Assembly: GCF_014764385.1 (NCBI RefSeq)
Contig: NZ_CP061714.1
Coordinates: forward strand, 682,001 to 746,000
Length of the DNA: 64,000 bases
DNA from: Luteimonas sp. MC1825
Lineage (GTDB): Bacteria > Pseudomonadota > Gammaproteobacteria > Xanthomonadales > Xanthomonadaceae
Reading direction: 5' to 3'
Both the position numbers and the translations under genes were made by a program. Below are positions 1 through 64,000 of this stretch, one piece after another; position 1 is the stretch's first letter, and each line of letters begins with the position of its first letter. Under the pieces are notes generated by a model that saw only the letters and a list, made by a program, of their open reading frames with translations, had not been told where the DNA came from and ran no database searches.

Positions 1-250
1 CTCCAACTCCGCGCGCGCCGACGACTTCGACATGCAGGCCCAGCACGTGCGCCTGCTGCGGGCCGCGGTCGATCGCCTGTCGGACGACGGTGTCCTGTAC
101 TTCTCGAACAACTACCGGCGTTTCCGTCTCGATTACGTGGCGGTAGCCGAGTTCGCCGAGTGCGAGGACATCAGTGCCGCGACCATCCCCCAGGACTTCG
201 CGCGCAATCCGCGCATCCATCGCGCCTGGCGGCTGCGGCGGCGCGCCTAG
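1..250 (+). CDS. rlmL: 23S rRNA methyltransferase RlmKL, C-terminal end (partial)
   Basis: The reading frame enters from the left edge, with codons starting at base 2, and ends at TAG 248-250. About 82 residues are visible. The stretch reads NSARADDFD, then [14 protein letters not shown], then [12 protein letters not shown] near the end. These match the C-terminal Rossmann methyltransferase part of the fused RlmKL enzyme, which makes m7G2069 (this half) and m2G2445 (the missing N-terminal half) in 23S rRNA. The family is about 700 residues long, so most of the gene lies outside the window. The FSNNYRRF segment and the NPRIHR tail are the recognisable parts. The gene appears intact at its 3' end. 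Confidence 0.85.
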
Positions 251-407
251 GACGGAGTGATCCGCGCGGCTGGCGGGCGACGCTGGCCCCGCCGCCGGGG
301 CATCGGGCCGGTGTGCGGAGCCGCGGGACCGCAGCGTTGCAACAGCGGTGCTGTGATGCACGCGCGCCGCCCCGATGATGTGTGCAGACACATCCAGGAA
401 CCACGCC

Positions 408-1283
408 ATGTCCCCGGCCACCCCTTTCGATTCCACCCGCATCGTCCGCAAGGTGCGCGGTCGCGCGGCGTCCGACGGCGCCGGCGTGAAGCTCACGCGC
501 GTGATCGGCAGCCCCGAACTTGCCGATCTCGATCCGTTCCTGCTGCTCGACGAGTTCGGCACCGACCGGCCCGAGGACTACCTCGCCGGCTTCCCGGACC
601 ATCCGCATCGCGGCTTCGAGACCGTCACCTACATGCTCGACGGGCGCATGCGCCATCGCGACAACCACGGCAACGAAGGCTTGCTGGTGCCCGGCAGCGT
701 GCAGTGGATGACCGCCGGCCGCGGCCTTGTGCACTCGGAGATGCCCGAGCAGCAGGAAGGCCGCATGCGCGGCTTCCAGTTGTGGGTGAACCTGCCGGCG
801 AAGGACAAGATGACCGCGCCGCGCTACCAGGAGTTCGCACCCGAGCGGATCCCGCTGGTGGCGGTGGCCGAGGGCGTGGAGGTGCGTGTGGTGGCCGGTG
901 AAGTCGCGGGTGCCGATGGCGTGCGCGTCCGTGGCCCGATCGAGCAGCCGGCGACCGATCCGATGTACCTCGATGCGTCGCTCGCGCCGGGCGCGCCCTG
1001 GGAACACCGCCTGCCGGAAGGCCACAATGCCTTCGCCTACGTGTTCGAGGGTGATGCGATGTTCGGCAATGGCGACGAGGCGCGCCAGCTCGTCGCGCAC
1101 GAGCTCGGCATCCTCGGCGGCGGCGACCTGCTGCGCGTGCAGGCCGGCACGGCGGGTGCGCGCCTGCTGCTGGTGTCCGGCCGCCCACTGCGCGAGCCGG
1201 TCGCCCGCCACGGGCCGTTCGTGATGAACACCCGAGCGGAGCTGATGCAGGCCTTCGTGGACCTGCAGGAAGGCCGCTTCTGA
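408..1283 (+). CDS. Pirin family protein
   Basis: A 291-residue cupin-superfamily protein. The N-terminal pirin domain carries FPDHPHRGFETVTYMLDG and then QWMTAGRGLVHSEMP, which supply the metal-binding histidines (HPHRG and the HSE motif). A second cupin domain follows from about residue 170. Pirins bind a metal, usually Fe(II), and some have quercetin dioxygenase activity; the physiological substrate here is unknown. I chose ATG 408 because AGGAAC sits about 7 bases upstream. An in-frame ATG at 375 lacks this. A long perfect hairpin follows the stop. A second, clearly different pirin lies at 2005-2868 on the other strand. Confidence 0.88.
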   Translation: MSPATPFDSTRIVRKVRGRAASDGAGVKLTRVIGSPELADLDPFLLLDEFGTDRPEDYLAGFPDHPHRGFETVTYMLDGRMRHRDNHGNEGLLVPGSVQWMTAGRGLVHSEMPEQQEGRMRGFQLWVNLPAKDKMTAPRYQEFAPERIPLVAVAEGVEVRVVAGEVAGADGVRVRGPIEQPATDPMYLDASLAPGAPWEHRLPEGHNAFAYVFEGDAMFGNGDEARQLVAHELGILGGGDLLRVQAGTAGARLLLVSGRPLREPVARHGPFVMNTRAELMQAFVDLQEGRF

Positions 1284-1286
1284 CAA

Positions 1287-1320
1287 TGCGCCGGGCGGCG
1301 GATGGTCGCCGCCCGGCGCA
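1287..1320. terminator. Strong hairpin after the pirin gene
   Basis: A perfect 14-bp inverted repeat, TGCGCCGGGCGGCG paired with CGCCGCCCGGCGCA around the loop GATGGT, begins four bases after the pirin stop. There is no long T tract on either side, so it may be a GC-rich terminator or an mRNA-stabilising stem. It also lies just past the stop of the minus-strand aquaporin remnant, so it could serve both strands. Confidence 0.6.
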
Positions 1321-1325
1321 GATGC

Positions 1326-1450
1326 TCAGGGCGTGCCGGTGCTCGGCATGTCGTCGCGGCCGAGCCAACCGTACAGGCCGCCGCCGATGATCGCGCCGAC
1401 GATCGGCGCCACGGCGGACCACGCGCGGTCCGCCACGTGTTTGCGCCTTG
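1326..1450 (-). pseudogene. C-terminal remnant of an aquaporin Z gene
   Basis: On the minus strand, reading into TGA (1326-1328), the frame gives WSAVAPIVGAIIGGGLYGWL followed by GRDDMPSTGTP. This matches the last transmembrane segment of bacterial aquaporin Z, whose E. coli end as I recall it reads W-FFWVVPIVGGIIGGLIYRTL. No start codon, no NPA motif and no other aquaporin helix lies upstream. The frame runs into the end of the secreted-protein gene at 1471 within a few codons. I read it as a deletion relic of about 25-40 codons. The short match is the main uncertainty. Confidence 0.5.
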
Positions 1451-1470
1451 TCAACGCGCGCGGACGGGGA

Positions 1471-1920
1471 TCAGTTGCTGGAGACGAGCACGTCGCCGAA
1501 GTGCAGCGACTCGGCCACCGACATCGCCTGCGACATCTCCTGGTCGCTGCCGGCGCGCAGCGAGATGTGCGCGACCTGGTCGCGACCCAGTTCGACGATC
1601 GTCTCCCTGACCTTGACGCCGGTCGTGTCGGCCAGTTCGCCGCGATACCACCATGTCGGCTGACCGTCGATCATGGTCTCGTTCACGCGATCGCCGCGCC
1701 GCGGCTTGAAAGGCGCTTCGGCGCTGAGCATCACCGCCAGCACCTGGCCGCCGTCGCTGGCGCGGATCGCCTTGCAGAAGGTGTAGCCCCTGCCGTCGAG
1801 TTTTTCCCAGGCCAGGCCGCTGTCGGCGGGCAGGGCCGGACAGCCGCCGCCGGACTGCGATTGCGCGTGCACGGCGCCGGATATCATCAGGCAGGCCGAA
1901 GCCAGCAGGATCGTTTTCAT
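1471..1920 (-). CDS. Small secreted protein of unknown function
   Basis: 149 residues. An N-terminal signal peptide (MKTILLASACLMISGAVHAQ, cleavage likely after HAQ) is followed by a soluble domain with two cysteines (GGCPALP and YTFCKA) that could form a disulfide. The middle has WWYRGEL and the end is rich in hydrophobic and acidic residues. I recognise no family. The gene stands alone, facing the pirin at 2005, and a G-rich run upstream of ATG can act as the ribosome-binding site. A periplasmic location is the only supported inference. Confidence 0.7.
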   Translation of the reverse strand: MKTILLASACLMISGAVHAQSQSGGGCPALPADSGLAWEKLDGRGYTFCKAIRASDGGQVLAVMLSAEAPFKPRRGDRVNETMIDGQPTWWYRGELADTTGVKVRETIVELGRDQVAHISLRAGSDQEMSQAMSVAESLHFGDVLVSSN

Positions 1921-2004
1921 TGTGTGGTCCCCCCCGGGCAGCGCAGGACAAGGCGCTGGCGTCTTGATACTCCCTTGTGGGGACCTGTCATTTTGTGACC
2001 TGCG

Positions 2005-2868
2005 TCACTGTTCGGGCAGGGGAATGAACTCGTTGTCACCCTCGATCTCACCGAAACGCCCCGCCAGCCAGTCGGCCTTGGCCTGTTCGATGCGTTCCCT
2101 GGACGACGACACGAAGTTCCACCAGACGTGCCGACGGCCGTCGAGCGGGGTGCCACCGAGGAGCATCGCCTTCAGCGGCGTCCTGGCGCGCAGCACCGCG
2201 GCGCTGCCGGCCTCCGGCAGTACCAGGTGGCGCGCGGGGATGTCGACGCCGTCGAGCTGCGCCTCGCCTTCCAGGATGTAGAGCGCGCGCTCCGGCTGGT
2301 CGGCGGCGATGCGCAGCTCCGCGTCCGGCGCGAGATCGATCGCGACGTTGAGGATCTCGCTGAACACGCGTACCGGCGATACCTCGCCCCAGGCCCGGCC
2401 GGCGATCACCCGCAGCCGTGCGCCGGGCAGCGTGATCGTGGGCAGGGTGGCCGCGGCGTGGTGGTGGAATTCCGGAGCGGTCTCTTCGTCCGGCTTCGGC
2501 AGCGCCACCCAGGTCTGCATGCCGTGGATCGGGTGGGAGGACTGGCGCACCGCGCGTGGCGTGCGCTCGGAATGGGCGATGCCGCGACCGGCGGTCATCC
2601 AGTTGACGTCACCGGGGAGGATGTCCTGGTTGCAGCCGAGCGTGTCGCGATGGTTGATGGTGCCCGACCACAGGTAGGTCACCGTGGCCAGCCCGATGTG
2701 CGGGTGCGGGCGCACGTCGAGCCCGGCGCCGCGTTCGAAGACGGCGGGCCCCATGTGGTCTGCGAACACGAACGGCCCGACGCTGCGCGCTTCGATCGTC
2801 GGAATCGCGCGCCGTACGGCGAACCCGCCACCGAGATCGTGTTCACGCGGACGGATGACGAGGGTCAT
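2005..2868 (-). CDS. Pirin family protein (YhhW/quercetinase-like)
   Basis: 287 residues. Motifs are DHMGPAVFERG, DVRPHPHIGLATVTYLWSG, HRDTLG and NWMTAGRGIAHSERTP. These give the metal-site histidines of the pirin cupin fold, closer to the YhhW type than the pirin at 408. Start ATG at 2866-2868 is chosen because GGAGG lies 7 bases upstream. The open frame continues further up without any family similarity. The C-terminal domain (about 170-287) is the second cupin. It probably binds iron or another divalent metal. The natural substrate is unknown. Confidence 0.9.
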   Translation of the reverse strand: MTLVIRPREHDLGGGFAVRRAIPTIEARSVGPFVFADHMGPAVFERGAGLDVRPHPHIGLATVTYLWSGTINHRDTLGCNQDILPGDVNWMTAGRGIAHSERTPRAVRQSSHPIHGMQTWVALPKPDEETAPEFHHHAAATLPTITLPGARLRVIAGRAWGEVSPVRVFSEILNVAIDLAPDAELRIAADQPERALYILEGEAQLDGVDIPARHLVLPEAGSAAVLRARTPLKAMLLGGTPLDGRRHVWWNFVSSSRERIEQAKADWLAGRFGEIEGDNEFIPLPEQ

Positions 2869-2957
2869 GCTGTGCCTCCATGGCGGTCGACGGGTGCCAG
2901 CATCGCAGGTTGCCGGGGCGCCGGCGGCACCTTGCGGTGCAACGCAGCGTACGCGCG

Positions 2958-3566
2958 TCAGCTGCGCGCGTGCCGCGCCACCAGCTGGGCGGCAAGCCGG
3001 TCGGGTTCGGGCTGCCGGTGCGTGGTGGTGAAACGCACCACGAGGTCGGCGGCCGAGGCCATGGCCACGCGGTGCCCGGGCGAGACGACCAGTGGCGCGC
3101 TGCCCGGCTTGCTGCGCAACAGCCAGCCGATCTGCGGGCCGCGGGCCTGGCTGCGCAGGGCGGTGTAGGCGCCACGCGTCTGGTGCGGATCCGGGCCGCC
3201 GCCGGCGACGATGGTGTCGGCCACGCCGATGCAGGGCAGGTCGGCGCCCACGCCGAAACGCGTGGCGATGCCCGCGTGGCCTGGACGGGCACCGCCATGG
3301 CCATGGACGAATGCGAGATCCGGTGCGCGCGGCAGCGCCTTGAGCGCGGCAAGCAGGGCGGGCAGCGTGTCGAAGGACGCGGGGTCCGCGCCGTCCGGCA
3401 GCGCGAGGCTGACAACTTCGCACGCCAGCAGCGCCAGCGTGTCGGCGTCCAGCAGTACCGCGGCCGCGTGCACGGTGGCGCCATCGGGGTCGACGCTGGC
3501 ATGGAATCCGGCCACGGTGCGCAGCGGCTTGTGGAAGCGGTCACGCAGTTCCAGCTCCGCGCCCAT
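2958..3566 (-). CDS. Endonuclease V-like protein lacking the catalytic metal ligands
   Basis: 202 residues that align along almost their whole length with endonuclease V (Nfi), which cuts DNA or RNA next to inosine. Shared blocks are AAAVLL, PALLAALKAL, PDLAFVHGHG, the IGVA segment, and WLLRSK followed by GHRV near the end. The three acidic metal ligands are all changed: the Asp of the AGADVG segment is His22, the Glu of SFRE is Thr67 (SFDTLP), and the Asp of VDGHG is His88. Nuclease activity is therefore unlikely. Its start overlaps the stop of the upstream phosphatase gene (ATGA), so the two are probably co-translated. It may be a nucleic-acid-binding pseudoenzyme or a decaying gene, although the frame is fully open. 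Confidence 0.8.
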   Translation of the reverse strand: MGAELELRDRFHKPLRTVAGFHASVDPDGATVHAAAVLLDADTLALLACEVVSLALPDGADPASFDTLPALLAALKALPRAPDLAFVHGHGGARPGHAGIATRFGVGADLPCIGVADTIVAGGGPDPHQTRGAYTALRSQARGPQIGWLLRSKPGSAPLVVSPGHRVAMASAADLVVRFTTTHRQPEPDRLAAQLVARHARS

Positions 3567-4141
3567 CAGAACGACCCGGTGCGCAGGCGCGGACGGCCAT
3601 CGGCATCGTGGTCGATGTCGTAGCGGCCGCCGTAGGTGGCGTCGTCGATGGGATCCACCTGGCAGTCGCAGAGCGCGGCGACGATCGCCGGCACGGTGTT
3701 GCTGTGGCCGACCACCAGCACCGTGCCGTGGCGGTGCGCGTCGCGCAGCATCGCCGCCAGTTGCGGGGCGGGCAGCGCGGCATCGTATTCGCGGGGTTGC
3801 AGCCCGTGCGCCTGCGCCGTGGCCAGCGCGGTCTGGCGCGTGCGTGCGAACGGGCTGGTCCAGGCCGCGACCAGGGGTGTGTCTCGCAACTGCACCGCCA
3901 GGGCGCGCGCACGGACCTCGCCGGTGGCGGAGAGGGCAGGGTCGCGCGAGTCATCCACCTTTTCCGCATGGCGCACCACGATGAAGGCGAGCGGTGCGCT
4001 CGCGCCGGAAGCCGCGCGCGCATCGACGACGTCGGCCCCCGCGCAGGCGACCAGCAGGCACGCCGCGGCGACAAGGACCAGGGCGACGGCAAGGCCGCGG
4101 CCACGGCCAGGCAACAGGGAAAACACGGAGGGCAACGGCAT
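3566..4141 (-). CDS. Histidine phosphatase family lipoprotein
   Basis: 191 residues. The N-terminus has a hydrophobic segment ending in the lipobox LVAC (Cys33), so it is probably a lipoprotein facing the periplasm. The phosphoglycerate mutase-like domain follows with the catalytic VVRHAEK (His58) and the second active-site histidine in VVGHSNTVP. SPFARTRQTA is the usual arginine-containing helix. Proteins of this branch are phosphatases with unknown substrates. The gene overlaps the endonuclease V-like gene by four bases. It lies about 100 bases downstream of murU, so it could be part of the murU-amgK transcript. Confidence 0.85.
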   Translation of the reverse strand: MPLPSVFSLLPGRGRGLAVALVLVAAACLLVACAGADVVDARAASGASAPLAFIVVRHAEKVDDSRDPALSATGEVRARALAVQLRDTPLVAAWTSPFARTRQTALATAQAHGLQPREYDAALPAPQLAAMLRDAHRHGTVLVVGHSNTVPAIVAALCDCQVDPIDDATYGGRYDIDHDADGRPRLRTGSF

Positions 4142-4246
4142 GGCGGGACAGCGACCTGCGGACGGGCCAGGCCGGCAGCATACGCGCCGTGGGCGTCAGG
4201 CGATGCCGCAGGCGTTCCGCGGCCCCTGCCGCGCGGGTTCCAGCCG

Positions 4247-4972
4247 TCAGGCGCCTTCGATGCCGCGTGCCACGCCGTCCAGGGCGTCGGACAGCGTCGC
4301 CAGTCGCGCTGGCGTGCCGACGTCGGTCCAGCGCCCGTGGTGGTGTTCGCCGGTGATCGCGCCGCGCGCCATCGCCGCGCGCAGCAGGGGGGCGAGCTTG
4401 AAGCGCGGTGGCGCATCGCCCGCTCCCGGCGCGTCGCCGATGACGGCCCGCCAGGCGGCCAGCAACGAGGGCCGGTACACGCCGATGCCGGCGAAGGTCA
4501 GCGCCCCGCTGCCGCCGGGCGTGAGCAGCCCGCCAGCGGCCAGCGCGAAGTCGCCGCCGGGGTGGTGGGCCGGGTTGTCGACCAGCACCAGGTGGGCCTC
4601 GCCCGCGGGTGATTCGGGCAGGCGCGCAAAGTCGTGGTCGCACCAGATGTCGCCGTTGACGGCGATGAACGGCGCGTCGCCCAGCAGCGGCAGCGCGTGC
4701 AGCATGCCGCCGCCGGTTTCCAGCGGCACCGCGCCCTCGTAGGCGTACGCGATGCGCAGGCCCCACCGCGCGCCATCGCCGAGCACTTCCGCGAAACGCG
4801 GCGCCAGCCACGAGGTGTTGATGACGACCTCGCGCACGCCGGCGGCGGCCAGTTTTTCCAGGTGCCAGGCGACCAGCGGCTTGCCGCCGGCGGCGAGCAG
4901 CGGCTTGGGCATGGTGTCGGTCAGCGGCCGCATGCGCTCGCCGAGGCCAGCGCACAGCAGCAGGGCCTTCAT
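4247..4972 (-). CDS. murU: N-acetylmuramate alpha-1-phosphate uridylyltransferase
   Basis: 241 residues with the nucleotidyltransferase signature LCAGLGERMRPLTDTMPKPL at the N-terminus, ETGGGML, and NGDIWCDHD for the metal-binding Asp. In the AmgK/MurU recycling route, this enzyme converts MurNAc-1-phosphate plus UTP to UDP-MurNAc, bypassing de novo MurA/MurB synthesis and giving intrinsic fosfomycin tolerance in Pseudomonas. Assignment as MurU rather than a generic sugar nucleotidyltransferase rests on the adjacent amgK, which ends ten bases upstream. Start ATG 4972 begins exactly at the conserved MKALLLCAG. Confidence 0.9.
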   Translation of the reverse strand: MKALLLCAGLGERMRPLTDTMPKPLLAAGGKPLVAWHLEKLAAAGVREVVINTSWLAPRFAEVLGDGARWGLRIAYAYEGAVPLETGGGMLHALPLLGDAPFIAVNGDIWCDHDFARLPESPAGEAHLVLVDNPAHHPGGDFALAAGGLLTPGGSGALTFAGIGVYRPSLLAAWRAVIGDAPGAGDAPPRFKLAPLLRAAMARGAITGEHHHGRWTDVGTPARLATLSDALDGVARGIEGA

Positions 4973-4982
4973 CGCGTGCCGC

Positions 4983-5996
4983 TCATGGCTGCGTGGCAGC
5001 CGCCAGCGCCGGACGCACGTGGCGATCGAGCACGCCTGACAGCGGCGCGAGTTCCGGATACCGAGGTACCACGTCGTCAAGGTAGGCGAGAAAGCGCGGC
5101 GCGTCGGCGATGTACTTCGGCTTGCCGTCGCGATGCTTCAGCCGCGCGAAGATGCCGAGCACCTTCAGGTGCCGCTGCACGCCGATCAGGTCGGCATCGC
5201 GGCGGAACTGCGCCAGCGCGGCTGGCACCGGCACGCCGGCGGCGCGCGCGCGGGCGTGGTAGCCGGCCAGCCAGGCGTCCACGCGCGCGGCCGGCCAGCT
5301 CAGGAACGCATCCTTGAACAGGCTGATCGCGTCGTACGCCACCGGGCCCGCCACCGCGTCCTGGAAATCCAGAACCGCCGGGCCACCCGCGACCGGCATC
5401 AGGTTGCGCGGCATGAAATCGCGGTGCACCAGCACCTGCGGCTGTCCCAGCGCGCTGGCGATGAGCGTGCGGTAGACGCTGTCGAGTGCCTGGTGGTCGT
5501 CGTCGCCCAGTGCCGCGCCGAGGTGGCGGGCCAGGAACCATGCGTCGAACAGGCGCAGCTCGCGCTGCAGCAGCGCCTCGTCGTAGCGCGGCAGGTCGGC
5601 CGGCGCCGGGATCGCCTGCAGCCTGAGCAGTTGCCCGATGGCGGCGTCGAAATGCGCATCGGCATTGCCGGCGTCGACCACCTGCAGCAGGGTGTCCATG
5701 CCGAGGTCCTCGAGGAGCAGGAAGCCTTGTCCGGTATCGCGCGCGAGTACCGCCGGAACGCGCACGCCGCCTCCGGCCAGCAGCGCCAGCACGCGCAGCC
5801 ACGGCCGCACGTCTTCCTTGTCGGGCGGCGAGTCCATGACGATGGTGGTCGCGCCGTCGGTGCCGGTCGCGCGCCAGTAGCTGCGGAAGCCGGCATCGGT
5901 GGACGCGCGCGCAAGCCGCAGGGCGTGATCGCCGCTTGCCGTGCGCGCCCAGTCCAGGCGCGCCTGCGCGCGAAGGTCGTCGGGATCAGGGGTCAT
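4983..5996 (-). CDS. amgK: N-acetylmuramate/N-acetylglucosamine anomeric kinase
   Basis: 337 residues of the aminoglycoside phosphotransferase (APH) fold. The catalytic loop is [13 protein letters not shown] and the metal-binding motif is [15 protein letters not shown] is the hinge region. AmgK phosphorylates MurNAc (and GlcNAc) at the anomeric carbon, giving the substrate for MurU. The gene is first in a minus-strand operon amgK-murU. It is divergent from the GDP-mannose gene at 6080 with only 83 bases between them, so the promoters share this short region. Confidence 0.9.
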
Positions 5997-6079
5997 GCGG
6001 GCTCGTCGGCGTCCAGGCGGCGGGGGCCCACAGGGTAAACTCCGCGCTTCCAGTCCGACAGCATGTGAATCGAGGCGAG

Positions 6080-7483
6080 ATGACCCAGCTGCAACCCGTG
6101 CTCCTGTCCGGTGGTTCCGGGACGCGACTCTGGCCGCTGTCGCGCGAGGCCTATCCCAAGCAGTTCCTGGCGCTGGCCGGCGAGCACACCATGCTGCAGG
6201 ACACCTGGTTGCGGGTCGCGCCGCTCGCCAGCCGCGCGCCGATCGTGGTCGCCAACGAGGAGCACCGCTTCCTCGCCGCCGAGCAGCTGCGCCTGGTGGG
6301 CATGGCCGATGCCGCGATCATGCTCGAGCCGGTCGGGCGCAACACCGCGCCGGCAATCGCCGCCGCCGCGCTGCAGGCCGGCGAAGCCGGCGACGACCCG
6401 CTGCTGCTGGTGCTGCCCTCAGACCATGTGGTGCGCGATGCGGACGCGTTCCGCGCCGCGGTACAGGCCGCCATGCCGGCCGCCGAAGCCGGTGCGCTGG
6501 TCACGTTCGGCATCGTGCCCGACGCGCCGGAAACCGGCTTCGGCTACATCCACGCCGAAGCCGGCGACGGCGTGCGCCAGGTGCGGCGCTTCGTCGAGAA
6601 GCCCGATGCCGCCACCGCGCAGCAGTACCTGGACGCGGGCGGCTACTACTGGAACAGCGGCATGTTCCTGTTCCGCGCCTCGCGCTATCTCGAAGAGCTG
6701 GGCCGGTTCCGCCCCGACATCCTCGCGGCCGTGCGCAAGGCGTTCGCCGGTGCTGCCCGTGATGGTGACTTCGTGCGCCTCGACAAGGACGCGTTCGCCG
6801 CCAGCCCGTCGGACTCGATCGACTACGCGGTGTTCGAGAACACCGACCGCGCGATGGTGCTGCCGGTCGACATCGGCTGGAACGACGTCGGCTCGTGGTC
6901 GGCGCTGTGGCAGGTGAGCGAGCAGGATGCCGACGGCAATGCCGGCCATGGCGATGTCATCGCCGTCGACAGCCGCAACAGCTACGCCTATGCGCGGCGG
7001 CTGGTGGCGCTGGTCGGCGTGGACGACCTGGTGGTGGTGGAGACCGATGACGCGGTGCTGGTGGCGCACAAGGACCGCGTGCAGCAGGTCAAGGACGTGG
7101 TGGCGTTGCTCAAGGCGGAGCAGCGCAGCCACGCCGTGCTGCACCGCGAGGTGCACCGGCCCTGGGGCAGCTACGACTCGATCGACCAGGACGCGGGGTT
7201 TCAGGTCAAGCGCATCAAGGTCAAGCCCGGCGGCCGGCTGTCGCTGCAGTCGCACACGCGCCGCGCCGAACACTGGATCGTGGTACGCGGCACCGCGCGC
7301 GTGACCCGCGACAACGACGTGTTCGAGCTGCACGCCAACCAGTCGACCTATATCCCGCTCGGCGCGAAGCACCGCCTCGAGAACCCGGGCACGGAGATGC
7401 TCGAGCTGATCGAGGTGCAGTCCGGCGACTACCTGGGCGAGGACGACATCGTCCGCTACGAGGACGTGTACGGGCGCTCATGA
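6080..7483 (+). CDS. xanB: Mannose-1-phosphate guanylyltransferase / mannose-6-phosphate isomerase
   Basis: 467 residues of the type II (bifunctional) ManC/AlgA/XanB family. The N-terminal nucleotidyltransferase begins [20 protein letters not shown] and has FVEKPDA and [10 protein letters not shown]. The C-terminal isomerase cupin (from about 350) has [30 protein letters not shown] and the [16 protein letters not shown] ending. It makes GDP-mannose from fructose-6-phosphate via mannose-6-P and mannose-1-P. Start ATG 6080 is preceded by GAGGCGAG. It overlaps cysD by four bases (ATGA), an unusual pairing. It could equally be called manC or algA. Confidence 0.92.
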
Positions 7484-8391
7484 GCACGGCAAGCCACGAC
7501 CGCGACCTCGACCGCCTCGAGGCCGAAAGCCTGCACATCCTGCGCGAGGTGGCGGCCCAGTGCCGCAACCCGGTGATGCTGTACTCGATCGGCAAGGACA
7601 GCTCGGTGCTGCTGCACCTGCTGCTGAAGGCGTTCGCGCCGGCGCGGCCATCGATCCCGCTGCTGCACGTGGACACCACCTGGAAGTTCCGCGAGATGAT
7701 CGCGTTCCGCGACCGGCGCGTCGCCGACACCGGCGTGGAGTTGCGCGTGCACGTGAACCCCGACGGCCTGCGCGACGGCATCGGCCCGCAGAGCCATGGC
7801 GCCAGCCGCCACACCGAGGTGATGAAGACCCTGGCACTGAAGCAGGCGCTGGCCGCCGGCGGCTATGACGCCGCGGTCGGCGGCGCACGCCGCGATGAGG
7901 AGAAGTCGCGCGCCAAGGAGCGCGTGTTCTCGTTCCGCGACGCCAACCAGCGCTGGGATCCGCGCCGCCAGCGCCCGGAGGTGTGGGACCTGTACAACGC
8001 ACGCGTCGGGCCGGGCGAGAGCATGCGCGTGTTCCCGCTGTCCAACTGGACCGAGCTCGATGTCTGGCGCTACATCCGCCGCGAGGCGATCCCGGTGGTG
8101 TCGCTGTACTTCGCCGCCGATCGCCCGATGGTGGAACGCGACGGCGCGCTGCTGATGGTCGACGACGAGCGCTTCGTGCTCGCGCCCGGCGAGCAGCCGG
8201 TGATGCGCCGCGTGCGCTTCCGCACGCTCGGCTGCTATCCGTTGACCGGCGCCGTGGAGTCCAACGCCGGCGACCTCGACGCGATCATCGCCGAGATGGA
8301 GGCGGGCACCCAGTCCGAGCGCGCCGGGCGGCTGATCGACCACGCCGACGGGGATTCGATGGAAAAGAAGAAGCGCGAGGGCTATTTCTGA
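7480..8391 (+). CDS. cysD: Sulfate adenylyltransferase subunit 2
   Basis: 303 residues, full length for CysD. The PP-loop [14 protein letters not shown] is near residue 35, followed by [26 protein letters not shown] and [14 protein letters not shown]. It is the catalytic subunit of ATP sulfurylase, turning ATP and sulfate into APS and pyrophosphate together with the CysN GTPase. It is translationally coupled at both ends, overlapping xanB by four bases and cysNC by one base. The other assimilation genes (cysH, cysIJ, cysG) are not in this window. Confidence 0.95.
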
Positions 8392-10220
8392 TGGCGCGCG
8401 ACATCCTGTGCATCGTCGCCTGCGGCAGCGTCGACGACGGCAAGAGCACGCTGATCGGACGCCTGCTGGCCGAAGCCGGGCGCGTGCCCGATGACGAACG
8501 CGCCGCACTGGCGCGGGCCAGCGCGACGCACGGCACCCGCGGCGACGACATCGACTACGCGCTGCTGCTCGATGGCCTGGACGCCGAGCGCGAGCAGGGC
8601 ATCACCATCGACGTCGCCTGGCGGCACCTGGAAACCCCGCGCCGCCGCTTCCTGATCGCCGACTGCCCCGGGCACGTGCAGTACACGCGCAACATGGCCA
8701 CCGGCGCCTCGCGCGCGGACCTCGCCATCGTGCTGGTCGACGCCACCCGTGGCCTGCTGCCGCAGACCATGCGCCACACCGCGATCGCGGCGCTGTTCGG
8801 CATCCGCCACGTGCTGCTCGCGGTCAACAAGATGGACCGCGTCGGCCACGACCGCGCGGTGTTCGACGCGATCGAGGCCGCGTACCGCGCGCACGCGGCG
8901 AAGCTCGGCATCACCGGCGTCACCGCGATCCCGCTGGCCGCCGCGAGCGGCGAGAACGTCGCGACGCACGCGGCCACCATGCCCTGGTACGACGGCCCCA
9001 CCGTGCTCGAGCACCTGCACGCTGTCGACGTGCCGGAACGCGGCGCGCAGCTGCCGGCGCGGCTCCCGCTGCAACTGGTCGTGCGCGGTGACGCCGGTGA
9101 GCGCTGGGTCGCCGGCACGCTGGCGTCCGGCACATTGCGCGTCGGCGATGCGCTGCAGGTCCAGCCCGCGGGTGTCGCGGCGACGGTCGCCGCCCTGCAT
9201 CGCGCCGGCGTCGAGGCGGACACCGCGCACGCCGGCGACGCCATCTCCGTTCGCCTGACCGAGGATGTGGATGCCGCGCGCGGCGACGTGCTCGCCGCGG
9301 CCGCCGCGCCGCTCGCGGTCAGCGACCAGTTCGGCGCCGACCTGCTGTGGTTCGACGCGTCCCCGCTGCTGCCGGGCCGCCGCTACCTGGTCAAGCTCGG
9401 CACCCGCGTGCTGGGCGCGCGAATCGGCGAGATCAGGCACCTGCTCGATCCCGAGTCGCTGCAGCCGCTGGCCGCCAAACGCCTGCAGGCCAACGACATC
9501 GGTGAGGTGACGCTGTCGTTGGACGCGATGGCCGCGTTCGCGCCTTACGCAAACGAACCCGTGCTGGGCGCCTTTGTCGTGGCCGACCCGCTCACCAACG
9601 CCACGGTCGGTGCGGGCATGATCCGCCACGGCCTGCGCCGCGCCGACAACATCCACTGGCAGTCGCTGGACGTGGATCGCGACGCGCGCGCCGCGATCAA
9701 GGGCCAGCGGCCACGCTGCGTGTGGTTCACGGGCCTGTCGGGCGCCGGCAAGTCGACCATCGCCAACCTGGTGGAACGCGGCCTGCTGGCGCGCGGCCTC
9801 CACACCTACCTGCTCGACGGCGACAACGTGCGCCATGGCCTCAACCGCAACCTCGGCTTCACCGACGAGGATCGCGTGGAAAACCTGCGCCGCGTGGCGC
9901 ACGTGGCCAAGCTCATGACGGATGCTGGCCTGATCGTGCTGGTGAGCTTCATTTCGCCGTTCCGCTCCGAGCGCCGGTCGGCGCGCGAGCTGTTCGACGC
10001 AGGCGAGTTCATCGAGGTGTTCGTCGACACCCCGCTGGCCGAGGCCGAACGCCGCGACGTGAAGGGCCTGTATGCCAAGGCGCGCCGCGGCGAACTGCCG
10101 CATTTCACCGGCATCGACTCGGCATACGAGCCGCCGGAACATGCCGAGCTGGTGCTCGACACCACGGCCGAGCCGCCGGAACGCCTGGCCGAGCGGGTGA
10201 TCGCGATGCTGCTGGACTGA
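8391..10220 (+). CDS. cysNC: Bifunctional sulfate adenylyltransferase subunit 1 / adenylylsulfate kinase
   Basis: 609 residues. The N-terminal half is an EF-Tu-like GTPase: GSVDDGKST at about residue 12, [22 protein letters not shown] and NKMD. It drives CysD with GTP hydrolysis. The C-terminal domain from about residue 440 is APS kinase (CysC), with the P-loop GLSGAGKST at about 448, [10 protein letters not shown] and the lid segment [11 protein letters not shown]. The fusion yields PAPS directly. The start ATG overlaps the cysD stop by one base. A clear terminator follows four bases after the stop. Confidence 0.95.
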
Positions 10221-10224
10221 CATG

Positions 10225-10254
10225 AAAAAAGCCGGGCTGATGCCCGGCTTTCTT
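10225..10254. terminator. Rho-independent terminator after cysNC, bidirectional
   Basis: AAAAAAGCCGGGC, loop TGAT, then GCCCGGCTTTCTT. The GC-rich stem with an A run on one side and a T run on the other can end the xanB-cysD-cysNC transcript on the plus strand. It can also end the minus-strand transcript of the GlsB-like gene that stops at 10276. Confidence 0.85.
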
Positions 10255-10275
10255 CGTCATGCCTGTTCCCGTGCG

Positions 10276-10554
10276 TCAGCGCCTGCGGCGCTTGCCGTTG
10301 ATCATTTCCGCGATGAACAGCAGGATCACCGCGCCGATCAGCGAGGCGATGAAACCGACTTTCTCGCTTTCCCCATACCAGCCCAGCATGCGGCCAACCC
10401 AGCCGGCGAGCAGCGCGCCGACGATGCCCAGCACGATGGTCAGGATGATGCCGATGTTCTGCTTGCCGGGCTTGATCAGGCGCGCGAGCACGCCAACGAC
10501 CAGGCCGACGAGGATGATCCACAGCCAGCTGTCGCCGCCGAATACACCGTCCAT
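10276..10554 (-). CDS. GlsB/YeaQ/YmgE family stress-response membrane protein
   Basis: 92 residues, three predicted transmembrane segments: WLWIILVGLVVGVLARLI, IGIILTIVLGIVGALLAGWV and KVGFIASLIGAVILLFIA. The ARLIKPG and GIVGALLAGW blocks are typical of this transglycosylase-associated family, whose molecular role is unknown and which often responds to stress. The basic C-terminus (NGKRRRR) fits a cytoplasmic end. AGGGGAG lies about 5 bases before the ATG. It stands alone between two minus-strand or convergent units. Confidence 0.88.
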   Translation of the reverse strand: MDGVFGGDSWLWIILVGLVVGVLARLIKPGKQNIGIILTIVLGIVGALLAGWVGRMLGWYGESEKVGFIASLIGAVILLFIAEMINGKRRRR

Positions 10555-10628
10555 GCGCTCCCCTTACTTGATGGATGAATGGCGAGCTTGGCAGGGCCGG
10601 CGCCAGTGCGCCAGCCCTGTCCGCCGGC

Positions 10629-12137
10629 TCAGCAGCAGCCGTGGTCGCCGTGGCGCGTGCCGCTGTCGGCGACCGCCGCACCGCCGCTGGTCTCGCCACG
10701 CGCGCTGGCGGCCTGGTGTTCGGCGATCACCCGCGCAACGCAGGCAGTGACGCGCTTGCCCATCTCGATATGCAGGAACTCGTTGGGGCCGTGGGCATTG
10801 GAGTGCGGGCCGAGCACGCCGGTGATCATGAACTGCGCTCCGGGGAACTTCTCCCCGAGCATGCCCATGAACGGGATCGAGCCGCCTTCGCCCATGTACA
10901 TCGCCGGACGCTTGAAGAACGCCTGGCTGGCGGCATCGATCGCGCGCTCGAGCCACGGCGCCATCGCCGGCGCGTTCCAGCCCGTCGACGCCTTCTCGAG
11001 GTCCAGCGTCACCTCGGCGCCGTTCGGCGGGTCGCGCAGCAGCGCTTCCTGCAGCAGTTCGCCGGCGCGCTTGCCGTCGAGCGTCGGCGGCAGGCGCAAC
11101 GACAGCTTCACCGCGGTGTGCGGGCGCAGCACGTTGCCGGCCGAGGCCAGCGGCGGCATGCCGTCGACGCCGGTCACCGACAGTGCCGGCCGCCAGGTGC
11201 GGTTGAGCACCAGTTCGGTGAGGTCGTCGTTCATCGGCGTCATGCCGGGCAGGAACGGGAACTTGTCGAACACCGCGGTATCCAGCACCTCGGCGCACAT
11301 CTTCGCCTGCGTCAGCCGGTCGGCGGGGATCTCCGCGTGCAGGCCGTCGAGCAGGATGCGGCCGGTGTCTTCGTCCTCGATGCGCGACAACAGCTGGCGC
11401 AGCAGGCGGAAGCTGGATGGGACCACGCCGGAGGCGTCGCCGGAATGCACGCCTTCGTCAAGCACCTTGACCGAGAAGTTGCCGCCGGCCAGGCCGCGCA
11501 GCGACGTGGTGCACCACAGCTGGTCGTAGTTGCCGCAGCCGGAATCCAGGCAGACCACCAGCGACGGCTGGCCGATGCGCTCGGCGAGATGATCGACGTA
11601 GGCGGGCAGGTCGTAGCTGCCGGACTCCTCGCAGGCCTCGATCAGGATCACGCAGCGCGCATGCGGGATCTTCTGCTCGTGCAGGGCGAGGATCGCGGTC
11701 AGCGAACCATAGATCGCGTAGCCGTCGTCGGCGCCGCCGCGGCCATAGAGCTTGCCGTCGCGCAGCACCGGCTTCCAGGGGCCGAGGTCGTCGTCCCAGC
11801 CGGTCATTTCGGGCTGCTTGTCCAGGTGGCCGTAGAGCAGCACGCAGTCGTCGTCGCGGCCGCCGTGGGCGGCCGGGATCTCGATGAAGATCAGCGGCGT
11901 GCGGCCTTCCAGGCGCACCACCTCGAGCTGCATGCCGGGGATGTCCTGGCGGCGTGCCCAGCCTTCCATCAGCTTGACCGCGTCGTCCATGAAACCGTTC
12001 TTCACCCAGTCGGTGTCGAACATCGGCGACTTGTTGGGGATGCGGATGTACTCGACGAGCTGGGGGACGATCTCGTCATCCCACTTGGCGGAGACATGGC
12101 GCTCGACGAGCGTGGGGTTGAACCTGCTGGCGTCCAT
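10629..12137 (-). CDS. M20 family metallopeptidase (dipeptidase-like)
   Basis: 502 residues of the M20 (ArgE/DapE/carnosinase) family. The first zinc-ligand motif is LYGHLDKQPEMTGW, the bridging Asp is in YGRGGADDGYA, the catalytic Glu pair is in IEACEESGSYD, and GEGGSIPFMG near the C-terminus lies in the catalytic domain. The size and the EESGS and GGSIPFM blocks resemble carnosine-type dipeptidases (M20A/C). No signal peptide is visible, so it is probably cytosolic. The start at 12137 begins at the first residue with family similarity; the open frame upstream is not conserved. The C-terminus ends in a Gly/His/Cys-rich tail (HGDHGCC). Confidence 0.88.
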   Translation of the reverse strand: MDASRFNPTLVERHVSAKWDDEIVPQLVEYIRIPNKSPMFDTDWVKNGFMDDAVKLMEGWARRQDIPGMQLEVVRLEGRTPLIFIEIPAAHGGRDDDCVLLYGHLDKQPEMTGWDDDLGPWKPVLRDGKLYGRGGADDGYAIYGSLTAILALHEQKIPHARCVILIEACEESGSYDLPAYVDHLAERIGQPSLVVCLDSGCGNYDQLWCTTSLRGLAGGNFSVKVLDEGVHSGDASGVVPSSFRLLRQLLSRIEDEDTGRILLDGLHAEIPADRLTQAKMCAEVLDTAVFDKFPFLPGMTPMNDDLTELVLNRTWRPALSVTGVDGMPPLASAGNVLRPHTAVKLSLRLPPTLDGKRAGELLQEALLRDPPNGAEVTLDLEKASTGWNAPAMAPWLERAIDAASQAFFKRPAMYMGEGGSIPFMGMLGEKFPGAQFMITGVLGPHSNAHGPNEFLHIEMGKRVTACVARVIAEHQAASARGETSGGAAVADSGTRHGDHGCC

Positions 12138-12333
12138 TTCGGGCCTTGCGGTGGAAAACCACGATTCTACTCCCGGGCGCCGGGTGGGACTTTCCGCACG
12201 CCACGGCGGGCTGCCGCCCGGCAGCCGCGCGTGCCCGCGGGCGATGGGAATGGACGTCCGCCGCCCCCGACACTGGCGCTGCCGGTGCCAGGAAGGCCCG
12301 GCGGAACGGATTCCAACACCCAAGGAGAACGCC

Positions 12334-12693
12334 ATGATCCTGCTGAAAAACGTGCTTGCCCCGGTGCTGCTGTCGCTGCTGCTGGCCGGCGGTGCCCTCG
12401 CGAGCGACAAGGTGAACATCAACACCGCCGACGCCGCCACCATCGAACGCGTGCTGGTCAACATCGGCATGGCCAAGGCCGAGGCCATCGTCGCCCACCG
12501 CAAGGCGCACGGCGCGTTCAAGAGCGCGGACGAACTCGCCAACGTCAAGGGCGTGGGCCTGAAGACCATCGAGAAGAACCGCGACCGCATCGTGGTGGCG
12601 GGTGGCGCGGCGGCCAAGCCGGCGGCCGCGGCCGCCAAGCCCGCCGCCTCTGCCAGGCCGGCCGCGGCGAAGCCGGCTGCCGCGCAGCGCTGA
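12334..12693 (+). CDS. ComEA-like helix-hairpin-helix DNA-binding protein
   Basis: 119 residues. A signal peptide (cleaved near GALA-S) is followed by a helix-hairpin-helix pair: VNINTADAATIERVL and then FKSADELANVKGVGLKTIEKN. This matches ComEA, the periplasmic protein that binds and ratchets incoming DNA during natural transformation. The last 30 residues are a low-complexity Ala/Lys/Pro tail (AAAKPAAAAAKPAASARPAA), which could add nonspecific DNA contact. AAGGAG precedes the ATG by 7 bases. It is divergent from the M20 peptidase gene. No other competence gene is next to it. Confidence 0.88.
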   Translation: MILLKNVLAPVLLSLLLAGGALASDKVNINTADAATIERVLVNIGMAKAEAIVAHRKAHGAFKSADELANVKGVGLKTIEKNRDRIVVAGGAAAKPAAAAAKPAASARPAAAKPAAAQR

Positions 12694-12844
12694 GCCGCGG
12701 GGCAAGCACCGGCCGCATCGCAGGGAGGCGATGTGGCGGCGGCGGGGACTGCCACGCCCCGCTGGCAGGCGCCTGCCTGCATGCGTTCCGCCACCCGGCC
12801 GCAGGGACGCGCGCCGGGCGGCGGCCAGTACCGGCGCTGCGCTC

Positions 12845-12850
12845 TACACT
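12845..12850 (+). promoter_or_regulatory. Candidate -10 element for a leaderless HutD transcript
   Basis: TACACT ends six bases before ATG 12857. A start point seven bases downstream of the -10 would fall on the A of the ATG. No good -35 and no Shine-Dalgarno sequence is present, so this is a weak prediction. Confidence 0.3.
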
Positions 12851-12856
12851 GCGCGG

Positions 12857-13486
12857 ATGCAGCCTCCAGCAGCACACGCGCGGCATCTTCCCGCCAACGA
12901 ATACCGCCGCGTGCGCTGGCACAACGGCGGCGGCTGGACGCGGGAGATCCATGCCGAGGGGCGTGGAGGCGGCGGGCCCGGCGAGGACTGGGACTGGCGC
13001 TTGTCGATCGCCGAGATCACCGCAGACGGCGACTTCTCGCGCCTGGCGGGGGTCGAGCGCGAACAGGTGCTGCTGTCCGGCGACGGGCTGCAGCTGCGGT
13101 TCGACGGCAACGAGTCCGGCGCGCACGCGCTGCTGCCGCCACATGGCCGCTTGCGCTTCTCCGGCGGGCGCGCGGCGCACTGCAAGCTGGTTGGCATGCG
13201 CGCGGAGGTCTTCAACCTGATGTGGCGCCCGCAGGCGGTGGCCGCGCAGTTGTGGCATCGGCCGCTGGTGGGCGCCATGGTTGTGTTCGTCGATCCGGGC
13301 ACGTGCTGGGCGGCGTACCTGGTGGCCGGCCAGGCGACGGTCTCCGGCAGCGTGGCGTCGCCGCTGCGGCTGGCCATGGGCGACACCGTCCTGCTCGGCG
13401 CAGGCGCGCAGCGCTGCCGGCATGTGCTGGACGGTGGCGGCGAGGTGTTGCTGGTGCGGTTGGAGCCGGCCGCCGACGCTCAGTAG
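12857..13486 (+). CDS. HutD/Ves family protein
   Basis: 209 residues with the family signature RRVRWHNGGGWTREI near the N-terminus, DWDWRLSIAEI, and FDGNESGAHALL. HutD/Ves proteins are double cupins linked to histidine utilisation in some species and to stress in E. coli. No hut gene is nearby, so the role here is open. No ribosome-binding site is visible. A TACACT element ends six bases before the ATG, which could give a leaderless mRNA. The 3' end overlaps the flavoprotein gene on the other strand by seven bases. Confidence 0.82.
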   Translation: MQPPAAHARHLPANEYRRVRWHNGGGWTREIHAEGRGGGGPGEDWDWRLSIAEITADGDFSRLAGVEREQVLLSGDGLQLRFDGNESGAHALLPPHGRLRFSGGRAAHCKLVGMRAEVFNLMWRPQAVAAQLWHRPLVGAMVVFVDPGTCWAAYLVAGQATVSGSVASPLRLAMGDTVLLGAGAQRCRHVLDGGGEVLLVRLEPAADAQ

Positions 13487-15246
13487 ACGTCGCGGCGATA
13501 GCGTCCGTCGGCAAGCATGGCGTCCACGCCGGCGCGGCCGATGACGTCGCGCAACACGCCATCCACCCCGGGTGCCATGCCGCGCAGGCTGCCGCAGACG
13601 TACACCGCGGCACCTTCGTCGACCCACGCGCGCAGCCGGGCGGCCTGGGCCCGCAGCGCATCCTGCACATGGCCGTCATGCACACCGGCGCGCCCATCCG
13701 CCGGCGCGCCTGCCGGCAGCGTGGCCGTGGCGCCGGTGCTGTCGCGCGAGAACGCCAGGTCGAGGCGCGCCAGCTCGCCTGCGGCGAGCCACGCGGCGAT
13801 CCGGTCGCCGAAATGGAAATCGCGATCGGCGTGGCGTTCGCCGAACAGCAGCCAGTTGCGCCGTGCGCCGGCGGCGATGCGCTCGGCAAGATGCGCACGC
13901 AGGCCGGCGATGCCGGTGCCGTTGCCGATCAACAGCATCGGGCGCTGCGTGTCGGGGCCGCGGAAGTTGCGGTTGGCGCGGATCCGCAGCGCGACCGGGC
14001 CACCGACCGCGACGTGGTCGCAGAGCCAGCCGCTGCCGATGCCGGGCGTGCCGTCGGGGCGCAGCATCCGCCGCAGCAGCAGGCGCATGTCGCCTTCGGA
14101 GGGGATCGAGGCGATCGAGTATTCGCGATGCGGGAGTCGCTGCAGCACGGCCGCCAGCGCGGCGGCGGCGAGGCCGGACGCGGCGGCTGGATCTGGCAGG
14201 TGCGAGCGGCCCAGCACGTCGGCAAGCGACGCCGTGCCGGCCGCATCCGCCATCCCGGCGCTGTCCGCCACGCCCGGGGTCTCCGGCACGCGCACCTGCG
14301 TCGCGGGGTCGAGTCGCAGCTGCGCCAGCAGGGCGGTGACCGCCGCGGGCGACTGGCGCGGCCCGATTTCGGCGATGTCGCCGGCGCGCCACGACGCCGC
14401 CGCGCCGGCGGGCGGCGCGAGCCGGAGTTCGTACACGCCCGCGCCCGGGCTGCCGGGATTGAGTTCGACGCGCCCGGCCAGGGTCCAGGCCTGGTATTCG
14501 GCCGGCGACCAGTCCGGGAGCCCGGTGGCCTCGGTGGCGACACCCAGGTGGTGCTGCCAGTGGCGCAGCGCGGCGGGATCGCCGTTGTCGACTTCGACCA
14601 GGTCGAACAGGGCCTCGCCACCGGCATCGCGCAGCCAGCGCTCCAGCTGATGCCCGAACCCGCAGTAGTGGCGATAGCTGCGATCGCCCAGTGCGAGCAC
14701 GGCGTACTGCAGGCCTGGCAAGAGCGTCCCCGGGCGCATGACGTCGCGGACGAAGGCCAGCGCGGGATCCGGCGGGTCGCCTTCGCCGGTGGTGCTGGCG
14801 ATGAACAGTACGCGCCGCGCCGCCGCCAGCATCGCCAGGTCGACCTGCGCCAGTCCGCGCGGCCGCGCGCGCTGGCCGGCGCTGCGCAGGGCGGCCGTCG
14901 TGCGAGCCGCGACGTCCTCCGCATATCCCGTCTGGCTGGCGTGCAGCACCAGCCAGTCGCTGTCGCCCGCGTTTTCACCGGACGCGGCATCGGCGGCCTC
15001 GCGCGTGCGCGCCGCGCGGCGCGCGCGCCACAGGATTCCCGCGCTGCCGGTAACCCAGGCCACGGCCACGAGTGCGGCCAACCAGCTGCGTGCCGGGGGC
15101 GGCGCCGCGATCCACCAGCGGTCGCCGTGCAGCGGCAGCAGCGCCGCCGCGGTGCCGGCCAATGCGAACAGCGCAAGCCAGTTGCCGACGCGGGCACGGT
15201 CGCGCGGCGCGGCCCGTGCAGCCCGCGATTCGCCTGGCGCACTCAC
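13480..15246 (-). CDS. Membrane-anchored flavodoxin/ferredoxin-NADP reductase-like flavoprotein
   Basis: 588 residues. Two N-terminal transmembrane segments (about 22-40 and 52-72) precede a flavodoxin domain (about 95-240) with LHASQTGYAEDVA and IASTTGEGDPPD for FMN. An FAD-binding domain with REYSIASIPSEG and an NADPH-binding domain with LLIGNGTGIAGLRAHL follow. The chain ends in the typical aromatic tail RYRRDVY. This is the layout of CysJ or cytochrome P450 reductase tethered to the membrane. In this operon it probably passes NADPH electrons to the membrane. It overlaps the apbE stop by four bases and is the last gene of the iron operon. Often annotated as sulfite reductase alpha subunit, which is unlikely here. 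Confidence 0.85.
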   Translation of the reverse strand: MSAPGESRAARAAPRDRARVGNWLALFALAGTAAALLPLHGDRWWIAAPPPARSWLAALVAVAWVTGSAGILWRARRAARTREAADAASGENAGDSDWLVLHASQTGYAEDVAARTTAALRSAGQRARPRGLAQVDLAMLAAARRVLFIASTTGEGDPPDPALAFVRDVMRPGTLLPGLQYAVLALGDRSYRHYCGFGHQLERWLRDAGGEALFDLVEVDNGDPAALRHWQHHLGVATEATGLPDWSPAEYQAWTLAGRVELNPGSPGAGVYELRLAPPAGAAASWRAGDIAEIGPRQSPAAVTALLAQLRLDPATQVRVPETPGVADSAGMADAAGTASLADVLGRSHLPDPAAASGLAAAALAAVLQRLPHREYSIASIPSEGDMRLLLRRMLRPDGTPGIGSGWLCDHVAVGGPVALRIRANRNFRGPDTQRPMLLIGNGTGIAGLRAHLAERIAAGARRNWLLFGERHADRDFHFGDRIAAWLAAGELARLDLAFSRDSTGATATLPAGAPADGRAGVHDGHVQDALRAQAARLRAWVDEGAAVYVCGSLRGMAPGVDGVLRDVIGRAGVDAMLADGRYRRDVY

Positions 15247-16286
15247 CCTGCGAGCGCTGCGTGGAAGCTGTCGGTCGCGTGGACGCGCACCGCGGTGCCG
15301 CCGACGGCACCGGCGTGGCAGGCGACATCGGCGGCGGACTGATCGCCAGCGCGGACGACGAAGCGCGCGGCGATGCCGCGCGCCTGTGCGAACTCGAAGC
15401 CGGCCTCGGCACCCATCACCGTCAGCGCGGTCGCCCAGGCGTCGGCATGCAGGGCGTCATCGGCCAGTACGGTGACCGCGGCCGGTGCATGCGCCACCGG
15501 CGCACCGCTGCGCGGATCGATGCTGTGGGCGAACACGCGGCCGTCGTGCGCGAAGCGATGCCAGTGGTCGCCCGACGTGGCGACGGCGCGGCCGTCGAGC
15601 GCGAGCACGCAGGGGGGCAGGGCCTCGCAGTCGTCGCCTTCGTCAGGCCAGGCTTCGACCAGCACGCGCCAGGGATTGCCATCGGGCTTGCTGCCATAGC
15701 CGTAGAGCTCGCCTCCGACCTCGACCAAAGCGGCGCGGACACCCTGCGCGCGCAGCCACGCGGCCACCGCGTCCACGCCATGCCCCTTTGCAATGCCCGA
15801 CAGGTCGAGCGCCACGCCGCCGGGTTGCAGCGCGCGCTGGCCGGCGCCGTCCAGCGTGACGCGCTGCCAGCCGACGCGTGCACGCGCGGCAGCGACCGCG
15901 GCAGCCTCCGGGATGCGGCCGGCGCCGCCCGCCGGGCCGAAGCCCCACAGGTCGACCAGCGGTGCGACGGTTGGATCACAGGCGCCGTCGCTGGCTTCGG
16001 CGACGCGCAGCGATGCGCGCAGCACGTCGAAAAACGGCTGCGGCAGCCTCTGCCAGCTGCCGGCCGGCGCACGGTTGTAGCGGCACAGGTCAGAGCCGGA
16101 TTCCCAGCTGCTCATCTGCGCCACCACCCGTTCGAGCGTTGCCTGGATGCCCGCGTGCAGGGGATAGAGGTCGGAAGCGCCCGCCGCCGCCAGGCTGACC
16201 TGCCAGCGCGTGCCCATGCTCTCGCCGCCCAGCGCGTGGACCACCCGTCCTGACGCGGGTGCGGCAACGGTGCCCGCCGCCCCCAT
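15243..16286 (-). CDS. apbE: FAD:protein FMN transferase
   Basis: 347 residues of the ApbE family. Motifs are LGGESMGTRWQV, ALDLSGIAKGHGVDAV, VEVGGELYGYG, FAHSIDPRSG and ADAWATALTVMG (metal site). ApbE moves FMN from FAD onto a Ser/Thr of a target protein, usually outside the cytoplasm. At the chosen start, which overlaps the upstream stop (TAATG), there is no signal peptide or lipobox. The longer upstream frame offers none either. This is odd for a family normally exported. The most likely partner is the DUF2271 protein two genes upstream, which carries an ApbE-type motif. Confidence 0.9.
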   Translation of the reverse strand: MGAAGTVAAPASGRVVHALGGESMGTRWQVSLAAAGASDLYPLHAGIQATLERVVAQMSSWESGSDLCRYNRAPAGSWQRLPQPFFDVLRASLRVAEASDGACDPTVAPLVDLWGFGPAGGAGRIPEAAAVAAARARVGWQRVTLDGAGQRALQPGGVALDLSGIAKGHGVDAVAAWLRAQGVRAALVEVGGELYGYGSKPDGNPWRVLVEAWPDEGDDCEALPPCVLALDGRAVATSGDHWHRFAHDGRVFAHSIDPRSGAPVAHAPAAVTVLADDALHADAWATALTVMGAEAGFEFAQARGIAARFVVRAGDQSAADVACHAGAVGGTAVRVHATDSFHAALAG

Positions 16287-17092
16287 TACTGCGGCAGCAC
16301 TTCGAGCGTGGCGACATAGCCGAGGCGGCGCGCGCCGGCCTGCGGCAGGCTCGGCTTGTCGTCTTCCAGCGAAGTCTCCAGCCAGTACATGCCGGCCTGC
16401 GGCCAAGTCACCGCGAACTCGCCGTTGGCGTCGGTGGTCACCAGGATCTCTTCCTGCGCGTTGCGGTAGCGCGTGCCGCCGCGGGTGATCTCGAACGCGA
16501 TGCCGGCGGCGGGCTGGCCGTCGGCGAGCATGCGAAAGCGCGCCTCTTCACCGGCGAACAGGTCATTGGGATGGGTGATGGCCACCAGCTCCAGGCCCTG
16601 GTTCGACGGCTGCAGCGCGGTGTCGTTGGGCGAACCGTTGGTGACGAAGGTTTCCACGCGGCTCACGCTCTGCGTGACCTTGAGCTCCGGCGCGTCCTTC
16701 GGCACTTCGGTGCCGAAGCTCGCGGCGTTGCCGCGCCAGCGCTTCGGCTTGCCGTCTTCCTGCCAGCTCGCGGTGAGCCCCGCGTTGACCACGGCGATGC
16801 GGTAGGTGCCCTGCTGCGTGAGTTCCAGGTCGAACACGCTGCGGAACTTGCCTGTGGCCGGATTCTGCGCCTCGGCGCGGCTGCCGTCGGGCGCGGTGAT
16901 CGCCAGGTTCCCGGTGCGCAGCGGCACGTGGTTGAAATGGAACAGGTCGTTGGACACCGCGGCGTCCACGGTGATCCACGGGTTGGTGCCGGCAATCACC
17001 GTCTGCGAGGGCTGCAGCCAGGCCTTGTGGGCATGGGCGGCGAGCGGCAGGGCGGCGGCGAGCGCGAGGGCAAGCGCGAGGGTGTTCTTCAT
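16286..17092 (-). CDS. Periplasmic DUF4198 family protein
   Basis: 268 residues with a signal peptide ending near AAHAHK, then [14 protein letters not shown], which is the typical start of the DUF4198 family (related to periplasmic nickel/cobalt-handling NikM-like proteins). Two immunoglobulin-like regions follow: one with [11 protein letters not shown] and a C-terminal one with [12 protein letters not shown] and [17 protein letters not shown]. Histidines near the mature N-terminus and in FHFNH could bind metal. GGAGACC precedes the ATG. It lies between the DUF2271 and apbE genes. Exact role unknown; periplasmic metal binding or scaffolding is an inference. Confidence 0.85.
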
Positions 17093-17132
17093 CGGGACGG
17101 TCTCCGGGATCTCGGGAATGGGGTGGGGTGGC

Positions 17133-17648
17133 TCAGGGCTTGATGGCCAGCGCCACGGCGCCGAGCTCGCTGGTGCCCTGTGCCTTCCCCGACTGCGCCG
17201 ACGTCGCCGGCCACTGGAAGGGAATCTTCAGCAGTTCGCGCCCGCCGACTTCGCGCGCGGCCTCGACCACCAGCGTGTAGCGGCCGGGCTTGAGCACGGC
17301 CAGGCGCGGATCGCGGGAATCGATCTTGACTGCGTGGCGGCCGGCGGGGCGCGTCGGCCCGGTCACGCCATCTACCGGCACATCGAGCGTGCGGCCGGCC
17401 TTGCGCCACCACTGGCGCAGGTCGGGCAGCCACTTGGTGCCGTGGCCTTCGTCGGTGTCCTTCATCATGTACCAGGCCGCGAGCGTGGCCGCGGCCTTGC
17501 CATCGGCGCCTTCCACGAACACCGCGACGTAGGGGCGGTGGTATTCGGCGACCCTGATCTGCGGGATCTCGATGTCGACGGTCAGTTCCGCCGCGTGCAG
17601 CGGCATCGCGAGCAGGCCGCCGAGGGCGATGGTTAGGGTCATGCGCAT
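17133..17648 (-). CDS. Periplasmic DUF2271 protein with a probable flavinylation site
   Basis: 171 residues with a Sec-type signal peptide cleaved after LHAA. The body matches DUF2271: [37 protein letters not shown] and [17 protein letters not shown]. The segment VDGVTGPT (residues 92-99) follows the pattern Asp-x-x-Ser/Thr-Gly-x-Ser/Thr that ApbE modifies, which would place FMN on Thr99. With ApbE two genes downstream, this protein is the best candidate for a covalently bound FMN carrier in the periplasm. Two possible ATG codons lie six bases apart (17648 and 17642); GAGG fits the first. Confidence 0.85.
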
Positions 17649-17671
17649 GGGAAGGCCTCGTGCAATCGGGA

Positions 17672-18322
17672 TCAGTGGATGAAGAGCAGCGCGAGCAACA
17701 CCGGGACCACGAGCCCCAGCCCGACCCATGGCCAGGTTCCGGGCCGCTGGCGCGCGTGCATCTGCAGCAGGAACAGCCCGGTGACGGTGAACACGATGCA
17801 GGCGATCGCGAACACGTCGATGAACCAGCCCCACGCGGGCCCGGCGTTGCGGCCCTTGTGCAGGTCGTTGAGGTAGGAGATCCAGCCGCGGTCGGTGCGC
17901 TCGTACTCGATCTCGCCGCTGGCCTTGTCGATTGCAAGCCAGGCATCGCGGCCCGGACCCGGCAGCGACAGGTAGACCTCGTCCGCAGACCATTCTGCTT
18001 CGCGGCCGGCGACCGGCATGTCGAGTTCATCGCCCAGCCACGCGGCGAGCCCGGCGGGCAATGCCGCCTTGCCGTCTTCCTGCGTGGCGAGCAGCGGCAA
18101 GAGCGTCGACGGCAGCGCCACCTGGCGGTTGTCCACCGTCGGGCTGCCCTCGATGCTGCCGGCGTGGTTGAGCGTGATGCCGGTGACCGCGAACAGCAGC
18201 ATGCCGACCAGGCACGCCGCCGAACTGATCCAGTGCCACTGGTGCAGCGTGCGCAGCCAGAAGCCGCGGCGCTGGGCGTGGGCGATGGAGCGTTCGGCGG
18301 GTGCGGTCATCGGCGGTCGCAT
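17672..18322 (-). CDS. PepSY-associated transmembrane protein
   Basis: 216 residues. The first membrane span carries [20 protein letters not shown], then [12 protein letters not shown] periplasmic PepSY-like loop follows, then [20 protein letters not shown] with a second span, and a third hydrophobic span at the C-terminus. The conserved histidines (LHQWHW, NH, DLH) suit haem or flavin electron transfer, and related PepSY proteins reduce ferrisiderophores in the periplasm. The start at 18322 overlaps the stop of the TonB receptor gene (ATGA), which argues for translational coupling; ATG 18310 is an alternative. Confidence 0.85.
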
Positions 18323-20748
18323 CAGAAGCGGTAGTTCACCGACAGCCACAGGCTGCGGCGCTTTTCCTTGACCGCATAGTCGTCGACGCAGGTGTATTCG
18401 GCCTGGCTGGTGGCCAGCAGGCAGCTCTGCGAAACGAAGTCCTTGTCGGTCAGGTTGTTGATGCGCGCGTTGAAGGTGAGCGCATCGGTGGCCTTCCAGT
18501 TGGCGCCGAGGTGGAACACGGTGTAGTTGTCGTAATGGCGCACGGTGCGCTCGGACACGCTGGTGACGCCGGGCAGCAGGGTGTCGCGGTAGCGGTCATA
18601 GCGGCCTTCGCCGATCAACGAGAGTGTCAGCGCGTCGGTTGCGCGCCAGCCCAGGTTGGCGTTGAGCATGTGCTCGGCCGGGTTGCCCGCGATCGGATTG
18701 CCGCGGTCGTCGCCGCTGGTCTGCTCGCTCTTCGTCCAGGTGTAGTTGCCGCGCACCAGCCAGCGCTCGGACAGGTCCACGCGGCCCGCCAGTTCCACGC
18801 CGCGCGTCTCGGCGGACGCGATGTTGATCGACTGGCTGAAGGTGTTGTAGCCGAGCGCCGCCCAGCCGGGGCCGATGTCCACGCAGTAGCCGCCTCCCGC
18901 AGGGGCCACTTCGCAGTTGGGGATGTTGTCGCCGCTGGCGATCTTGTCCTCGAAGCGGTTGAAGAACAGCGTGGCGTCGAAGCCGTAGCGGCCGGCGTCG
19001 TGGTACACGGCCAGTTCGTAGTTGCGGCTGGTCTCGGGCTGCAGGTCCGGGCTGCCCACGAACGGGCTCACGCCCTGGCCGCCGAAGCCGGTGATGCCGG
19101 GGAACAGCTGGTCCGGGCGCGGCGTCTTGTAACCGGTGCTCACGCCGCCCTTGACCGTCCAGCGCGCGTTGGCGGCCCACACCAGGTAGGCGCGCGGGCT
19201 GACCTGGCTGCCGAACATGTTGTGGCGGTCGTAGCGCACGCCGAGGGTGGCGGTGAGCCGGTCGGTCAGAGCCCAGTTGTCCTCGGCGAACAGCGCCCAC
19301 TGGCGATGGGTCTGGGTGGTGCCGTCGCGGAAGCCGGCGCCGTCCATGCCGAACACGCCGTCCTCCATGTCGGTGTCGTTGTACTGGCCGCCGACCGTGA
19401 CCTGGTGGTCGCCGAAGCCCATGTCGAGGCGGGTGTCGAGCACATGGCCGTCGAGCTCCATCACGCGCAGCGGCCGCGGCAGGAACGCCTCGAGCCGCGC
19501 GCGCTCCTCGGCGGTCAGGCCGCTCGAGGCGATGCCAGCCGCGCCGGTGCCGTTGTTGCAGTACGCGGCCTGGGCGCGTCGCGCGCAGACATCGTTCCAC
19601 AGGTCCTGCAGCTCGCCGCGCTCGGCGATGGTCAGCGGCAGTGAACGGCCGAGGTTGCTGGTGGTATGCCGCGTCAGGCTGGTCTGGCTGGTGCCGAACG
19701 CCCAGCGGCCGACGTGGGTCAGCGCGAGCTGGTCACGCTCGTAGCGCTGGTACGGCGTGTAGCCGACGCGCGGCTGCACCACGCGGCGGCTGCTGCCGTC
19801 GGCGAGCGTCGCGTTGCCGCTGCGCCACAGGCTGTCGATGCCGTCGAGCGTGCCGGTCTGGCCGCGGGTGTTGTCGTGCTTCTGGCGCGCGATGTCGTAG
19901 TCGAGCCACAGGTCGTGGTTTTCATTGGCGGTCAGCGACAGGCGGATGCCGGAGTTCCAGCTGGTGTTGGCGACCTGCTTGCCGCCGCCACCAAAGCCCA
20001 GGGTGCGCTCCCAAAGGCTGCCGTCGGGCAGCGGCAGCGGATCCCATTCGGGCATCGACTCGTCGATGTCGTACCAGCTGCCGCGCACGGTGAGTCCCAG
20101 CACGTCCTTCACCAGCGGGCCGCTGAGGTACACGTCCGTGGTGCGCGCATCGCCGAACTCGTCCTCCTGCTGCAGGGTGAAGCCCTGGGTGAAGGAGCCG
20201 GTCCATTCCCGGCCGATGCGACGGGTGATGATGTTGATCACGCCCCCCATGGCGTCGGAGCCGTACAGCGTGGACATCGGCCCGCGCACCACTTCGATGC
20301 GGTCGATCGCGTCCAGCGGCGGCATGAAGCTGAACTGCCCGCCGCCGAAGTTGTTGGGATACAGCTGGCCGACGTTGCTCTGCCGGCGGCCGTCGATCAG
20401 CACCAGCGTGTACTCCGACGGCAGGCCACGCATGCTGATGCTGCCCTGGCCGTTCTTGTCGGTGGTTTCCATGCCCACGTCGATGCCCTCGACGTCGCGC
20501 AGCGCGTCGACCAGGGTGGTGTAGGGGCGCGCGGCAAGTTCCTCGCGGGTGATGACGCTGATGCTGGCCGGCGCTTCGGTGAGCTTCTGCTCGAAGCCGG
20601 TCGCGGTCACCACGACGCGGTCGAGGTCCACCGGGTCACCGACGGCGTCCGTTGCGGCGTACAGGGCAGGGGAGGAGAGGATTGCCGAGAGGGCGAGGAC
20701 AAGCGGGACGAGGCGCGGACGGGCGCGCGTGAAGGGCTGCGGTTGCAT
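18322..20748 (-). CDS. TonB-dependent outer-membrane receptor (FepA/CirA type)
   Basis: 808 residues. A signal peptide (ending ALYA) is followed by the TonB box region DRVVVTATG and a plug domain with [43 protein letters not shown] and [27 protein letters not shown] 22-strand barrel follows, ending in a C-terminal Phe (VNYRF). It is a ferric-siderophore type receptor, closest in feel to FepA/CirA. It is the second gene of the iron operon, 75 bases after the first receptor, and overlaps the PepSY gene. Two cysteine-containing loops are present in the barrel ([11 protein letters not shown] and [12 protein letters not shown]). Ligand unknown. Confidence 0.92.
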
Positions 20749-20823
20749 GGAGTCTCTGGATGGAGGATGCCGGAGTGCCTTGACTGGCTCTCATGTGCCT
20801 GGGTGCAGGCGTCTGTCGCGCGG

Positions 20824-22953
20824 TCAGAACGTCAGGCGCAGGCCGACGTACCAGGCGCGCGGCGTACCCGGGCTGATGTTGTTGTTGTTGTGGGCCGAAG
20901 CGAAGTGCTCGCGGTCGGTCAGGTTCTCGACGTTGAGCTGGAGCCGCAGGCGCGCGCTGACGCGATAGAACGCCGCGGCATCGACACGGGTGTAGCCGGG
21001 CACGACCACCGCGTTGTCGGCGGCCGCATACATGTCGTCGCGGTGCACGACGCCCAGGCCGATGCCGAAATCGGGCGTCACGTCATACCGGTTCCACAGC
21101 GACACCGTATGCCGGGGCAGGTTGGCCAGGTCGCGGCGATCCACGCGGTTCTCGCCGTCCTGCCAGGCGTAGCCACCCATCACCTGCCAGCGCTCGGTGA
21201 CGTTGCCGGCGATGCCCAGCTCGAGCCCCTCGCTGCGCTGGCCGTCGACGAGGATCGAGGTGGGGGCATCGGGGTTGGTGACCGGGTCGTAGGCCGGGTT
21301 GGCGACCGCCACGTTGGTGCGGTCGAGGCGATAGGCGGCGGCGGTCAGCGCCAGCCCGGGGCGGATATCCCACTTCACGCCCACCTCCTTGTTGCGGAAC
21401 TGTTCCGGATCCAGGGCGCGGTTGTCGGCATTGAGCGAGGACAGCTGGTCGCCGGAGCGCGGCACGTGGGTGACCGAATAGCTCGCGTACAGCGATACCG
21501 TTTCGGCTGGCTTGTAGACCAGGCCGGCGCGCGGCGACAGCAGGTTGTCCTCGGCGCTGAGCCGCTCGCCGTTACGGTGGTTGCGCAGCTCCATCTCGAA
21601 GCGGTCCAGGCGCAGCCCGAGCACCGCCTGCCAATGCGGCGAGAACTCGATCTGGTCCTGCAGGTAGAGCGCGGAGGCCTTGGCCACGCTGTGGTTGTCG
21701 GCATCGCTCGCGCTCTGCGCGAACCCGATGGGCCCGCGGTAGCGCGGGTCGTCCAGCGGCACGCAGAACGAGCTGGTCACCGTCGGCGTCCCGGGCTGGC
21801 AGCTGCTGTTGGCCGGGAAGATCCCGGTCTGGCGGAAGGTGTCGGTGTCCTGTCGACCCAGTTCGACACCGGCGAGCAGGGCGTGGGTGGTGCCACCGGC
21901 CTGGACGGTAAAGCCGAGGTCGGTGCGGTTGAACAGGTTTTCGCGGTCGGTGCGGTGGTTGTAGGCACCCAGCGAAACAAGGTCGCCGCGCAGGCTGCCG
22001 GGAAACACGTTCTGGTAGAACTTGTCGTAGACCGCGTAGCGGGTGGCGTTGCGCAGCCAGGCGCCGCCGGCGAAGTCGTGCTGCAGGACCGCATCGAACG
22101 CGTTGACCCGCGCCCACACCGGGCTCAGCTCGGGGCTGCCAAAGAAGGTCTCCGGGTCGGTCGCCAGCGGCCGGCCGTCGCGCGAGGGCACGCCGCGATC
22201 GGCGACACGGTCGTCGCGGAAGTGCTCGTAGCCGAAGGTGGCGGTGGTGGCTTCGCCCAGGCGCAGCGCCAGGGTGGGGTTGATGCCATAGCGCGCGACG
22301 GTCATGCCGTCGCGGTAGCTGTCGGAGTCCTCCGCCAAGGCGGTGACCCGGTAGGCCGCGGCGTCGCCGAGCGCCTGGCCCTGGTCGATGGTGAAGCGGC
22401 TGCGGTTCCAGGAGCCTGCCTGGGCGGTGAGTTCGTGGTGCTCGCCCCAGTCCGCCTTGCGGGTGACGCGGTTCAGGACACCGCCGGAACCGCCACGGCC
22501 GAACATCATCGCGTTCGGCCCCTTGAGCGCTTCGACGCGCTCGATGTTGTAGACGTCGCGGATGTACTGCACGTCGTCGCGCAGGCCGTCGACGAAGAAG
22601 TCACCGGTCGAGCTGTTGCCGCGCATCACCGTGGTGTCGCGGTTGCCCTCGCCCTGGGCCATGGTCACGCCGGGCAGGTAGCGGACGGTGTCGGCCAGCG
22701 AGTTCATCCCCTGGTCGAGCATCAGCTCGCGAGTGACGACGCTGATCGCCTGCGGCGTATCGAGCAGTGGAGTGCTGGTGCGGGTGGCGCTGGTGGTCGC
22801 GTCGACGGCGTAGGGCGCAGGGCGCTGGCCGTGAACCTCGATGCGGTCGAGGTCGGTGGGGGTGGACTGCGCCGCAGCCCCACCGGAGGCGTTCGCTGGC
22901 GGGGCAATAGCGGCAAGGAGAGCGACGGACAGGGGGAGCAGCGGATAGCGCAT
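20824..22953 (-). CDS. TonB-dependent siderophore receptor (catecholate type, Fiu-like)
   Basis: 709 residues. A signal peptide (LLPLSVALLAAIAPPANA) leads into a plug with the siderophore-receptor signature TPQAISVVTRELMLDQG, LADTVRYLPGVTMAQGEGNRD, FFVDGLRDDVQYIRDVYNIE and KGPNAMMFGRGGSGGVLNRVT. The barrel ends in LRLTF. This is the Fiu/BfrH group. ATG 22953 is chosen because the signal peptide begins there; the open frame continues 24 codons upstream into the Fur box region. It is the first gene behind the Fur box and probably leads the seven-gene operon down to 13480. Confidence 0.93.
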   Translation of the reverse strand: MRYPLLPLSVALLAAIAPPANASGGAAAQSTPTDLDRIEVHGQRPAPYAVDATTSATRTSTPLLDTPQAISVVTRELMLDQGMNSLADTVRYLPGVTMAQGEGNRDTTVMRGNSSTGDFFVDGLRDDVQYIRDVYNIERVEALKGPNAMMFGRGGSGGVLNRVTRKADWGEHHELTAQAGSWNRSRFTIDQGQALGDAAAYRVTALAEDSDSYRDGMTVARYGINPTLALRLGEATTATFGYEHFRDDRVADRGVPSRDGRPLATDPETFFGSPELSPVWARVNAFDAVLQHDFAGGAWLRNATRYAVYDKFYQNVFPGSLRGDLVSLGAYNHRTDRENLFNRTDLGFTVQAGGTTHALLAGVELGRQDTDTFRQTGIFPANSSCQPGTPTVTSSFCVPLDDPRYRGPIGFAQSASDADNHSVAKASALYLQDQIEFSPHWQAVLGLRLDRFEMELRNHRNGERLSAEDNLLSPRAGLVYKPAETVSLYASYSVTHVPRSGDQLSSLNADNRALDPEQFRNKEVGVKWDIRPGLALTAAAYRLDRTNVAVANPAYDPVTNPDAPTSILVDGQRSEGLELGIAGNVTERWQVMGGYAWQDGENRVDRRDLANLPRHTVSLWNRYDVTPDFGIGLGVVHRDDMYAAADNAVVVPGYTRVDAAAFYRVSARLRLQLNVENLTDREHFASAHNNNNISPGTPRAWYVGLRLTF

Positions 22954-22991
22954 CAGGAGGCTCTTCAGGACTTGGACCGGGACCGGATGCG

Positions 22992-23022
22992 AATGGTAAT
23001 GAGAATGATTGGCATTTGTAAA
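22992..23022 (-). promoter_or_regulatory. Fur box overlapping the iron-operon promoter
   Basis: On the minus strand the sequence AATCATTCTCATTACCATT (about 22992-23010) is a good match to the repeated NATWAT pattern of Fur boxes. It overlaps a possible sigma-70 promoter, TTTACA (23017-23022) and TACCAT (22993-22998) with an 18-base spacer. Iron-bound Fur would block polymerase. The box lies about 40 bases before the first TonB receptor start. Confidence 0.82.
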
Positions 23023-23066
23023 CACTGGCCAGGCGTTCGCGATCGGCGAAGCGGCTCGTCGTGATG

Positions 23067-23399
23067 TCAGTCGCGGTCGTCGCGGCTCCAGATCCCGGCG
23101 TCGTCGCGCTTCACCGGGAACTTGGCCACCGGCTCATAGGCCGGCGCACACAGCGCTCGGCCGTCACGCACGTCGAACTTCGCGCCGTGCAGGACGCATT
23201 CGATGGTGGCGTCGGCGGCATCCAGCGGGCCCGCGGAGAGCTCGAACTCCTCGTGGCTGCACTGGTCTTCCAGCGCGTACAGGTCGCCATCCAGGTTCAC
23301 GACCAGGATCGGCGTACCGGTCACCTCGTCGAATACGGTGCGCATTTCGCCCGGCAGCAGCTCGCCGGTGGCGCACACGAAGGTCCAGGTCTCGCTCAC
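23067..23399 (-). CDS. Rieske-type [2Fe-2S] ferredoxin
   Basis: 110 residues. The cluster-binding pattern is CSHEEF and then CVLHGAKFD, that is Cys-x-His and Cys-x-x-His spaced as in Rieske ferredoxins of the BphF/NirD type. No signal peptide or membrane anchor is seen, so it is a soluble cytoplasmic protein. The start is GTG and overlaps the stop of the acetyltransferase gene by four bases (GTGA). As the last gene of the suf operon it may be an iron-sulfur acceptor or a redox partner of an oxygenase encoded elsewhere. Confidence 0.88.
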   Translation of the reverse strand: MSETWTFVCATGELLPGEMRTVFDEVTGTPILVVNLDGDLYALEDQCSHEEFELSAGPLDAADATIECVLHGAKFDVRDGRALCAPAYEPVAKFPVKRDDAGIWSRDDRD

Positions 23400-23932
23400 A
23401 GCGCCTTCTCCAGGTATTCGAAGCGCAGGTCGTCGCGCCGGGGGATGCCGAAGCGGCTATCGCCATACGGGAACGCGCTGTGCTCGCCGGTGCGCCGGTA
23501 GCCGCGGCGCTCGTACCACGCGATCAGCTCCTCGCGGACATCGATCACCGTCATCCGCATTGTCGCCAGGCCCCAGTGCTCGCGTGCGATGCGCTCGCAC
23601 TCCGCCAGCAGCGCGCGGCCGATGCCGCTGCCCTGGTGCCCCGGCGCGACGGCGAACATGCCGAAATAGCCGCGCCCGTGGTCGTCGGCGACGTGGGCGC
23701 AGGCCAGCAAGCGGCCCGCCTGTTCGGCCAGCACCACCAGGCTGCGCGGCCGGGCGATGTCGCCGCGCAGCACGTCGGCGTCGATGCGGTCACCGTCGAG
23801 CAGGTCGGCTTCGGTGGTCCAGCCGGCGCGGCTGGCGTCGCCACGATAGGCGGAAGTCACCAGGGCAACGAGCGCGTCGATGTCGTCGTTGCTGGCGGGT
23901 CGGTAATTCGGCGCGGGCGCGGTGGTGTCCAT
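23396..23932 (-). CDS. GNAT family N-acetyltransferase
   Basis: 178 residues of the GNAT fold. The acetyl-CoA site is GMFAVAPGHQGSGIGRALLAECE, followed by ARE, MTVIDVREELIAWYERRGYRR and FPYGD. The target amine is unknown. It begins 46 bases after sufS and overlaps the Rieske gene by four bases, so it is very probably co-transcribed with the suf genes. A role in iron-sulfur biology is only suggested by position. Confidence 0.87.
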   Translation of the reverse strand: MDTTAPAPNYRPASNDDIDALVALVTSAYRGDASRAGWTTEADLLDGDRIDADVLRGDIARPRSLVVLAEQAGRLLACAHVADDHGRGYFGMFAVAPGHQGSGIGRALLAECERIAREHWGLATMRMTVIDVREELIAWYERRGYRRTGEHSAFPYGDSRFGIPRRDDLRFEYLEKAL

Positions 23933-23978
23933 GCCGCCATTTTGGCAGGCCGGCCGGGCCATGGGCGCGCCGGCCCGC

Positions 23979-25226
23979 TCAGGCCAGCAGGCGGCGGACC
24001 TTGCCGAGCGCGGCCACGAAGCCCTCGATTTCGGCGTGCGTGTTGTAGAACGCCAGCGATGCGCGGCAGGTGGCGGTGACGCCCAGCCATTCCAGCAGCG
24101 GGTGCGCGCAGTGCTGGCCGGAGCGGATGGCCACGCCTTCGAGATCGAGCAGGGTGGCCAGGTCGTGCGCATGCACGCCGTCGACCACGAACGACACCAC
24201 CGCGGCCTTGCCGGGCGCGGTGCCAAGGATGCGCAGGCCGTCGACCTTGCCCAGCGCCTCGTTGAAGTGCGCCAGCAGGTCCTGCTCGCGCGCCTCCACG
24301 TTGGCCATGCCGAGCGCGTCCAGGTAGTCGACCGCCGCGCCCAGGCCGATGAAGCCGGCGATGTTGGGCGTGCCGGCCTCGAACCTGCGCGGCGGGTCGG
24401 CGAACAGCGTGCCGTCCAGGCGCACCTCGGTGATCATTTCGCCGCCGCCGAGGAAGGGCGGCATGGCGGCCAGGTGCTCGCGTCGCGCCCACAGCGCGCC
24501 CGTGCCGGTCGGTCCGCACATCTTGTGTCCGGTGAAGGCGTAGAAATCGCAGCCGATGGCGGCGATGTCGACCGCACGGTGCGGCAAGGCCTGCGAACCG
24601 TCGACCACGGTGGTGATGCCGCGGCGCCGCGCTTCGCGGCAGATGTCGGCCACCGGATTGACCGTGCCGAGCACGTTGCTGACGTGGGTGACGGCCAGCA
24701 GCTTGACGGCGCCGGTCATCTTGGCGCGCAGCATGTCGAGGTCGAGGCTGCCGTCGGGCAGCAGCTCCACGACCTCGATGCGCGCGCCGGTGCGCTGCGC
24801 CACCAGCTGCCAGGGCACGATGTTGGCGTGGTGCTCCATGCGCGTGAGCAGGATGACGTCGTCAGGGCCCAACCGCGGCAGCGCCCACGAGTACGCCACC
24901 ATGTTGATCGCGAACGTGGTGCCGCTGCACAGCACCAGGTCGTCCGCCCGCACGTTGGTGAAGCGCGCGATCCTGCGCCGCGCGCCTTCATACGCCTCGG
25001 TCGCCTCGCTGCCCAGCTGGTGCACGGCGCGGCTGACGTTGGCGTTGTGGTGGCGATAGAACGCGTCGACCGCGTCGATCACCGCGGCCGGCTTCTGGCC
25101 GGTGTTCGCGGAATCAAAATAGATCAGCGGTTTGCCGTGCACCTCGCGGGCGAGCAGCGGGAAATCGGCGCGTACCGCCGCCCAGTCGACCGGGTTCGCC
25201 GCACTCGCCAGCGCGGGCTCGCTCAT
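23979..25226 (-). CDS. sufS: SufS-type cysteine desulfurase
   Basis: 415 residues, group II cysteine desulfurase. DSANTGQKP near the N-terminus, HANIVPWQLV, the PLP lysine in FTGHKMCGPTGTGALW, and the active cysteine in IRSGQHCAHPLL are all present. It takes sulfur from cysteine as a persulfide for the SufBCD scaffold. It overlaps sufD by four bases. SufS enzymes normally need SufE or SufU to pass the sulfur on, and neither is encoded next to it. Confidence 0.95.
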   Translation of the reverse strand: MSEPALASAANPVDWAAVRADFPLLAREVHGKPLIYFDSANTGQKPAAVIDAVDAFYRHHNANVSRAVHQLGSEATEAYEGARRRIARFTNVRADDLVLCSGTTFAINMVAYSWALPRLGPDDVILLTRMEHHANIVPWQLVAQRTGARIEVVELLPDGSLDLDMLRAKMTGAVKLLAVTHVSNVLGTVNPVADICREARRRGITTVVDGSQALPHRAVDIAAIGCDFYAFTGHKMCGPTGTGALWARREHLAAMPPFLGGGEMITEVRLDGTLFADPPRRFEAGTPNIAGFIGLGAAVDYLDALGMANVEAREQDLLAHFNEALGKVDGLRILGTAPGKAAVVSFVVDGVHAHDLATLLDLEGVAIRSGQHCAHPLLEWLGVTATCRASLAFYNTHAEIEGFVAALGKVRRLLA

Positions 25227-26494
25227 GCGAGCGCCTGCCTGTCCACCGCCCGGTCCAGTACCGCCTCCACCAGTGTGCGCAGCGCCGGCGTGGTCACCAC
25301 GGCCAGCAGCGGCTCGCGCACGAACGCGGCGGTCAGCAGTGCGCGCGCCTCGGGTTCGGCCAGGCCGCGCGAGCGCAGGTAGAACATCGCGTCGGGATCG
25401 AGCTGGCCGACGGTGGCGCCGTGCGCGGCCTGGACTTCGTCGGCATGGATCACCAGCACCGGCTGGGTGTCGATCTCGGCGGTGTCGGACAGCAGCAGGT
25501 TCTTGTTGGACAGGCGGGCGTCGCTGCCGTCGGCGCCTTCTCGGATCTCGATGCCGCCATGGAACACGCAGCGTCCGCGGCCCGCCGCCATGCCGCGCCA
25601 GCCGAGCTGGCTGCGCGTATCGCGGGCGATGTGCCGGATGCCGAGGCGGGTGTCGAGGTGGCGGCGTCCGGAGGCCAGCATCACGCCGTTGGCGACGAGC
25701 TCGGCGTTCTCGCCTTCCAGGCGCACGTTGAGCTCATGGCGCGACAGGCCGGCGCCGAGTTCGAGGTCGAGGCGGCGATAGGTGGCATCGCGGGCCAGCA
25801 CCGCGTCGGTGCGCGTGAACAGCGTGGCCTTCGCCGCCTCGTCCTGGATACGCGCGTGGCGCAGCACGGCACCGCTGGCGATGTGGACATGGCTCAGCGC
25901 ATTGCCGAGATGGGCGTGCTCGCCGCCGGCGATGTGGTGCTCGATCACCGTGGCGCTGGCGCCGCGGCGCAGCTCGATGAAGTGGCGCGAATGCCAGGCC
26001 AGGTCGCCCTCGGCCGGCGCGCCCACGAACACCAGGTGGACCGGCGCGGGGATCGCGACGCCCTCGGCCACGCGCAGCACCGCGCCGTCATCGGCGAGCG
26101 CGGCGTTGAGGCGCGCGAACACCTCGTCTGCGCGGGCGTAGGACTTGTCGAGGAAGTTGCTCTCGCGCGGGTCGGGATCGGCCAGCGCGCCGGACAGCGG
26201 CAGCAGCCGCGCGCCGTCGGGAAGGCCGGTCAGGTCAGAGGCCGCTGCGAGGTAGCGGCCGTTGGCGAACACCAGCCGCGGCGCCGGGATGTCAGCGAGC
26301 AGCGCCGGATCGATCGCGGCGTGGAGCAGCGCCACCGGCGAGAAGCCGCGGCGTTCGAGCGCGCGCAGCGAGGTGTACTTCCAGGCTTCGCTGCGCGCGC
26401 CAGGCAGGCCGTCGCGCAGCGCGGCATCGAGCGCCGCGCGACGCGTGGCCGCGCCGCTGAAGCCGGCGGCAAGCGAGTCGAGCAGGGTGGCCAT
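25223..26494 (-). CDS. sufD: Fe-S cluster assembly protein SufD
   Basis: 423 residues. It has the SufB/SufD beta-helix core with HVHIASGAVLRHARIQDEA, FHGGIEIREGADGSDARLSNKNLLLSDTAEIDTQPVLVIHADEVQAAHGATVGQLD (quoted in parts: SNKNLLLS, IHADEV, HGATVG) and the C-terminal YLRSRGLAEPEAR helix region. It pairs with SufB and SufC to build the cluster scaffold. ATG 26494 overlaps the sufC stop by four bases. An N-terminal extension in the open frame is not conserved. Confidence 0.93.
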   Translation of the reverse strand: MATLLDSLAAGFSGAATRRAALDAALRDGLPGARSEAWKYTSLRALERRGFSPVALLHAAIDPALLADIPAPRLVFANGRYLAAASDLTGLPDGARLLPLSGALADPDPRESNFLDKSYARADEVFARLNAALADDGAVLRVAEGVAIPAPVHLVFVGAPAEGDLAWHSRHFIELRRGASATVIEHHIAGGEHAHLGNALSHVHIASGAVLRHARIQDEAAKATLFTRTDAVLARDATYRRLDLELGAGLSRHELNVRLEGENAELVANGVMLASGRRHLDTRLGIRHIARDTRSQLGWRGMAAGRGRCVFHGGIEIREGADGSDARLSNKNLLLSDTAEIDTQPVLVIHADEVQAAHGATVGQLDPDAMFYLRSRGLAEPEARALLTAAFVREPLLAVVTTPALRTLVEAVLDRAVDRQALA

Positions 26495-27261
26495 CAGGCG
26501 ACGGCCTCCGGCGCCACGCGGTCCTTGATCCACTCGTAGCCCTGGGCTTCGAGCTGCAGCGCCAGCTCGGGGCCGCCGCTCTGCACGATGCGGCCGTCGG
26601 CGAGCACGTGCACCACGTCAGGCTTGATGTAGTCGAGCAGGCGCTGGTAGTGGGTGATCACGAGGAAGGCGCGGTCAAGCGAGCGCAGCGCGTTGACGCC
26701 GTCGGCCACCTGGCGCAGCGCATCGATGTCGAGGCCGGAGTCGGTCTCGTCCAGGATCGCCAGCTTCGGCTGCAGCACCGCCATCTGGAAGATCTCGTTG
26801 CGCTTCTTTTCGCCGCCGCTGAAGCCTTCGTTGACGCCGCGGTGCAGCAGCTGGTCGTCGAGGTGCAGCACGCCCAGCTTCTCGCGCACGATCTTCAGGA
26901 ACTGCATCGAATCGAGCTCGGCTTCGCCGCGTGCGCGGCGCTGGGCGTTGAGCGCGCTGCGCAGGAAGTAGGTGTTGTTCACGCCCGGGATTTCCACCGG
27001 GTACTGGAACGCGAGGAACACGCCGGCAGCGGCGCGCGCCTCCGGGTCCAGAGCGAGCAGGTCGGCGCCTTCGAACGCGACCGTGCCGGCGGTGACGTCA
27101 TAGCCTGCGCGTCCGGCGACGATATTGCCGAGCGTCGACTTGCCGGCGCCGTTGGGACCCATCAGCGCGTGCACTTCTCCGGGCTTCACTTCGAGCGAAA
27201 GGCCCTTGAGGATTTCACGGCCGCCGGGGATGGAGGCGTGGAGGTTGTCGATCTTGAGCAT
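26494..27261 (-). CDS. sufC: Fe-S cluster assembly ATPase SufC
   Basis: 255 residues, ABC ATPase. Walker A is GPNGAGKST, the signature motif is EGFSGGEKKRNE, and Walker B is LAILDETDSGLDID, followed by VITHYQRLL. These are the usual SufC features. It drives conformational change in SufBD during cluster assembly in the cytosol. It starts 39 bases after sufB. Confidence 0.96.
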   Translation of the reverse strand: MLKIDNLHASIPGGREILKGLSLEVKPGEVHALMGPNGAGKSTLGNIVAGRAGYDVTAGTVAFEGADLLALDPEARAAAGVFLAFQYPVEIPGVNNTYFLRSALNAQRRARGEAELDSMQFLKIVREKLGVLHLDDQLLHRGVNEGFSGGEKKRNEIFQMAVLQPKLAILDETDSGLDIDALRQVADGVNALRSLDRAFLVITHYQRLLDYIKPDVVHVLADGRIVQSGGPELALQLEAQGYEWIKDRVAPEAVA

Positions 27262-27300
27262 GTGTGGGGTCCGGTGTGGGATGTTCGCGGGGGCCGGCGG

Positions 27301-28770
<1,470 letters not shown>

Positions 28771-28786
28771 CGGACTGCCTGTGGAC

Positions 28787-29251
28787 TCAGGTCACGGCGA
28801 GGCGTGCGGGGATGCGCCTCGATGTGCCGGGTGGGGTGTCGGGGAGGGGCGGGGTGTCGAGCATCTGGGCGAGGCTCACCCCGCGCAGCGCGTCGGCGAC
28901 CACGTCGTTGATGCGCCGCCAGTTGGCGCGCGCGCCGCACTGGCTGGCGATGCCGCAGCTGGTGTCGTCGAGGCTGCATTCGGTCATCGCCAGCGGCCCT
29001 TCCATGGCTTCGACGATCGCGATCAGGCTGATGTCCGAGGCATCACGCGACAGGCGATAGCCGCCATGCGCGCCGCGGAAGGCATCCACCAGGCCGGCCT
29101 GTGCGAGCGGCTTCAGCACCTTGCTGACCGTGGGTGGTTCCAGGCCGGCGTGTTCGGCCAGTTCGACCGCGCTCAGCACGCGGCCGGGCCGTGCGGCGAG
29201 CACGGTCAGCACCACGGTGGCGTAATCGGTCAGGCGGGTGACGCGGAGCAT
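28787..29251 (-). CDS. sufR: Rrf2 family regulator of the suf operon
   Basis: 154 residues. The winged-helix part starts [15 protein letters not shown], with [16 protein letters not shown] and [13 protein letters not shown]. Three cysteines in [14 protein letters not shown] fit the IscR-type [2Fe-2S] binding site. It probably senses iron-sulfur status and controls its own operon. It is the first gene of sufR-B-C-D-S-GNAT-Rieske. GAGGA precedes ATG, and a good promoter lies just upstream. The name sufR follows use in Xanthomonadaceae and is not the cyanobacterial SufR family. Confidence 0.9.
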
Positions 29252-29275
29252 GGGGGGTCCTCAATCAGGACCGAA

Positions 29276-29304
29276 ATTGTACTCTTTGCTCGCGCGCGGT
29301 CCAA
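29276..29304 (-). promoter_or_regulatory. Sigma-70 promoter of the suf operon
   Basis: On the minus strand TTGGAC (29299-29304) is followed by a 17-base spacer and TACAAT (29276-29281). The start point would fall about 20 bases before the regulator ATG. An Rrf2 operator probably overlaps or follows it, though I cannot define one. Confidence 0.7.
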
Positions 29305-29377
29305 GCCGTCACGTTCAGCTGCCATGGCAGAACCGCGGAACTTGCACCACAATGGATTTTTTGCCGGCGAAGAACAG

Positions 29378-29872
29378 ATGTCGAAGAAGGAAAAAGCCAG
29401 CGCCAGGATCCGCAAGATCGAGGCCCGCGACTCCGAAATCCATGGCAAGGGCGTATTCGCCATCGCCCCGATCGCCAAGGGCGAGCGCGTGGTGCGCTAC
29501 AAGGGCGCGCTGCGCACCCACGACGAGGTTGACACCGAGTACGGCGAGCTTGACGAGGACGGCCACACCTTCCTGTTCACCCTCAACGACGAGTACGTGA
29601 TCGATGGCAACGTCGACGGCAACGTGGCGCGCTGGATCAACCACAGCTGCGCGCCCAACTGCGAAGCGGTGATCGAAGAGGACGACAGGGACCGCCGCCA
29701 CAAGGACAAGGTGCTGATCCAGGCGCTGCGCGACATCAAGCCCGGCGAAGAGCTGACCTACAACTACGGCATCGTCCTGGACGAGCGCCACACGCCGAAG
29801 CTGAAGAAGCTCTGGGGCTGCCGCTGCGGCGCGGCGAAGTGCACCGGGACCATGCTGCAGCCCAAGCGCTGA
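29378..29872 (+). CDS. SET domain protein-lysine methyltransferase
   Basis: 164 residues forming a complete, compact SET domain. Key parts are SEIHGKGVFAIAPI, DGNVARWINHSCAPNC (cofactor pseudoknot), GEELTYNYG with the catalytic Tyr, and a post-SET zinc cluster CRCGAAKCTG. It would transfer methyl groups from S-adenosylmethionine to lysine. Substrate unknown. The Lys-rich HU protein 3 kb away is one possibility. The N-terminus is lysine-rich (MSKKEKASARIRK). A longer start at 29324 is possible but neither start has a strong ribosome-binding site. It is divergent from the suf operon. Confidence 0.88.
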   Translation: MSKKEKASARIRKIEARDSEIHGKGVFAIAPIAKGERVVRYKGALRTHDEVDTEYGELDEDGHTFLFTLNDEYVIDGNVDGNVARWINHSCAPNCEAVIEEDDRDRRHKDKVLIQALRDIKPGEELTYNYGIVLDERHTPKLKKLWGCRCGAAKCTGTMLQPKR

Positions 29873-29887
29873 GAGGCGGTCACCGGC

Positions 29888-30658
29888 TCAGGGGTGGTAT
29901 TCGCGCAGCTGCGCGGAGGCGATGCGCCATGCGCCGCTGCCGTCGGCCGTGGCGCGCCTGAGGACATAGGCACCGACGTAGCGCAGCTCGCTGCCGTCGG
30001 GCCGGGTGGTGGTGACCGATACCGGAACCTCGACCAGGCGCGCGCCCGCGCCGACCACGCCGGGTTCGCCCGGCTGCACCACCGCCCGCGTCCCGGCGAA
30101 TCCGGCCGCGAACTGTTCCGGCGTCTGGCCGCTGCTGCGCCCGCCATCCGACCACATCGCGTATGCACGCGCGTGATCGCCGCGCGTGATCGCGGCGTAG
30201 TAGTCGCGGACCACGGCGACGGCATCCGCGCTCGCCGGTGCCGCTGCCGTCGCCGCGACCTGCAGGGGTTGCACGGGCTGCACGGGCCTGACGGCCCAAG
30301 CCATGGATGCGTCCGGTGCCGGCGGTGCAGACAGGTCGACAACGCCGATCAGTCCGGTCTCCGGATTGTCCTCGAGGGGCGGCAGTCCGCCATCACCGGG
30401 CATGGCACCCGTGATGGGCACGACCATCGCGACGCCGTCCGCCGTCATGGCCCCGGCGCGCATCCCGCCCAGCGGCACGTTGCCGGGGCCGGGCGCGTCG
30501 GGCATGCCGGTCACCGAGCCGCCGGACTGCGCGGGCGCCGGCAGCGCCGCGACGTCGTCCCCATCCACGGTCACGCGCGCCTGCGCGCGCTCGCTGTCGT
30601 CGCCGCAGGCGGCCATTGCCAGCACGAGAAGGCAGGGGAGCAATCGGAAACGGGTCAT
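29888..30658 (-). CDS. Lipoprotein of unknown function
   Basis: 256 residues. A lipobox at MAAC (after LLPCLLVLA) marks a lipoprotein, and Asp residues right after the cysteine (CGDD) suggest inner-membrane retention by the Lol rule. A Pro/Gly/Ala-rich linker of about 120 residues follows. The last 110 residues, with DAVAVVRDYYAAITRGDHARAYAMWSDGG and a tail YVLRRATADGSGAWRI, look like an NTF2/SnoaL-like fold. No catalytic function is evident. Its 3' end lies 15 bases from the convergent SET gene. Confidence 0.72.
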   Translation of the reverse strand: MTRFRLLPCLLVLAMAACGDDSERAQARVTVDGDDVAALPAPAQSGGSVTGMPDAPGPGNVPLGGMRAGAMTADGVAMVVPITGAMPGDGGLPPLEDNPETGLIGVVDLSAPPAPDASMAWAVRPVQPVQPLQVAATAAAPASADAVAVVRDYYAAITRGDHARAYAMWSDGGRSSGQTPEQFAAGFAGTRAVVQPGEPGVVGAGARLVEVPVSVTTTRPDGSELRYVGAYVLRRATADGSGAWRIASAQLREYHP

Positions 30659-30725
30659 GGCGGAGGCGTATGGGCGGACGACCGACGACGATACGCAGCG
30701 CAGATGAACGCGCCGTCAGTGCCCG

Positions 30726-31157
30726 TCAGGGCGGGTCGGTGAGCACCCGGCGGTGCGGCTGCAGCCACGCCAGCAGCATGCCCAGCAGCAGCATGGCGAC
30801 GAGGTCCAGCGCGACCTGGCGCAGCATCAGCGACATCGGCAGCGGCTGCGCGACGAAGGCGAAGATATGCCAGGGGACGTACGACACCAGCGCGATCGCG
30901 AGACCGAAGCGCGCGCCGCGGCCGAGGTCGACGCCGTCGCTGGCCGGCATGCGACGGTACAGCCAGGTCATCGACAGCCCGAGCAGGAGGTACGCGGGCA
31001 GGATCCAGGCGGCGTGCGCGTCGGCCTGCGCCGGGGTGCGGTAAAGCGGGGCCAGGGCCTGGTAGTCGGGGCGCAGCAGCAGCCCGTGCACGGCAACACC
31101 GAGGATGAGTGCGGCCGCGGCGACCACGATCCCGCAGATCAAGAAGCGCTTGTCCAT
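30726..31157 (-). CDS. Small integral membrane protein of unknown function
   Basis: 143 residues with four predicted spans: FLICGIVVAAAALILGVAVH, AAWILPAYLLLGLSMTWLY, FGLAIALVSYVPWHIFAFVA and VALDLVAMLLLGMLLAWL. The pattern resembles small bacterial membrane proteins of the DUF1761/YndJ kind, but I cannot name the family. ATG 31157 starts right before the first span. It stands alone in a run of minus-strand envelope genes. Confidence 0.72.
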   Translation of the reverse strand: MDKRFLICGIVVAAAALILGVAVHGLLLRPDYQALAPLYRTPAQADAHAAWILPAYLLLGLSMTWLYRRMPASDGVDLGRGARFGLAIALVSYVPWHIFAFVAQPLPMSLMLRQVALDLVAMLLLGMLLAWLQPHRRVLTDPP

Positions 31158-31230
31158 GCCGTACGCAGCTCCTGCGCGCGGTGCCTCCGCGCGACATGCG
31201 AAGCCTAGCGCCGCGCCGCCCCGTCGTCGA

Positions 31231-31797
31231 TCACCGCGCCCGCGGCGCCTGTTTCTTGCCGTCTCCGGCCTGCAGCAGCGGCAGCGGGTCGATGGCGCCG
31301 CCGCTGCCATACACGCCGTAATGGAGGTGCGGCGGCGTGCCGCGCGCATTGCCGGTGTCGCCCACGTGGCCGATCACGCTGCCCGCGGCGAGCACGTCGC
31401 CTTCCGCCAGGCCGGATGCCCAGTCGTCGAGATGCGCGTAGTAGTGGCGCTGCCGCGCGGGGCCGAGCACCCAGACCTGGCGGCCGCCCAGCCCGCCTTC
31501 GCGCACCGAGGACACGATGCCGCGTGTGGCACTGGCCACGGGCGTGCCGCGTGGCGCGAAGATGTCCACGCCGGCATGCGTGCGGTCGCTGCCCCGCGCC
31601 GCGCCGAAGGTGTCGGCGACCTGCGCGGCGCGCACGCCCGCGACCGGCATCGCCAGTGCCTCGGGTGCCGGCATCCGCGACAGCTCCCACAACGTGCGCG
31701 GCTTGGCCATGAACGGCTGTCGCCAGCACCAGTGCGCCACGGCCAGCAAGGCCGCAAGGACGACGAGCCAGGCGGCCAGGTTGCCGAGCGCGCGCAC
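31231..31797 (-). CDS. M23 family metallopeptidase (LytM domain)
   Basis: 188 residues. One N-terminal membrane anchor (LAAWLVVLAALLAVAHW) precedes a LytM domain with the zinc motif HAGVDIFAPRGTPV and the catalytic PPHLHYGVYG (His-x-His). HYYAHLDDWA and VIGHVGDTGNARG are further family blocks. Such enzymes cleave peptide cross-links in peptidoglycan or activate amidases. It ends 33 bases before nothing recognisable on the same strand and begins two bases after the YebE-like gene, so these two may be co-transcribed. Confidence 0.88.
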   Translation of the reverse strand: MRALGNLAAWLVVLAALLAVAHWCWRQPFMAKPRTLWELSRMPAPEALAMPVAGVRAAQVADTFGAARGSDRTHAGVDIFAPRGTPVASATRGIVSSVREGGLGGRQVWVLGPARQRHYYAHLDDWASGLAEGDVLAAGSVIGHVGDTGNARGTPPHLHYGVYGSGGAIDPLPLLQAGDGKKQAPRAR

Positions 31798-31799
31798 GC

Positions 31800-32447
31800 T
31801 CAGGCGAGGTCGAGTTCGCGCGCGAGGCGCTGGCGCAGTTCGTCGTCGAGCTTCAGCTGCCGCGCCAGTTCGTCGAGGTAGGCGCGTTCCATGAAGTTCT
31901 GCTCGTCAACCGCCATCAGGCTGGCGAGGTACATCTCCGAGGCGATCTCGGGCGTGGTTGCCGAGCGCGCGACCTCCGCCGGATCGAGCGGCTTGGCGAG
32001 TTCGGCGTGCAGCCACTGCTGCACCTCGGTGCCGGGGTTGAGGCGCGCGAACTCGCCCTCGATCACCCCGCGCTCGCGTTCGTCGATGTGGCCGTCGGCC
32101 TTGGCCGCGCCGACCAGCGCCCGCAGGATCGCCTCGCTGTGCAGCGCGGCCTGTGCCGGCGGCAGGCGGTCGACGGTCTGCGGCGAGGCGTGGCCGTCGC
32201 CGTGCTGCGCCTTGTAGTCGCCGTAGGCCTTGTAGGCCATCACCCCGACCGCGGCGAGTCCGCCGTAGGTGGCGAGCTTGCGCGTGGCCTTGTTCTTGCC
32301 AAGCAGCAGGCCCAGGGCGCCGCCGGTGATCGCGCCCTTGCCGAAATCGGCGTTGAGCAGGCCGCCTGGCGACGGCTGGCCATCCGCGCCGGGCGCTCCG
32401 CCGGCCTGCGACTTGAGGAGGTGGTCGAGAAAGCCTTGCAGGTTCAT
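31800..32447 (-). CDS. DUF533/YebE-type protein with TerB-like domain
   Basis: 215 residues. The N-terminus has a Gly-rich hydrophobic stretch (GAITGGALGLLLG) and GGLAAVGVMAYKAYGDY, typical of YebE/DUF533 inner-membrane proteins. The C-terminal 110 residues form a helical TerB-like domain with ALVGAAKADGHIDERERGVIE, an acidic loop that could bind Ca2+. Function unknown; E. coli YebE is controlled by envelope stress. It is followed within two bases by the M23 peptidase gene. Confidence 0.85.
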   Translation of the reverse strand: MNLQGFLDHLLKSQAGGAPGADGQPSPGGLLNADFGKGAITGGALGLLLGKNKATRKLATYGGLAAVGVMAYKAYGDYKAQHGDGHASPQTVDRLPPAQAALHSEAILRALVGAAKADGHIDERERGVIEGEFARLNPGTEVQQWLHAELAKPLDPAEVARSATTPEIASEMYLASLMAVDEQNFMERAYLDELARQLKLDDELRQRLARELDLA

Positions 32448-32554
32448 TCACGGGTTCCTGGGTTCGTGCATGTCGACGGATTCCGGCACCGCGCCGGACC
32501 GGTGCCGAGGATGCGCGACCGGGTGTTGAGGGAATGTCGCGGGCCCGGAAACGA

Positions 32555-32580
32555 CTCGGGACGGCGAATGCCGTCCCGAG
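32555..32580 (-). terminator. Hairpin terminator of the HU gene
   Basis: A perfect 11-bp stem CTCGGGACGGC / GCCGTCCCGAG with a four-base loop, 24 bases past the HU stop. Downstream on the minus strand the sequence is TCGTTTCC, a weak T tract. Confidence 0.7.
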
Positions 32581-32604
32581 CAGGTACCACCATGGCGCGT
32601 GCCG

Positions 32605-32994
32605 TCAGGCAGCGGCGTCCTTCAGCTTCTTCAGCGGGCGCACCTTGACCTTGATCGAGGCGGGCTTCGCGGCGAACCACTGCTCTTCCTTGGTGAAGGG
32701 ATTGATGCCCTTGCGCTTCGGCTTGGCCGCGACCTTGACGGAGGTGATCTTCAGCAGGCCGGGCAGGGTGAATGCACCCGCGCCCTTCTTGCTGACCGAC
32801 GCGTGCACCGCGCCTTCGAGGGCGCCCATGACTGCGCGCACGTCCTTCGCCGCAACGCCGGTTGCCTCGGCGATGTGTGCGACGAGGCCCGACTTGGTCA
32901 GGGCTTCCTTGATCGGCTTCGGAGCGGCGGCCGGCTTCGCAGCGGCCTTCTTCGGGGCGGCCTTCGTCACCGCCTTGGTAGCTTTCTTCGCCAT
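32605..32994 (-). CDS. HU family nucleoid protein with a Lys/Ala-rich N-terminal tail
   Basis: 129 residues. The first 30 or so are a histone H1-like tail (KKATKAVTKAAPKKAAAKPA). The HU core then runs from about residue 32 with LTKSGLVAHIAEATGV, ALEGAVHASVSKKGAGAFTLPGLLKI, and the DNA-binding arm KRKGINPFTKEEQWFAAKPAS. The end is basic (VKVRPLKKLKD). It binds and bends DNA in the nucleoid. HU proteins with such tails are known in Xanthomonas and in betaproteobacteria. It has its own promoter and terminator. Confidence 0.92.
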   Translation of the reverse strand: MAKKATKAVTKAAPKKAAAKPAAAPKPIKEALTKSGLVAHIAEATGVAAKDVRAVMGALEGAVHASVSKKGAGAFTLPGLLKITSVKVAAKPKRKGINPFTKEEQWFAAKPASIKVKVRPLKKLKDAAA

Positions 32995-33052
32995 GTGTGT
33001 GTGATTCCGTTGTTCGTAGATGGGTTGTCGGGCCGACCCCGTCGGCAAACGC

Positions 33053-33081
33053 AATGTAGGGCATGCCCGGGGCCGCGCCAA
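33053..33081 (-). promoter_or_regulatory. Sigma-70 promoter of the HU gene
   Basis: On the minus strand TTGGCG (33076-33081) and TACATT (33053-33058) are separated by 17 bases. A start near 33046 would leave a leader of about 50 bases before the ATG at 32994. Confidence 0.6.
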
Positions 33082-33135
33082 GTGGAAAGCACGGGGAATC
33101 CGGCTTTTTTTCGCGACCGGCATGCGCCGCGAAGC

Positions 33136-35199
33136 TCAGTCCTCCTCCTGGCGGGGCTTCCATGCCGTCGCCAGGGTGTGCTGCAGCTGTGCGGGAACCG
33201 GCTCGTAATGGCTGAAATCAAGCGAATACCGGCCGCGCCCGGCGGTCGCCGACTTGAGCTCCGGTGCATAGCCCTCGAGCTCGGACTGCGGCAGTTGCGC
33301 CTTGACCACGATGTCGCCGCCGCGTGCGCTGTCGGTGCCCAGGATGCGAGCACGCCGGCTTGCGAGGCCTCCGCTCACGTCACCCATGCAGTCCTCCGGC
33401 GCCACCACCACCAGGTCGACGATGGGCTCGAGGACCTGCGGCGCGGCCTTCGACACGGCATCGAGGAAAGCCTTCCTGCCGGCGGTGACGAAGGCGACCT
33501 CCTTGCTGTCCACCGGATGATGCTTGCCGTCATGCACGATCACGCGCACGTCCTGGATCGGGTAGCCCGCGATGGCGCCGGTACCCAGTGCCTGGCGCAC
33601 TCCCTTCTCGACCGCGGGCAGGAACTGGCCGGGGATGGTGCCGCCCTTCACCGCGTCCACGAACTCGAAGCCGGTGCCGCGCGGGAGCGGCTCGACGCGC
33701 AGGAACACCTCGCCGAACTGGCCCGCGCCACCGGTCTGCTTCTTGTGGCGGTGGTGGCCTTCAGCCACCGCGGCGATCGTCTCGCGATAGGCGATGCGCG
33801 GCGGCCGGCTCGTGACCTCCACGCCGTGGCGCTCGCGCAGGCGCTCGAGGTGGACGCGCAGGTGCAGTTCCGACAGGCCGCGCACCACGGTCTCGCCGGT
33901 CTCGGCATCGTGCTCGACCTGGAAGCACGGATCCTCCTCCGACAGCTTGTGCAGGGCGGTGGCGAGCTTCTGCTCCTGGCCCTTGCTCGCCGCCTCGACC
34001 GCAAGCCCGAACATCGGCTTCGGATACGCCATCGGCGCCAGGTGCAGCGTGTCCTCGTCGTGGCTGTCATGCAGCACGGCATCGAAATGCAGCGCATCGA
34101 TCTTGGCCACCGCGGCGATGTCGCCCGGCACCGCCTGCTCGATCTCCAGGTGGTCCTTGCCGAAGATGCGGAACAGGTGCGCGACCTTGAACGGCTTGCG
34201 GCCGTCGTTGACGAACAACTGCGCATCGCGGCGCACCGTGCCCTGGTGGACGCGGAAAATGCCGAGCTTGCCGACGAAGGGGTCGTTGATGATCTTGAAG
34301 ACATCGGCGATCACGTGCGCGTCGGGATCCGGCGACGAGGTGACCGGCGTCGACGTCTCGCCGACGCCACGCTGGAACGGCGGCGGATTGGCTTCGCCGG
34401 GGTGGGGCAACAACGTGGCGATGACATCGAGCAATTCGGGGATGCCCACGCCGGTGCGCGCGGACACGAAGCACACCGGCACCAGGTGGCCCTCGCGCAG
34501 GCTCTGCTCGAATGCGGCGTGCAGTTCGGCGCCGGTCAGCCCGGTTTCGCCGCGATCCAGGTAATGGTCCATCACCGACTCGTCGACCTCGACCACCTGG
34601 TCGAGGATGCGACGGTGCCAGTCGGCCACGGGGCCGATGTCGCTGGCGCCGCCGTCGCCGCCGAAGCAGTCGACCACGCGGCGGCCACCTTCGGCGGGCA
34701 GGTTCACCGGAAGCACTTCCGGACCGAACGCGTCGCGCAGCTCGTCCAGCAGCCGCGCGCAATCCGCACCTTCATGGTCGATGCGGTTGACCACGATGGC
34801 CCGGCACAGGCCGCGTTCGCCGGCGTGCGCCATGATCCGGTGCGTGCCGTGGCCGATGCCGGCATCGCCATCCACCACCACCGCCACCGTCTCCACGGCC
34901 GACAGCGCCGACAGCGTCGCGCCGCGGAAATCGGGATAGCCGGGGGTGTCGAGCAGGTTGACGTGCACGGGCGCCGCGCCTTGTACGGCGTGCTTGAGGC
35001 CGGCGATCGCGGCGTCGATCGAGTGCGCGCGCTGGCGCTCGAGCGGATCGGTGTCGGACACGGTGTTGCCGCGTTCGATCGTGCCTGCCGCCTGGATCGC
35101 GCCGCCGGCATGCAGCAGGGCTTCGAAGAGCGTGGTCTTGCCGGCGCCAGGGTGGCCCGCCAGGGCCACGTTGCGGATCTGCGGGGTGCTCCAGGACAT
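33136..35199 (-). CDS. EF-G-like translational GTPase
   Basis: 687 residues with all five EF-G domains. G1 is GHPGAGKT (15-22) and G3 is LLDTPGYPDF. G4 reads VVNRID where canonical EF-G has NKxD. The switch I region reads ERQRAHSIDAA, with Ser in place of the invariant Thr. The domain IV segment GKHHPVDSKEVAF keeps the VDSxE pattern. It belongs to the divergent EF-G2-like group. It may act in ribosome function under stress, recycling, or a step other than normal elongation. No ribosomal genes are adjacent, unlike the main fusA. Confidence 0.88.
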   Translation of the reverse strand: MSWSTPQIRNVALAGHPGAGKTTLFEALLHAGGAIQAAGTIERGNTVSDTDPLERQRAHSIDAAIAGLKHAVQGAAPVHVNLLDTPGYPDFRGATLSALSAVETVAVVVDGDAGIGHGTHRIMAHAGERGLCRAIVVNRIDHEGADCARLLDELRDAFGPEVLPVNLPAEGGRRVVDCFGGDGGASDIGPVADWHRRILDQVVEVDESVMDHYLDRGETGLTGAELHAAFEQSLREGHLVPVCFVSARTGVGIPELLDVIATLLPHPGEANPPPFQRGVGETSTPVTSSPDPDAHVIADVFKIINDPFVGKLGIFRVHQGTVRRDAQLFVNDGRKPFKVAHLFRIFGKDHLEIEQAVPGDIAAVAKIDALHFDAVLHDSHDEDTLHLAPMAYPKPMFGLAVEAASKGQEQKLATALHKLSEEDPCFQVEHDAETGETVVRGLSELHLRVHLERLRERHGVEVTSRPPRIAYRETIAAVAEGHHRHKKQTGGAGQFGEVFLRVEPLPRGTGFEFVDAVKGGTIPGQFLPAVEKGVRQALGTGAIAGYPIQDVRVIVHDGKHHPVDSKEVAFVTAGRKAFLDAVSKAAPQVLEPIVDLVVVAPEDCMGDVSGGLASRRARILGTDSARGGDIVVKAQLPQSELEGYAPELKSATAGRGRYSLDFSHYEPVPAQLQHTLATAWKPRQEED

Positions 35200-35428
35200 G
35201 AGTCCGTTCTCCCATGGTCGGGTTGAAGGACGTCATGGCTGTCCGTCGCGTATCGCGACCGGGCCTGCATGCGGCGGGCGGTCATGGCGGACGTGAACAG
35301 TAGCGCGGCCCGCGCCGGGGCGTCGCGTTGCGACGCAGCATCTGTGCCCGGGCACGCAGGCATAACAGCTGCGCCGCTAGCCTGCCCGATCACGTGCACC
35401 CTCCACGCACACACAGGAGTCAAGCGAC

Positions 35429-35863
35429 ATGGGCATTTCACGCAAGGCGACCGCACGCTGGTCGGGCGACCTCAAGACCGGCCGCGGCAGCATCAGCACG
35501 CCGGCAAGCGGCCTGCTCGACGACACCCGATATGGCTTCAACAGCCGTTTCGGCGACGAGAAGGGCACCAACCCGGAGGAGTTGATCGCCGCCGCGCATG
35601 CCGGCTGCTTCACCATGGCGCTGGCCAACGCGCTGGCCGAGGCCGGCCACGTCGCCGAGTCCGTGGACAGCCGCGCCGAGGTCGACCTGTCGATGGAAGG
35701 CGGGCCCACCCTGAGCGCGATCCGCCTCTTCACCAAGGCCAAGGTGCCAGGCATCGAGGCGGCCAAGTTCCGTGCGATCGCCGATGACGCCAAGCAGAAC
35801 TGCCCGGTGTCGAAGGCGTTGAGCGCGGTGCCGATCACGCTGGACGCCGAACTTCTGTCCTGA
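35429..35863 (+). CDS. osmC: OsmC family peroxiredoxin
   Basis: 144 residues. The two redox cysteines are in AAAHAGCFTMAL and in DDAKQNCPVSKAL, and the conserved GTNPEELI segment precedes the first. OsmC reduces organic hydroperoxides in the cytosol and is often induced by osmotic or stationary-phase stress. It is divergent from the EF-G-like gene across 229 bases. That gap holds a 12-base palindrome GTGCCCGGGCAC at 35344-35355 but no convincing promoter pair. Confidence 0.9.
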   Translation: MGISRKATARWSGDLKTGRGSISTPASGLLDDTRYGFNSRFGDEKGTNPEELIAAAHAGCFTMALANALAEAGHVAESVDSRAEVDLSMEGGPTLSAIRLFTKAKVPGIEAAKFRAIADDAKQNCPVSKALSAVPITLDAELLS

Positions 35864-36008
35864 CGGGCGCGCGCATGCTCGCCGGCAGGCTGTCGGCAGG
35901 CTGAATCCCGCGCGCGTGGTGGCCCGCGGCGGTGCCGGGTTCAGCAAGCCGTCAACGGCCACGCACTAGCGTGGCACCCATGCGCCAATCCTGGCGTGGG
36001 AGCCTGCC

Positions 36009-36710
36009 ATGCGTCGTTCCGCCGCCACCGTCCTCGCCGTCGCCCTGGCCCTTGCCTCGGGTGCCGCCGCTTCGCAGTCGCTGGGCTACGATGCCGGCTA
36101 CCCGCAGGCCGATCGCTACGGCCAGGCGCAGGATGCGTATTACGACCACGCGCGCGTCGTGCGCGTCGACCCCGTGCTCGATGGTGGCCGCGGTTACCAG
36201 ACGTCGCAGCAGGACCAGCAGCGTTGCTACAGCCGCGACGACTATTACGCCGGCGGCTACGGCGACGATTACCGCGCCGGCGACCGCTACGGCAATGATC
36301 CCTACGGGCGCGACGGGTACGACGACCGCAACAACGGCGGCTACCAGGGCGGAAGCGAGAACGGGCGCATGGTCGCGACCGTCGTCGGCGGCCTGGTCGG
36401 TGCCGTGCTGGGTAGCAAGGTCGGCGGCGGCACCGGCCGCTACGCCACGTCGGCGCTGGGCACGATGGTCGGCGGCATGGCCGGGCGCGAGATCTACGAG
36501 GCCACCCAGCGCGACCGCGGTGCGCGCCACGGACGGGTGACCGTGTGCGACCCGGTGCCGGACCGGTACTACCAGGCCTCCGACAACGGATATGGCGGCG
36601 TGAGCGCCTATGACGTCACCTACGAATACGGCGGGCGCCAGCACACCACGCGCACCGCCTACCATCCTGGCGACACCATCCGCGTGCGCGTGGACGTCCG
36701 CCCCGAATAG
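36009..36710 (+). CDS. Secreted glycine-zipper (2TM) surface protein
   Basis: 233 residues. A signal peptide ends near ASGAAAS. A Tyr/Asp/Gly-rich low-complexity region (about 20-115, such as YYAGGYGDDYRAGDRYG) precedes a glycine-zipper segment GRMVATVVGGLVGAVLGSKV and TMVGGMAGREIYEATQ. A C-terminal domain with RVTVCDPVPDRYY and VTYEYGGRQHTTRTAYHPG follows. It is similar to the outer-membrane Rick_17kDa/SmpA-like glycine-zipper proteins. Probably an envelope protein; precise role unknown. Two hairpins lie around it. Confidence 0.82.
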   Translation: MRRSAATVLAVALALASGAAASQSLGYDAGYPQADRYGQAQDAYYDHARVVRVDPVLDGGRGYQTSQQDQQRCYSRDDYYAGGYGDDYRAGDRYGNDPYGRDGYDDRNNGGYQGGSENGRMVATVVGGLVGAVLGSKVGGGTGRYATSALGTMVGGMAGREIYEATQRDRGARHGRVTVCDPVPDRYYQASDNGYGGVSAYDVTYEYGGRQHTTRTAYHPGDTIRVRVDVRPE

Positions 36711-36720
36711 CGCGTGATCC

Positions 36721-36745
36721 GGCGGTCGGCGGCATGCCGACCGCC
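36721..36745 (+). terminator. Hairpin after the glycine-zipper gene
   Basis: A perfect 10-bp stem GGCGGTCGGC / GCCGACCGCC with a five-base loop begins ten bases after the stop codon. It lacks a T tract, so termination is plausible but not certain. Confidence 0.55.
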
Positions 36746-36752
36746 CCGGGCG

Positions 36753-36781
36753 TTGCCCGCAGGCGCGATCGCCGACATAGT
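36753..36781 (+). promoter_or_regulatory. Candidate promoter of the amidohydrolase gene
   Basis: TTGCCC (36753-36758) and CATAGT (36776-36781) are separated by 17 bases. The predicted leader is about 25 bases. The -10 also lies inside a small inverted repeat GCCGAC-ATA-GTCGGC (36771-36785), a possible operator. Confidence 0.4.
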
Positions 36782-36810
36782 CGGCACGGTCCGTCACGGG
36801 GAACCACCAC

Positions 36811-38514
36811 ATGCGCCGAATTCGTTTCAATCCTGTCGCCGCGCTTTCCGCGGGCGTGTTGCTGGCGTTCGCCGGTGCCGGCCATGCCGCCGACGGCGAG
36901 CGCCTGCTGACCGCGGCGCGCATCCACACCTCCGACCCCGGCACGCCGTCGGCGACCGCGATGGTGTGGGGTGCCGACGGCCGGATCATTGCCGTGGGTG
37001 GCGCCGCCGAGCTCGCAGCGCGCCATCCCGATGCCCAACGCATCGACGTGGGGCATGCCACGGTGATCCCGGGCTTGATCGATGCGCACGTGCACCTCGT
37101 GGGCCTCGGCCATGCGCTGATGCAGGCCGACCTGGTCGGCGCGCGCAGCACCGGCGAGATCGTCGAGCGGCTGCAGGCGTTCGCGCAGTCGCTGCCCGGG
37201 GACGCCTGGCTGATCGGTCGCGGCTGGGACCAGAACCTCTGGCCCGACAAGGCGTTTCCCACCGCAGCCGTGCTCGATGCCGCCTTTCCCGACCGCCCGG
37301 TCGTGCTCGAGCGCATCGATGGCCACGCCGCTTGGGCCAACAGCGCCGCCATGCGCGCGGTCGGCCGCGACCTCGCCGGTGACTGGCAACCCGAGGGCGG
37401 GCTGGTGCTGCGCGCGGATGGGCGCGCCACCGGCGTCTTCATCGATACTGCCGCCTCGCTGGTCTACGACGTCGTACCCGAGCCCGATGCCGCGTGGCAG
37501 GACCGCGCCATGGAGCGCGCGCTGCGCCACGTCGCCAGCCTCGGCCTGACCGGCGTGCACGACATGGGGACCTCGCGCAGCGAATTCGACGTGATGCGGC
37601 GCTTCGCCGACCGTGGCGCCCTCACCCTGCGCGTGCGCGCCTATGCGCTGGGCGACAGCGACCTGGTCGCCGACCGTTGCCGCGATGGTGCCTACCGCCA
37701 CGCCTCCGGACGCCTCGACATGCGCGGCGTGAAGCTGATGGTCGACGGCGCGCTCGGCAGCCGCGGCGCGGCGCTGATCGACGACTACAGCGACGACCCG
37801 GGCAACCGCGGCCTTGTGCTGCTTACCGAAGAGGCGCTCGAGGCCGCGGTGCGCCGCGCCCGGGACTGCGGGCTGCAGGTCGCCACGCACGCGATCGGCG
37901 ACCGCGGCAACCGCATCGTGCTGGATGCCTACCGGCGGGTGCTGGGCGAGGCGGCGGCTGGCGACCACCGCTGGCGCGTGGAGCATGCGCAGGTGCTGGC
38001 GCCGGGCCATCTGGAACGGTTCGCCGCGCTGCGCCTGGTGGCGTCCGTGCAGCCCACGCACGCCACGTCCGACATGCCCTGGGCCGGCGAGCGCCTGGGC
38101 GAGGAACGCCTGGCCGGTGCCTACGCCTGGCGCAGCTTCGTCCAGGCCGGCGTGCCACTGGCACTGGGCTCGGATTTTCCGGTCGAGTTGCCCGATCCGC
38201 GCCTGGGCCTACATGCGGCGGTGACCCGCCAGGACGTCGATGGCCATCCCCCCGGCGGTTGGCGGGTGGACCAGGCGTTGACGGCGGCCGAGGCACTGCA
38301 TGGCTTCACCGCCGGCGCGGCGTGGGCGGCATTCGACGAAGGCGAGACGGGGCGCCTGGTTCCGGGCCTGCGCGCGGACTTCGTGGTCGTGGCCGAGGAT
38401 CCGCTGCAGATCGCGGGCAGCGGCCTGGACACGCTCGGCGTGCTGTCGACCTGGGTCGATGGCCGGCCCGTCCACGAAGCCGCTTCGCCCGCAGGCGTGG
38501 CCGCTTCGCGGTAG
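36811..38514 (+). CDS. Exported amidohydrolase family protein (YtcJ-like)
   Basis: 567 residues. A signal peptide (AALSAGVLLAFAGAGHAA) is followed by the metal-dependent amidohydrolase fold: VIPGLIDAHVHLVGLG (first metal site), GRGWDQNLWP, LERIDGHAAWANS, ATHAIGDRGNRIVLDAY, WRVEHAQVL, and LALGSDFPVELPDP with the C-terminal metal Asp. This is the YtcJ/NfdA branch, whose members hydrolyse N-substituted formamides or similar amides. Substrate unknown; location is periplasmic. It converges with phzF, six bases apart. Confidence 0.88.
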   Translation: MRRIRFNPVAALSAGVLLAFAGAGHAADGERLLTAARIHTSDPGTPSATAMVWGADGRIIAVGGAAELAARHPDAQRIDVGHATVIPGLIDAHVHLVGLGHALMQADLVGARSTGEIVERLQAFAQSLPGDAWLIGRGWDQNLWPDKAFPTAAVLDAAFPDRPVVLERIDGHAAWANSAAMRAVGRDLAGDWQPEGGLVLRADGRATGVFIDTAASLVYDVVPEPDAAWQDRAMERALRHVASLGLTGVHDMGTSRSEFDVMRRFADRGALTLRVRAYALGDSDLVADRCRDGAYRHASGRLDMRGVKLMVDGALGSRGAALIDDYSDDPGNRGLVLLTEEALEAAVRRARDCGLQVATHAIGDRGNRIVLDAYRRVLGEAAAGDHRWRVEHAQVLAPGHLERFAALRLVASVQPTHATSDMPWAGERLGEERLAGAYAWRSFVQAGVPLALGSDFPVELPDPRLGLHAAVTRQDVDGHPPGGWRVDQALTAAEALHGFTAGAAWAAFDEGETGRLVPGLRADFVVVAEDPLQIAGSGLDTLGVLSTWVDGRPVHEAASPAGVAASR

Positions 38515-38520
38515 GCCGCG

Positions 38521-39396
38521 CTACCAGTCGATCGTGCCGCTGACGATGGCGCGTGCGCGGCCGCCGGACCAGACTTCGCCGTCGGCGTCCACGTGCAGTT
38601 CGATGATGGCGTCGTGGCCGACCTCGCGGCCCTGGCTGATGCGGTAGAAGCCGTCCTGGCCGGGCAGTGCGTCGCGTTCCGCGAGCCACGCCGCGAGCGT
38701 GGCGTTGGCCGCGCCGGATGCCGCGTCCTCGAACGGCGCGGGTGCGCCGACCCAGGCGCGCACCGCCAGGTGATAGACCGGATCGGCGCTGCGCGCGAAC
38801 ACGCACAGGCCCATGCTGCCGGTGGCCTCGGCCAGCGTCGCGATCGCCGCCCAGTCGGGCTGCGCGCCGCGCAGCGCGGCCTCGTCGCGCAGTTCGGCCA
38901 GCCACCAGCGCCGGCCACCATCCATCTGCACCGGCGGCAGGTCTCCGAGCGGGAGATCCTGCAGCGCGCCCTGCAGGCGCGCCTCGCCGGCATCGGCCAC
39001 CTCGACCACGCGCGCGCGCGGCGTGCGCACGGCGACCGTGCGGCGGGGGCCCTCGCCATCGACGCGCAGCGGCAGTTCGCCGGCGGCACCGGACTGCACC
39101 AGCAGCCCGTCGCGCGTGGCGACCATCCCGGCGTCGAGCAGCACGTGTGCGGTGCCGACGCTCGGATGGCCGGCAAACGGCACTTCGCGGCGTGGGCTGA
39201 AGATGCGCAGGCCGTAGTCCGCGGTCGGCGACGGCGACGGGAACACGAACGTGGTTTCCGGCAGCCGCGTCCAGCGCGCGATGGCCTGCATGTCCGCGTC
39301 GTCCAGGCCGTCCGCGTCGAGCACGACGGCAAGCGGATTGCCGGCACCGGGGCGGTCGGCAAAGACGTCCAGCTGGACGTAACGGCGTACGGACAT
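38521..39396 (-). CDS. PhzF family isomerase/epimerase-like protein
   Basis: 291 residues. The family start is YVQLDVFADRPGAGNPLAVVLD, with LPETTFVFP carrying the catalytic Glu, the REVPFAGHPSVGTAHVLLD block, and EDAASGAANATLAAWL near the C-terminus. PhzF isomerises a diene in phenazine synthesis, but most family members lie outside phenazine clusters, as here. No phz genes are nearby. The substrate is unknown. Confidence 0.9.
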   Translation of the reverse strand: MSVRRYVQLDVFADRPGAGNPLAVVLDADGLDDADMQAIARWTRLPETTFVFPSPSPTADYGLRIFSPRREVPFAGHPSVGTAHVLLDAGMVATRDGLLVQSGAAGELPLRVDGEGPRRTVAVRTPRARVVEVADAGEARLQGALQDLPLGDLPPVQMDGGRRWWLAELRDEAALRGAQPDWAAIATLAEATGSMGLCVFARSADPVYHLAVRAWVGAPAPFEDAASGAANATLAAWLAERDALPGQDGFYRISQGREVGHDAIIELHVDADGEVWSGGRARAIVSGTIDW

Positions 39397-39463
39397 GGGT
39401 GGATCCTGCGCGGGGCGCGACAGTGTAGCCGCGGCCCCGCGCGGCGACCTGTCGGCGGCGGCG

Positions 39464-39492
39464 TGGCCGCACCCGTCGCCAGCGCCTAGAAT
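39464..39492 (+). promoter_or_regulatory. Candidate promoter of lysAC-murL-murD2
   Basis: TGGCCG (39464-39469) and TAGAAT (39487-39492) with a 17-base spacer. The -10 is good and the -35 weak. It would give a leader of about 32 bases before ATG 39531. Confidence 0.4.
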
Positions 39493-39530
39493 CGCGGGTC
39501 GCGCCCGCCGTCCCGGGCAAGCCTGCCGCC

Positions 39531-42134
39531 ATGCTCCCCATTCCCGAACCCGCCCGCTGGATCGTGCTCAAGTTTGGCGGCACCTCGGTGTCGCGCCGCG
39601 AGCGCTGGGACACCATCGGCCGCCTGGCCAGCGACCGCGCCGCGGGCAACACGCGCGTGCTGGTGGTGGTTTCGGCACTCTCCGGGGTGACCAATGCCCT
39701 GGCCGCGATCGCCGACGGCGGCGCCGACGCCGCTGCGCAGGTCGACGCGCTGGATGCCCGCCATCGCGAGTTCGCCGTCGCGCTGGGCCTCGATCCGGAC
39801 GTCGTGCTCGCCGACCGTCTCGGCGCACTGCGCACGCTGGCCGCCGAACAGCGTGCCGCGACGCGTCCGCTCGACTGGCAGGCCGAAGTGCTGGCACAGG
39901 GCGAACTGCTGTCGTCGACCCTCGGCGCGGCCTACCTGCGCGCGCAGGGTCTGGAGTTCGGCTGGTGCGATGCCCGCGACTGGCTGCATGCGGTGGCCTT
40001 GCCCAACCAGAACGAGTGGGCGCGGCGGCTGTCGGTGACCTGCCGGCGCGAGGTCGGCGACGACTGGCGTGCGCGGTTTGCCGCGCAGCCGGGCGCGATG
40101 CTGCTCACCCAGGGCTTCATCGCCCGCCACGAGGACGGCGGCACCGCGGTGCTTGGCCGCGGCGGCTCCGACACCTCGGCCGCGCATTTCGGCGCGCTGC
40201 TCGCCGCCAGCTGCGTGGAGATCTGGACCGACGTGCCCGGCATGTTCAGCGCCAATCCGCGCGAGGTGCCCGATGCGCGCCTGCTCACGCGCCTGGACTA
40301 CGCCGAGGCGCAGGAGATCTGCACCACCGGCGCCAAGGTCCTGCACCCGCGCGCCATCAAGCCCTGCCGCGATGCGGGCGTGCCGATGGCGATCCTCGAT
40401 ACCTCGCGGCCGGGGCTGCCAGGGACGCGCATCGATGGCAGCGCCGATACGGTGCCCGGCGTCAAGGCGATCAGCCGCCGCGACGGCGTGGTGCTGGTGT
40501 CGATGGAAACCATGGGCATGTGGCAGCAGGTCGGCTTCCTCGCCGACATCTTCGAGTGCTTCCGCCGCCATGGCCTCTCGGTCGACCTGATCGGCTCGTC
40601 GGAGACCAACGTCACCGTGTCGCTGGACCCGAGCGAGAACCTGGTCAGCACCGACGTGATCGCTCGGCTCTCCGAAGACCTGGCGCGCAGCTGCCGGCTG
40701 AAGGTGATCGCGCCCTGCACCGCGATCACCCTGGTCGGGCGCGGCATGCGCTCCATGCTGCACAAGCTGTCGGATGTGTGGGCCACCTTCGGCCGCGAGC
40801 GCGTGCACCTGGTGTCGCAGTCGTCCAACGACCTCAACCTGACCTTCGTCATCGACGAGGCCGACGCCGAGGGCCTGCTGCAGGAGCTGCATGACGAGCT
40901 CATCGCCAGTGGCGCGATGCCGGTGCGCGAGCCGGGCGTGTTCGGCCCGCGCTGGCGCGAGCTCGACGGCACGCTGCGCCGGCGCCCGCTGCCGTGGTGG
41001 GCATCGCGACGCGACGAGCTGCTCGCGCAGGCCGCGCAGGGCACGCCGCGCTATGTCTACGACGCGGGCACGGTGCGCGCCCGCGCCCGCGCGCTCGCCG
41101 CGGTGGCGCCGGTCGACCTGCGCTACTTCGCCATCAAGGCCAATCCGCACCCGCCGCTGCTGCGCCTGCTGGTCGAGGAGGGCTTCGGGCTGGAATGCGT
41201 GTCGGCTGGCGAGCTGCAGCATGTCTTTTCCGCGGTGCCGGAGCTCGATCCGGCGCGCGTGCTGTTCACGCCCAGCTTCGCGCCGATCGCGGAATACACC
41301 GCGGCCTTCGCGCTCGGTGCCACCGTCACGCTCGACAACGTCGAGGCGCTGGAGCGCTGGCCGGAGGTGTTCCGCGGGCGCGCGCTGTGGTTGCGCGTCG
41401 ACCTCGGGCGCGGCGAAGGCCACCACGCCAAGGTGCGCACCGGCGGCATCGCCTCCAAGTTCGGCCTGCAGGTGGAGCGCATCGAGGCGTTCCTCGCCGC
41501 GGCGCGCGCGCTGGACGTGCGCGTCACCGGCCTGCACGCGCACCTCGGCAGCGGCGTGGACACCGCCGGTCACTGGCGGGCGGTCTGCGACGAGCTCGGA
41601 GGAATCGCCGGGCGCATCGGCAGCATCGCCACCATCGACATCGGCGGCGGGCTGCCGGTGCCGTACCGCGACGACGAGGAGCCGTTCGACCTCGACGCCT
41701 GGAGCGCAGGCCTCGCCGAGGTGAAGGCCGCGTACCCCGGCTACCGGCTGGCCATCGAGCCCGGCCGGTTCCTGGTCGCCGAAGCCGGCGTGCTGCTGCT
41801 CACCGCCACCCAGGTGGTGGAGAAGGGCGGCATCCGCCGGGTCGGCGCCGACGCGGGCATGAACGCGCTGATGCGTCCCACCCTGTATGACGCCTGGCAC
41901 GACATCCACAACCTGTCGCGCGACGGCGATGCCGGCATGGTCGAGTTCGACGTGGTCGGCCCGATCTGCGAATCCGGCGACGTGCTCGGGGAACAGCGCC
42001 CGCTGCCGCGCGACACCGCGCCCGGCGACATCCTGCTGGTGGCCGATGCCGGCGCCTACGGCATGACCATGGCCAATACCTACAACCTGCGCGCCCTGCC
42101 CACCGAGGCGGTGCTCACGGAGAGCAAGCAATGA
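39531..42134 (+). CDS. lysAC: Fused aspartate kinase / diaminopimelate decarboxylase
   Basis: 867 residues. The N-terminal aspartate kinase has VLKFGGTSVS (about 12-21), LGRGGSDTSA and an ACT regulatory region (SMETMGMWQQVGFLADIF). From about residue 500 comes diaminopimelate decarboxylase (LysA), a PLP fold III enzyme with the PLP lysine Lys536 in YFAIKANPHPP, HAHLGSGVDT, DIGGGLPVPY, EPGRFLVAEAG and CESGDVLG. The protein joins the first and last steps of lysine synthesis, a fusion typical of Xanthomonadaceae. It overlaps murL by four bases. Confidence 0.95.
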   Translation: MLPIPEPARWIVLKFGGTSVSRRERWDTIGRLASDRAAGNTRVLVVVSALSGVTNALAAIADGGADAAAQVDALDARHREFAVALGLDPDVVLADRLGALRTLAAEQRAATRPLDWQAEVLAQGELLSSTLGAAYLRAQGLEFGWCDARDWLHAVALPNQNEWARRLSVTCRREVGDDWRARFAAQPGAMLLTQGFIARHEDGGTAVLGRGGSDTSAAHFGALLAASCVEIWTDVPGMFSANPREVPDARLLTRLDYAEAQEICTTGAKVLHPRAIKPCRDAGVPMAILDTSRPGLPGTRIDGSADTVPGVKAISRRDGVVLVSMETMGMWQQVGFLADIFECFRRHGLSVDLIGSSETNVTVSLDPSENLVSTDVIARLSEDLARSCRLKVIAPCTAITLVGRGMRSMLHKLSDVWATFGRERVHLVSQSSNDLNLTFVIDEADAEGLLQELHDELIASGAMPVREPGVFGPRWRELDGTLRRRPLPWWASRRDELLAQAAQGTPRYVYDAGTVRARARALAAVAPVDLRYFAIKANPHPPLLRLLVEEGFGLECVSAGELQHVFSAVPELDPARVLFTPSFAPIAEYTAAFALGATVTLDNVEALERWPEVFRGRALWLRVDLGRGEGHHAKVRTGGIASKFGLQVERIEAFLAAARALDVRVTGLHAHLGSGVDTAGHWRAVCDELGGIAGRIGSIATIDIGGGLPVPYRDDEEPFDLDAWSAGLAEVKAAYPGYRLAIEPGRFLVAEAGVLLLTATQVVEKGGIRRVGADAGMNALMRPTLYDAWHDIHNLSRDGDAGMVEFDVVGPICESGDVLGEQRPLPRDTAPGDILLVADAGAYGMTMANTYNLRALPTEAVLTESKQ

Positions 42135-43489
42135 GTGTCGTGTTCGATCGCGCAGCGGTGCGCTGCTTCCGCTTCGCCGGCTGTGCCTTCGATCCGGCCA
42201 CCGGCATCGCAAGCCTGCGCTACGCCTTCGACGACGGCCCCGAATTGCTGGAGACCGTGACCCTGCCGGGTGCGCCGTTCGCGTTTGACGCGGCGCGCGC
42301 GCAGGCGGTGGAGCATGCATTGCGCCTGCTGCACCTGGTTGCCGGCGTGAGCTACTACAAGGCGGCGGTGCCGGACGACATCCGCATCGACGGCCATGGC
42401 ATCGATGAGGCCACCGCGACCCTGCTCGAAGAGGTGTACCTGCAGGGGCTCGGCGAGTTCGCGTACCGCAATGGCCTGGACCTGCACGGCAGGATCCGCT
42501 TCCCGGGGACGGCCGACGCACGCGGCGCGGCGGCACCGGTCGGCCTGCGCCGCCACGCGCTGGTCGCGATCGGCGGCGGCAAGGATTCGCTGGTGTCCAT
42601 CGAAGCGCTGCGCGCGGCGGGCGTCGAGCAGACCGTGTCCTGGGTGGGCGGGTCGCAGCTGATCCGCGCCTGTGCCGAACGCACCGGGCTTGCGACGCTC
42701 AACATCCAGCGCCAGCTGGCGCCGGAGCTCTTCGAGTACAACCGCCAGGGCGCATACAACGGCCACATCCCGGTGACCGCCATCAACTCGGCGATCCTGG
42801 CGCTGGCCGCGCTGGTGCTCGACGCCGACCAGGTGGTGTTCTCCAACGAACGCTCGGCGAGCTACGGCAGCCTGATCGAAGGCACCGGCGAGGTGAACCA
42901 CCAGTGGTCGAAGGGCTGGGCGTTCGAGCAGGCCTTCGCCGCGTACCTCACCCGGCATGTCGCCGCCGACCTGCGCTACTACTCGCTGCTGCGCCCGCTG
43001 TCGGAGCTGGCGGTGGCGCGGCAGTTCGCGCGCATCGACCGCTATGACGCCTGGTTCTCCAGCTGCAACCGCAACTTCCACCTGCTCGGCGAGCGCCCTA
43101 CCAGCCGCTGGTGCGGCGTGTGCCCGAAGTGCCACTTCGTGTTCCTGGCCCTGGCGCCGTTCATGCCCAAGCCGCGGCTGGTCGGCATCCTCGGGCGCAA
43201 CCTGCTGGATGATCCGGCACAGATCCCCGGCTACGACGCGCTGATGGAATACCACGACCACAAACCCTTCGAGTGCGTGGGCGAGGCACGCGAGTCGCGC
43301 GCGGCGATGGCCGCGCTGGCGGCGCGCCCGGAGTGGCGCGAGGACGCGGTGATCGCGCGTTTCCGCAGCGAGATCCTGCCGCGGCTGGACGCGCGCGAAC
43401 TGGCCATCGAGCCGCAGCTGGTACCCGACAGCGAACACGGCATCCCCGATGCGGTCTGGAGCCGCCTGCATGCGCATTTCGCAGCTTGA
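42131..43489 (+). CDS. murL: UDP-MurNAc-L-Ala-L-Glu epimerase
   Basis: 452 residues. A PP-loop GGGKDS at about 148-153, [43 protein letters not shown], and a cysteine cluster SSCNRNFH ... [13 protein letters not shown] identify the MurL family described in Xanthomonas oryzae. There MurD2 adds L-Glu to UDP-MurNAc-L-Ala, and MurL epimerises it to D-Glu using ATP. This bypasses free D-glutamate. It overlaps lysAC by four bases and murD2 by 20 bases, as expected for a shared operon. Confidence 0.9.
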
Positions 43490-44909
43490 GGGGCGCCGCG
43501 TCGCGCTGTGGGGCTGGGGCCGCGAAGGCCGTGCCGCGTACCACGCGCTGCGCGCGCGACTGCCCGGCCTGCCGCTGACGCTGTTCTGCGAGGCGTCCGA
43601 AGTCGATGCCGCCACCGCGCTTGGCGACGCGTTGCTTGCGGTCGAGTCCGATGCCAGCGCGGGCCGCCTCGCTTCGTTCGATGTCGTGGTGAAATCGCCC
43701 GGCATCAGCCCATACCGCGCGGAGGCCCTGGTCGCCGCCCATGCCGGCACCGCCTTCATCGGCGGCACCACGCTGTGGTTCGGCGAACAGGCCGGCGATG
43801 ACGGCATCGCCCGCGGCGTGGCTTGCGTCACCGGCACCAAGGGCAAGAGCACCACCACCGCGTTGCTCGCGCACCTGCTGCGCGCCGGCGGCACGCGCAC
43901 CGCGCTGGCCGGCAACATCGGCGTGCCGCTGCTGGAGCTGCTGGACGCGCGTGCCGATGCCTGGGCGGTGGAGCTGTCGAGCTATCAGACCCGCGACGTC
44001 GCGGCCGGCGGCGTGCGCCCGGACGTCGCGGTGGTGACCAACCTGTTTCCCGAGCACCTCGACTGGCACGGCAGCGAGGACCGCTACATCGAGGACAAGC
44101 TGGCGCTCATCACCCAGGCGCGGCCGCGCGTGGCGGTGCTGAACGCCGCGGACCCGCGGCTCGTGGCGGTCGGCGCACGGCTCGACCCGGCGGTGGACGT
44201 GCGCTGGTACGGGCGCGCGGACGGATGGCACCTGCGCGGCGATGTCGTGCATCGCGGTGATACCGCAGTGCTGGATGGGCGCGACGTGCCGCTGCCGGGC
44301 CGCCACAACCTCGGCAACCTGTGCGCGGCGCTCGCGGCGGTCGAGGCCCTGGGCTTCGACGCGCTTGCGCTGGCCGGTGCCGCACGCGGCTTCCGCCCGT
44401 TGCCACACCGGCTGCAGCTGCTCGGCAAGCACGACGGCGTCAGCTGGGTCAACGATTCGATCAGCACGACGCCACACGCCAGCCTGGCCGCGCTCGACGT
44501 CTATCGTGATCGCCGCGTGGCGCTGCTGGTCGGCGGCCACGACCGCGGCCTCGACTGGACCGATTTCGCCACGGCGATGCGCACGCGCGCACCGGCGGTG
44601 ATCGTGGCGATGGCGGCGAACGGGCCGCGGATCCACGCGCTGCTGGCGGAGGTGGCGGCGGAAGGCGGCTTCGACCTGCGCCAAGCACCCGACCTTGCCA
44701 CCGCGATCGACCAGGCACGCGCGGCCCTCGCGGTCAGTCCGCGGCGCGCGGCCGGTGACGTGGTGCTGCTTTCGCCCGGCGCGCCGAGCTTCGGCGCCTA
44801 CCGTGACTACACCGAACGCGGCCGCGACTTCGCGCGGCGGGCCGGCTTCGACCCGGACGCGATCACCGCGATCCCGGGACTCGGCATCGCCGCGGGGAAC
44901 ACCGGCTAG
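43470..44909 (+). CDS. murD2: UDP-N-acetylmuramoyl-L-alanine--L-glutamate ligase
   Basis: 479 residues of the Mur ligase family. The N-terminal domain has [14 protein letters not shown], the central ATPase domain has GTKGKSTT (122-127), then [19 protein letters not shown], and the C-terminal domain has [17 protein letters not shown] and [12 protein letters not shown]. Next to MurL, it is best named MurD2, which uses L-Glu and not D-Glu. ATG 43470 starts at the first conserved residue and lies inside the murL end. Confidence 0.9.
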
Positions 44910-45922
44910 GTGCTGCGGTCCACCGCGTAGCGGGCCAGGCCGCGCAGGGCAGCGACGGCTTCGTTGTCGTCGAGGCCGGCAAGCGCGGCCTCGGCGCGCG
45001 CGGCGTATTCGCGGGCGCGGTCGATGCTGTACGCGAGGCCGCCGCTGGCATGGATCGCGGCGACCACGTCATCGAGTGCCGCCACGTCGCCATGCTCGAC
45101 GATCGTGCGCAGCCGCGCACGCAGCGCGTCATCGGCGTGCGCCATTGCGTGGATCAGCGGCAGGGTCATCTTGCCCTCGGCGAGGTCGTCGCCCAGGTGC
45201 TTGCCGAGCGTGGCCTCGTCGGCGCTGTAGTCGAGCACGTCGTCGGCGATCTGGAACGCGAGGCCGAGGTTCAGGCCGTAGTCGTGCAGGCGCTGCTGCA
45301 CGCCGTCGCCGCTGCCGGCGAGCAGCGCACCCAGGCGCGTGGCCGCGGCGAACAGGATCGCGGTCTTGCGCTCGATCACGTGCAGGTAGGCGGCTTCGTC
45401 GACATCGGGATTGCGCACGTGCAGCAGCTGCAGCACTTCGCCCTCGGCGATGCGGTTGGTGGTGTCGGCGAGGATCTCCTGGACCGGCATCGAGCCGAGC
45501 TCGACCATCAGCTGGAAGCTGCGCGAGTACAGGAAGTCGCCGACCAGGACGCTGGCGGCGTTGCCCCAGACCGCGTTGGCGGTGCTGCGGCCGCGGCGCA
45601 GGTCGGATTCGTCGACCACGTCGTCGTGCAGCAGGGTGGAGGTATGGATGAACTCCACCACCGCGGCCAACTGGTGGGCGTCCGCTCCCGCGTGGCCGAG
45701 GGCGCGCGCGGCGAGCAGCAGCAGCATCGGGCGCAGCCGCTTGCCGCCGGCGGCGACGATGTGCTCGGCCACCTCGTTGACCAGGACCACGTCCGACGCC
45801 AGCCGGCGGCGGATGAGGGCGTCCACGTCGGCCATGTCGGCGGCCACGGAGGCCTGGATGGCCGGCAGCGACAGGGCGGGGCGGGCGTTGGCGGCTGGGG
45901 CCTGGCTTGTCGAGGAGTCCAT
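44906..45922 (-). CDS. ispB: Polyprenyl diphosphate synthase (octaprenyl type)
   Basis: 338 residues. The first Asp-rich motif is [11 protein letters not shown] and the second is [13 protein letters not shown], with [12 protein letters not shown] and [11 protein letters not shown] between. It extends farnesyl diphosphate to a long trans-prenyl chain, mainly for ubiquinone. It converges with murD2 (stop codons overlap). The start at 45922 (MDSS) has AGAC upstream and is the first conserved residue. It is divergent from ssb, 168 bases away. Confidence 0.93.
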
Positions 45923-46035
45923 GTCTTGGGCACTGCGGGGGTCGCGCATTATAGGCGGCGCGCGTCCCTGCCACGGCCACGCGGAGTTTCCCCACCCGGG
46001 CGCGGCCACCCGGCGGATGGCCCCGGGGCCACGGG

Positions 46036-46041
46036 TATACT
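46036..46041 (+). promoter_or_regulatory. Candidate -10 element upstream of ssb
   Basis: TATACT lies 49 bases before ATG 46091. No consensus -35 stands at 17 bases, so only the -10 is supported. Confidence 0.35.
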
Positions 46042-46090
46042 CACCCTTTCCGTCCGCCAATCCCGGCGGAGAGCGCAAGGAACCAGACCC

Positions 46091-46588
46091 ATGGCCCGCG
46101 GCATCAACAAGGTCATCATCGTCGGCAACCTCGGCAACGACCCCGACGTGAAGTACACCCAGAGCGGCTCCACCATCACCACCATCAGCGTGGCGACCAC
46201 CGAGGCGTGGAAGGACAAGCAGACCGGCCAGCAGCAGGAACGCACCGAGTGGCACCGGGTGAAGTTCTTCGGCCGCCTGGCGGAGATCGCCGGCGAATAC
46301 CTCAAGAAGGGCCGCCAGGTCTACATCGAGGGCTCGCTGCGCACCGACAAGTACACCGGCAAGGACGGCGTCGAGCGCTACACGACCGACATCATCGCCA
46401 GCGAGATGCAGATGATGGGTGGTGTTGGCGAGGGCGGTGGCGGCGAGCGTGGCGCGCGCGCGCCGCGCCCGGACCAGGGTGACGCGCCGCGCCGCCAGGC
46501 GTCCGCGGCAGGAGCGGGTGGTGGTGCCGGCGCCGCCGCGCCGCCGCCGTTCAACGACGATTTCTCGGACGACGACATCCCGTTCTGA
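46091..46588 (+). CDS. ssb: Single-stranded DNA-binding protein
   Basis: 165 residues. The OB-fold begins [23 protein letters not shown] and includes [25 protein letters not shown] Gly/Ala/Arg-rich linker leads to the acidic tip [10 protein letters not shown] that recruits replication and repair proteins. AAGGAA precedes the ATG. It protects single-stranded DNA in replication, repair and recombination. It is followed by the rfb genes after 43 bases; the GTG start of rfbB may be read from the same transcript. Confidence 0.96.
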
Positions 46589-46631
46589 ACCCGCCCGGCG
46601 TCCGCGCCCGTTTTCCAGGAGAACCCCCAGC

Positions 46632-47687
46632 GTGACCACTTGGCTAGTCACCGGCGGCGCCGGTTTCATTGGCGGCAATTTCGTGCTCGAGGCCGTGGCG
46701 GCCGGCGTGCGCGTCGTCAACCTCGACGTCCTCACCTATGCCGGCAACCTCGACACGCTGGCGTCGCTGGCGGACAACCCCGCGCACACCTTCATCCAGG
46801 GTGACATCGGCGACGGCGCGCTGGTCGCGCGCCTGCTCGCCGAGCATCGCCCGGATGCGGTGGTCAATTTCGCCGCCGAAAGCCACGTCGACCGCTCGAT
46901 CGACGGCCCGGCGGCGTTCGTGCAGACGAACGTCGTCGGCACGCTGGCGCTGCTGGAAGCGGCGCGCGACTACTGGAAGGCGCTGGAAGGCGGGGCGAAG
47001 GACACTTTCCGCTTCCTGCACGTCTCCACCGACGAGGTCTACGGCACGCTGGGCGAGACGGGGCTCTTCACCGAGACCACGCCGTACGCGCCCAACTCGC
47101 CGTACTCGGCGACCAAGGCCGCCTCCGACCACCTGGTGCGCGCGTTCCACCACACCTACGGGCTGCCGGTGCTGACCACCAACTGTTCGAACAACTACGG
47201 CCCCTACCACTTCCCCGAGAAGCTGATCCCGCTGGTGATCGCCAAGGCGCTGGCCGGCGAACCGCTGCCGGTCTACGGCGATGGCAAGCAGGTGCGTGAC
47301 TGGCTGTTCGTGACCGACCACTGCGAGGCGATCCGCACCGTGCTGGCCAAGGGCCGCGTGGGCGAGACCTACAACGTCGGCGGCAACGCCGAAAAGCAGA
47401 ACATCGAGGTGGTGAAGACCATCTGCGCGCTGCTCGACCAGCGCCGCCCGCGCGCGGACGGCCAGCCGCGCGCCTCGCAGATCGCCTATGTCGCCGACCG
47501 TCCGGGGCACGACCGCCGCTACGCGATCGATGCCTCCAAACTGCGCGACGAACTGGGCTGGGAGCCGAAATACAGCTTCGAGCGCGGCATCGCCGAAACA
47601 GTCGACTGGTATCTCGCCAACCAGCCCTGGGTGCAGCGCGTGCTCGACGGCAGCTACCGCCTCGAGCGCATCGGAGCCGCGGCATGA
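46632..47687 (+). CDS. rfbB: dTDP-glucose 4,6-dehydratase
   Basis: 351 residues. NAD-binding [12 protein letters not shown] at the N-terminus, [36 protein letters not shown] with the catalytic Tyr and Lys, and [12 protein letters not shown] identify RfbB (RmlB). It makes dTDP-4-keto-6-deoxyglucose. The start is GTG 46632, with GGAG about 10 bases upstream. First gene of the rfbBACD operon; overlaps rfbA by four bases. Confidence 0.95.
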
Positions 47688-48571
47688 CGTCGCGCCGCGG
47701 CATCATCCTCGCCGGCGGATCCGGCACCCGGCTGTATCCGATCACCCAGGCGATCAGCAAGCAGCTGCTGCCGGTGTACGACAAGCCGATGATCTACTAC
47801 CCGCTGAGCGCGCTGATGCTCGCCGGGATCCGCGAGGTGCTGATCATCAACACCCCGCACGAGCAGGCGCTGTTCCAGCAGTTGCTCGGTGACGGCTCGC
47901 AGTGGGGCATGGACATCCGCTACGCGGTGCAGCCGAGCCCGGACGGGCTGGCGCAGGCCTACCTGATCGGCCGCGATTTCGTCGACGGCAAGCCGAGCTG
48001 CCTGGTGCTGGGCGACAACATCTTCCACGGCCATGGCTTCACCGAGATCCTCAAGCGCGCCGATGCGCGCCAGGACGGCGCGACCGTGTTCGGCTACTGG
48101 GTGAGCGATCCGGAGCGCTACGGCGTGGCCGAGTTCGACGCCGATGGCAAGGTGGTGGGCCTGGAGGAAAAACCGCTGCAGCCGCGCTCCAACTACGCGG
48201 TCACCGGCCTGTATTTCTACGACGGGCGCGCGAGCGATTTCGCGGCGTCGCTCACGCCATCGGCGCGCGGCGAGCTGGAGATCACCGACCTCAACCGTTG
48301 CTACCTCGACGAGGGCGCCCTGCACATGGAGCAGCTCGGTCGCGGCTATGCCTGGCTCGACACCGGCACCCACCAGTCGCTGATCGAGGCCTCGAACTTC
48401 ATCGAGACCGTCGAGGCGCGCCAGGGCCTGCGCGTGTGCTGTCCGGAGGAGATCTCCTGGCAGAACGGCTGGATCGACGATGCCGACCTCGAGCGCCTCG
48501 CCGCGCCGCTGTCCAAGAACGGCTACGGCCAGTACCTCCTGTCGCTGGCCAAGCGCGGAGTGGTACGGTGA
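47684..48571 (+). CDS. rfbA: Glucose-1-phosphate thymidylyltransferase
   Basis: 295 residues. [21 protein letters not shown] at the N-terminus (read as GGSGTRLYP plus ISKQL), [21 protein letters not shown] and [15 protein letters not shown]. RfbA (RmlA) makes dTDP-glucose from glucose-1-phosphate and dTTP and is normally feedback-inhibited by dTDP-rhamnose. It overlaps rfbB by ATGA and rfbC by GTGA, giving tight translational coupling. Confidence 0.96.
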
Positions 48572-49125
48572 AGGTCATCGAAACGCCACTGCCGGGCTGC
48601 GTGGTCTTCGAGCCGCAGGTGTTCGGTGACGAGCGTGGCTATTTCTTCGAGTCCTTCAACAGCGACAAGCTCGCCGCGCACGGGCTCGAGCCCGCGTTCG
48701 TGCAGGGCAACGTGTCGTCGTCGACGCGCGGCGTGCTGCGCGGCCTGCATTACCAGTGGCCCAAGCCGCAGGGCAAGTATGTCTCGGTGATCGAAGGCGA
48801 GGTCTGGGACGTCGCGGTGGACATCCGCCGCGGCTCGCCGACGTTCGGACAGTCGACCGCCGTGCTGCTGAGCGCGGAGAACCGGCGCCACTTCTGGATC
48901 CCGGAAGGATTCGCGCACGGATTCGTGACCTTGAGCGAACGCGCCGTGTTCACCTACCTGTGCACCGCGACCTACGATCGCGAGGCCGATGCCGGCATCC
49001 GCTGGAACGATGCCGCGCTGGCGATCGACTGGCCGGTGTCCGCGCCGCTGCTGTCGGACAAGGACGCGCGCGCGCCGTTCCTGGCGGACGTGGCCGTGGA
49101 ACGGCTCCCGGTCTACGCACCGTGA
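48568..49125 (+). CDS. rfbC: dTDP-4-dehydrorhamnose 3,5-epimerase
   Basis: 185 residues, cupin fold. Conserved are [31 protein letters not shown] with the catalytic His, [17 protein letters not shown], and [14 protein letters not shown]. It epimerises C3 and C5 of the 4-keto sugar. The start is GTG ([10 protein letters not shown]), overlapping the rfbA stop by four bases, and the 3' end overlaps rfbD in the same way. Confidence 0.95.
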
Positions 49126-50024
49126 GGCTGCTGCTGCTCGGTGCCAACGGGCAGGTCGGCCAGGAGCTGCGGCGCAGCCTGGCACCGCTCGGCGAGGTGG
49201 TGTGCTCCACGCGCAGCGGTGCGCTGGTAGACGGCACGCCGTGCGAGGTCGCGGATTTCGACCAGCCGGCATCGCTGCCGGCGCTGATCGAGCGCCTCGC
49301 GCCCGACGTGGTCGTGAACGCGGCGGCCTACACCGCCGTGGACCGTGCCGAGGACGACGCTGACGCGGCGTACCGCGCCAACGCCGAAGCGCCTGGCGCG
49401 ATTGCGGGAGCCTGCGCGCGCCTCGGCATCCGCATCGTGCATTACTCGACCGACTACGTGTTCGACGGCAGCGGTTCGCGGCCCTATCGCGAAGACGACC
49501 CCACCGCGCCGCTGGGGGTCTATGGGGCCAGCAAGCTCGCCGGCGAACAGGCGGTCCGTGCGCATGGCGGCCAGCACATGGTGTTCCGCACGGCGTGGGT
49601 GTATGCCGGGCATGGCAACAACTTCCTGCGCACCATGCTGCGATTGGCCGCCGAGCGCGACGAGCTGCGGGTCGTCGGAGACCAGGTTGGCACGCCGACT
49701 TCGGCGCGCCTGATCGCCCAGGTCACCGCAACGGCGCTGCAGGCGCCGGCTGCGTCGGGTCTGTGGCATCTGACCGCGACCGGGCAGACCAGTTGGCATG
49801 GGTTCGCCTCGGCCATCGTCGAGGGCGCGTACACACGCGGCGTGCTGGCGGCCAAGCCGCGCGTCACGGCCATCGCGACGTCCGACTACCCGACCAGGGC
49901 CGTGCGCCCGGCATGGTCGTGCCTGGACACGGCCGCCCTGGTGTCCGTCTTCGGCATCGAACTGCCGCGGTGGGAGGACGAGCTCGGCCGGGTCCTGGAC
50001 GGATTGGTGGAAGCCGCGGCCTGA
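49122..50024 (+). CDS. rfbD: dTDP-4-dehydrorhamnose reductase
   Basis: 300 residues. NADPH-binding LLLGANGQVGQELRRSL, VNAAAYTAVDRAEDD, HYSTDYVFDGSGSRPY, YGASKLAGE and the RPAWSCLDT end identify RfbD (RmlD). It completes dTDP-L-rhamnose, used for lipopolysaccharide or other surface glycans. Start is GTG with GTGA overlap. It is the last gene of the operon; 61 bases separate it from the S9 peptidase gene. Confidence 0.94.
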   Translation: MRLLLLGANGQVGQELRRSLAPLGEVVCSTRSGALVDGTPCEVADFDQPASLPALIERLAPDVVVNAAAYTAVDRAEDDADAAYRANAEAPGAIAGACARLGIRIVHYSTDYVFDGSGSRPYREDDPTAPLGVYGASKLAGEQAVRAHGGQHMVFRTAWVYAGHGNNFLRTMLRLAAERDELRVVGDQVGTPTSARLIAQVTATALQAPAASGLWHLTATGQTSWHGFASAIVEGAYTRGVLAAKPRVTAIATSDYPTRAVRPAWSCLDTAALVSVFGIELPRWEDELGRVLDGLVEAAA

Positions 50025-50085
50025 GTCGGGGAGAATGCGTGGGGCGCAGCCGGGACGCGCTGACCACCACACTCAGGGGAAGAAC

Positions 50086-52083
50086 ATGCTCATCCGCACC
50101 ACGCGTGCCGCATGCATTGCGGGGCTGTTGGCGATCTCGCTGCTGGCCGCGACCGCGACGACACCTGCGCAGGCAACGGAGGTCGACGTCGCGGCCTATG
50201 TCAAGCGCGACCTCTTCACGACAATCAAGATCTCGCCCAATGGCGATTACTTCGCCGCAACCCTGCCATTCGAGGACCGGGTGGCGCTGGTCATCATGGA
50301 CCGCGTCACCAGGCAGGTCATGGGCACGTTCCAGATGGGCCGTGATACCGCCGTCGCCGACTTCGACTGGGTCAGTCCGGACCGGGTGCTGATCAGCGCG
50401 GCGCAGAAGATCGGCTTCCTCGCCGAACCGCAGCCTACCGGCGACTTGTACGGGATGGACGCCAGTGGAGGGCGCGTCGAACTGCTGGTCGGCCAGAGCG
50501 TCGGCGGCAACCTCGGCTCGCGCATGCAGGGCAAGCGGGCAGAGCGGGTGGCGGCGTTCCTTGTCGACGATCTGCCGAATGATGACAAGCACGTGCTGAT
50601 CAGCGTCATGCCGTTCACCGCCGACCCGTACACCCGCGTGGAGCGGATGAACGTCTATACGGGCGTGCGCCACATCGTCACGCGCGTCCCGGTGCGCAAT
50701 GCCCGGTTCGCCAGCGACAACCAGGGCGTGGTGCGTTTTGCCCTTGGTGGCAACACCGACAACATCAGCCAGCTGTTCTATCGCGATGGTGACGCGTCCG
50801 AATGGAAACAGGTCAACCATGAGGCCGCCAGCGGGCGAATCGAGGTGCCGATCGGCTTCTCCGCAGACGACAAGACCGCGTATCTCCTGGTCGAACAGTC
50901 GAGCGGCCCTGACGTGGTAGTCGCCTACGACCCGGCCACCGGCAAGCACACGGAGCTGCTGCGCGACGAAACAATGGACCCGACCATCATCTACAAGCCC
51001 GGAACCTCGATCCCGGTCGGCGCAATGTATGGCGGCGACAAGCCGCGCTTCCGCTTCTTCGACGAAACGTCCGCGGATGCGCGGCTGTACCGTAGCCTGC
51101 AGGGTGCGTTCGGCGGTGATGCGGCAGTTATCACGTCGAGCACGCGCGATGGACGGGTCAACCTTGTGCATGCGTGGAGCGACCGCAACCCGGGCGACTT
51201 CTTCCTGTTCGATGCGGAGGCCAAGAAGGCCGACTACGTGATCAGCGCTGCCGAATGGTTCAATCCGGCCGGGATGGCCGCGGTTCGTCCCATCGAGCTG
51301 GCCGCCCGCGACGGCCTGAAACTGAAGGGTTTCCTGACCGTGCCCAAGGGTGCCTCCGGCAAACAGATGCCCATGGTGGTTCTCCCGCACGGCGGTCCGT
51401 TCAACGTGAGCGACGAATGGGGTTTCAACAGGGAAGCGCAGATGTTGGCCGCCGCGGGCTACGCCGTACTGCAGGTCAACTTCCGTGGCTCCGGTGGCCG
51501 GGGCCGCCGGTTCCACCAGGCCGGCGCGCAGCAATGGGGACTGGCCATGCAGGACGACGTGTCCGACGCCACGCGTTGGGCGATCCGCGAGGGGTTCGCC
51601 GACCCGGCGCGCATCTGCATCTATGGCGCCAGCTATGGCGCGTTCGCGGCGATGTCGGGCGCGGCGCGGGAGCCCGATCTGTACAAGTGCGCGGCGGGTT
51701 TCATTGGTGTCTACGACCTGCCGCAGCTGCACCAGGAGGAGGTCCTGAAGCATGGCTCGATGAGAACCTGGGCGAACGAATGGATCGGCAGCGACAAGGC
51801 CACGCTCCAGGCCAATTCGCCGACCAGGCGCGCGGGCAGCATCAAGGTGCCGGTCCTGTTGGCGGCCGGCCGCGAGGACAAGACCGCCCCGGTCGAGCAC
51901 ACCCAGAACATGGAACGCGCCCTGAAGACCGCGGGTGTCCCGGTGGAGGCGCACTATTACGCGTCCGAAGGCCACGGCTTCTACAAGCCGGAGAACAACA
52001 GGGACTATTACACCAAGCTGCTCGACTTCCTGTCCCGTCACCTGGGTGGCAGCAAGGCCACCGTCGCTGCCGGCGAACGCTAG
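50086..52083 (+). CDS. Secreted S9 family peptidase (prolyl oligopeptidase type)
   Basis: 665 residues. A signal peptide (cleaved near AQA-TEV) is followed by a beta-propeller and a C-terminal alpha/beta-hydrolase domain. The nucleophile is in CIYGASYGAFAAMSG, the oxyanion region in MVVLPHGGPFN, the Asp in AAGREDKTAPVEHT and the His in SEGHGFYKPEN. It cleaves short peptides in the periplasm. GGGGAAGAAC precedes the ATG. Lower GC in places (for example 50700-51000) is still within normal range. Confidence 0.9.
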   Translation: MLIRTTRAACIAGLLAISLLAATATTPAQATEVDVAAYVKRDLFTTIKISPNGDYFAATLPFEDRVALVIMDRVTRQVMGTFQMGRDTAVADFDWVSPDRVLISAAQKIGFLAEPQPTGDLYGMDASGGRVELLVGQSVGGNLGSRMQGKRAERVAAFLVDDLPNDDKHVLISVMPFTADPYTRVERMNVYTGVRHIVTRVPVRNARFASDNQGVVRFALGGNTDNISQLFYRDGDASEWKQVNHEAASGRIEVPIGFSADDKTAYLLVEQSSGPDVVVAYDPATGKHTELLRDETMDPTIIYKPGTSIPVGAMYGGDKPRFRFFDETSADARLYRSLQGAFGGDAAVITSSTRDGRVNLVHAWSDRNPGDFFLFDAEAKKADYVISAAEWFNPAGMAAVRPIELAARDGLKLKGFLTVPKGASGKQMPMVVLPHGGPFNVSDEWGFNREAQMLAAAGYAVLQVNFRGSGGRGRRFHQAGAQQWGLAMQDDVSDATRWAIREGFADPARICIYGASYGAFAAMSGAAREPDLYKCAAGFIGVYDLPQLHQEEVLKHGSMRTWANEWIGSDKATLQANSPTRRAGSIKVPVLLAAGREDKTAPVEHTQNMERALKTAGVPVEAHYYASEGHGFYKPENNRDYYTKLLDFLSRHLGGSKATVAAGER

Positions 52084-52121
52084 GCCACGCGGCGCCGTTC
52101 GCGACGGAAGGCGGGCGCGGC

Positions 52122-52150
52122 TGGACGCGCCCGCCCGCGCCTTGTAGCTT
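52122..52150 (+). promoter_or_regulatory. Candidate promoter of the OPT transporter gene
   Basis: TGGACG (52122-52127) and TAGCTT (52145-52150) are 17 bases apart. This would give a leader of about 24-30 bases before ATG 52181. Confidence 0.4.
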
Positions 52151-52180
52151 GTCCGGCTTCCGGGCAGCAGGGCAGTGGCG

Positions 52181-54148
52181 ATGGACAAGACTACGGGCGA
52201 GGCGGTTCCCCAGCTCACCTTCCGCGCGGTGCTGCTGGCGATCATCCTCGCCGTGGTGCTGTCGGCGGCCAATGCCTATCTCGGCCTGTTCGCCGGCCTG
52301 ACCATCGCCACGGCGATCCCGGCGGCGGTGGTGTCGATGGGCGTGCTGCGCCTACTCGGCGGCGGCACCATCCTCGAGAACAACATCGTGCAGACCGGCG
52401 CCTCCGCCGGCTCGTCGATCGCCGCGGGCGTGATCTTCACCATCCCGGCGCTGATCATCCTCGGCTACTGGGACAGGTTCGAGTACTGGTGGGTGCTGGC
52501 GATCGCCGGGCTCGGCGGCCTGCTCGGCGTGCTGTTCTCGGTGCCGCTGCGGCGCACGATGATCGTCGAGGATCCGCTGCCGTTCCCCGAGGGCAAGGCC
52601 GCGGCGGAAGTGCTCAAGGCCGGCGAGAACCCGGGACCCGGCCTGAGGATCCTGGCGCTGGCCGCCGGCATCGGCGCGCTGGTCAAGGTTGCGGCGGAAA
52701 GCGGCATGCGCATGATCCCCGACAACGCGGTCGGCTCGGGCTTCCTCGGCAAGTACCTCGGCTACATGGGCACCAACCTGTCGCCGGCCCTGCTCGGCGT
52801 AGGCTACATCGTCGGCCTCAACATCGGCATCGTGGTGCTGTCGGGCGCCATCCTGTCCTGGAACATCGCCATCCCGCTGTACCACGCGTTCCTGCTGTCC
52901 AGCGACCCGGTGCTGGCCACGCAACTGGCCGGTGCCTCCGCCGCCGACGCGGCCGGGGCGATCTGGTCGGCCAAGATCCGCTACCTCGGTGTCGGCGCCA
53001 TGCTGATCGGCGGCATCTGGACGCTGTTCTCGCTGCGCAGGTCGCTGCTGTCGGGCGTCAGGAGCGGCATCGCCGCCGCGCGCAAGGGCAGTGGCGAGAC
53101 GGTCGCCGAAACCGACCGCGACCTGCCCATGAAGTGGATGCTGGTGGCGCTAGTGCTGTTCGTGCTGCCGCTGCTGGTGCTGTACCAGGCGATCGTGGGC
53201 GACTGGTTCGTCAGCGTGCCCATGACCGTCATCATGATCGTCGCCGGCTTCCTGTTCGTGTCGGTGTCGGCGTACCTCGCCGGCCTCGTGGGCTCGTCCA
53301 ACAACCCGGTGTCGGGCATCACCATCGCCACCATCCTGTTCGCGTCGCTGGTGCTGGTGCTGCTGCTCGGGCGCGATTCGCCGATCGGTGCGGTCGCCGC
53401 GATCATGATCGGCGCCGTGGTCTGCTGCGCGGCGGCGGTGGGCGGCGACAACCTGCAGGACCTCAAGGCCGGTTACATCGTCGGCGCCACGCCCTGGAAG
53501 CAGCAGCTGATGCTCGCGATCGGCGCGTTCTCGTGCGCGCTGATCATGGCGCCGGTGCTGAACCTGCTGGCCCAGGCCTACGGCATCGGTGCGCCCACGG
53601 CGGCGCAGCCCAATTCGCTGGCCGCGCCGCAGGCGACGCTGATGGCGTCGGTGGCGCAGGGCATGTTCGGGGGCAAGCTGCCGTGGGACATGATCGCGAT
53701 CGGCGCCGGCGTGGGTGCCGCGATCATCGCGCTCGACGAATGGCTGAAGGCGCGCGGCGCGACGTTCCGCGTGCCGGTCCTGGCAGCTGCCATCGGCATC
53801 TACCTGCCGCTGGAGCTGATGGTGCCGATCTTCCTCGGTGGCCTGCTGGCGCACATGGTCGAGCGCAAGCATGGCATCGACCGCAAGGACGAGGCCGCGC
53901 GCGACCGCATCCACCGGCCGGGCACGCTGTTCGCCGCTGGCCTGATCACCGGCGAGGCGCTGATGGGCATCGCGATCGCGGTGCCGATCGTGCTCACCGA
54001 GCGCCCGGACGTCCTGGCGCTGCCCGCGGCCCTGCATTTCAACCAGTGGGTGGGGCTGGCGGTGCTGGCGGTGGTGGCGTGGCTGCTGTTCCGCAGCGGC
54101 GCTAAGCAGGACACCACGGCGGCGCCGGTGGAGCCGGGTCCGCTCTGA
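52181..54148 (+). CDS. OPT family oligopeptide transporter
   Basis: 655 residues with about 14-16 hydrophobic spans. The OPT family signature is visible in NAYLGLFAGLTIATAIPAAVVS near the N-terminus, QTGASAGSSIAAGVIF, FPEGKAAAEVLKAGE, and GDNLQDLKAGYIVGATPWKQQ (in parts GDNLQDLK, GATPWKQQ). Bacterial OPT proteins take up di- to oligopeptides or metal-peptide chelates. ATG 52181 is preferred; a GTG two codons earlier is possible. It stands between two secreted S9 peptidases on the same strand. Confidence 0.9.
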   Translation: MDKTTGEAVPQLTFRAVLLAIILAVVLSAANAYLGLFAGLTIATAIPAAVVSMGVLRLLGGGTILENNIVQTGASAGSSIAAGVIFTIPALIILGYWDRFEYWWVLAIAGLGGLLGVLFSVPLRRTMIVEDPLPFPEGKAAAEVLKAGENPGPGLRILALAAGIGALVKVAAESGMRMIPDNAVGSGFLGKYLGYMGTNLSPALLGVGYIVGLNIGIVVLSGAILSWNIAIPLYHAFLLSSDPVLATQLAGASAADAAGAIWSAKIRYLGVGAMLIGGIWTLFSLRRSLLSGVRSGIAAARKGSGETVAETDRDLPMKWMLVALVLFVLPLLVLYQAIVGDWFVSVPMTVIMIVAGFLFVSVSAYLAGLVGSSNNPVSGITIATILFASLVLVLLLGRDSPIGAVAAIMIGAVVCCAAAVGGDNLQDLKAGYIVGATPWKQQLMLAIGAFSCALIMAPVLNLLAQAYGIGAPTAAQPNSLAAPQATLMASVAQGMFGGKLPWDMIAIGAGVGAAIIALDEWLKARGATFRVPVLAAAIGIYLPLELMVPIFLGGLLAHMVERKHGIDRKDEAARDRIHRPGTLFAAGLITGEALMGIAIAVPIVLTERPDVLALPAALHFNQWVGLAVLAVVAWLLFRSGAKQDTTAAPVEPGPL

Positions 54149-54206
54149 GCGGCGGTGTGCGCGTGGCGCACGCGCGCTGCGCCGTGTGGCACGCGACGTC
54201 CGGCCT

Positions 54207-54235
54207 TTGCGCCGGCCGCCGCCGCCGCCTACCAT
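54207..54235 (+). promoter_or_regulatory. Candidate promoter of the second S9 peptidase gene
   Basis: TTGCGC (54207-54212) and TACCAT (54230-54235) with a 17-base spacer, about 30 bases before ATG 54265. Confidence 0.5.
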
Positions 54236-54264
54236 CGGGCCTTTCCGTGCCGGAGTCCCGATCC

Positions 54265-56343
<2,079 letters not shown>

Positions 56344-56425
56344 CCGCGCCCGCGTGGCCGGCCGCGTGCCGGCCCCGCGCGATCCTCCACGACTTCCCCA
56401 TACCGCTCCGACAGGACTGACGCCG

Positions 56426-57730
56426 ATGGCCCCTGCCTCCGACGCGCCCGCGACTGCCGCCGAAACGGCGCTGGCCGCCGACGCGATTGAAGCCGCCGCA
56501 CCACTGATCACCAACGACATCGTCGTATTCGGCCTGATCGCCGCCACGCTGGGGCTGATCTTCTGGCTGGCGTCGGGCCCCACGCCGTTCTGGAAGAAGT
56601 TCTTCGCCTGGATACCGGCGCTGCTGCTGTGCTACTTCATACCGGCGGTCTACAACACGGTCGGGCTGATCGACGGCACGCAAGGGGCGGTCTACAACCC
56701 GATCGGCAGCCGCGTGCTGTTGCCGGTGGCGCTGGTGCTCTTGACCATGACCATCGACCTCAAGGGCGTGCTCAGCCTGGGGCCGAAGCTGTTGTTCGTG
56801 TTCTGCATGGGCACGCTCGGCATCGCGCTGGGCGCGGTCGTGTCGTTCCAGCTGTTCGAGTGGTTCAAGCCCGACGTGGTCGCCGGCGACGTGTGGATGG
56901 GCATGGCGGCGCTTGCCGGCAGCTGGATCGGCGGTGGCGCCAACATGGTCGCGATCCGCGAGGTCTATGGCGTGGACGCCACACTGTTCGGGCAATTCGC
57001 AGTCGTGGACGTGGCCATCGCCAACCTGTGGATGGCCACCCTGCTGTTCCTTGCCGGCCGCGCGGCGACGATCGATGCGCGCAGCGGCGCCGACACGCGC
57101 GCCATCGACGAGATGAAGACGCGCCTCGAGGCGCACGAAGCGGAGCACGCGCGCATCCCCACGCTGACCGACCTGATGGTGATCATCGGCATCGGCTTCG
57201 GCATCGTCGGCGCGGCCCACGCGGTGGCCGCTCCCCTGGCGGCGTGGTTCACCGCCAACGTGGAGAACGCCGCGCGCTTCAGCCTCGACTCCAGTTTTGT
57301 CTGGGTGGTGTTGTTCTCCACGGGTGCCGGCCTGCTGCTCAGCTTCACGCCGCTGCGGCGGCTGGAAAACGCGGGCATGGCCAAGATCGGCAGTGCCTGC
57401 CTGTACTTCCTGATCGCCAGCATCGGCATGCAGATGGACTTCATGCAGCTGGCGGACCGTCCGTGGCTGCTGGCGCTCGCCGCGGTGTGGATGGGCGTGC
57501 ACATCCTGGTGCTGTGGGCTGCCGCCAGGATGGTGCGTGCGCCGCTGTTCTACTTCGCGGTCGGCTCGCAGGGCAACATCGGCGCCGCGGCGTCGGCGCC
57601 GGTGGTGGCCGCCGCGTTCCATCCCACGCTGGCACCGGTCGGCGTGCTGCTCGGCACCATCGGCTATGCCACCGGCACGGTGATCGCCTACGGCATCGGC
57701 CAGGTGTTGCGGGTGATGGCGGGGGCATGA
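56426..57730 (+). CDS. DUF819 family membrane protein
   Basis: 434 residues with about 10-11 hydrophobic spans. DUF819 hallmarks are AALAGSWIGGGANMVAI, FGQFAVVDVAIANLWMA, IASIGMQMDF and GSQGNIGAAASAPVVAAAF. The family is uncharacterised and resembles a transporter. ATG 56426 is the first start before the conserved region. It overlaps the glycosyltransferase gene by four bases (ATGA), so it belongs to the downstream glycan operon, or at least is translated with it. Confidence 0.87.
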   Translation: MAPASDAPATAAETALAADAIEAAAPLITNDIVVFGLIAATLGLIFWLASGPTPFWKKFFAWIPALLLCYFIPAVYNTVGLIDGTQGAVYNPIGSRVLLPVALVLLTMTIDLKGVLSLGPKLLFVFCMGTLGIALGAVVSFQLFEWFKPDVVAGDVWMGMAALAGSWIGGGANMVAIREVYGVDATLFGQFAVVDVAIANLWMATLLFLAGRAATIDARSGADTRAIDEMKTRLEAHEAEHARIPTLTDLMVIIGIGFGIVGAAHAVAAPLAAWFTANVENAARFSLDSSFVWVVLFSTGAGLLLSFTPLRRLENAGMAKIGSACLYFLIASIGMQMDFMQLADRPWLLALAAVWMGVHILVLWAAARMVRAPLFYFAVGSQGNIGAAASAPVVAAAFHPTLAPVGVLLGTIGYATGTVIAYGIGQVLRVMAGA

Positions 57731-58926
57731 GCGCCGCTGCCGACCCGCGCGCGCACCGCGTGGACGCGGCTCCCGCGGGCCTCGAACTCACCATCCTCAT
57801 GCCGTGCCTGGACGAGGCTGAAACGCTGGCCAGTTGCGTGCGCAAGGCGCAGGCGTTCCTCTCCGGATCGGGCGTGCGCGGAGAGGTGCTGGTGGCCGAC
57901 AACGGCAGCGTGGACGGTTCGCAGGCGATCGCGCTGCGCGAGGGCGCGCGCGTCGTCGACGTCGCGGAGCGCGGATACGGCGCGGCGCTGATGGCGGGCA
58001 TGCAGGCCGCGAGTGGCCGCTACGTGGTCATGGGCGATGCCGACGACTCCTATGATTTCTCGCGGCTCATGCCCTTTGTCGACGGCCTGCGCGGCGGCAG
58101 CGACCTGGTGATCGGCAACCGCTTCCGCGGCGGCATCGCACCCGGTGCCATGCCGTTCCTGCACCGCTACCTCGGCAACCCGGTGCTGAGCTTCCTCGGG
58201 CGGCTGTTCTTCGGCGTCGGCGTGCGCGATTTCCACTGCGGCCTGCGCGGGTTCGACCGCGAGCGCTTCCTCACCCTGGGACTGGCCGGGCGCGGCATGG
58301 AGTTCGCCAGCGAGATGGTGGTAAAGGCCTCGCTTGCCGGCTACCGGATCACCGAGGTGCCGACCACCCTGCAGCGCGACGGCCGTTCGCGCGCGCCGCA
58401 CCTTCGCACCTGGCGTGACGGCTGGCGGCACCTCCGCTTCCTGCTGGTGCACAGCCCGCGCTGGCTGTTCATGCTGCCCGGTGCCACGCTGGTGACGGTG
58501 GGCGTCGCGGCAATGGCGGTGATCGGCGTGCGCAGCGTGAACATCGGCGGCCTGAACCTCGACGTGCATACGCTGTCCTATGCCGGCGCCGCGATCATCC
58601 TCGGCGTGCAGATGGTGCTGTTCGCGGTGCTGGCCAGCTCGATGGGGATCCGCAACGGCTGGTTGCCGGGCGACGCACGCAACCGGCTGCTGTCGGCGAT
58701 CACGCTGGAGCGTTGCCTGGTCGCCGCGGCGTTGCTGTTCCTGGCCGGGATCGGGATGTCGCTGTATGCGGTGTTCCTGTGGGCCGCGCGCGACTTCGGC
58801 GTACTCGACCCGAGCGCCACGATGCGCTGGGTGATCCCGTCGGTGACGCTCATGGGCGTCGGCGGGCAACTCGGCCTGGCGGCATTCTTCCTGGAGGCGC
58901 TGCGCCTGCCGGATGCTCCGAGGTGA
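57727..58926 (+). CDS. Family 2 glycosyltransferase with C-terminal membrane spans
   Basis: 399 residues. A GT-A domain holds LTILMPCLDEAETL, VLVADNGSVDGS, ERGYGAALMAGM and MGDADDSYDF (the nucleotide-binding Asp residues). It is close to dolichol-phosphate mannose synthase and GtrB-like proteins. The C-terminal 160 residues have four predicted spans. It probably makes a polyprenyl-phosphate-linked sugar on the inner membrane. It overlaps DUF819 (ATGA) and the methyltransferase gene (GTGA). Confidence 0.88.
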   Translation: MSAAADPRAHRVDAAPAGLELTILMPCLDEAETLASCVRKAQAFLSGSGVRGEVLVADNGSVDGSQAIALREGARVVDVAERGYGAALMAGMQAASGRYVVMGDADDSYDFSRLMPFVDGLRGGSDLVIGNRFRGGIAPGAMPFLHRYLGNPVLSFLGRLFFGVGVRDFHCGLRGFDRERFLTLGLAGRGMEFASEMVVKASLAGYRITEVPTTLQRDGRSRAPHLRTWRDGWRHLRFLLVHSPRWLFMLPGATLVTVGVAAMAVIGVRSVNIGGLNLDVHTLSYAGAAIILGVQMVLFAVLASSMGIRNGWLPGDARNRLLSAITLERCLVAAALLFLAGIGMSLYAVFLWAARDFGVLDPSATMRWVIPSVTLMGVGGQLGLAAFFLEALRLPDAPR

Positions 58927-59648
58927 GCCGCGGGCGCGGCATCGGCGCGCAGTACAACAGCGCGCGCGGCGGCAGCGCCACCGATCGCGTGTCCACGCAC
59001 ATGCGGCGCAGGATGTACGCGCGGTTCATCGCCGCCGGGGTGACCGACGACGACCACATCCTCGACGTGGGCGTGACCAGCGACCGCGAGCAGCTCGCCT
59101 CCAACTACCTGGAGGCCTGGCACCCGCGCAAGGACAGGATCACGGCGTGCGGGATCGACGACGCCGCGTTCCTGGAAGACGCCTACCCGGGCATGCGCTT
59201 CGTGCGTGGTGACGGCAAGGACCTTCCGTTCCCCGACGCAAGCTTCGACTGGGTGCATTCCAGCGCGGTGCTCGAGCATGTCGGGTCGGCGGGGGAGCAG
59301 GCGCGGTTTGTCTCCGAGCTGTACCGGGTGTGCCGCAAGGGCATCTTCATCACCACGCCAAACCGCTGGTTTCCAGTGGAATTCCACACCGTGCTGCCGG
59401 TGGTGCACTGGCTGCCGAAACCCTGGTTCCGCGCGCTGCTGCGCACGCTCGGGCACGACGCGCTGTCGCGCGAGGACAACCTCAACCTGTTGGGGCGACG
59501 CGAGCTCGCGCAGGCATGCGCGCAGGCCGGGCTGCCGGCCTGGCGCATCGGCAGCGTCTCGCTGCTTGGTTGGCCCAGCAACCTGCTGCTGGTTGCGCGG
59601 CGCGCGCAGGCCGCGGTGGCGCGCGCCCCGCGGGACGGCGGGTGCTGA
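58923..59648 (+). CDS. Class I SAM-dependent methyltransferase
   Basis: 241 residues. Motif I is ILDVGVTSDREQLASN (a variant with VGV), the acidic residue is in CGIDDAAF, the core motif is GDGKDLPFPDASFDWVHSSAVLEHVG, and IFITTPNRWFPVEFHT follows. It belongs to the Methyltransf_11 type. Start GTG overlaps the glycosyltransferase stop by four bases. In this operon it could methylate a sugar or lipid-linked intermediate; the substrate is unknown. Confidence 0.83.
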   Translation: MSRGRGIGAQYNSARGGSATDRVSTHMRRRMYARFIAAGVTDDDHILDVGVTSDREQLASNYLEAWHPRKDRITACGIDDAAFLEDAYPGMRFVRGDGKDLPFPDASFDWVHSSAVLEHVGSAGEQARFVSELYRVCRKGIFITTPNRWFPVEFHTVLPVVHWLPKPWFRALLRTLGHDALSREDNLNLLGRRELAQACAQAGLPAWRIGSVSLLGWPSNLLLVARRAQAAVARAPRDGGC

Positions 59649-61621
59649 CGCGGCCCGCATTCGACGCGTGGCGGGCCGGCTGGATGGTCGCGGCCGCCGT
59701 GGCGTCGTCGCTCCTGTTCATCGCACTGGTCCACCACCTTCCGGTATCGATCCTCGCAGGTGCGGGCTACGACGATGCCTGGTTCTGGCAGCGCGCGGAG
59801 AGCATCGCCGCCGGCCGCTGGCTGGGCACCTTCGACTCGATGACCCTGATCAAGGGACCCGGGTATCCCCTGTTCCTCGCCGCCAGCCATGTGCTCGGAT
59901 TGCCGGCCACCACGATGCAGGCGGTGCTGTACGCCGCCGCCTGCCTGCTGCTTGGTGGCGCCGTATACCGCGTGTCCGGCCGCCCCCTGCTCGCGCTGGT
60001 GCTGGTGCTGGCCGTGCAATGGCATCCGGCGGCACTGGGCTGGAACCGCGTGATCCGCGACAACATCGGTGGCGCGCAGATCCTCATCGTGCTCGCCTGC
60101 CTGCTGTATTTCCTGCATGCCCGGCGCGCCGGCAGGCGCGGATGGGGATGGGCCGTGTCGGCGGGCATCGCGCTCGCCTGGTTGTGGACCACCCGCGAGG
60201 ATGCGGTCTGGGTGGTGCCCGGGATCACCTTGTTGCTGCTGGCGCACGCGGCCACGGCCTGGCGGGAGCGTGTCGACCGGCGTCGCCTGGCGGTCGGGGT
60301 CGGGCTCATGGCGTTCGCATGCGCCGGCGCGCTGGGGGTCGTCGCGGGCGTCAACATGGCCCGCTACGGCGCGTTCGCCACCGTCGACACCCGGGGCACG
60401 GCCTACCGGGACGCGCTGACGGCGCTGCAGCGCGTGCGCGTCGGGCCACCCGTGCACCAGGTGCCGGTGCCGGAGCCCGTCAGGCAGGCGGTATATGCCA
60501 CCAGCCCGGCGTTCGCACGCCTGCGTCCCTATCTCGAATCCCCCGAGCACCGCGGCGGCGAGGCCTGCAGGCTTGCGCCGCAGTCCTGCAGCGACTACAG
60601 CGGCGGGTGGTTCATGTGGGTGCTGCGCGCCGCCGCGGCGTCGATCGGCGAGTACCGGTCCGCGTCCGCGGCCGAGGCCTACTTCCGCACCCTGACCGAT
60701 GAAATCGACAGCGCCTGCGATGACGGCCGCCTGGCGTGCACGGGCCGGCTGGCCGCCAGCCTCCCGCCGGTTGACCCCGCGCAGTGGAAGACCGTGCCGG
60801 GTCGCGTGGGCAAGGCGGCGCAGCTGCTCACCTGGCAGGGAGTCGGTGGCGGACAGCCGCCGAGCGACACGGCCGCAGCCGGTGTCGGGGCGATGTGGCG
60901 CTTTGTCGGACGCCCGCCGGTGCGTGACCCGGCCGAGGTGCTCGGCACGCAGGTGGCGGGCTGGTTCCATGACGCGCGACCCGGATGGCTGGCCGTGCGC
61001 TGTACGCATCCGGTCCTGCTGGTGGCGGTCGAGCGCCAGCCGAGTCCGGACATCGCGCTGCACTTCGCGGACCCCGGTGCCGGCATGAACCGCTTCCGGG
61101 TTGCGGTTCCCGCCATTGCAGGCTGCGGATTCGAGCCGACCTCGGGCGCCGGTGCGGTTGCGCTCGCGGCACTCGCCGGGGCGCCGGCTGCGGCGGCCCT
61201 GGGCTCGGGCACGCTGACCGTCGAATCAGTGGTCGAGGGCATTCCGCCGACGGCACGGGAGCAGGCCTGGCCACGCGCCGTACGCCACGTGATCTGGAGC
61301 GCCTACGCGCGTGTCCTGCCCTGGCTGGCGGGCGCGGGCCTGCTGGCGTTCCTGTGGGCGAGCTGGCGTGCGGCGCGCAATCGGAGACTCGAGCCGCTGT
61401 ACCTGCTGGCGGCGACGGCCTGGTGCCTGGTGGCCGCGCGCGCGGCACTGCTGGTACTGGTTGATCTCTCGGCGTTCGCGGCCATCCGTGTGGACTACCT
61501 GCAGCCGGCGTTCGCCCTGCTGGTCGTCGCGAGCGTGGCGTCGCTCAGCAGCAGCGGAAGCCCCCGCGCGCGCCGTAGCGCGCATCCTGTCGCTCGCGGA
61601 AAAAAGTGGGGTAGTCCATGA
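59642..61621 (+). CDS. Large membrane protein, GT-C glycosyltransferase-like
   Basis: 659 residues. It has an N-terminal span (about 13-30), then [19 protein letters not shown] with an acidic pair (Asp44-Asp45) in the first outer loop, and [12 protein letters not shown]. This resembles GT-C enzymes such as ArnT or PMT. Seven or eight spans follow to about residue 240, then a soluble domain of about 290 residues with four cysteines, then three or four C-terminal spans. I cannot name a family firmly. The GTG start overlaps the methyltransferase by seven bases. Its last 77 bases overlap the ybdD-like gene on the other strand. Confidence 0.72.
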
Positions 61622-61769
61622 CGTCGCGGTCCGGGTGCGTCTCGAGCATGTGGCGCACGTAGTTGTCGTAGTCCGGTATTCCGCAGCACAGGCGCGCGGT
61701 CTGCACCAGCCTGCGCCACACACGCCGGTGCGTGGCGTAGTACTCGAGCGGGACCAGCGCGCCGGCCAT
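61545..61769 (-). CDS. YbdD/YjiX family small protein
   Basis: 74 residues. The conserved pieces are [34 protein letters not shown] and the C-terminal GFRCC, all typical of YbdD/YjiX. These small proteins pair with the CstA/BtsT pyruvate and peptide transporters. It overlaps the cstA stop by four bases (ATGA), fixing the start at 61769. Its C-terminus overlaps the end of the GT-C-like gene by 77 bases on the opposite strand. Confidence 0.88.
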
Positions 61770-63844
61770 CAGAGCCACATCTTCTGCTGTTCGGGCGTCA
61801 GCGCGACATACGGCGTCTCGCGATCGGTGCGCACGTCGCTGCGCCGCGCCTTGCGGACCGCGCCGATCGAATACACCAGGATCGCCACCACCACCAGCAT
61901 GAACAGCACGGTGAGACCCGCGTTGACGTAATTGTTGATCATGATCTGCTGCATGCCGCCGAAGTCCTTCGACGGGGCGATCAGTTCACCCGCCGCCAGC
62001 GCGTCCCGGTACCTGTTGGCCTGCGCCATGAATCCGACTGCCGGGGTGGGGTCGAAGATCTTGATCCAGCCGGCGGTCAGCGTGCACAGCAGCAGCCAGA
62101 CGGTCGGCACGATCGACACCCACGCGTAGCGGTCCTTCTTCATCTTGAACAGCACCACCGTGCACAGCATCAGCGCGATGCCCGCCAGCATCTGGTTGGC
62201 GATGCCGAACAGCGGCCACAGCATGTTGATGCCGCCTAGCGGATCGTTCACGCCCTGGTAGAGGAAGTAGCCCCACAGCGCGACGCAGCCCGCGGTGGCG
62301 AGCAGGTTTGGCCCCCAGGATTCGGTCTTGCGCATCACCGGCACGAAGTTGCCCAGAAGGTCCTGCAGCATGAAGCGGCCCGCGCGCGTGCCGGCATCGA
62401 CGGCGGTGAGGATGAACAGCGCCTCGAACAGGATCGCGAAGTGGTACCAGAACGCCATCATCCCTTCGCCCGGGATCACGGCATGGAAGATCTGCGCGAT
62501 GCCCACGGCGAGCGTCGGCGCGCCGCCGGCACGCGACAGGATCGAGTTCTCGCCGATGTCCGCGGCCGTCGCGACCAGCACGTCGGGCGTGACCGTGAAG
62601 CCCCAGCTGGACACCATTTCAGCCACCGCCACCGGGTCGGTGCCGATGATCGCCGCCGGGCTGTTCATCGCGAAGTACACGCCCGGATCGATCACCGACG
62701 CCGCCACCATCGCCATGATCGCCACGAACGACTCCATCAGCATGCCGCCATAACCGATGTAGCGCGCGTGGCCCTCGTTGGCGAGCAGCTTGGGCGTGGT
62801 GCCCGAGGCGATCAGCGCGTGGAAGCCCGACACCGCGCCGCAGGCGATGGTGATGAACAGGAACGGGAACATGCTGCCCTTCCACACCGGGCCGGTGCCG
62901 TCGGTGAACTGGGTCAGCGCCGGCATGCGCAGCTCCGGCATGACGATGAAGATGCCGATGGCCAGACCGAGGATGGTGCCGATCTTGAGGAACGTCGACA
63001 GGTAGTCGCGCGGTGCCAGCAGCAGCCAGACCGGCAGTACCGCGGCCACGAAGCCGTAGCCGATCAGCATCCAGGTGATCTGCGTGCCGGTGAAGGTGAA
63101 CGCCGGGCCCCAGGTCGGGTGTGCGCCGACCTTGCCGCCCATCCAGATCGCACCGACCAGCAGGATGATGCCCACCACCGAGATTTCGCCGATCCTGCCC
63201 GGGCGGATGAAACGCATGTAGACGCCCATCATGATCGCGATCGGGATGGTGGCGATGACGGTGAACATGCCCCAGGGGCTGCCTTCCAGCGCCTTGACCA
63301 CGATCATCGCCAGCACCGCCAGGATGATGATCATGATCAGGAACGCGCCGAACAGCGCGATGGTGCCGGGCACCTGACCCATCTCCTCGCGCACCAGGTC
63401 GCCGAGCGAGCGCGCGTCGCGGCGGCTGGATACCACCAGCACCATGAAGTCCTGCACCGCGCCCGCCAGCACCACGCCGGCGATCAGCCAGAGCGTGCCG
63501 GGCAGGTAGCCCATCTGTGCCGCCAGCACCGGGCCCACCAGCGGGCCCGCACCTGCGATCGCGGCGAAGTGGTGGCCGAACAGCACATGCTTGTTGGTCG
63601 GGACGAAGTCGAGTCCGTCGTTGCGGCGGATCGCAGGCGTCGCGCGCGTCGGGTCGAGGCCCAGCACCTTGTCGGCGATGTACAGCCCGTAGAAGCGGTA
63701 GGCCACCAGGTAGATCGACACCGCCGCCACCACGATCCACAGGGCGTTGATGGGTTCGCCGCGGCGCAGGGCCACGGTGCCGAGGCAGAACGCCCCGAGC
63801 AGGGCGAGCGCCGCCCAAGCGAGTTTCCCGAGTCCACCCTTCAT
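61769..63844 (-). CDS. cstA: Carbon starvation protein / pyruvate-type transporter
   Basis: 691 residues with about 16-18 hydrophobic spans. Family blocks are [42 protein letters not shown] (in parts [23 protein letters not shown]), [43 protein letters not shown] (in parts ACGAVSGFH) and [17 protein letters not shown]. CstA and BtsT take up pyruvate and possibly peptides when carbon is short. ATG 63844 (MKGGLGK) starts the first span; an upstream ATG at 63886 is less likely. It heads the cstA-ybdD pair. Confidence 0.94.
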
Positions 63845-63918
63845 GCGATTCCCCGTCTGTTCCGGCTGCGCCAAGGGTCTACCCATGGCCCGGCGCGGTC
63901 AATCGCGGGTGCTGCAAT

Positions 63919-63953
63919 GCGTGAACACGCAGCCTACGACTTTGGTCGCAGGC
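63919..63953. other. Inverted repeats upstream of cstA
   Basis: Two adjacent dyads lie here: GCGTG-AA-CACGC (63919-63930) and GCCTACGAC-TTTG-GTCGCAGGC (63932-63953, one A/C mismatch). They sit between the cstA leader and the stop of the gene at the right edge. They may be an operator or a weak terminator of that gene. No T tract follows. A poor promoter pair, TTGACC and TAGACC with a 15-base spacer, lies closer to cstA. Confidence 0.3.
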
Positions 63954-63965
63954 CGCAAGCCGTAT

Positions 63966-64000
63966 TCAGAGCCAGCGCACCCGGCGCAGGTAGACGTACA
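63966..64000 (-). CDS. C-terminal fragment of an unidentified protein
   Basis: A minus-strand frame enters from the right edge and ends at TGA (63966-63968). The visible residues are YVYLRRVRWL. A hydrophobic and basic tail suits the end of a membrane protein, but ten residues are too few to identify. The next sequence to the right is needed. Confidence 0.3.
   Translation of the reverse strand, partial: YVYLRRVRWL

Follow-up and report, generated by a model that had tools for sequence, protein, structure and literature searches.

A Fur-box-led operon of Luteimonas sp. MC1825 that probably encodes a periplasmic ferric reductase feeding FeoB

Introduction

Periplasmic reduction is one of the ways in which bacteria take iron from siderophores without importing the siderophore into the cytosol. 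The PepSY_TM proteins FoxB, FpvG and PiuB of Pseudomonas are established or presumed reductases of ferric siderophores; in the FoxB and FpvG types, a pair of PepSY domains lies between four transmembrane (TM) helices. An iron role was also proposed by Meheust et al. (2021) for the PepSY-like flavinylated systems, in which, according to the available text of that report (PMC8238504), a PepSY TM protein occurs with ApbE, DUF2271 and DUF4198, sometimes also with TonB receptors and an NAD-binding domain, and the flavinylation of DUF2271 is extracytosolic. In Caulobacter crescentus, the genes CC3059-3063 (CCNA_03155-03159) are described in the accessible part of PMC3751524 as Fur-repressed and iron-responsive, with a promoter bound by Fur, and excerpts of PMC12004947 report a fitness role with EDTA. 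Among DUF4198 proteins, IsDUF4198 binds Ni2+ with a Kd of 18 nM, and the structures of Zcp contain Zn, Cu and Co.

In the present study, we analyzed a seven-gene operon of Luteimonas sp. MC1825 in a 64,000-nt stretch of DNA (hereafter the window). The same five genes as in CC3059-3063 stand here in the same order; no receptor is among the five listed in the accessible part of PMC3751524, whereas the Luteimonas operon is led by two. As in the definition of PepSY-like systems in the available text of PMC8238504, a PF03929/PF16357 protein is clustered with genes of the ApbE/FMN_bind/DUF2271/DUF3570 set, and at least one flavinylation gene, that of DUF2271, has a signal peptide by hydropathy. Because the gene order equals that of CC3059-3063 and of the PepSY-like flavinylated systems, the gene set is of an already known type. 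Its parts are known from separate papers, the reductase and flavin carrier from the available text of PMC8238504 and DUF4198 as a nickel protein, and when these are considered jointly, DUF4198 acquires a testable role, that of an Fe(II) receiver. The operon probably encodes a periplasmic ferric reductase that supplies FeoB. We consider it rather likely that it serves a Fur-repressed reductive iron uptake, which would run from the receptors through a reductase chain and DUF4198 to FeoB, with flavin loading by a cytosolic ApbE.

Results and Discussion

Gene organization and conservation

The sequence and Pfam matches confirmed that seven genes with the domains named in the preliminary description lie on the minus strand (13480..22953), 3' of a Fur box (Table 1). 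Gene starts were taken from reading the sequence; a longer GTG frame of the first receptor (TBDT1), from 23025, would take in the Fur box. The two receptor genes are 75 nt apart. TBDT2 then overlaps the PepSY gene by 1 nt (TGATG), gaps of 23 and 40 nt separate PepSY from DUF2271 and DUF2271 from DUF4198, and overlaps of 1 nt (TAATG) and 4 nt (GTGA) join DUF4198 to ApbE and ApbE to the flavoprotein gene. With the chosen starts, these junctions indicated that the last six genes had rightly been described as tied by overlaps or short gaps. A search for conservation of the gene order, which had been suggested as a check, found the core five-gene order in 114 of the 122 relatives, and ApbE was retained in the operon in 117 of them.

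Table 1. Features of the operon and its upstream site, in window coordinates
Feature	Position	Strand	Remarks
Fur box AATGAGAATGATTGGCATT	22998..23016	.	44 nt before TBDT1 ATG
TonB-dependent siderophore receptor 1 (TBDT1)	20824..22953	-	ATG start; PF00593, PF07715
TonB-dependent receptor 2 (TBDT2)	18322..20748	-	
PepSY_TM_like_2 membrane protein	17672..18322	-	PF16357 290 bits, PF03929 38 bits
DUF2271 periplasmic carrier, predicted signal peptide	17133..17648	-	PF10029 167 bits
Presumed flavin acceptor site DGVTGPT	17352..17372	-	acceptor Thr codon 17354-17352
DUF4198 periplasmic protein	16286..17092	-	PF10670 201 bits
ApbE (FAD:protein FMN transferase), without signal peptide	15243..16286	-	PF02424 264 bits
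Membrane-anchored diflavin reductase (flavoprotein)	13480..15246	-	GTG start; PF00258, PF00175

Fur box and predicted iron control

The Fur box reported ahead of the seven genes was borne out. It has two mismatches to the consensus AATGAGAATNATTCTCATT and is the only site with at most two mismatches in the 2.9-Mb genome, a count flattered by a consensus picked after the site had been seen. With at most three mismatches, the genome held two sites, and the other one lies before feoAB. No match to the consensus turned up when the window was shuffled 100 times, and the pattern read backward, used as a control, had no site in the genome. Against the E. coli Fur 19-mer, the best site matched at 14 of 19 positions. 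Among the 113 of 122 relatives that could be scored (in the other nine, the first gene lay too close to where the stretch ends or was missing), a site of at least 13/19, N being counted as a match, was present near the first gene in 82 and absent in 31, and composition-shuffled stretches had such a site in 3 of 565 cases. From the box and the relatives, we predict that the operon is a Fur-repressed, iron-starvation unit.

TonB-dependent receptors

TBDT1 has a signal peptide and is Fiu-like, scoring below the Fiu cut-off and over that of TIGR01783 (278 bits versus 223.5). TBDT2 resembles CirA, CfrA and IreA, below the cut-off of each, and was present in 45 of the 122 relatives at 41-74% identity, with one at 33%. 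Both receptors would carry ferric chelates, the presumed substrate, into the periplasm. In the predicted Fur regulon of Stenotrophomonas maltophilia, the locus tags given in the available text of PMC6240677 place pepSY beside a TonB receptor, piuC, sel1 and fhuA; this is the order of many relatives, a likeness by listing and not by sequence. That regulon is a prediction only, and the Luteimonas operon is without piuC or sel1. The pair PiuA-PiuC (CciT-CciO), in which the PiuC dioxygenase adjoins the receptor, was not found here: the operon has no piuC gene, and a genome search at E 0.001, run without a positive control, returned none. From gene order, our guess is that TBDT2 is related to the Stenotrophomonas receptor implicated in cefiderocol uptake.

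The diflavin reductase and the PepSY membrane protein

The flavoprotein has two TM helices, a flavodoxin domain, the FAD motif REYS, an NAD(P)H domain and a C-terminal Tyr. It matched CysJ/CPR structures (CysJ chain 6efv, E 1e-41) and has the flavodoxin, FAD and NADPH domains of such diflavin reductases; no FAD-binding Pfam domain scored in it. Anchored on the cytosolic side, it would draw electrons from NAD(P)H and hand them, by way of FAD and then FMN, to the PepSY protein.

The PepSY protein has three TM helices in 216-225 aa. Six His residues are conserved (numbered from GTG 18349): H39, H62, H164 and H225 in 121/121 relatives, H36 in 116 and H198 in 117 of these 121. These residues may hold haem and move electrons across the membrane. 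The AF2 model had a pLDDT of 84.9 and a pTM of 0.68, and the Pfam match to PF03929 covers only the second half of that family. PDB sequence searches with the PepSY, DUF2271 and DUF4198 proteins gave no direct match to FoxB or 9GCB. The preliminary reading of the locus as a ferric reductase was supported in part. With three TM helices, the PepSY protein is half the size of the FoxB/FpvG-type reductases and does not show their pair of PepSY domains set between four TM helices; its reductase and its flavin carrier are proteins of their own. An earlier proposal for related Alteromonas proteins would make it a siderophore permease instead. Both the structure of the FoxB reductase and subsequent work point to reduction, and the three TM helices with invariant His, together with fusion to a diflavin reductase, also speak for it, making a permease highly improbable.

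The acceptor site of DUF2271 and the location of ApbE

In the proposed chain, the PepSY protein would reduce FMN covalently bound to DUF2271, which is predicted by hydropathy to be exported, and the FMN-bearing DUF2271 would in turn reduce the ferric chelate. The canonical ApbE acceptor site is D-x-x-[S/T]-G-A-[S/T]; here it reads TGPT, with Ala replaced by Pro. GP was found in 98 of 123 rows (one relative, L138, has DGITGPT), and the acceptor Thr was conserved in all 123.

ApbE has PF02424 and the Asp-Ser-His triad of FMN transferases (Ser239/His255/Asp283, numbered from the codon before ATG), the residues being those named for Vibrio and matched by order, not by structure. It lacks the N-terminal signal peptide of a secreted or lipoprotein ApbE. 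As a score for signal peptides, the highest hydropathy over 10 residues was taken from any in-frame start; this is a crude measure and not SignalP. No in-frame start gave a signal in 94/94 P-type rows, the window included, and a signal was present in 11 of 22 Ala-type rows. In the family rows, the low group ended at 1.88 and the high group began at 2.47. Of 36 separate ApbE frames sampled in the phylum, 23 had a value below 1.7, 4 one of 1.7-2.2 and 2 one above 2.2; 5 had no start codon in reach and 2 no anchor. Co-variation of the Pro site and ApbE signal loss was dropped as a statistical claim because the tree has only two changes of one trait and three of the other.

ApbE thus appears to be located across the membrane from where the usual flavinylation model would need it. 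Since ApbE is signal-less and DUF2271 is predicted to be exported, the flavin may be added in the cytosol, ahead of export; most simply, ApbE would load FMN on the unfolded DUF2271 preprotein before Sec passage. Neither the TGPT site nor a signal-less ApbE is discussed for the PepSY-like flavinylated systems in the available text of PMC8238504. The same reductase could operate with an ApbE that enters the periplasm along a path not yet recognised and there adds FMN to already folded DUF2271, in line with the extracytosolic flavinylation described in that text, the signal in half of the Ala-type rows and Salmonella ApbE, for which a periplasmic location is essential. The 94 signal-less P-type rows argue against this route; the hydropathy test, although crude, left a gap, and we regard the route as unlikely.

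It is similarly doubtful that DUF2271, with its Pro site, is not flavinylated in this clade and acts as a non-flavin carrier or scaffold while ApbE serves another cytosolic protein. The GP rows do depart from the tested motif, and Klebsiella provides a precedent in which both ApbE and its target are cytosolic; against this stand the invariant acceptor Thr, the retention of ApbE in the operon and a genome search limited to the FMN_bind type of ApbE substrate, which found none. The genome has one ApbE. Our own proposal, that ApbE flavinylates the Sec-bound DUF2271 preprotein in the cytosol, that the loaded carrier is exported and that DUF4198 is the Fe(II) receiver for FeoB, is tentative, with a little under an even chance of holding. 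If cytosolic loading is true, FAD need not reach the periplasm in this operon class, and one gene pair is enough to test whether a cytosolic ApbE can serve a substrate that is exported.

DUF4198 as a candidate Fe(II) receiver

The predicted mature N-terminus of DUF4198 is a near-invariant His (codon 17029-17027). Its model matched the Ni-binding IsDUF4198 (PDB 9GCB) and the metal-binding Zcp (9MHM), and two DUF4198 profile searches of the PDB also matched Zcp. By PF10670, the mature N-terminal His, which IsDUF4198 shares, and the modelled fold and N-terminal start, it would belong with the DUF4198 N-terminal-His metalloproteins. The His18 ligand is absent at that position, which is Trp; other conserved candidate ligands are D22 and H153. 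We propose that DUF4198 captures the released Fe(II), which its N-terminal-His metal site would hold before entry through FeoB. The metals of IsDUF4198 and Zcp would suit a DUF4198 and reductase that serve nickel, zinc or copper. This seems very unlikely, given the Fur box here and in relatives, the siderophore-type receptors and the Fur-bound, iron-responsive Caulobacter genes in the accessible part of PMC3751524.

Iron transport genes in the family genomes

FeoB was present in 51 of 58 family genomes with DUF2271 and 45 of 61 without, a weak difference uncorrected for kinship. No FecCD permease scored over the cut-off in the MC1825 genome. A role of the operon as substitute for a FecCD siderophore permease that had been lost was unsupported, as FecCD was over the cut-off in 12 of 119 family genomes (8/58 with DUF2271 versus 4/61 without). 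A weak FecCD match at window positions 10312-10518 was rejected as a permease relic; it is a 95-aa open reading frame, which we take to resemble a GlsB/YeaQ protein.

Operon layout and predicted Fur control

Sequence reading and a Pfam domain scan bore out the preliminary description of seven tightly spaced minus-strand genes, in the order TonB receptor 1, TonB receptor 2, PepSY, DUF2271, DUF4198, ApbE, and flavodoxin/FAD/NAD(P)H reductase. The start of receptor 1 was set at an ATG because the Fur box would fall inside the longer frame that opens with GTG. This box, also claimed before the operon, was confirmed with 2 mismatches to a 19-bp consensus that was picked after the site was known. 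It was the sole site with at most 2 mismatches in the whole 2.9-Mb genome; one further site had at most 3 mismatches, and the backward control pattern of the consensus gave 0 matches. The second site stands directly before a frame which we take, by recognition, to be feoA, followed by feoB.

Among relatives with species names, those closest to the window belonged to Luteimonas, and the window probably stems from this genus or near kin. The genome contained FeoB and one protein each of the DUF2271, ApbE, and PepSY_TM types; no FMN_bind protein was found in it and no FecCD permease scored above the cut-off. Among the fetched stretches of 122 relatives, SufS was found in 77, Rieske in 93, and a HutD-family gene in 94.

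Positions of the operon landmarks, neighboring genes, and related sites
Feature	Position	Strand or orientation	Relation	Assignment
sufD- and sufS-like genes, acetyltransferase, Rieske protein	window 23067-26533	minus, operon's strand	directly upstream of operon	Rieske by Pfam; others presumed, by eye
Operon Fur box	window 22998-23016		before operon	consensus match
Receptor 1 start	window 22953			ATG
hutD (HutD family)	window 12740-13486	convergent with operon	downstream, overlapping reductase gene end	Pfam
Second-best Fur box (locus L093)	genome 1837536-1837554		directly before feoA-feoB	consensus match
Sel1-repeat-like protein	relative L036, 7400-8284 (also L042, L070)		flanked by PiuC and PepSY in some relatives	by eye

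That iron controls this gene set is established knowledge; the available parts of two articles describe it elsewhere. For Caulobacter CC3059-3063, 12-51-fold rises, lacZ fusions, and a gel shift using purified Fur protein were reported, with feoAB and a riboflavin operon named as co-repressed (PMC3751524), and a Stenotrophomonas review gives a predicted Fur regulon of matching gene order (PMC6240677).

Conservation of the operon

Of the 119 genomes sampled from the window's family, 58 carried DUF2271. We collected 139 relative loci (59 from the family sample and 80 named loci), of which 133 had a DUF2271 match of at least 90 bits and 122 were distinct; they were chosen by similarity to the window's DUF2271, and the sample is biased to close kin. 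The core order PepSY-DUF2271-DUF4198-ApbE-reductase was plain in 111/122 loci and carried an extra copy in 3/122. A TonB receptor was present in 106/122.

In the phylum-wide sample, 70 of 398 genomes had the DUF2271 domain; 61 matches above the cut-off came from other families, and 60 of these were fetched. The profile detected DUF2271 in 47 of these loci, with these genes nearby: DUF4198 (45 loci), PepSY (43), a TonB receptor (31), the reductase (30), and ApbE (29). It missed the domain in the other 13, where three Pfam-scanned loci carried PepSY_TM, flavodoxin, and NAD-binding domains on a single polypeptide. These counts therefore indicated that, in both samples, the reductase, ApbE, and DUF2271 genes do occur with iron receptors. 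A record titled Bacillus subtilis (L150) bears this proteobacterial operon, with 68% DUF2271 identity, and is probably mislabelled or contaminated; a Rhodopirellula locus (L175) may resemble it in this respect.

Matches to receptor 1 among the relatives reached merely 27-34% identity, with one exception of 54% sited downstream (L084). The dioxygenase PiuC was present in 90 of the 91 loci having such a match, and the single PiuC scanned with Pfam had PKHD and 2OG-Fe(II) oxygenase domains. PiuC was absent from the window's operon, and a genome search gave no match, an empty answer with no positive control. The low identity of receptor 1 and the PiuC pattern indicated, by sequence comparison, exchangeable receptors around a constant reductase. 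According to the part of the article available, the related Caulobacter receptor CciT functions only together with the dioxygenase CciO (PMC12004947), a dependence that would fit joint loss of receptor and dioxygenase.

Predicted flavin acceptor site and ApbE location

In the available text of Meheust et al. (PMC8238504), one DUF2271 protein is shown to be flavinylated at [S/T]GA[S/T]. The predicted acceptor site of the window's DUF2271 is DGVTGPT. GP was found in 98 of 123 DUF2271 rows (window included, L138 corrected), and the acceptor Thr was retained in all 123. The phylum sites (n=47) were GAT 24, SAT 10, GPT 6, SPT 1, AAT 1, and SAS 1, with no recognised motif in 4. The motif as written occurred in 117/123 DUF2271, 1/118 ApbE, and 1/121 reductase rows; all PepSY, DUF4198, and receptor rows lacked it. 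In the accessible portion of an ApbE review, Ala belongs to the motif, Ala-to-Val leaves about half of the flavinylation, and the main text lacks the word proline. Within the portions covered of the literature on flavinylation in general, no report of the Pro form was found.

The ApbE start forms a TAATG overlap with DUF4198, 20 residues ahead of the first conserved ApbE motif, and the catalytic triad, as named in the accessible part of the review, is retained. By 10-residue hydropathy, no in-frame start gave the window ApbE a hydrophobic signal (maximum 1.07), and its DUF2271 scored 2.18. Among 118 ApbE rows including the window, 116 could be typed by acceptor site. The signal was absent in 94/94 P-type rows and present in 11/22 Ala-type rows, with a partner DUF2271 score of at least 1.8 in 90/94 and 22/22, respectively. 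The 36 separate ApbE frames of the phylum sample comprised 23 clearly signal-less, 6 ambiguous or above threshold, and 7 unscorable. The excerpted literature describes cytosolic ApbE with a cytosolic substrate, and a Salmonella cytosolic form that failed to work. As far as the available text of Meheust et al. (PMC8238504) goes, a signal was demanded on just one flavinylation gene per cluster, and signal-less ApbE was not found to be discussed; in the DUF2271 pair that they tested, ApbE carried a signal. The new point is a cytosolic ApbE paired with an exported substrate, both locations being predicted.

Outside the family, ApbE without a clear signal often starts with a short Pro-rich RVLIP-like peptide (L176, L177, L182, L210, L223, L242), possibly a docking sequence. 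Four loci (L251, L252, L254, L255) carry ApbE-DUF2271 fusions by profile, two of them Pfam-confirmed; the acceptor motif was unrecognised in three.

Proposed mechanism

The operon is real, conserved, and of a published kind, with Fur control and reductive iron uptake predicted from sequence. The novel elements are an unusual ApbE placement, Pro in the acceptor site, and a link drawn from the metal work on DUF4198 to an iron operon. As a reading of these features rather than proof, flavin would be loaded onto DUF2271 before export, and Fe(II) would be captured by DUF4198. In the sequence table, chains of PDB 9mhi-9mho bear the name phosphoribosylglycinamide formyltransferase; they are Zcp, which binds metal and has a DUF4198-like fold.
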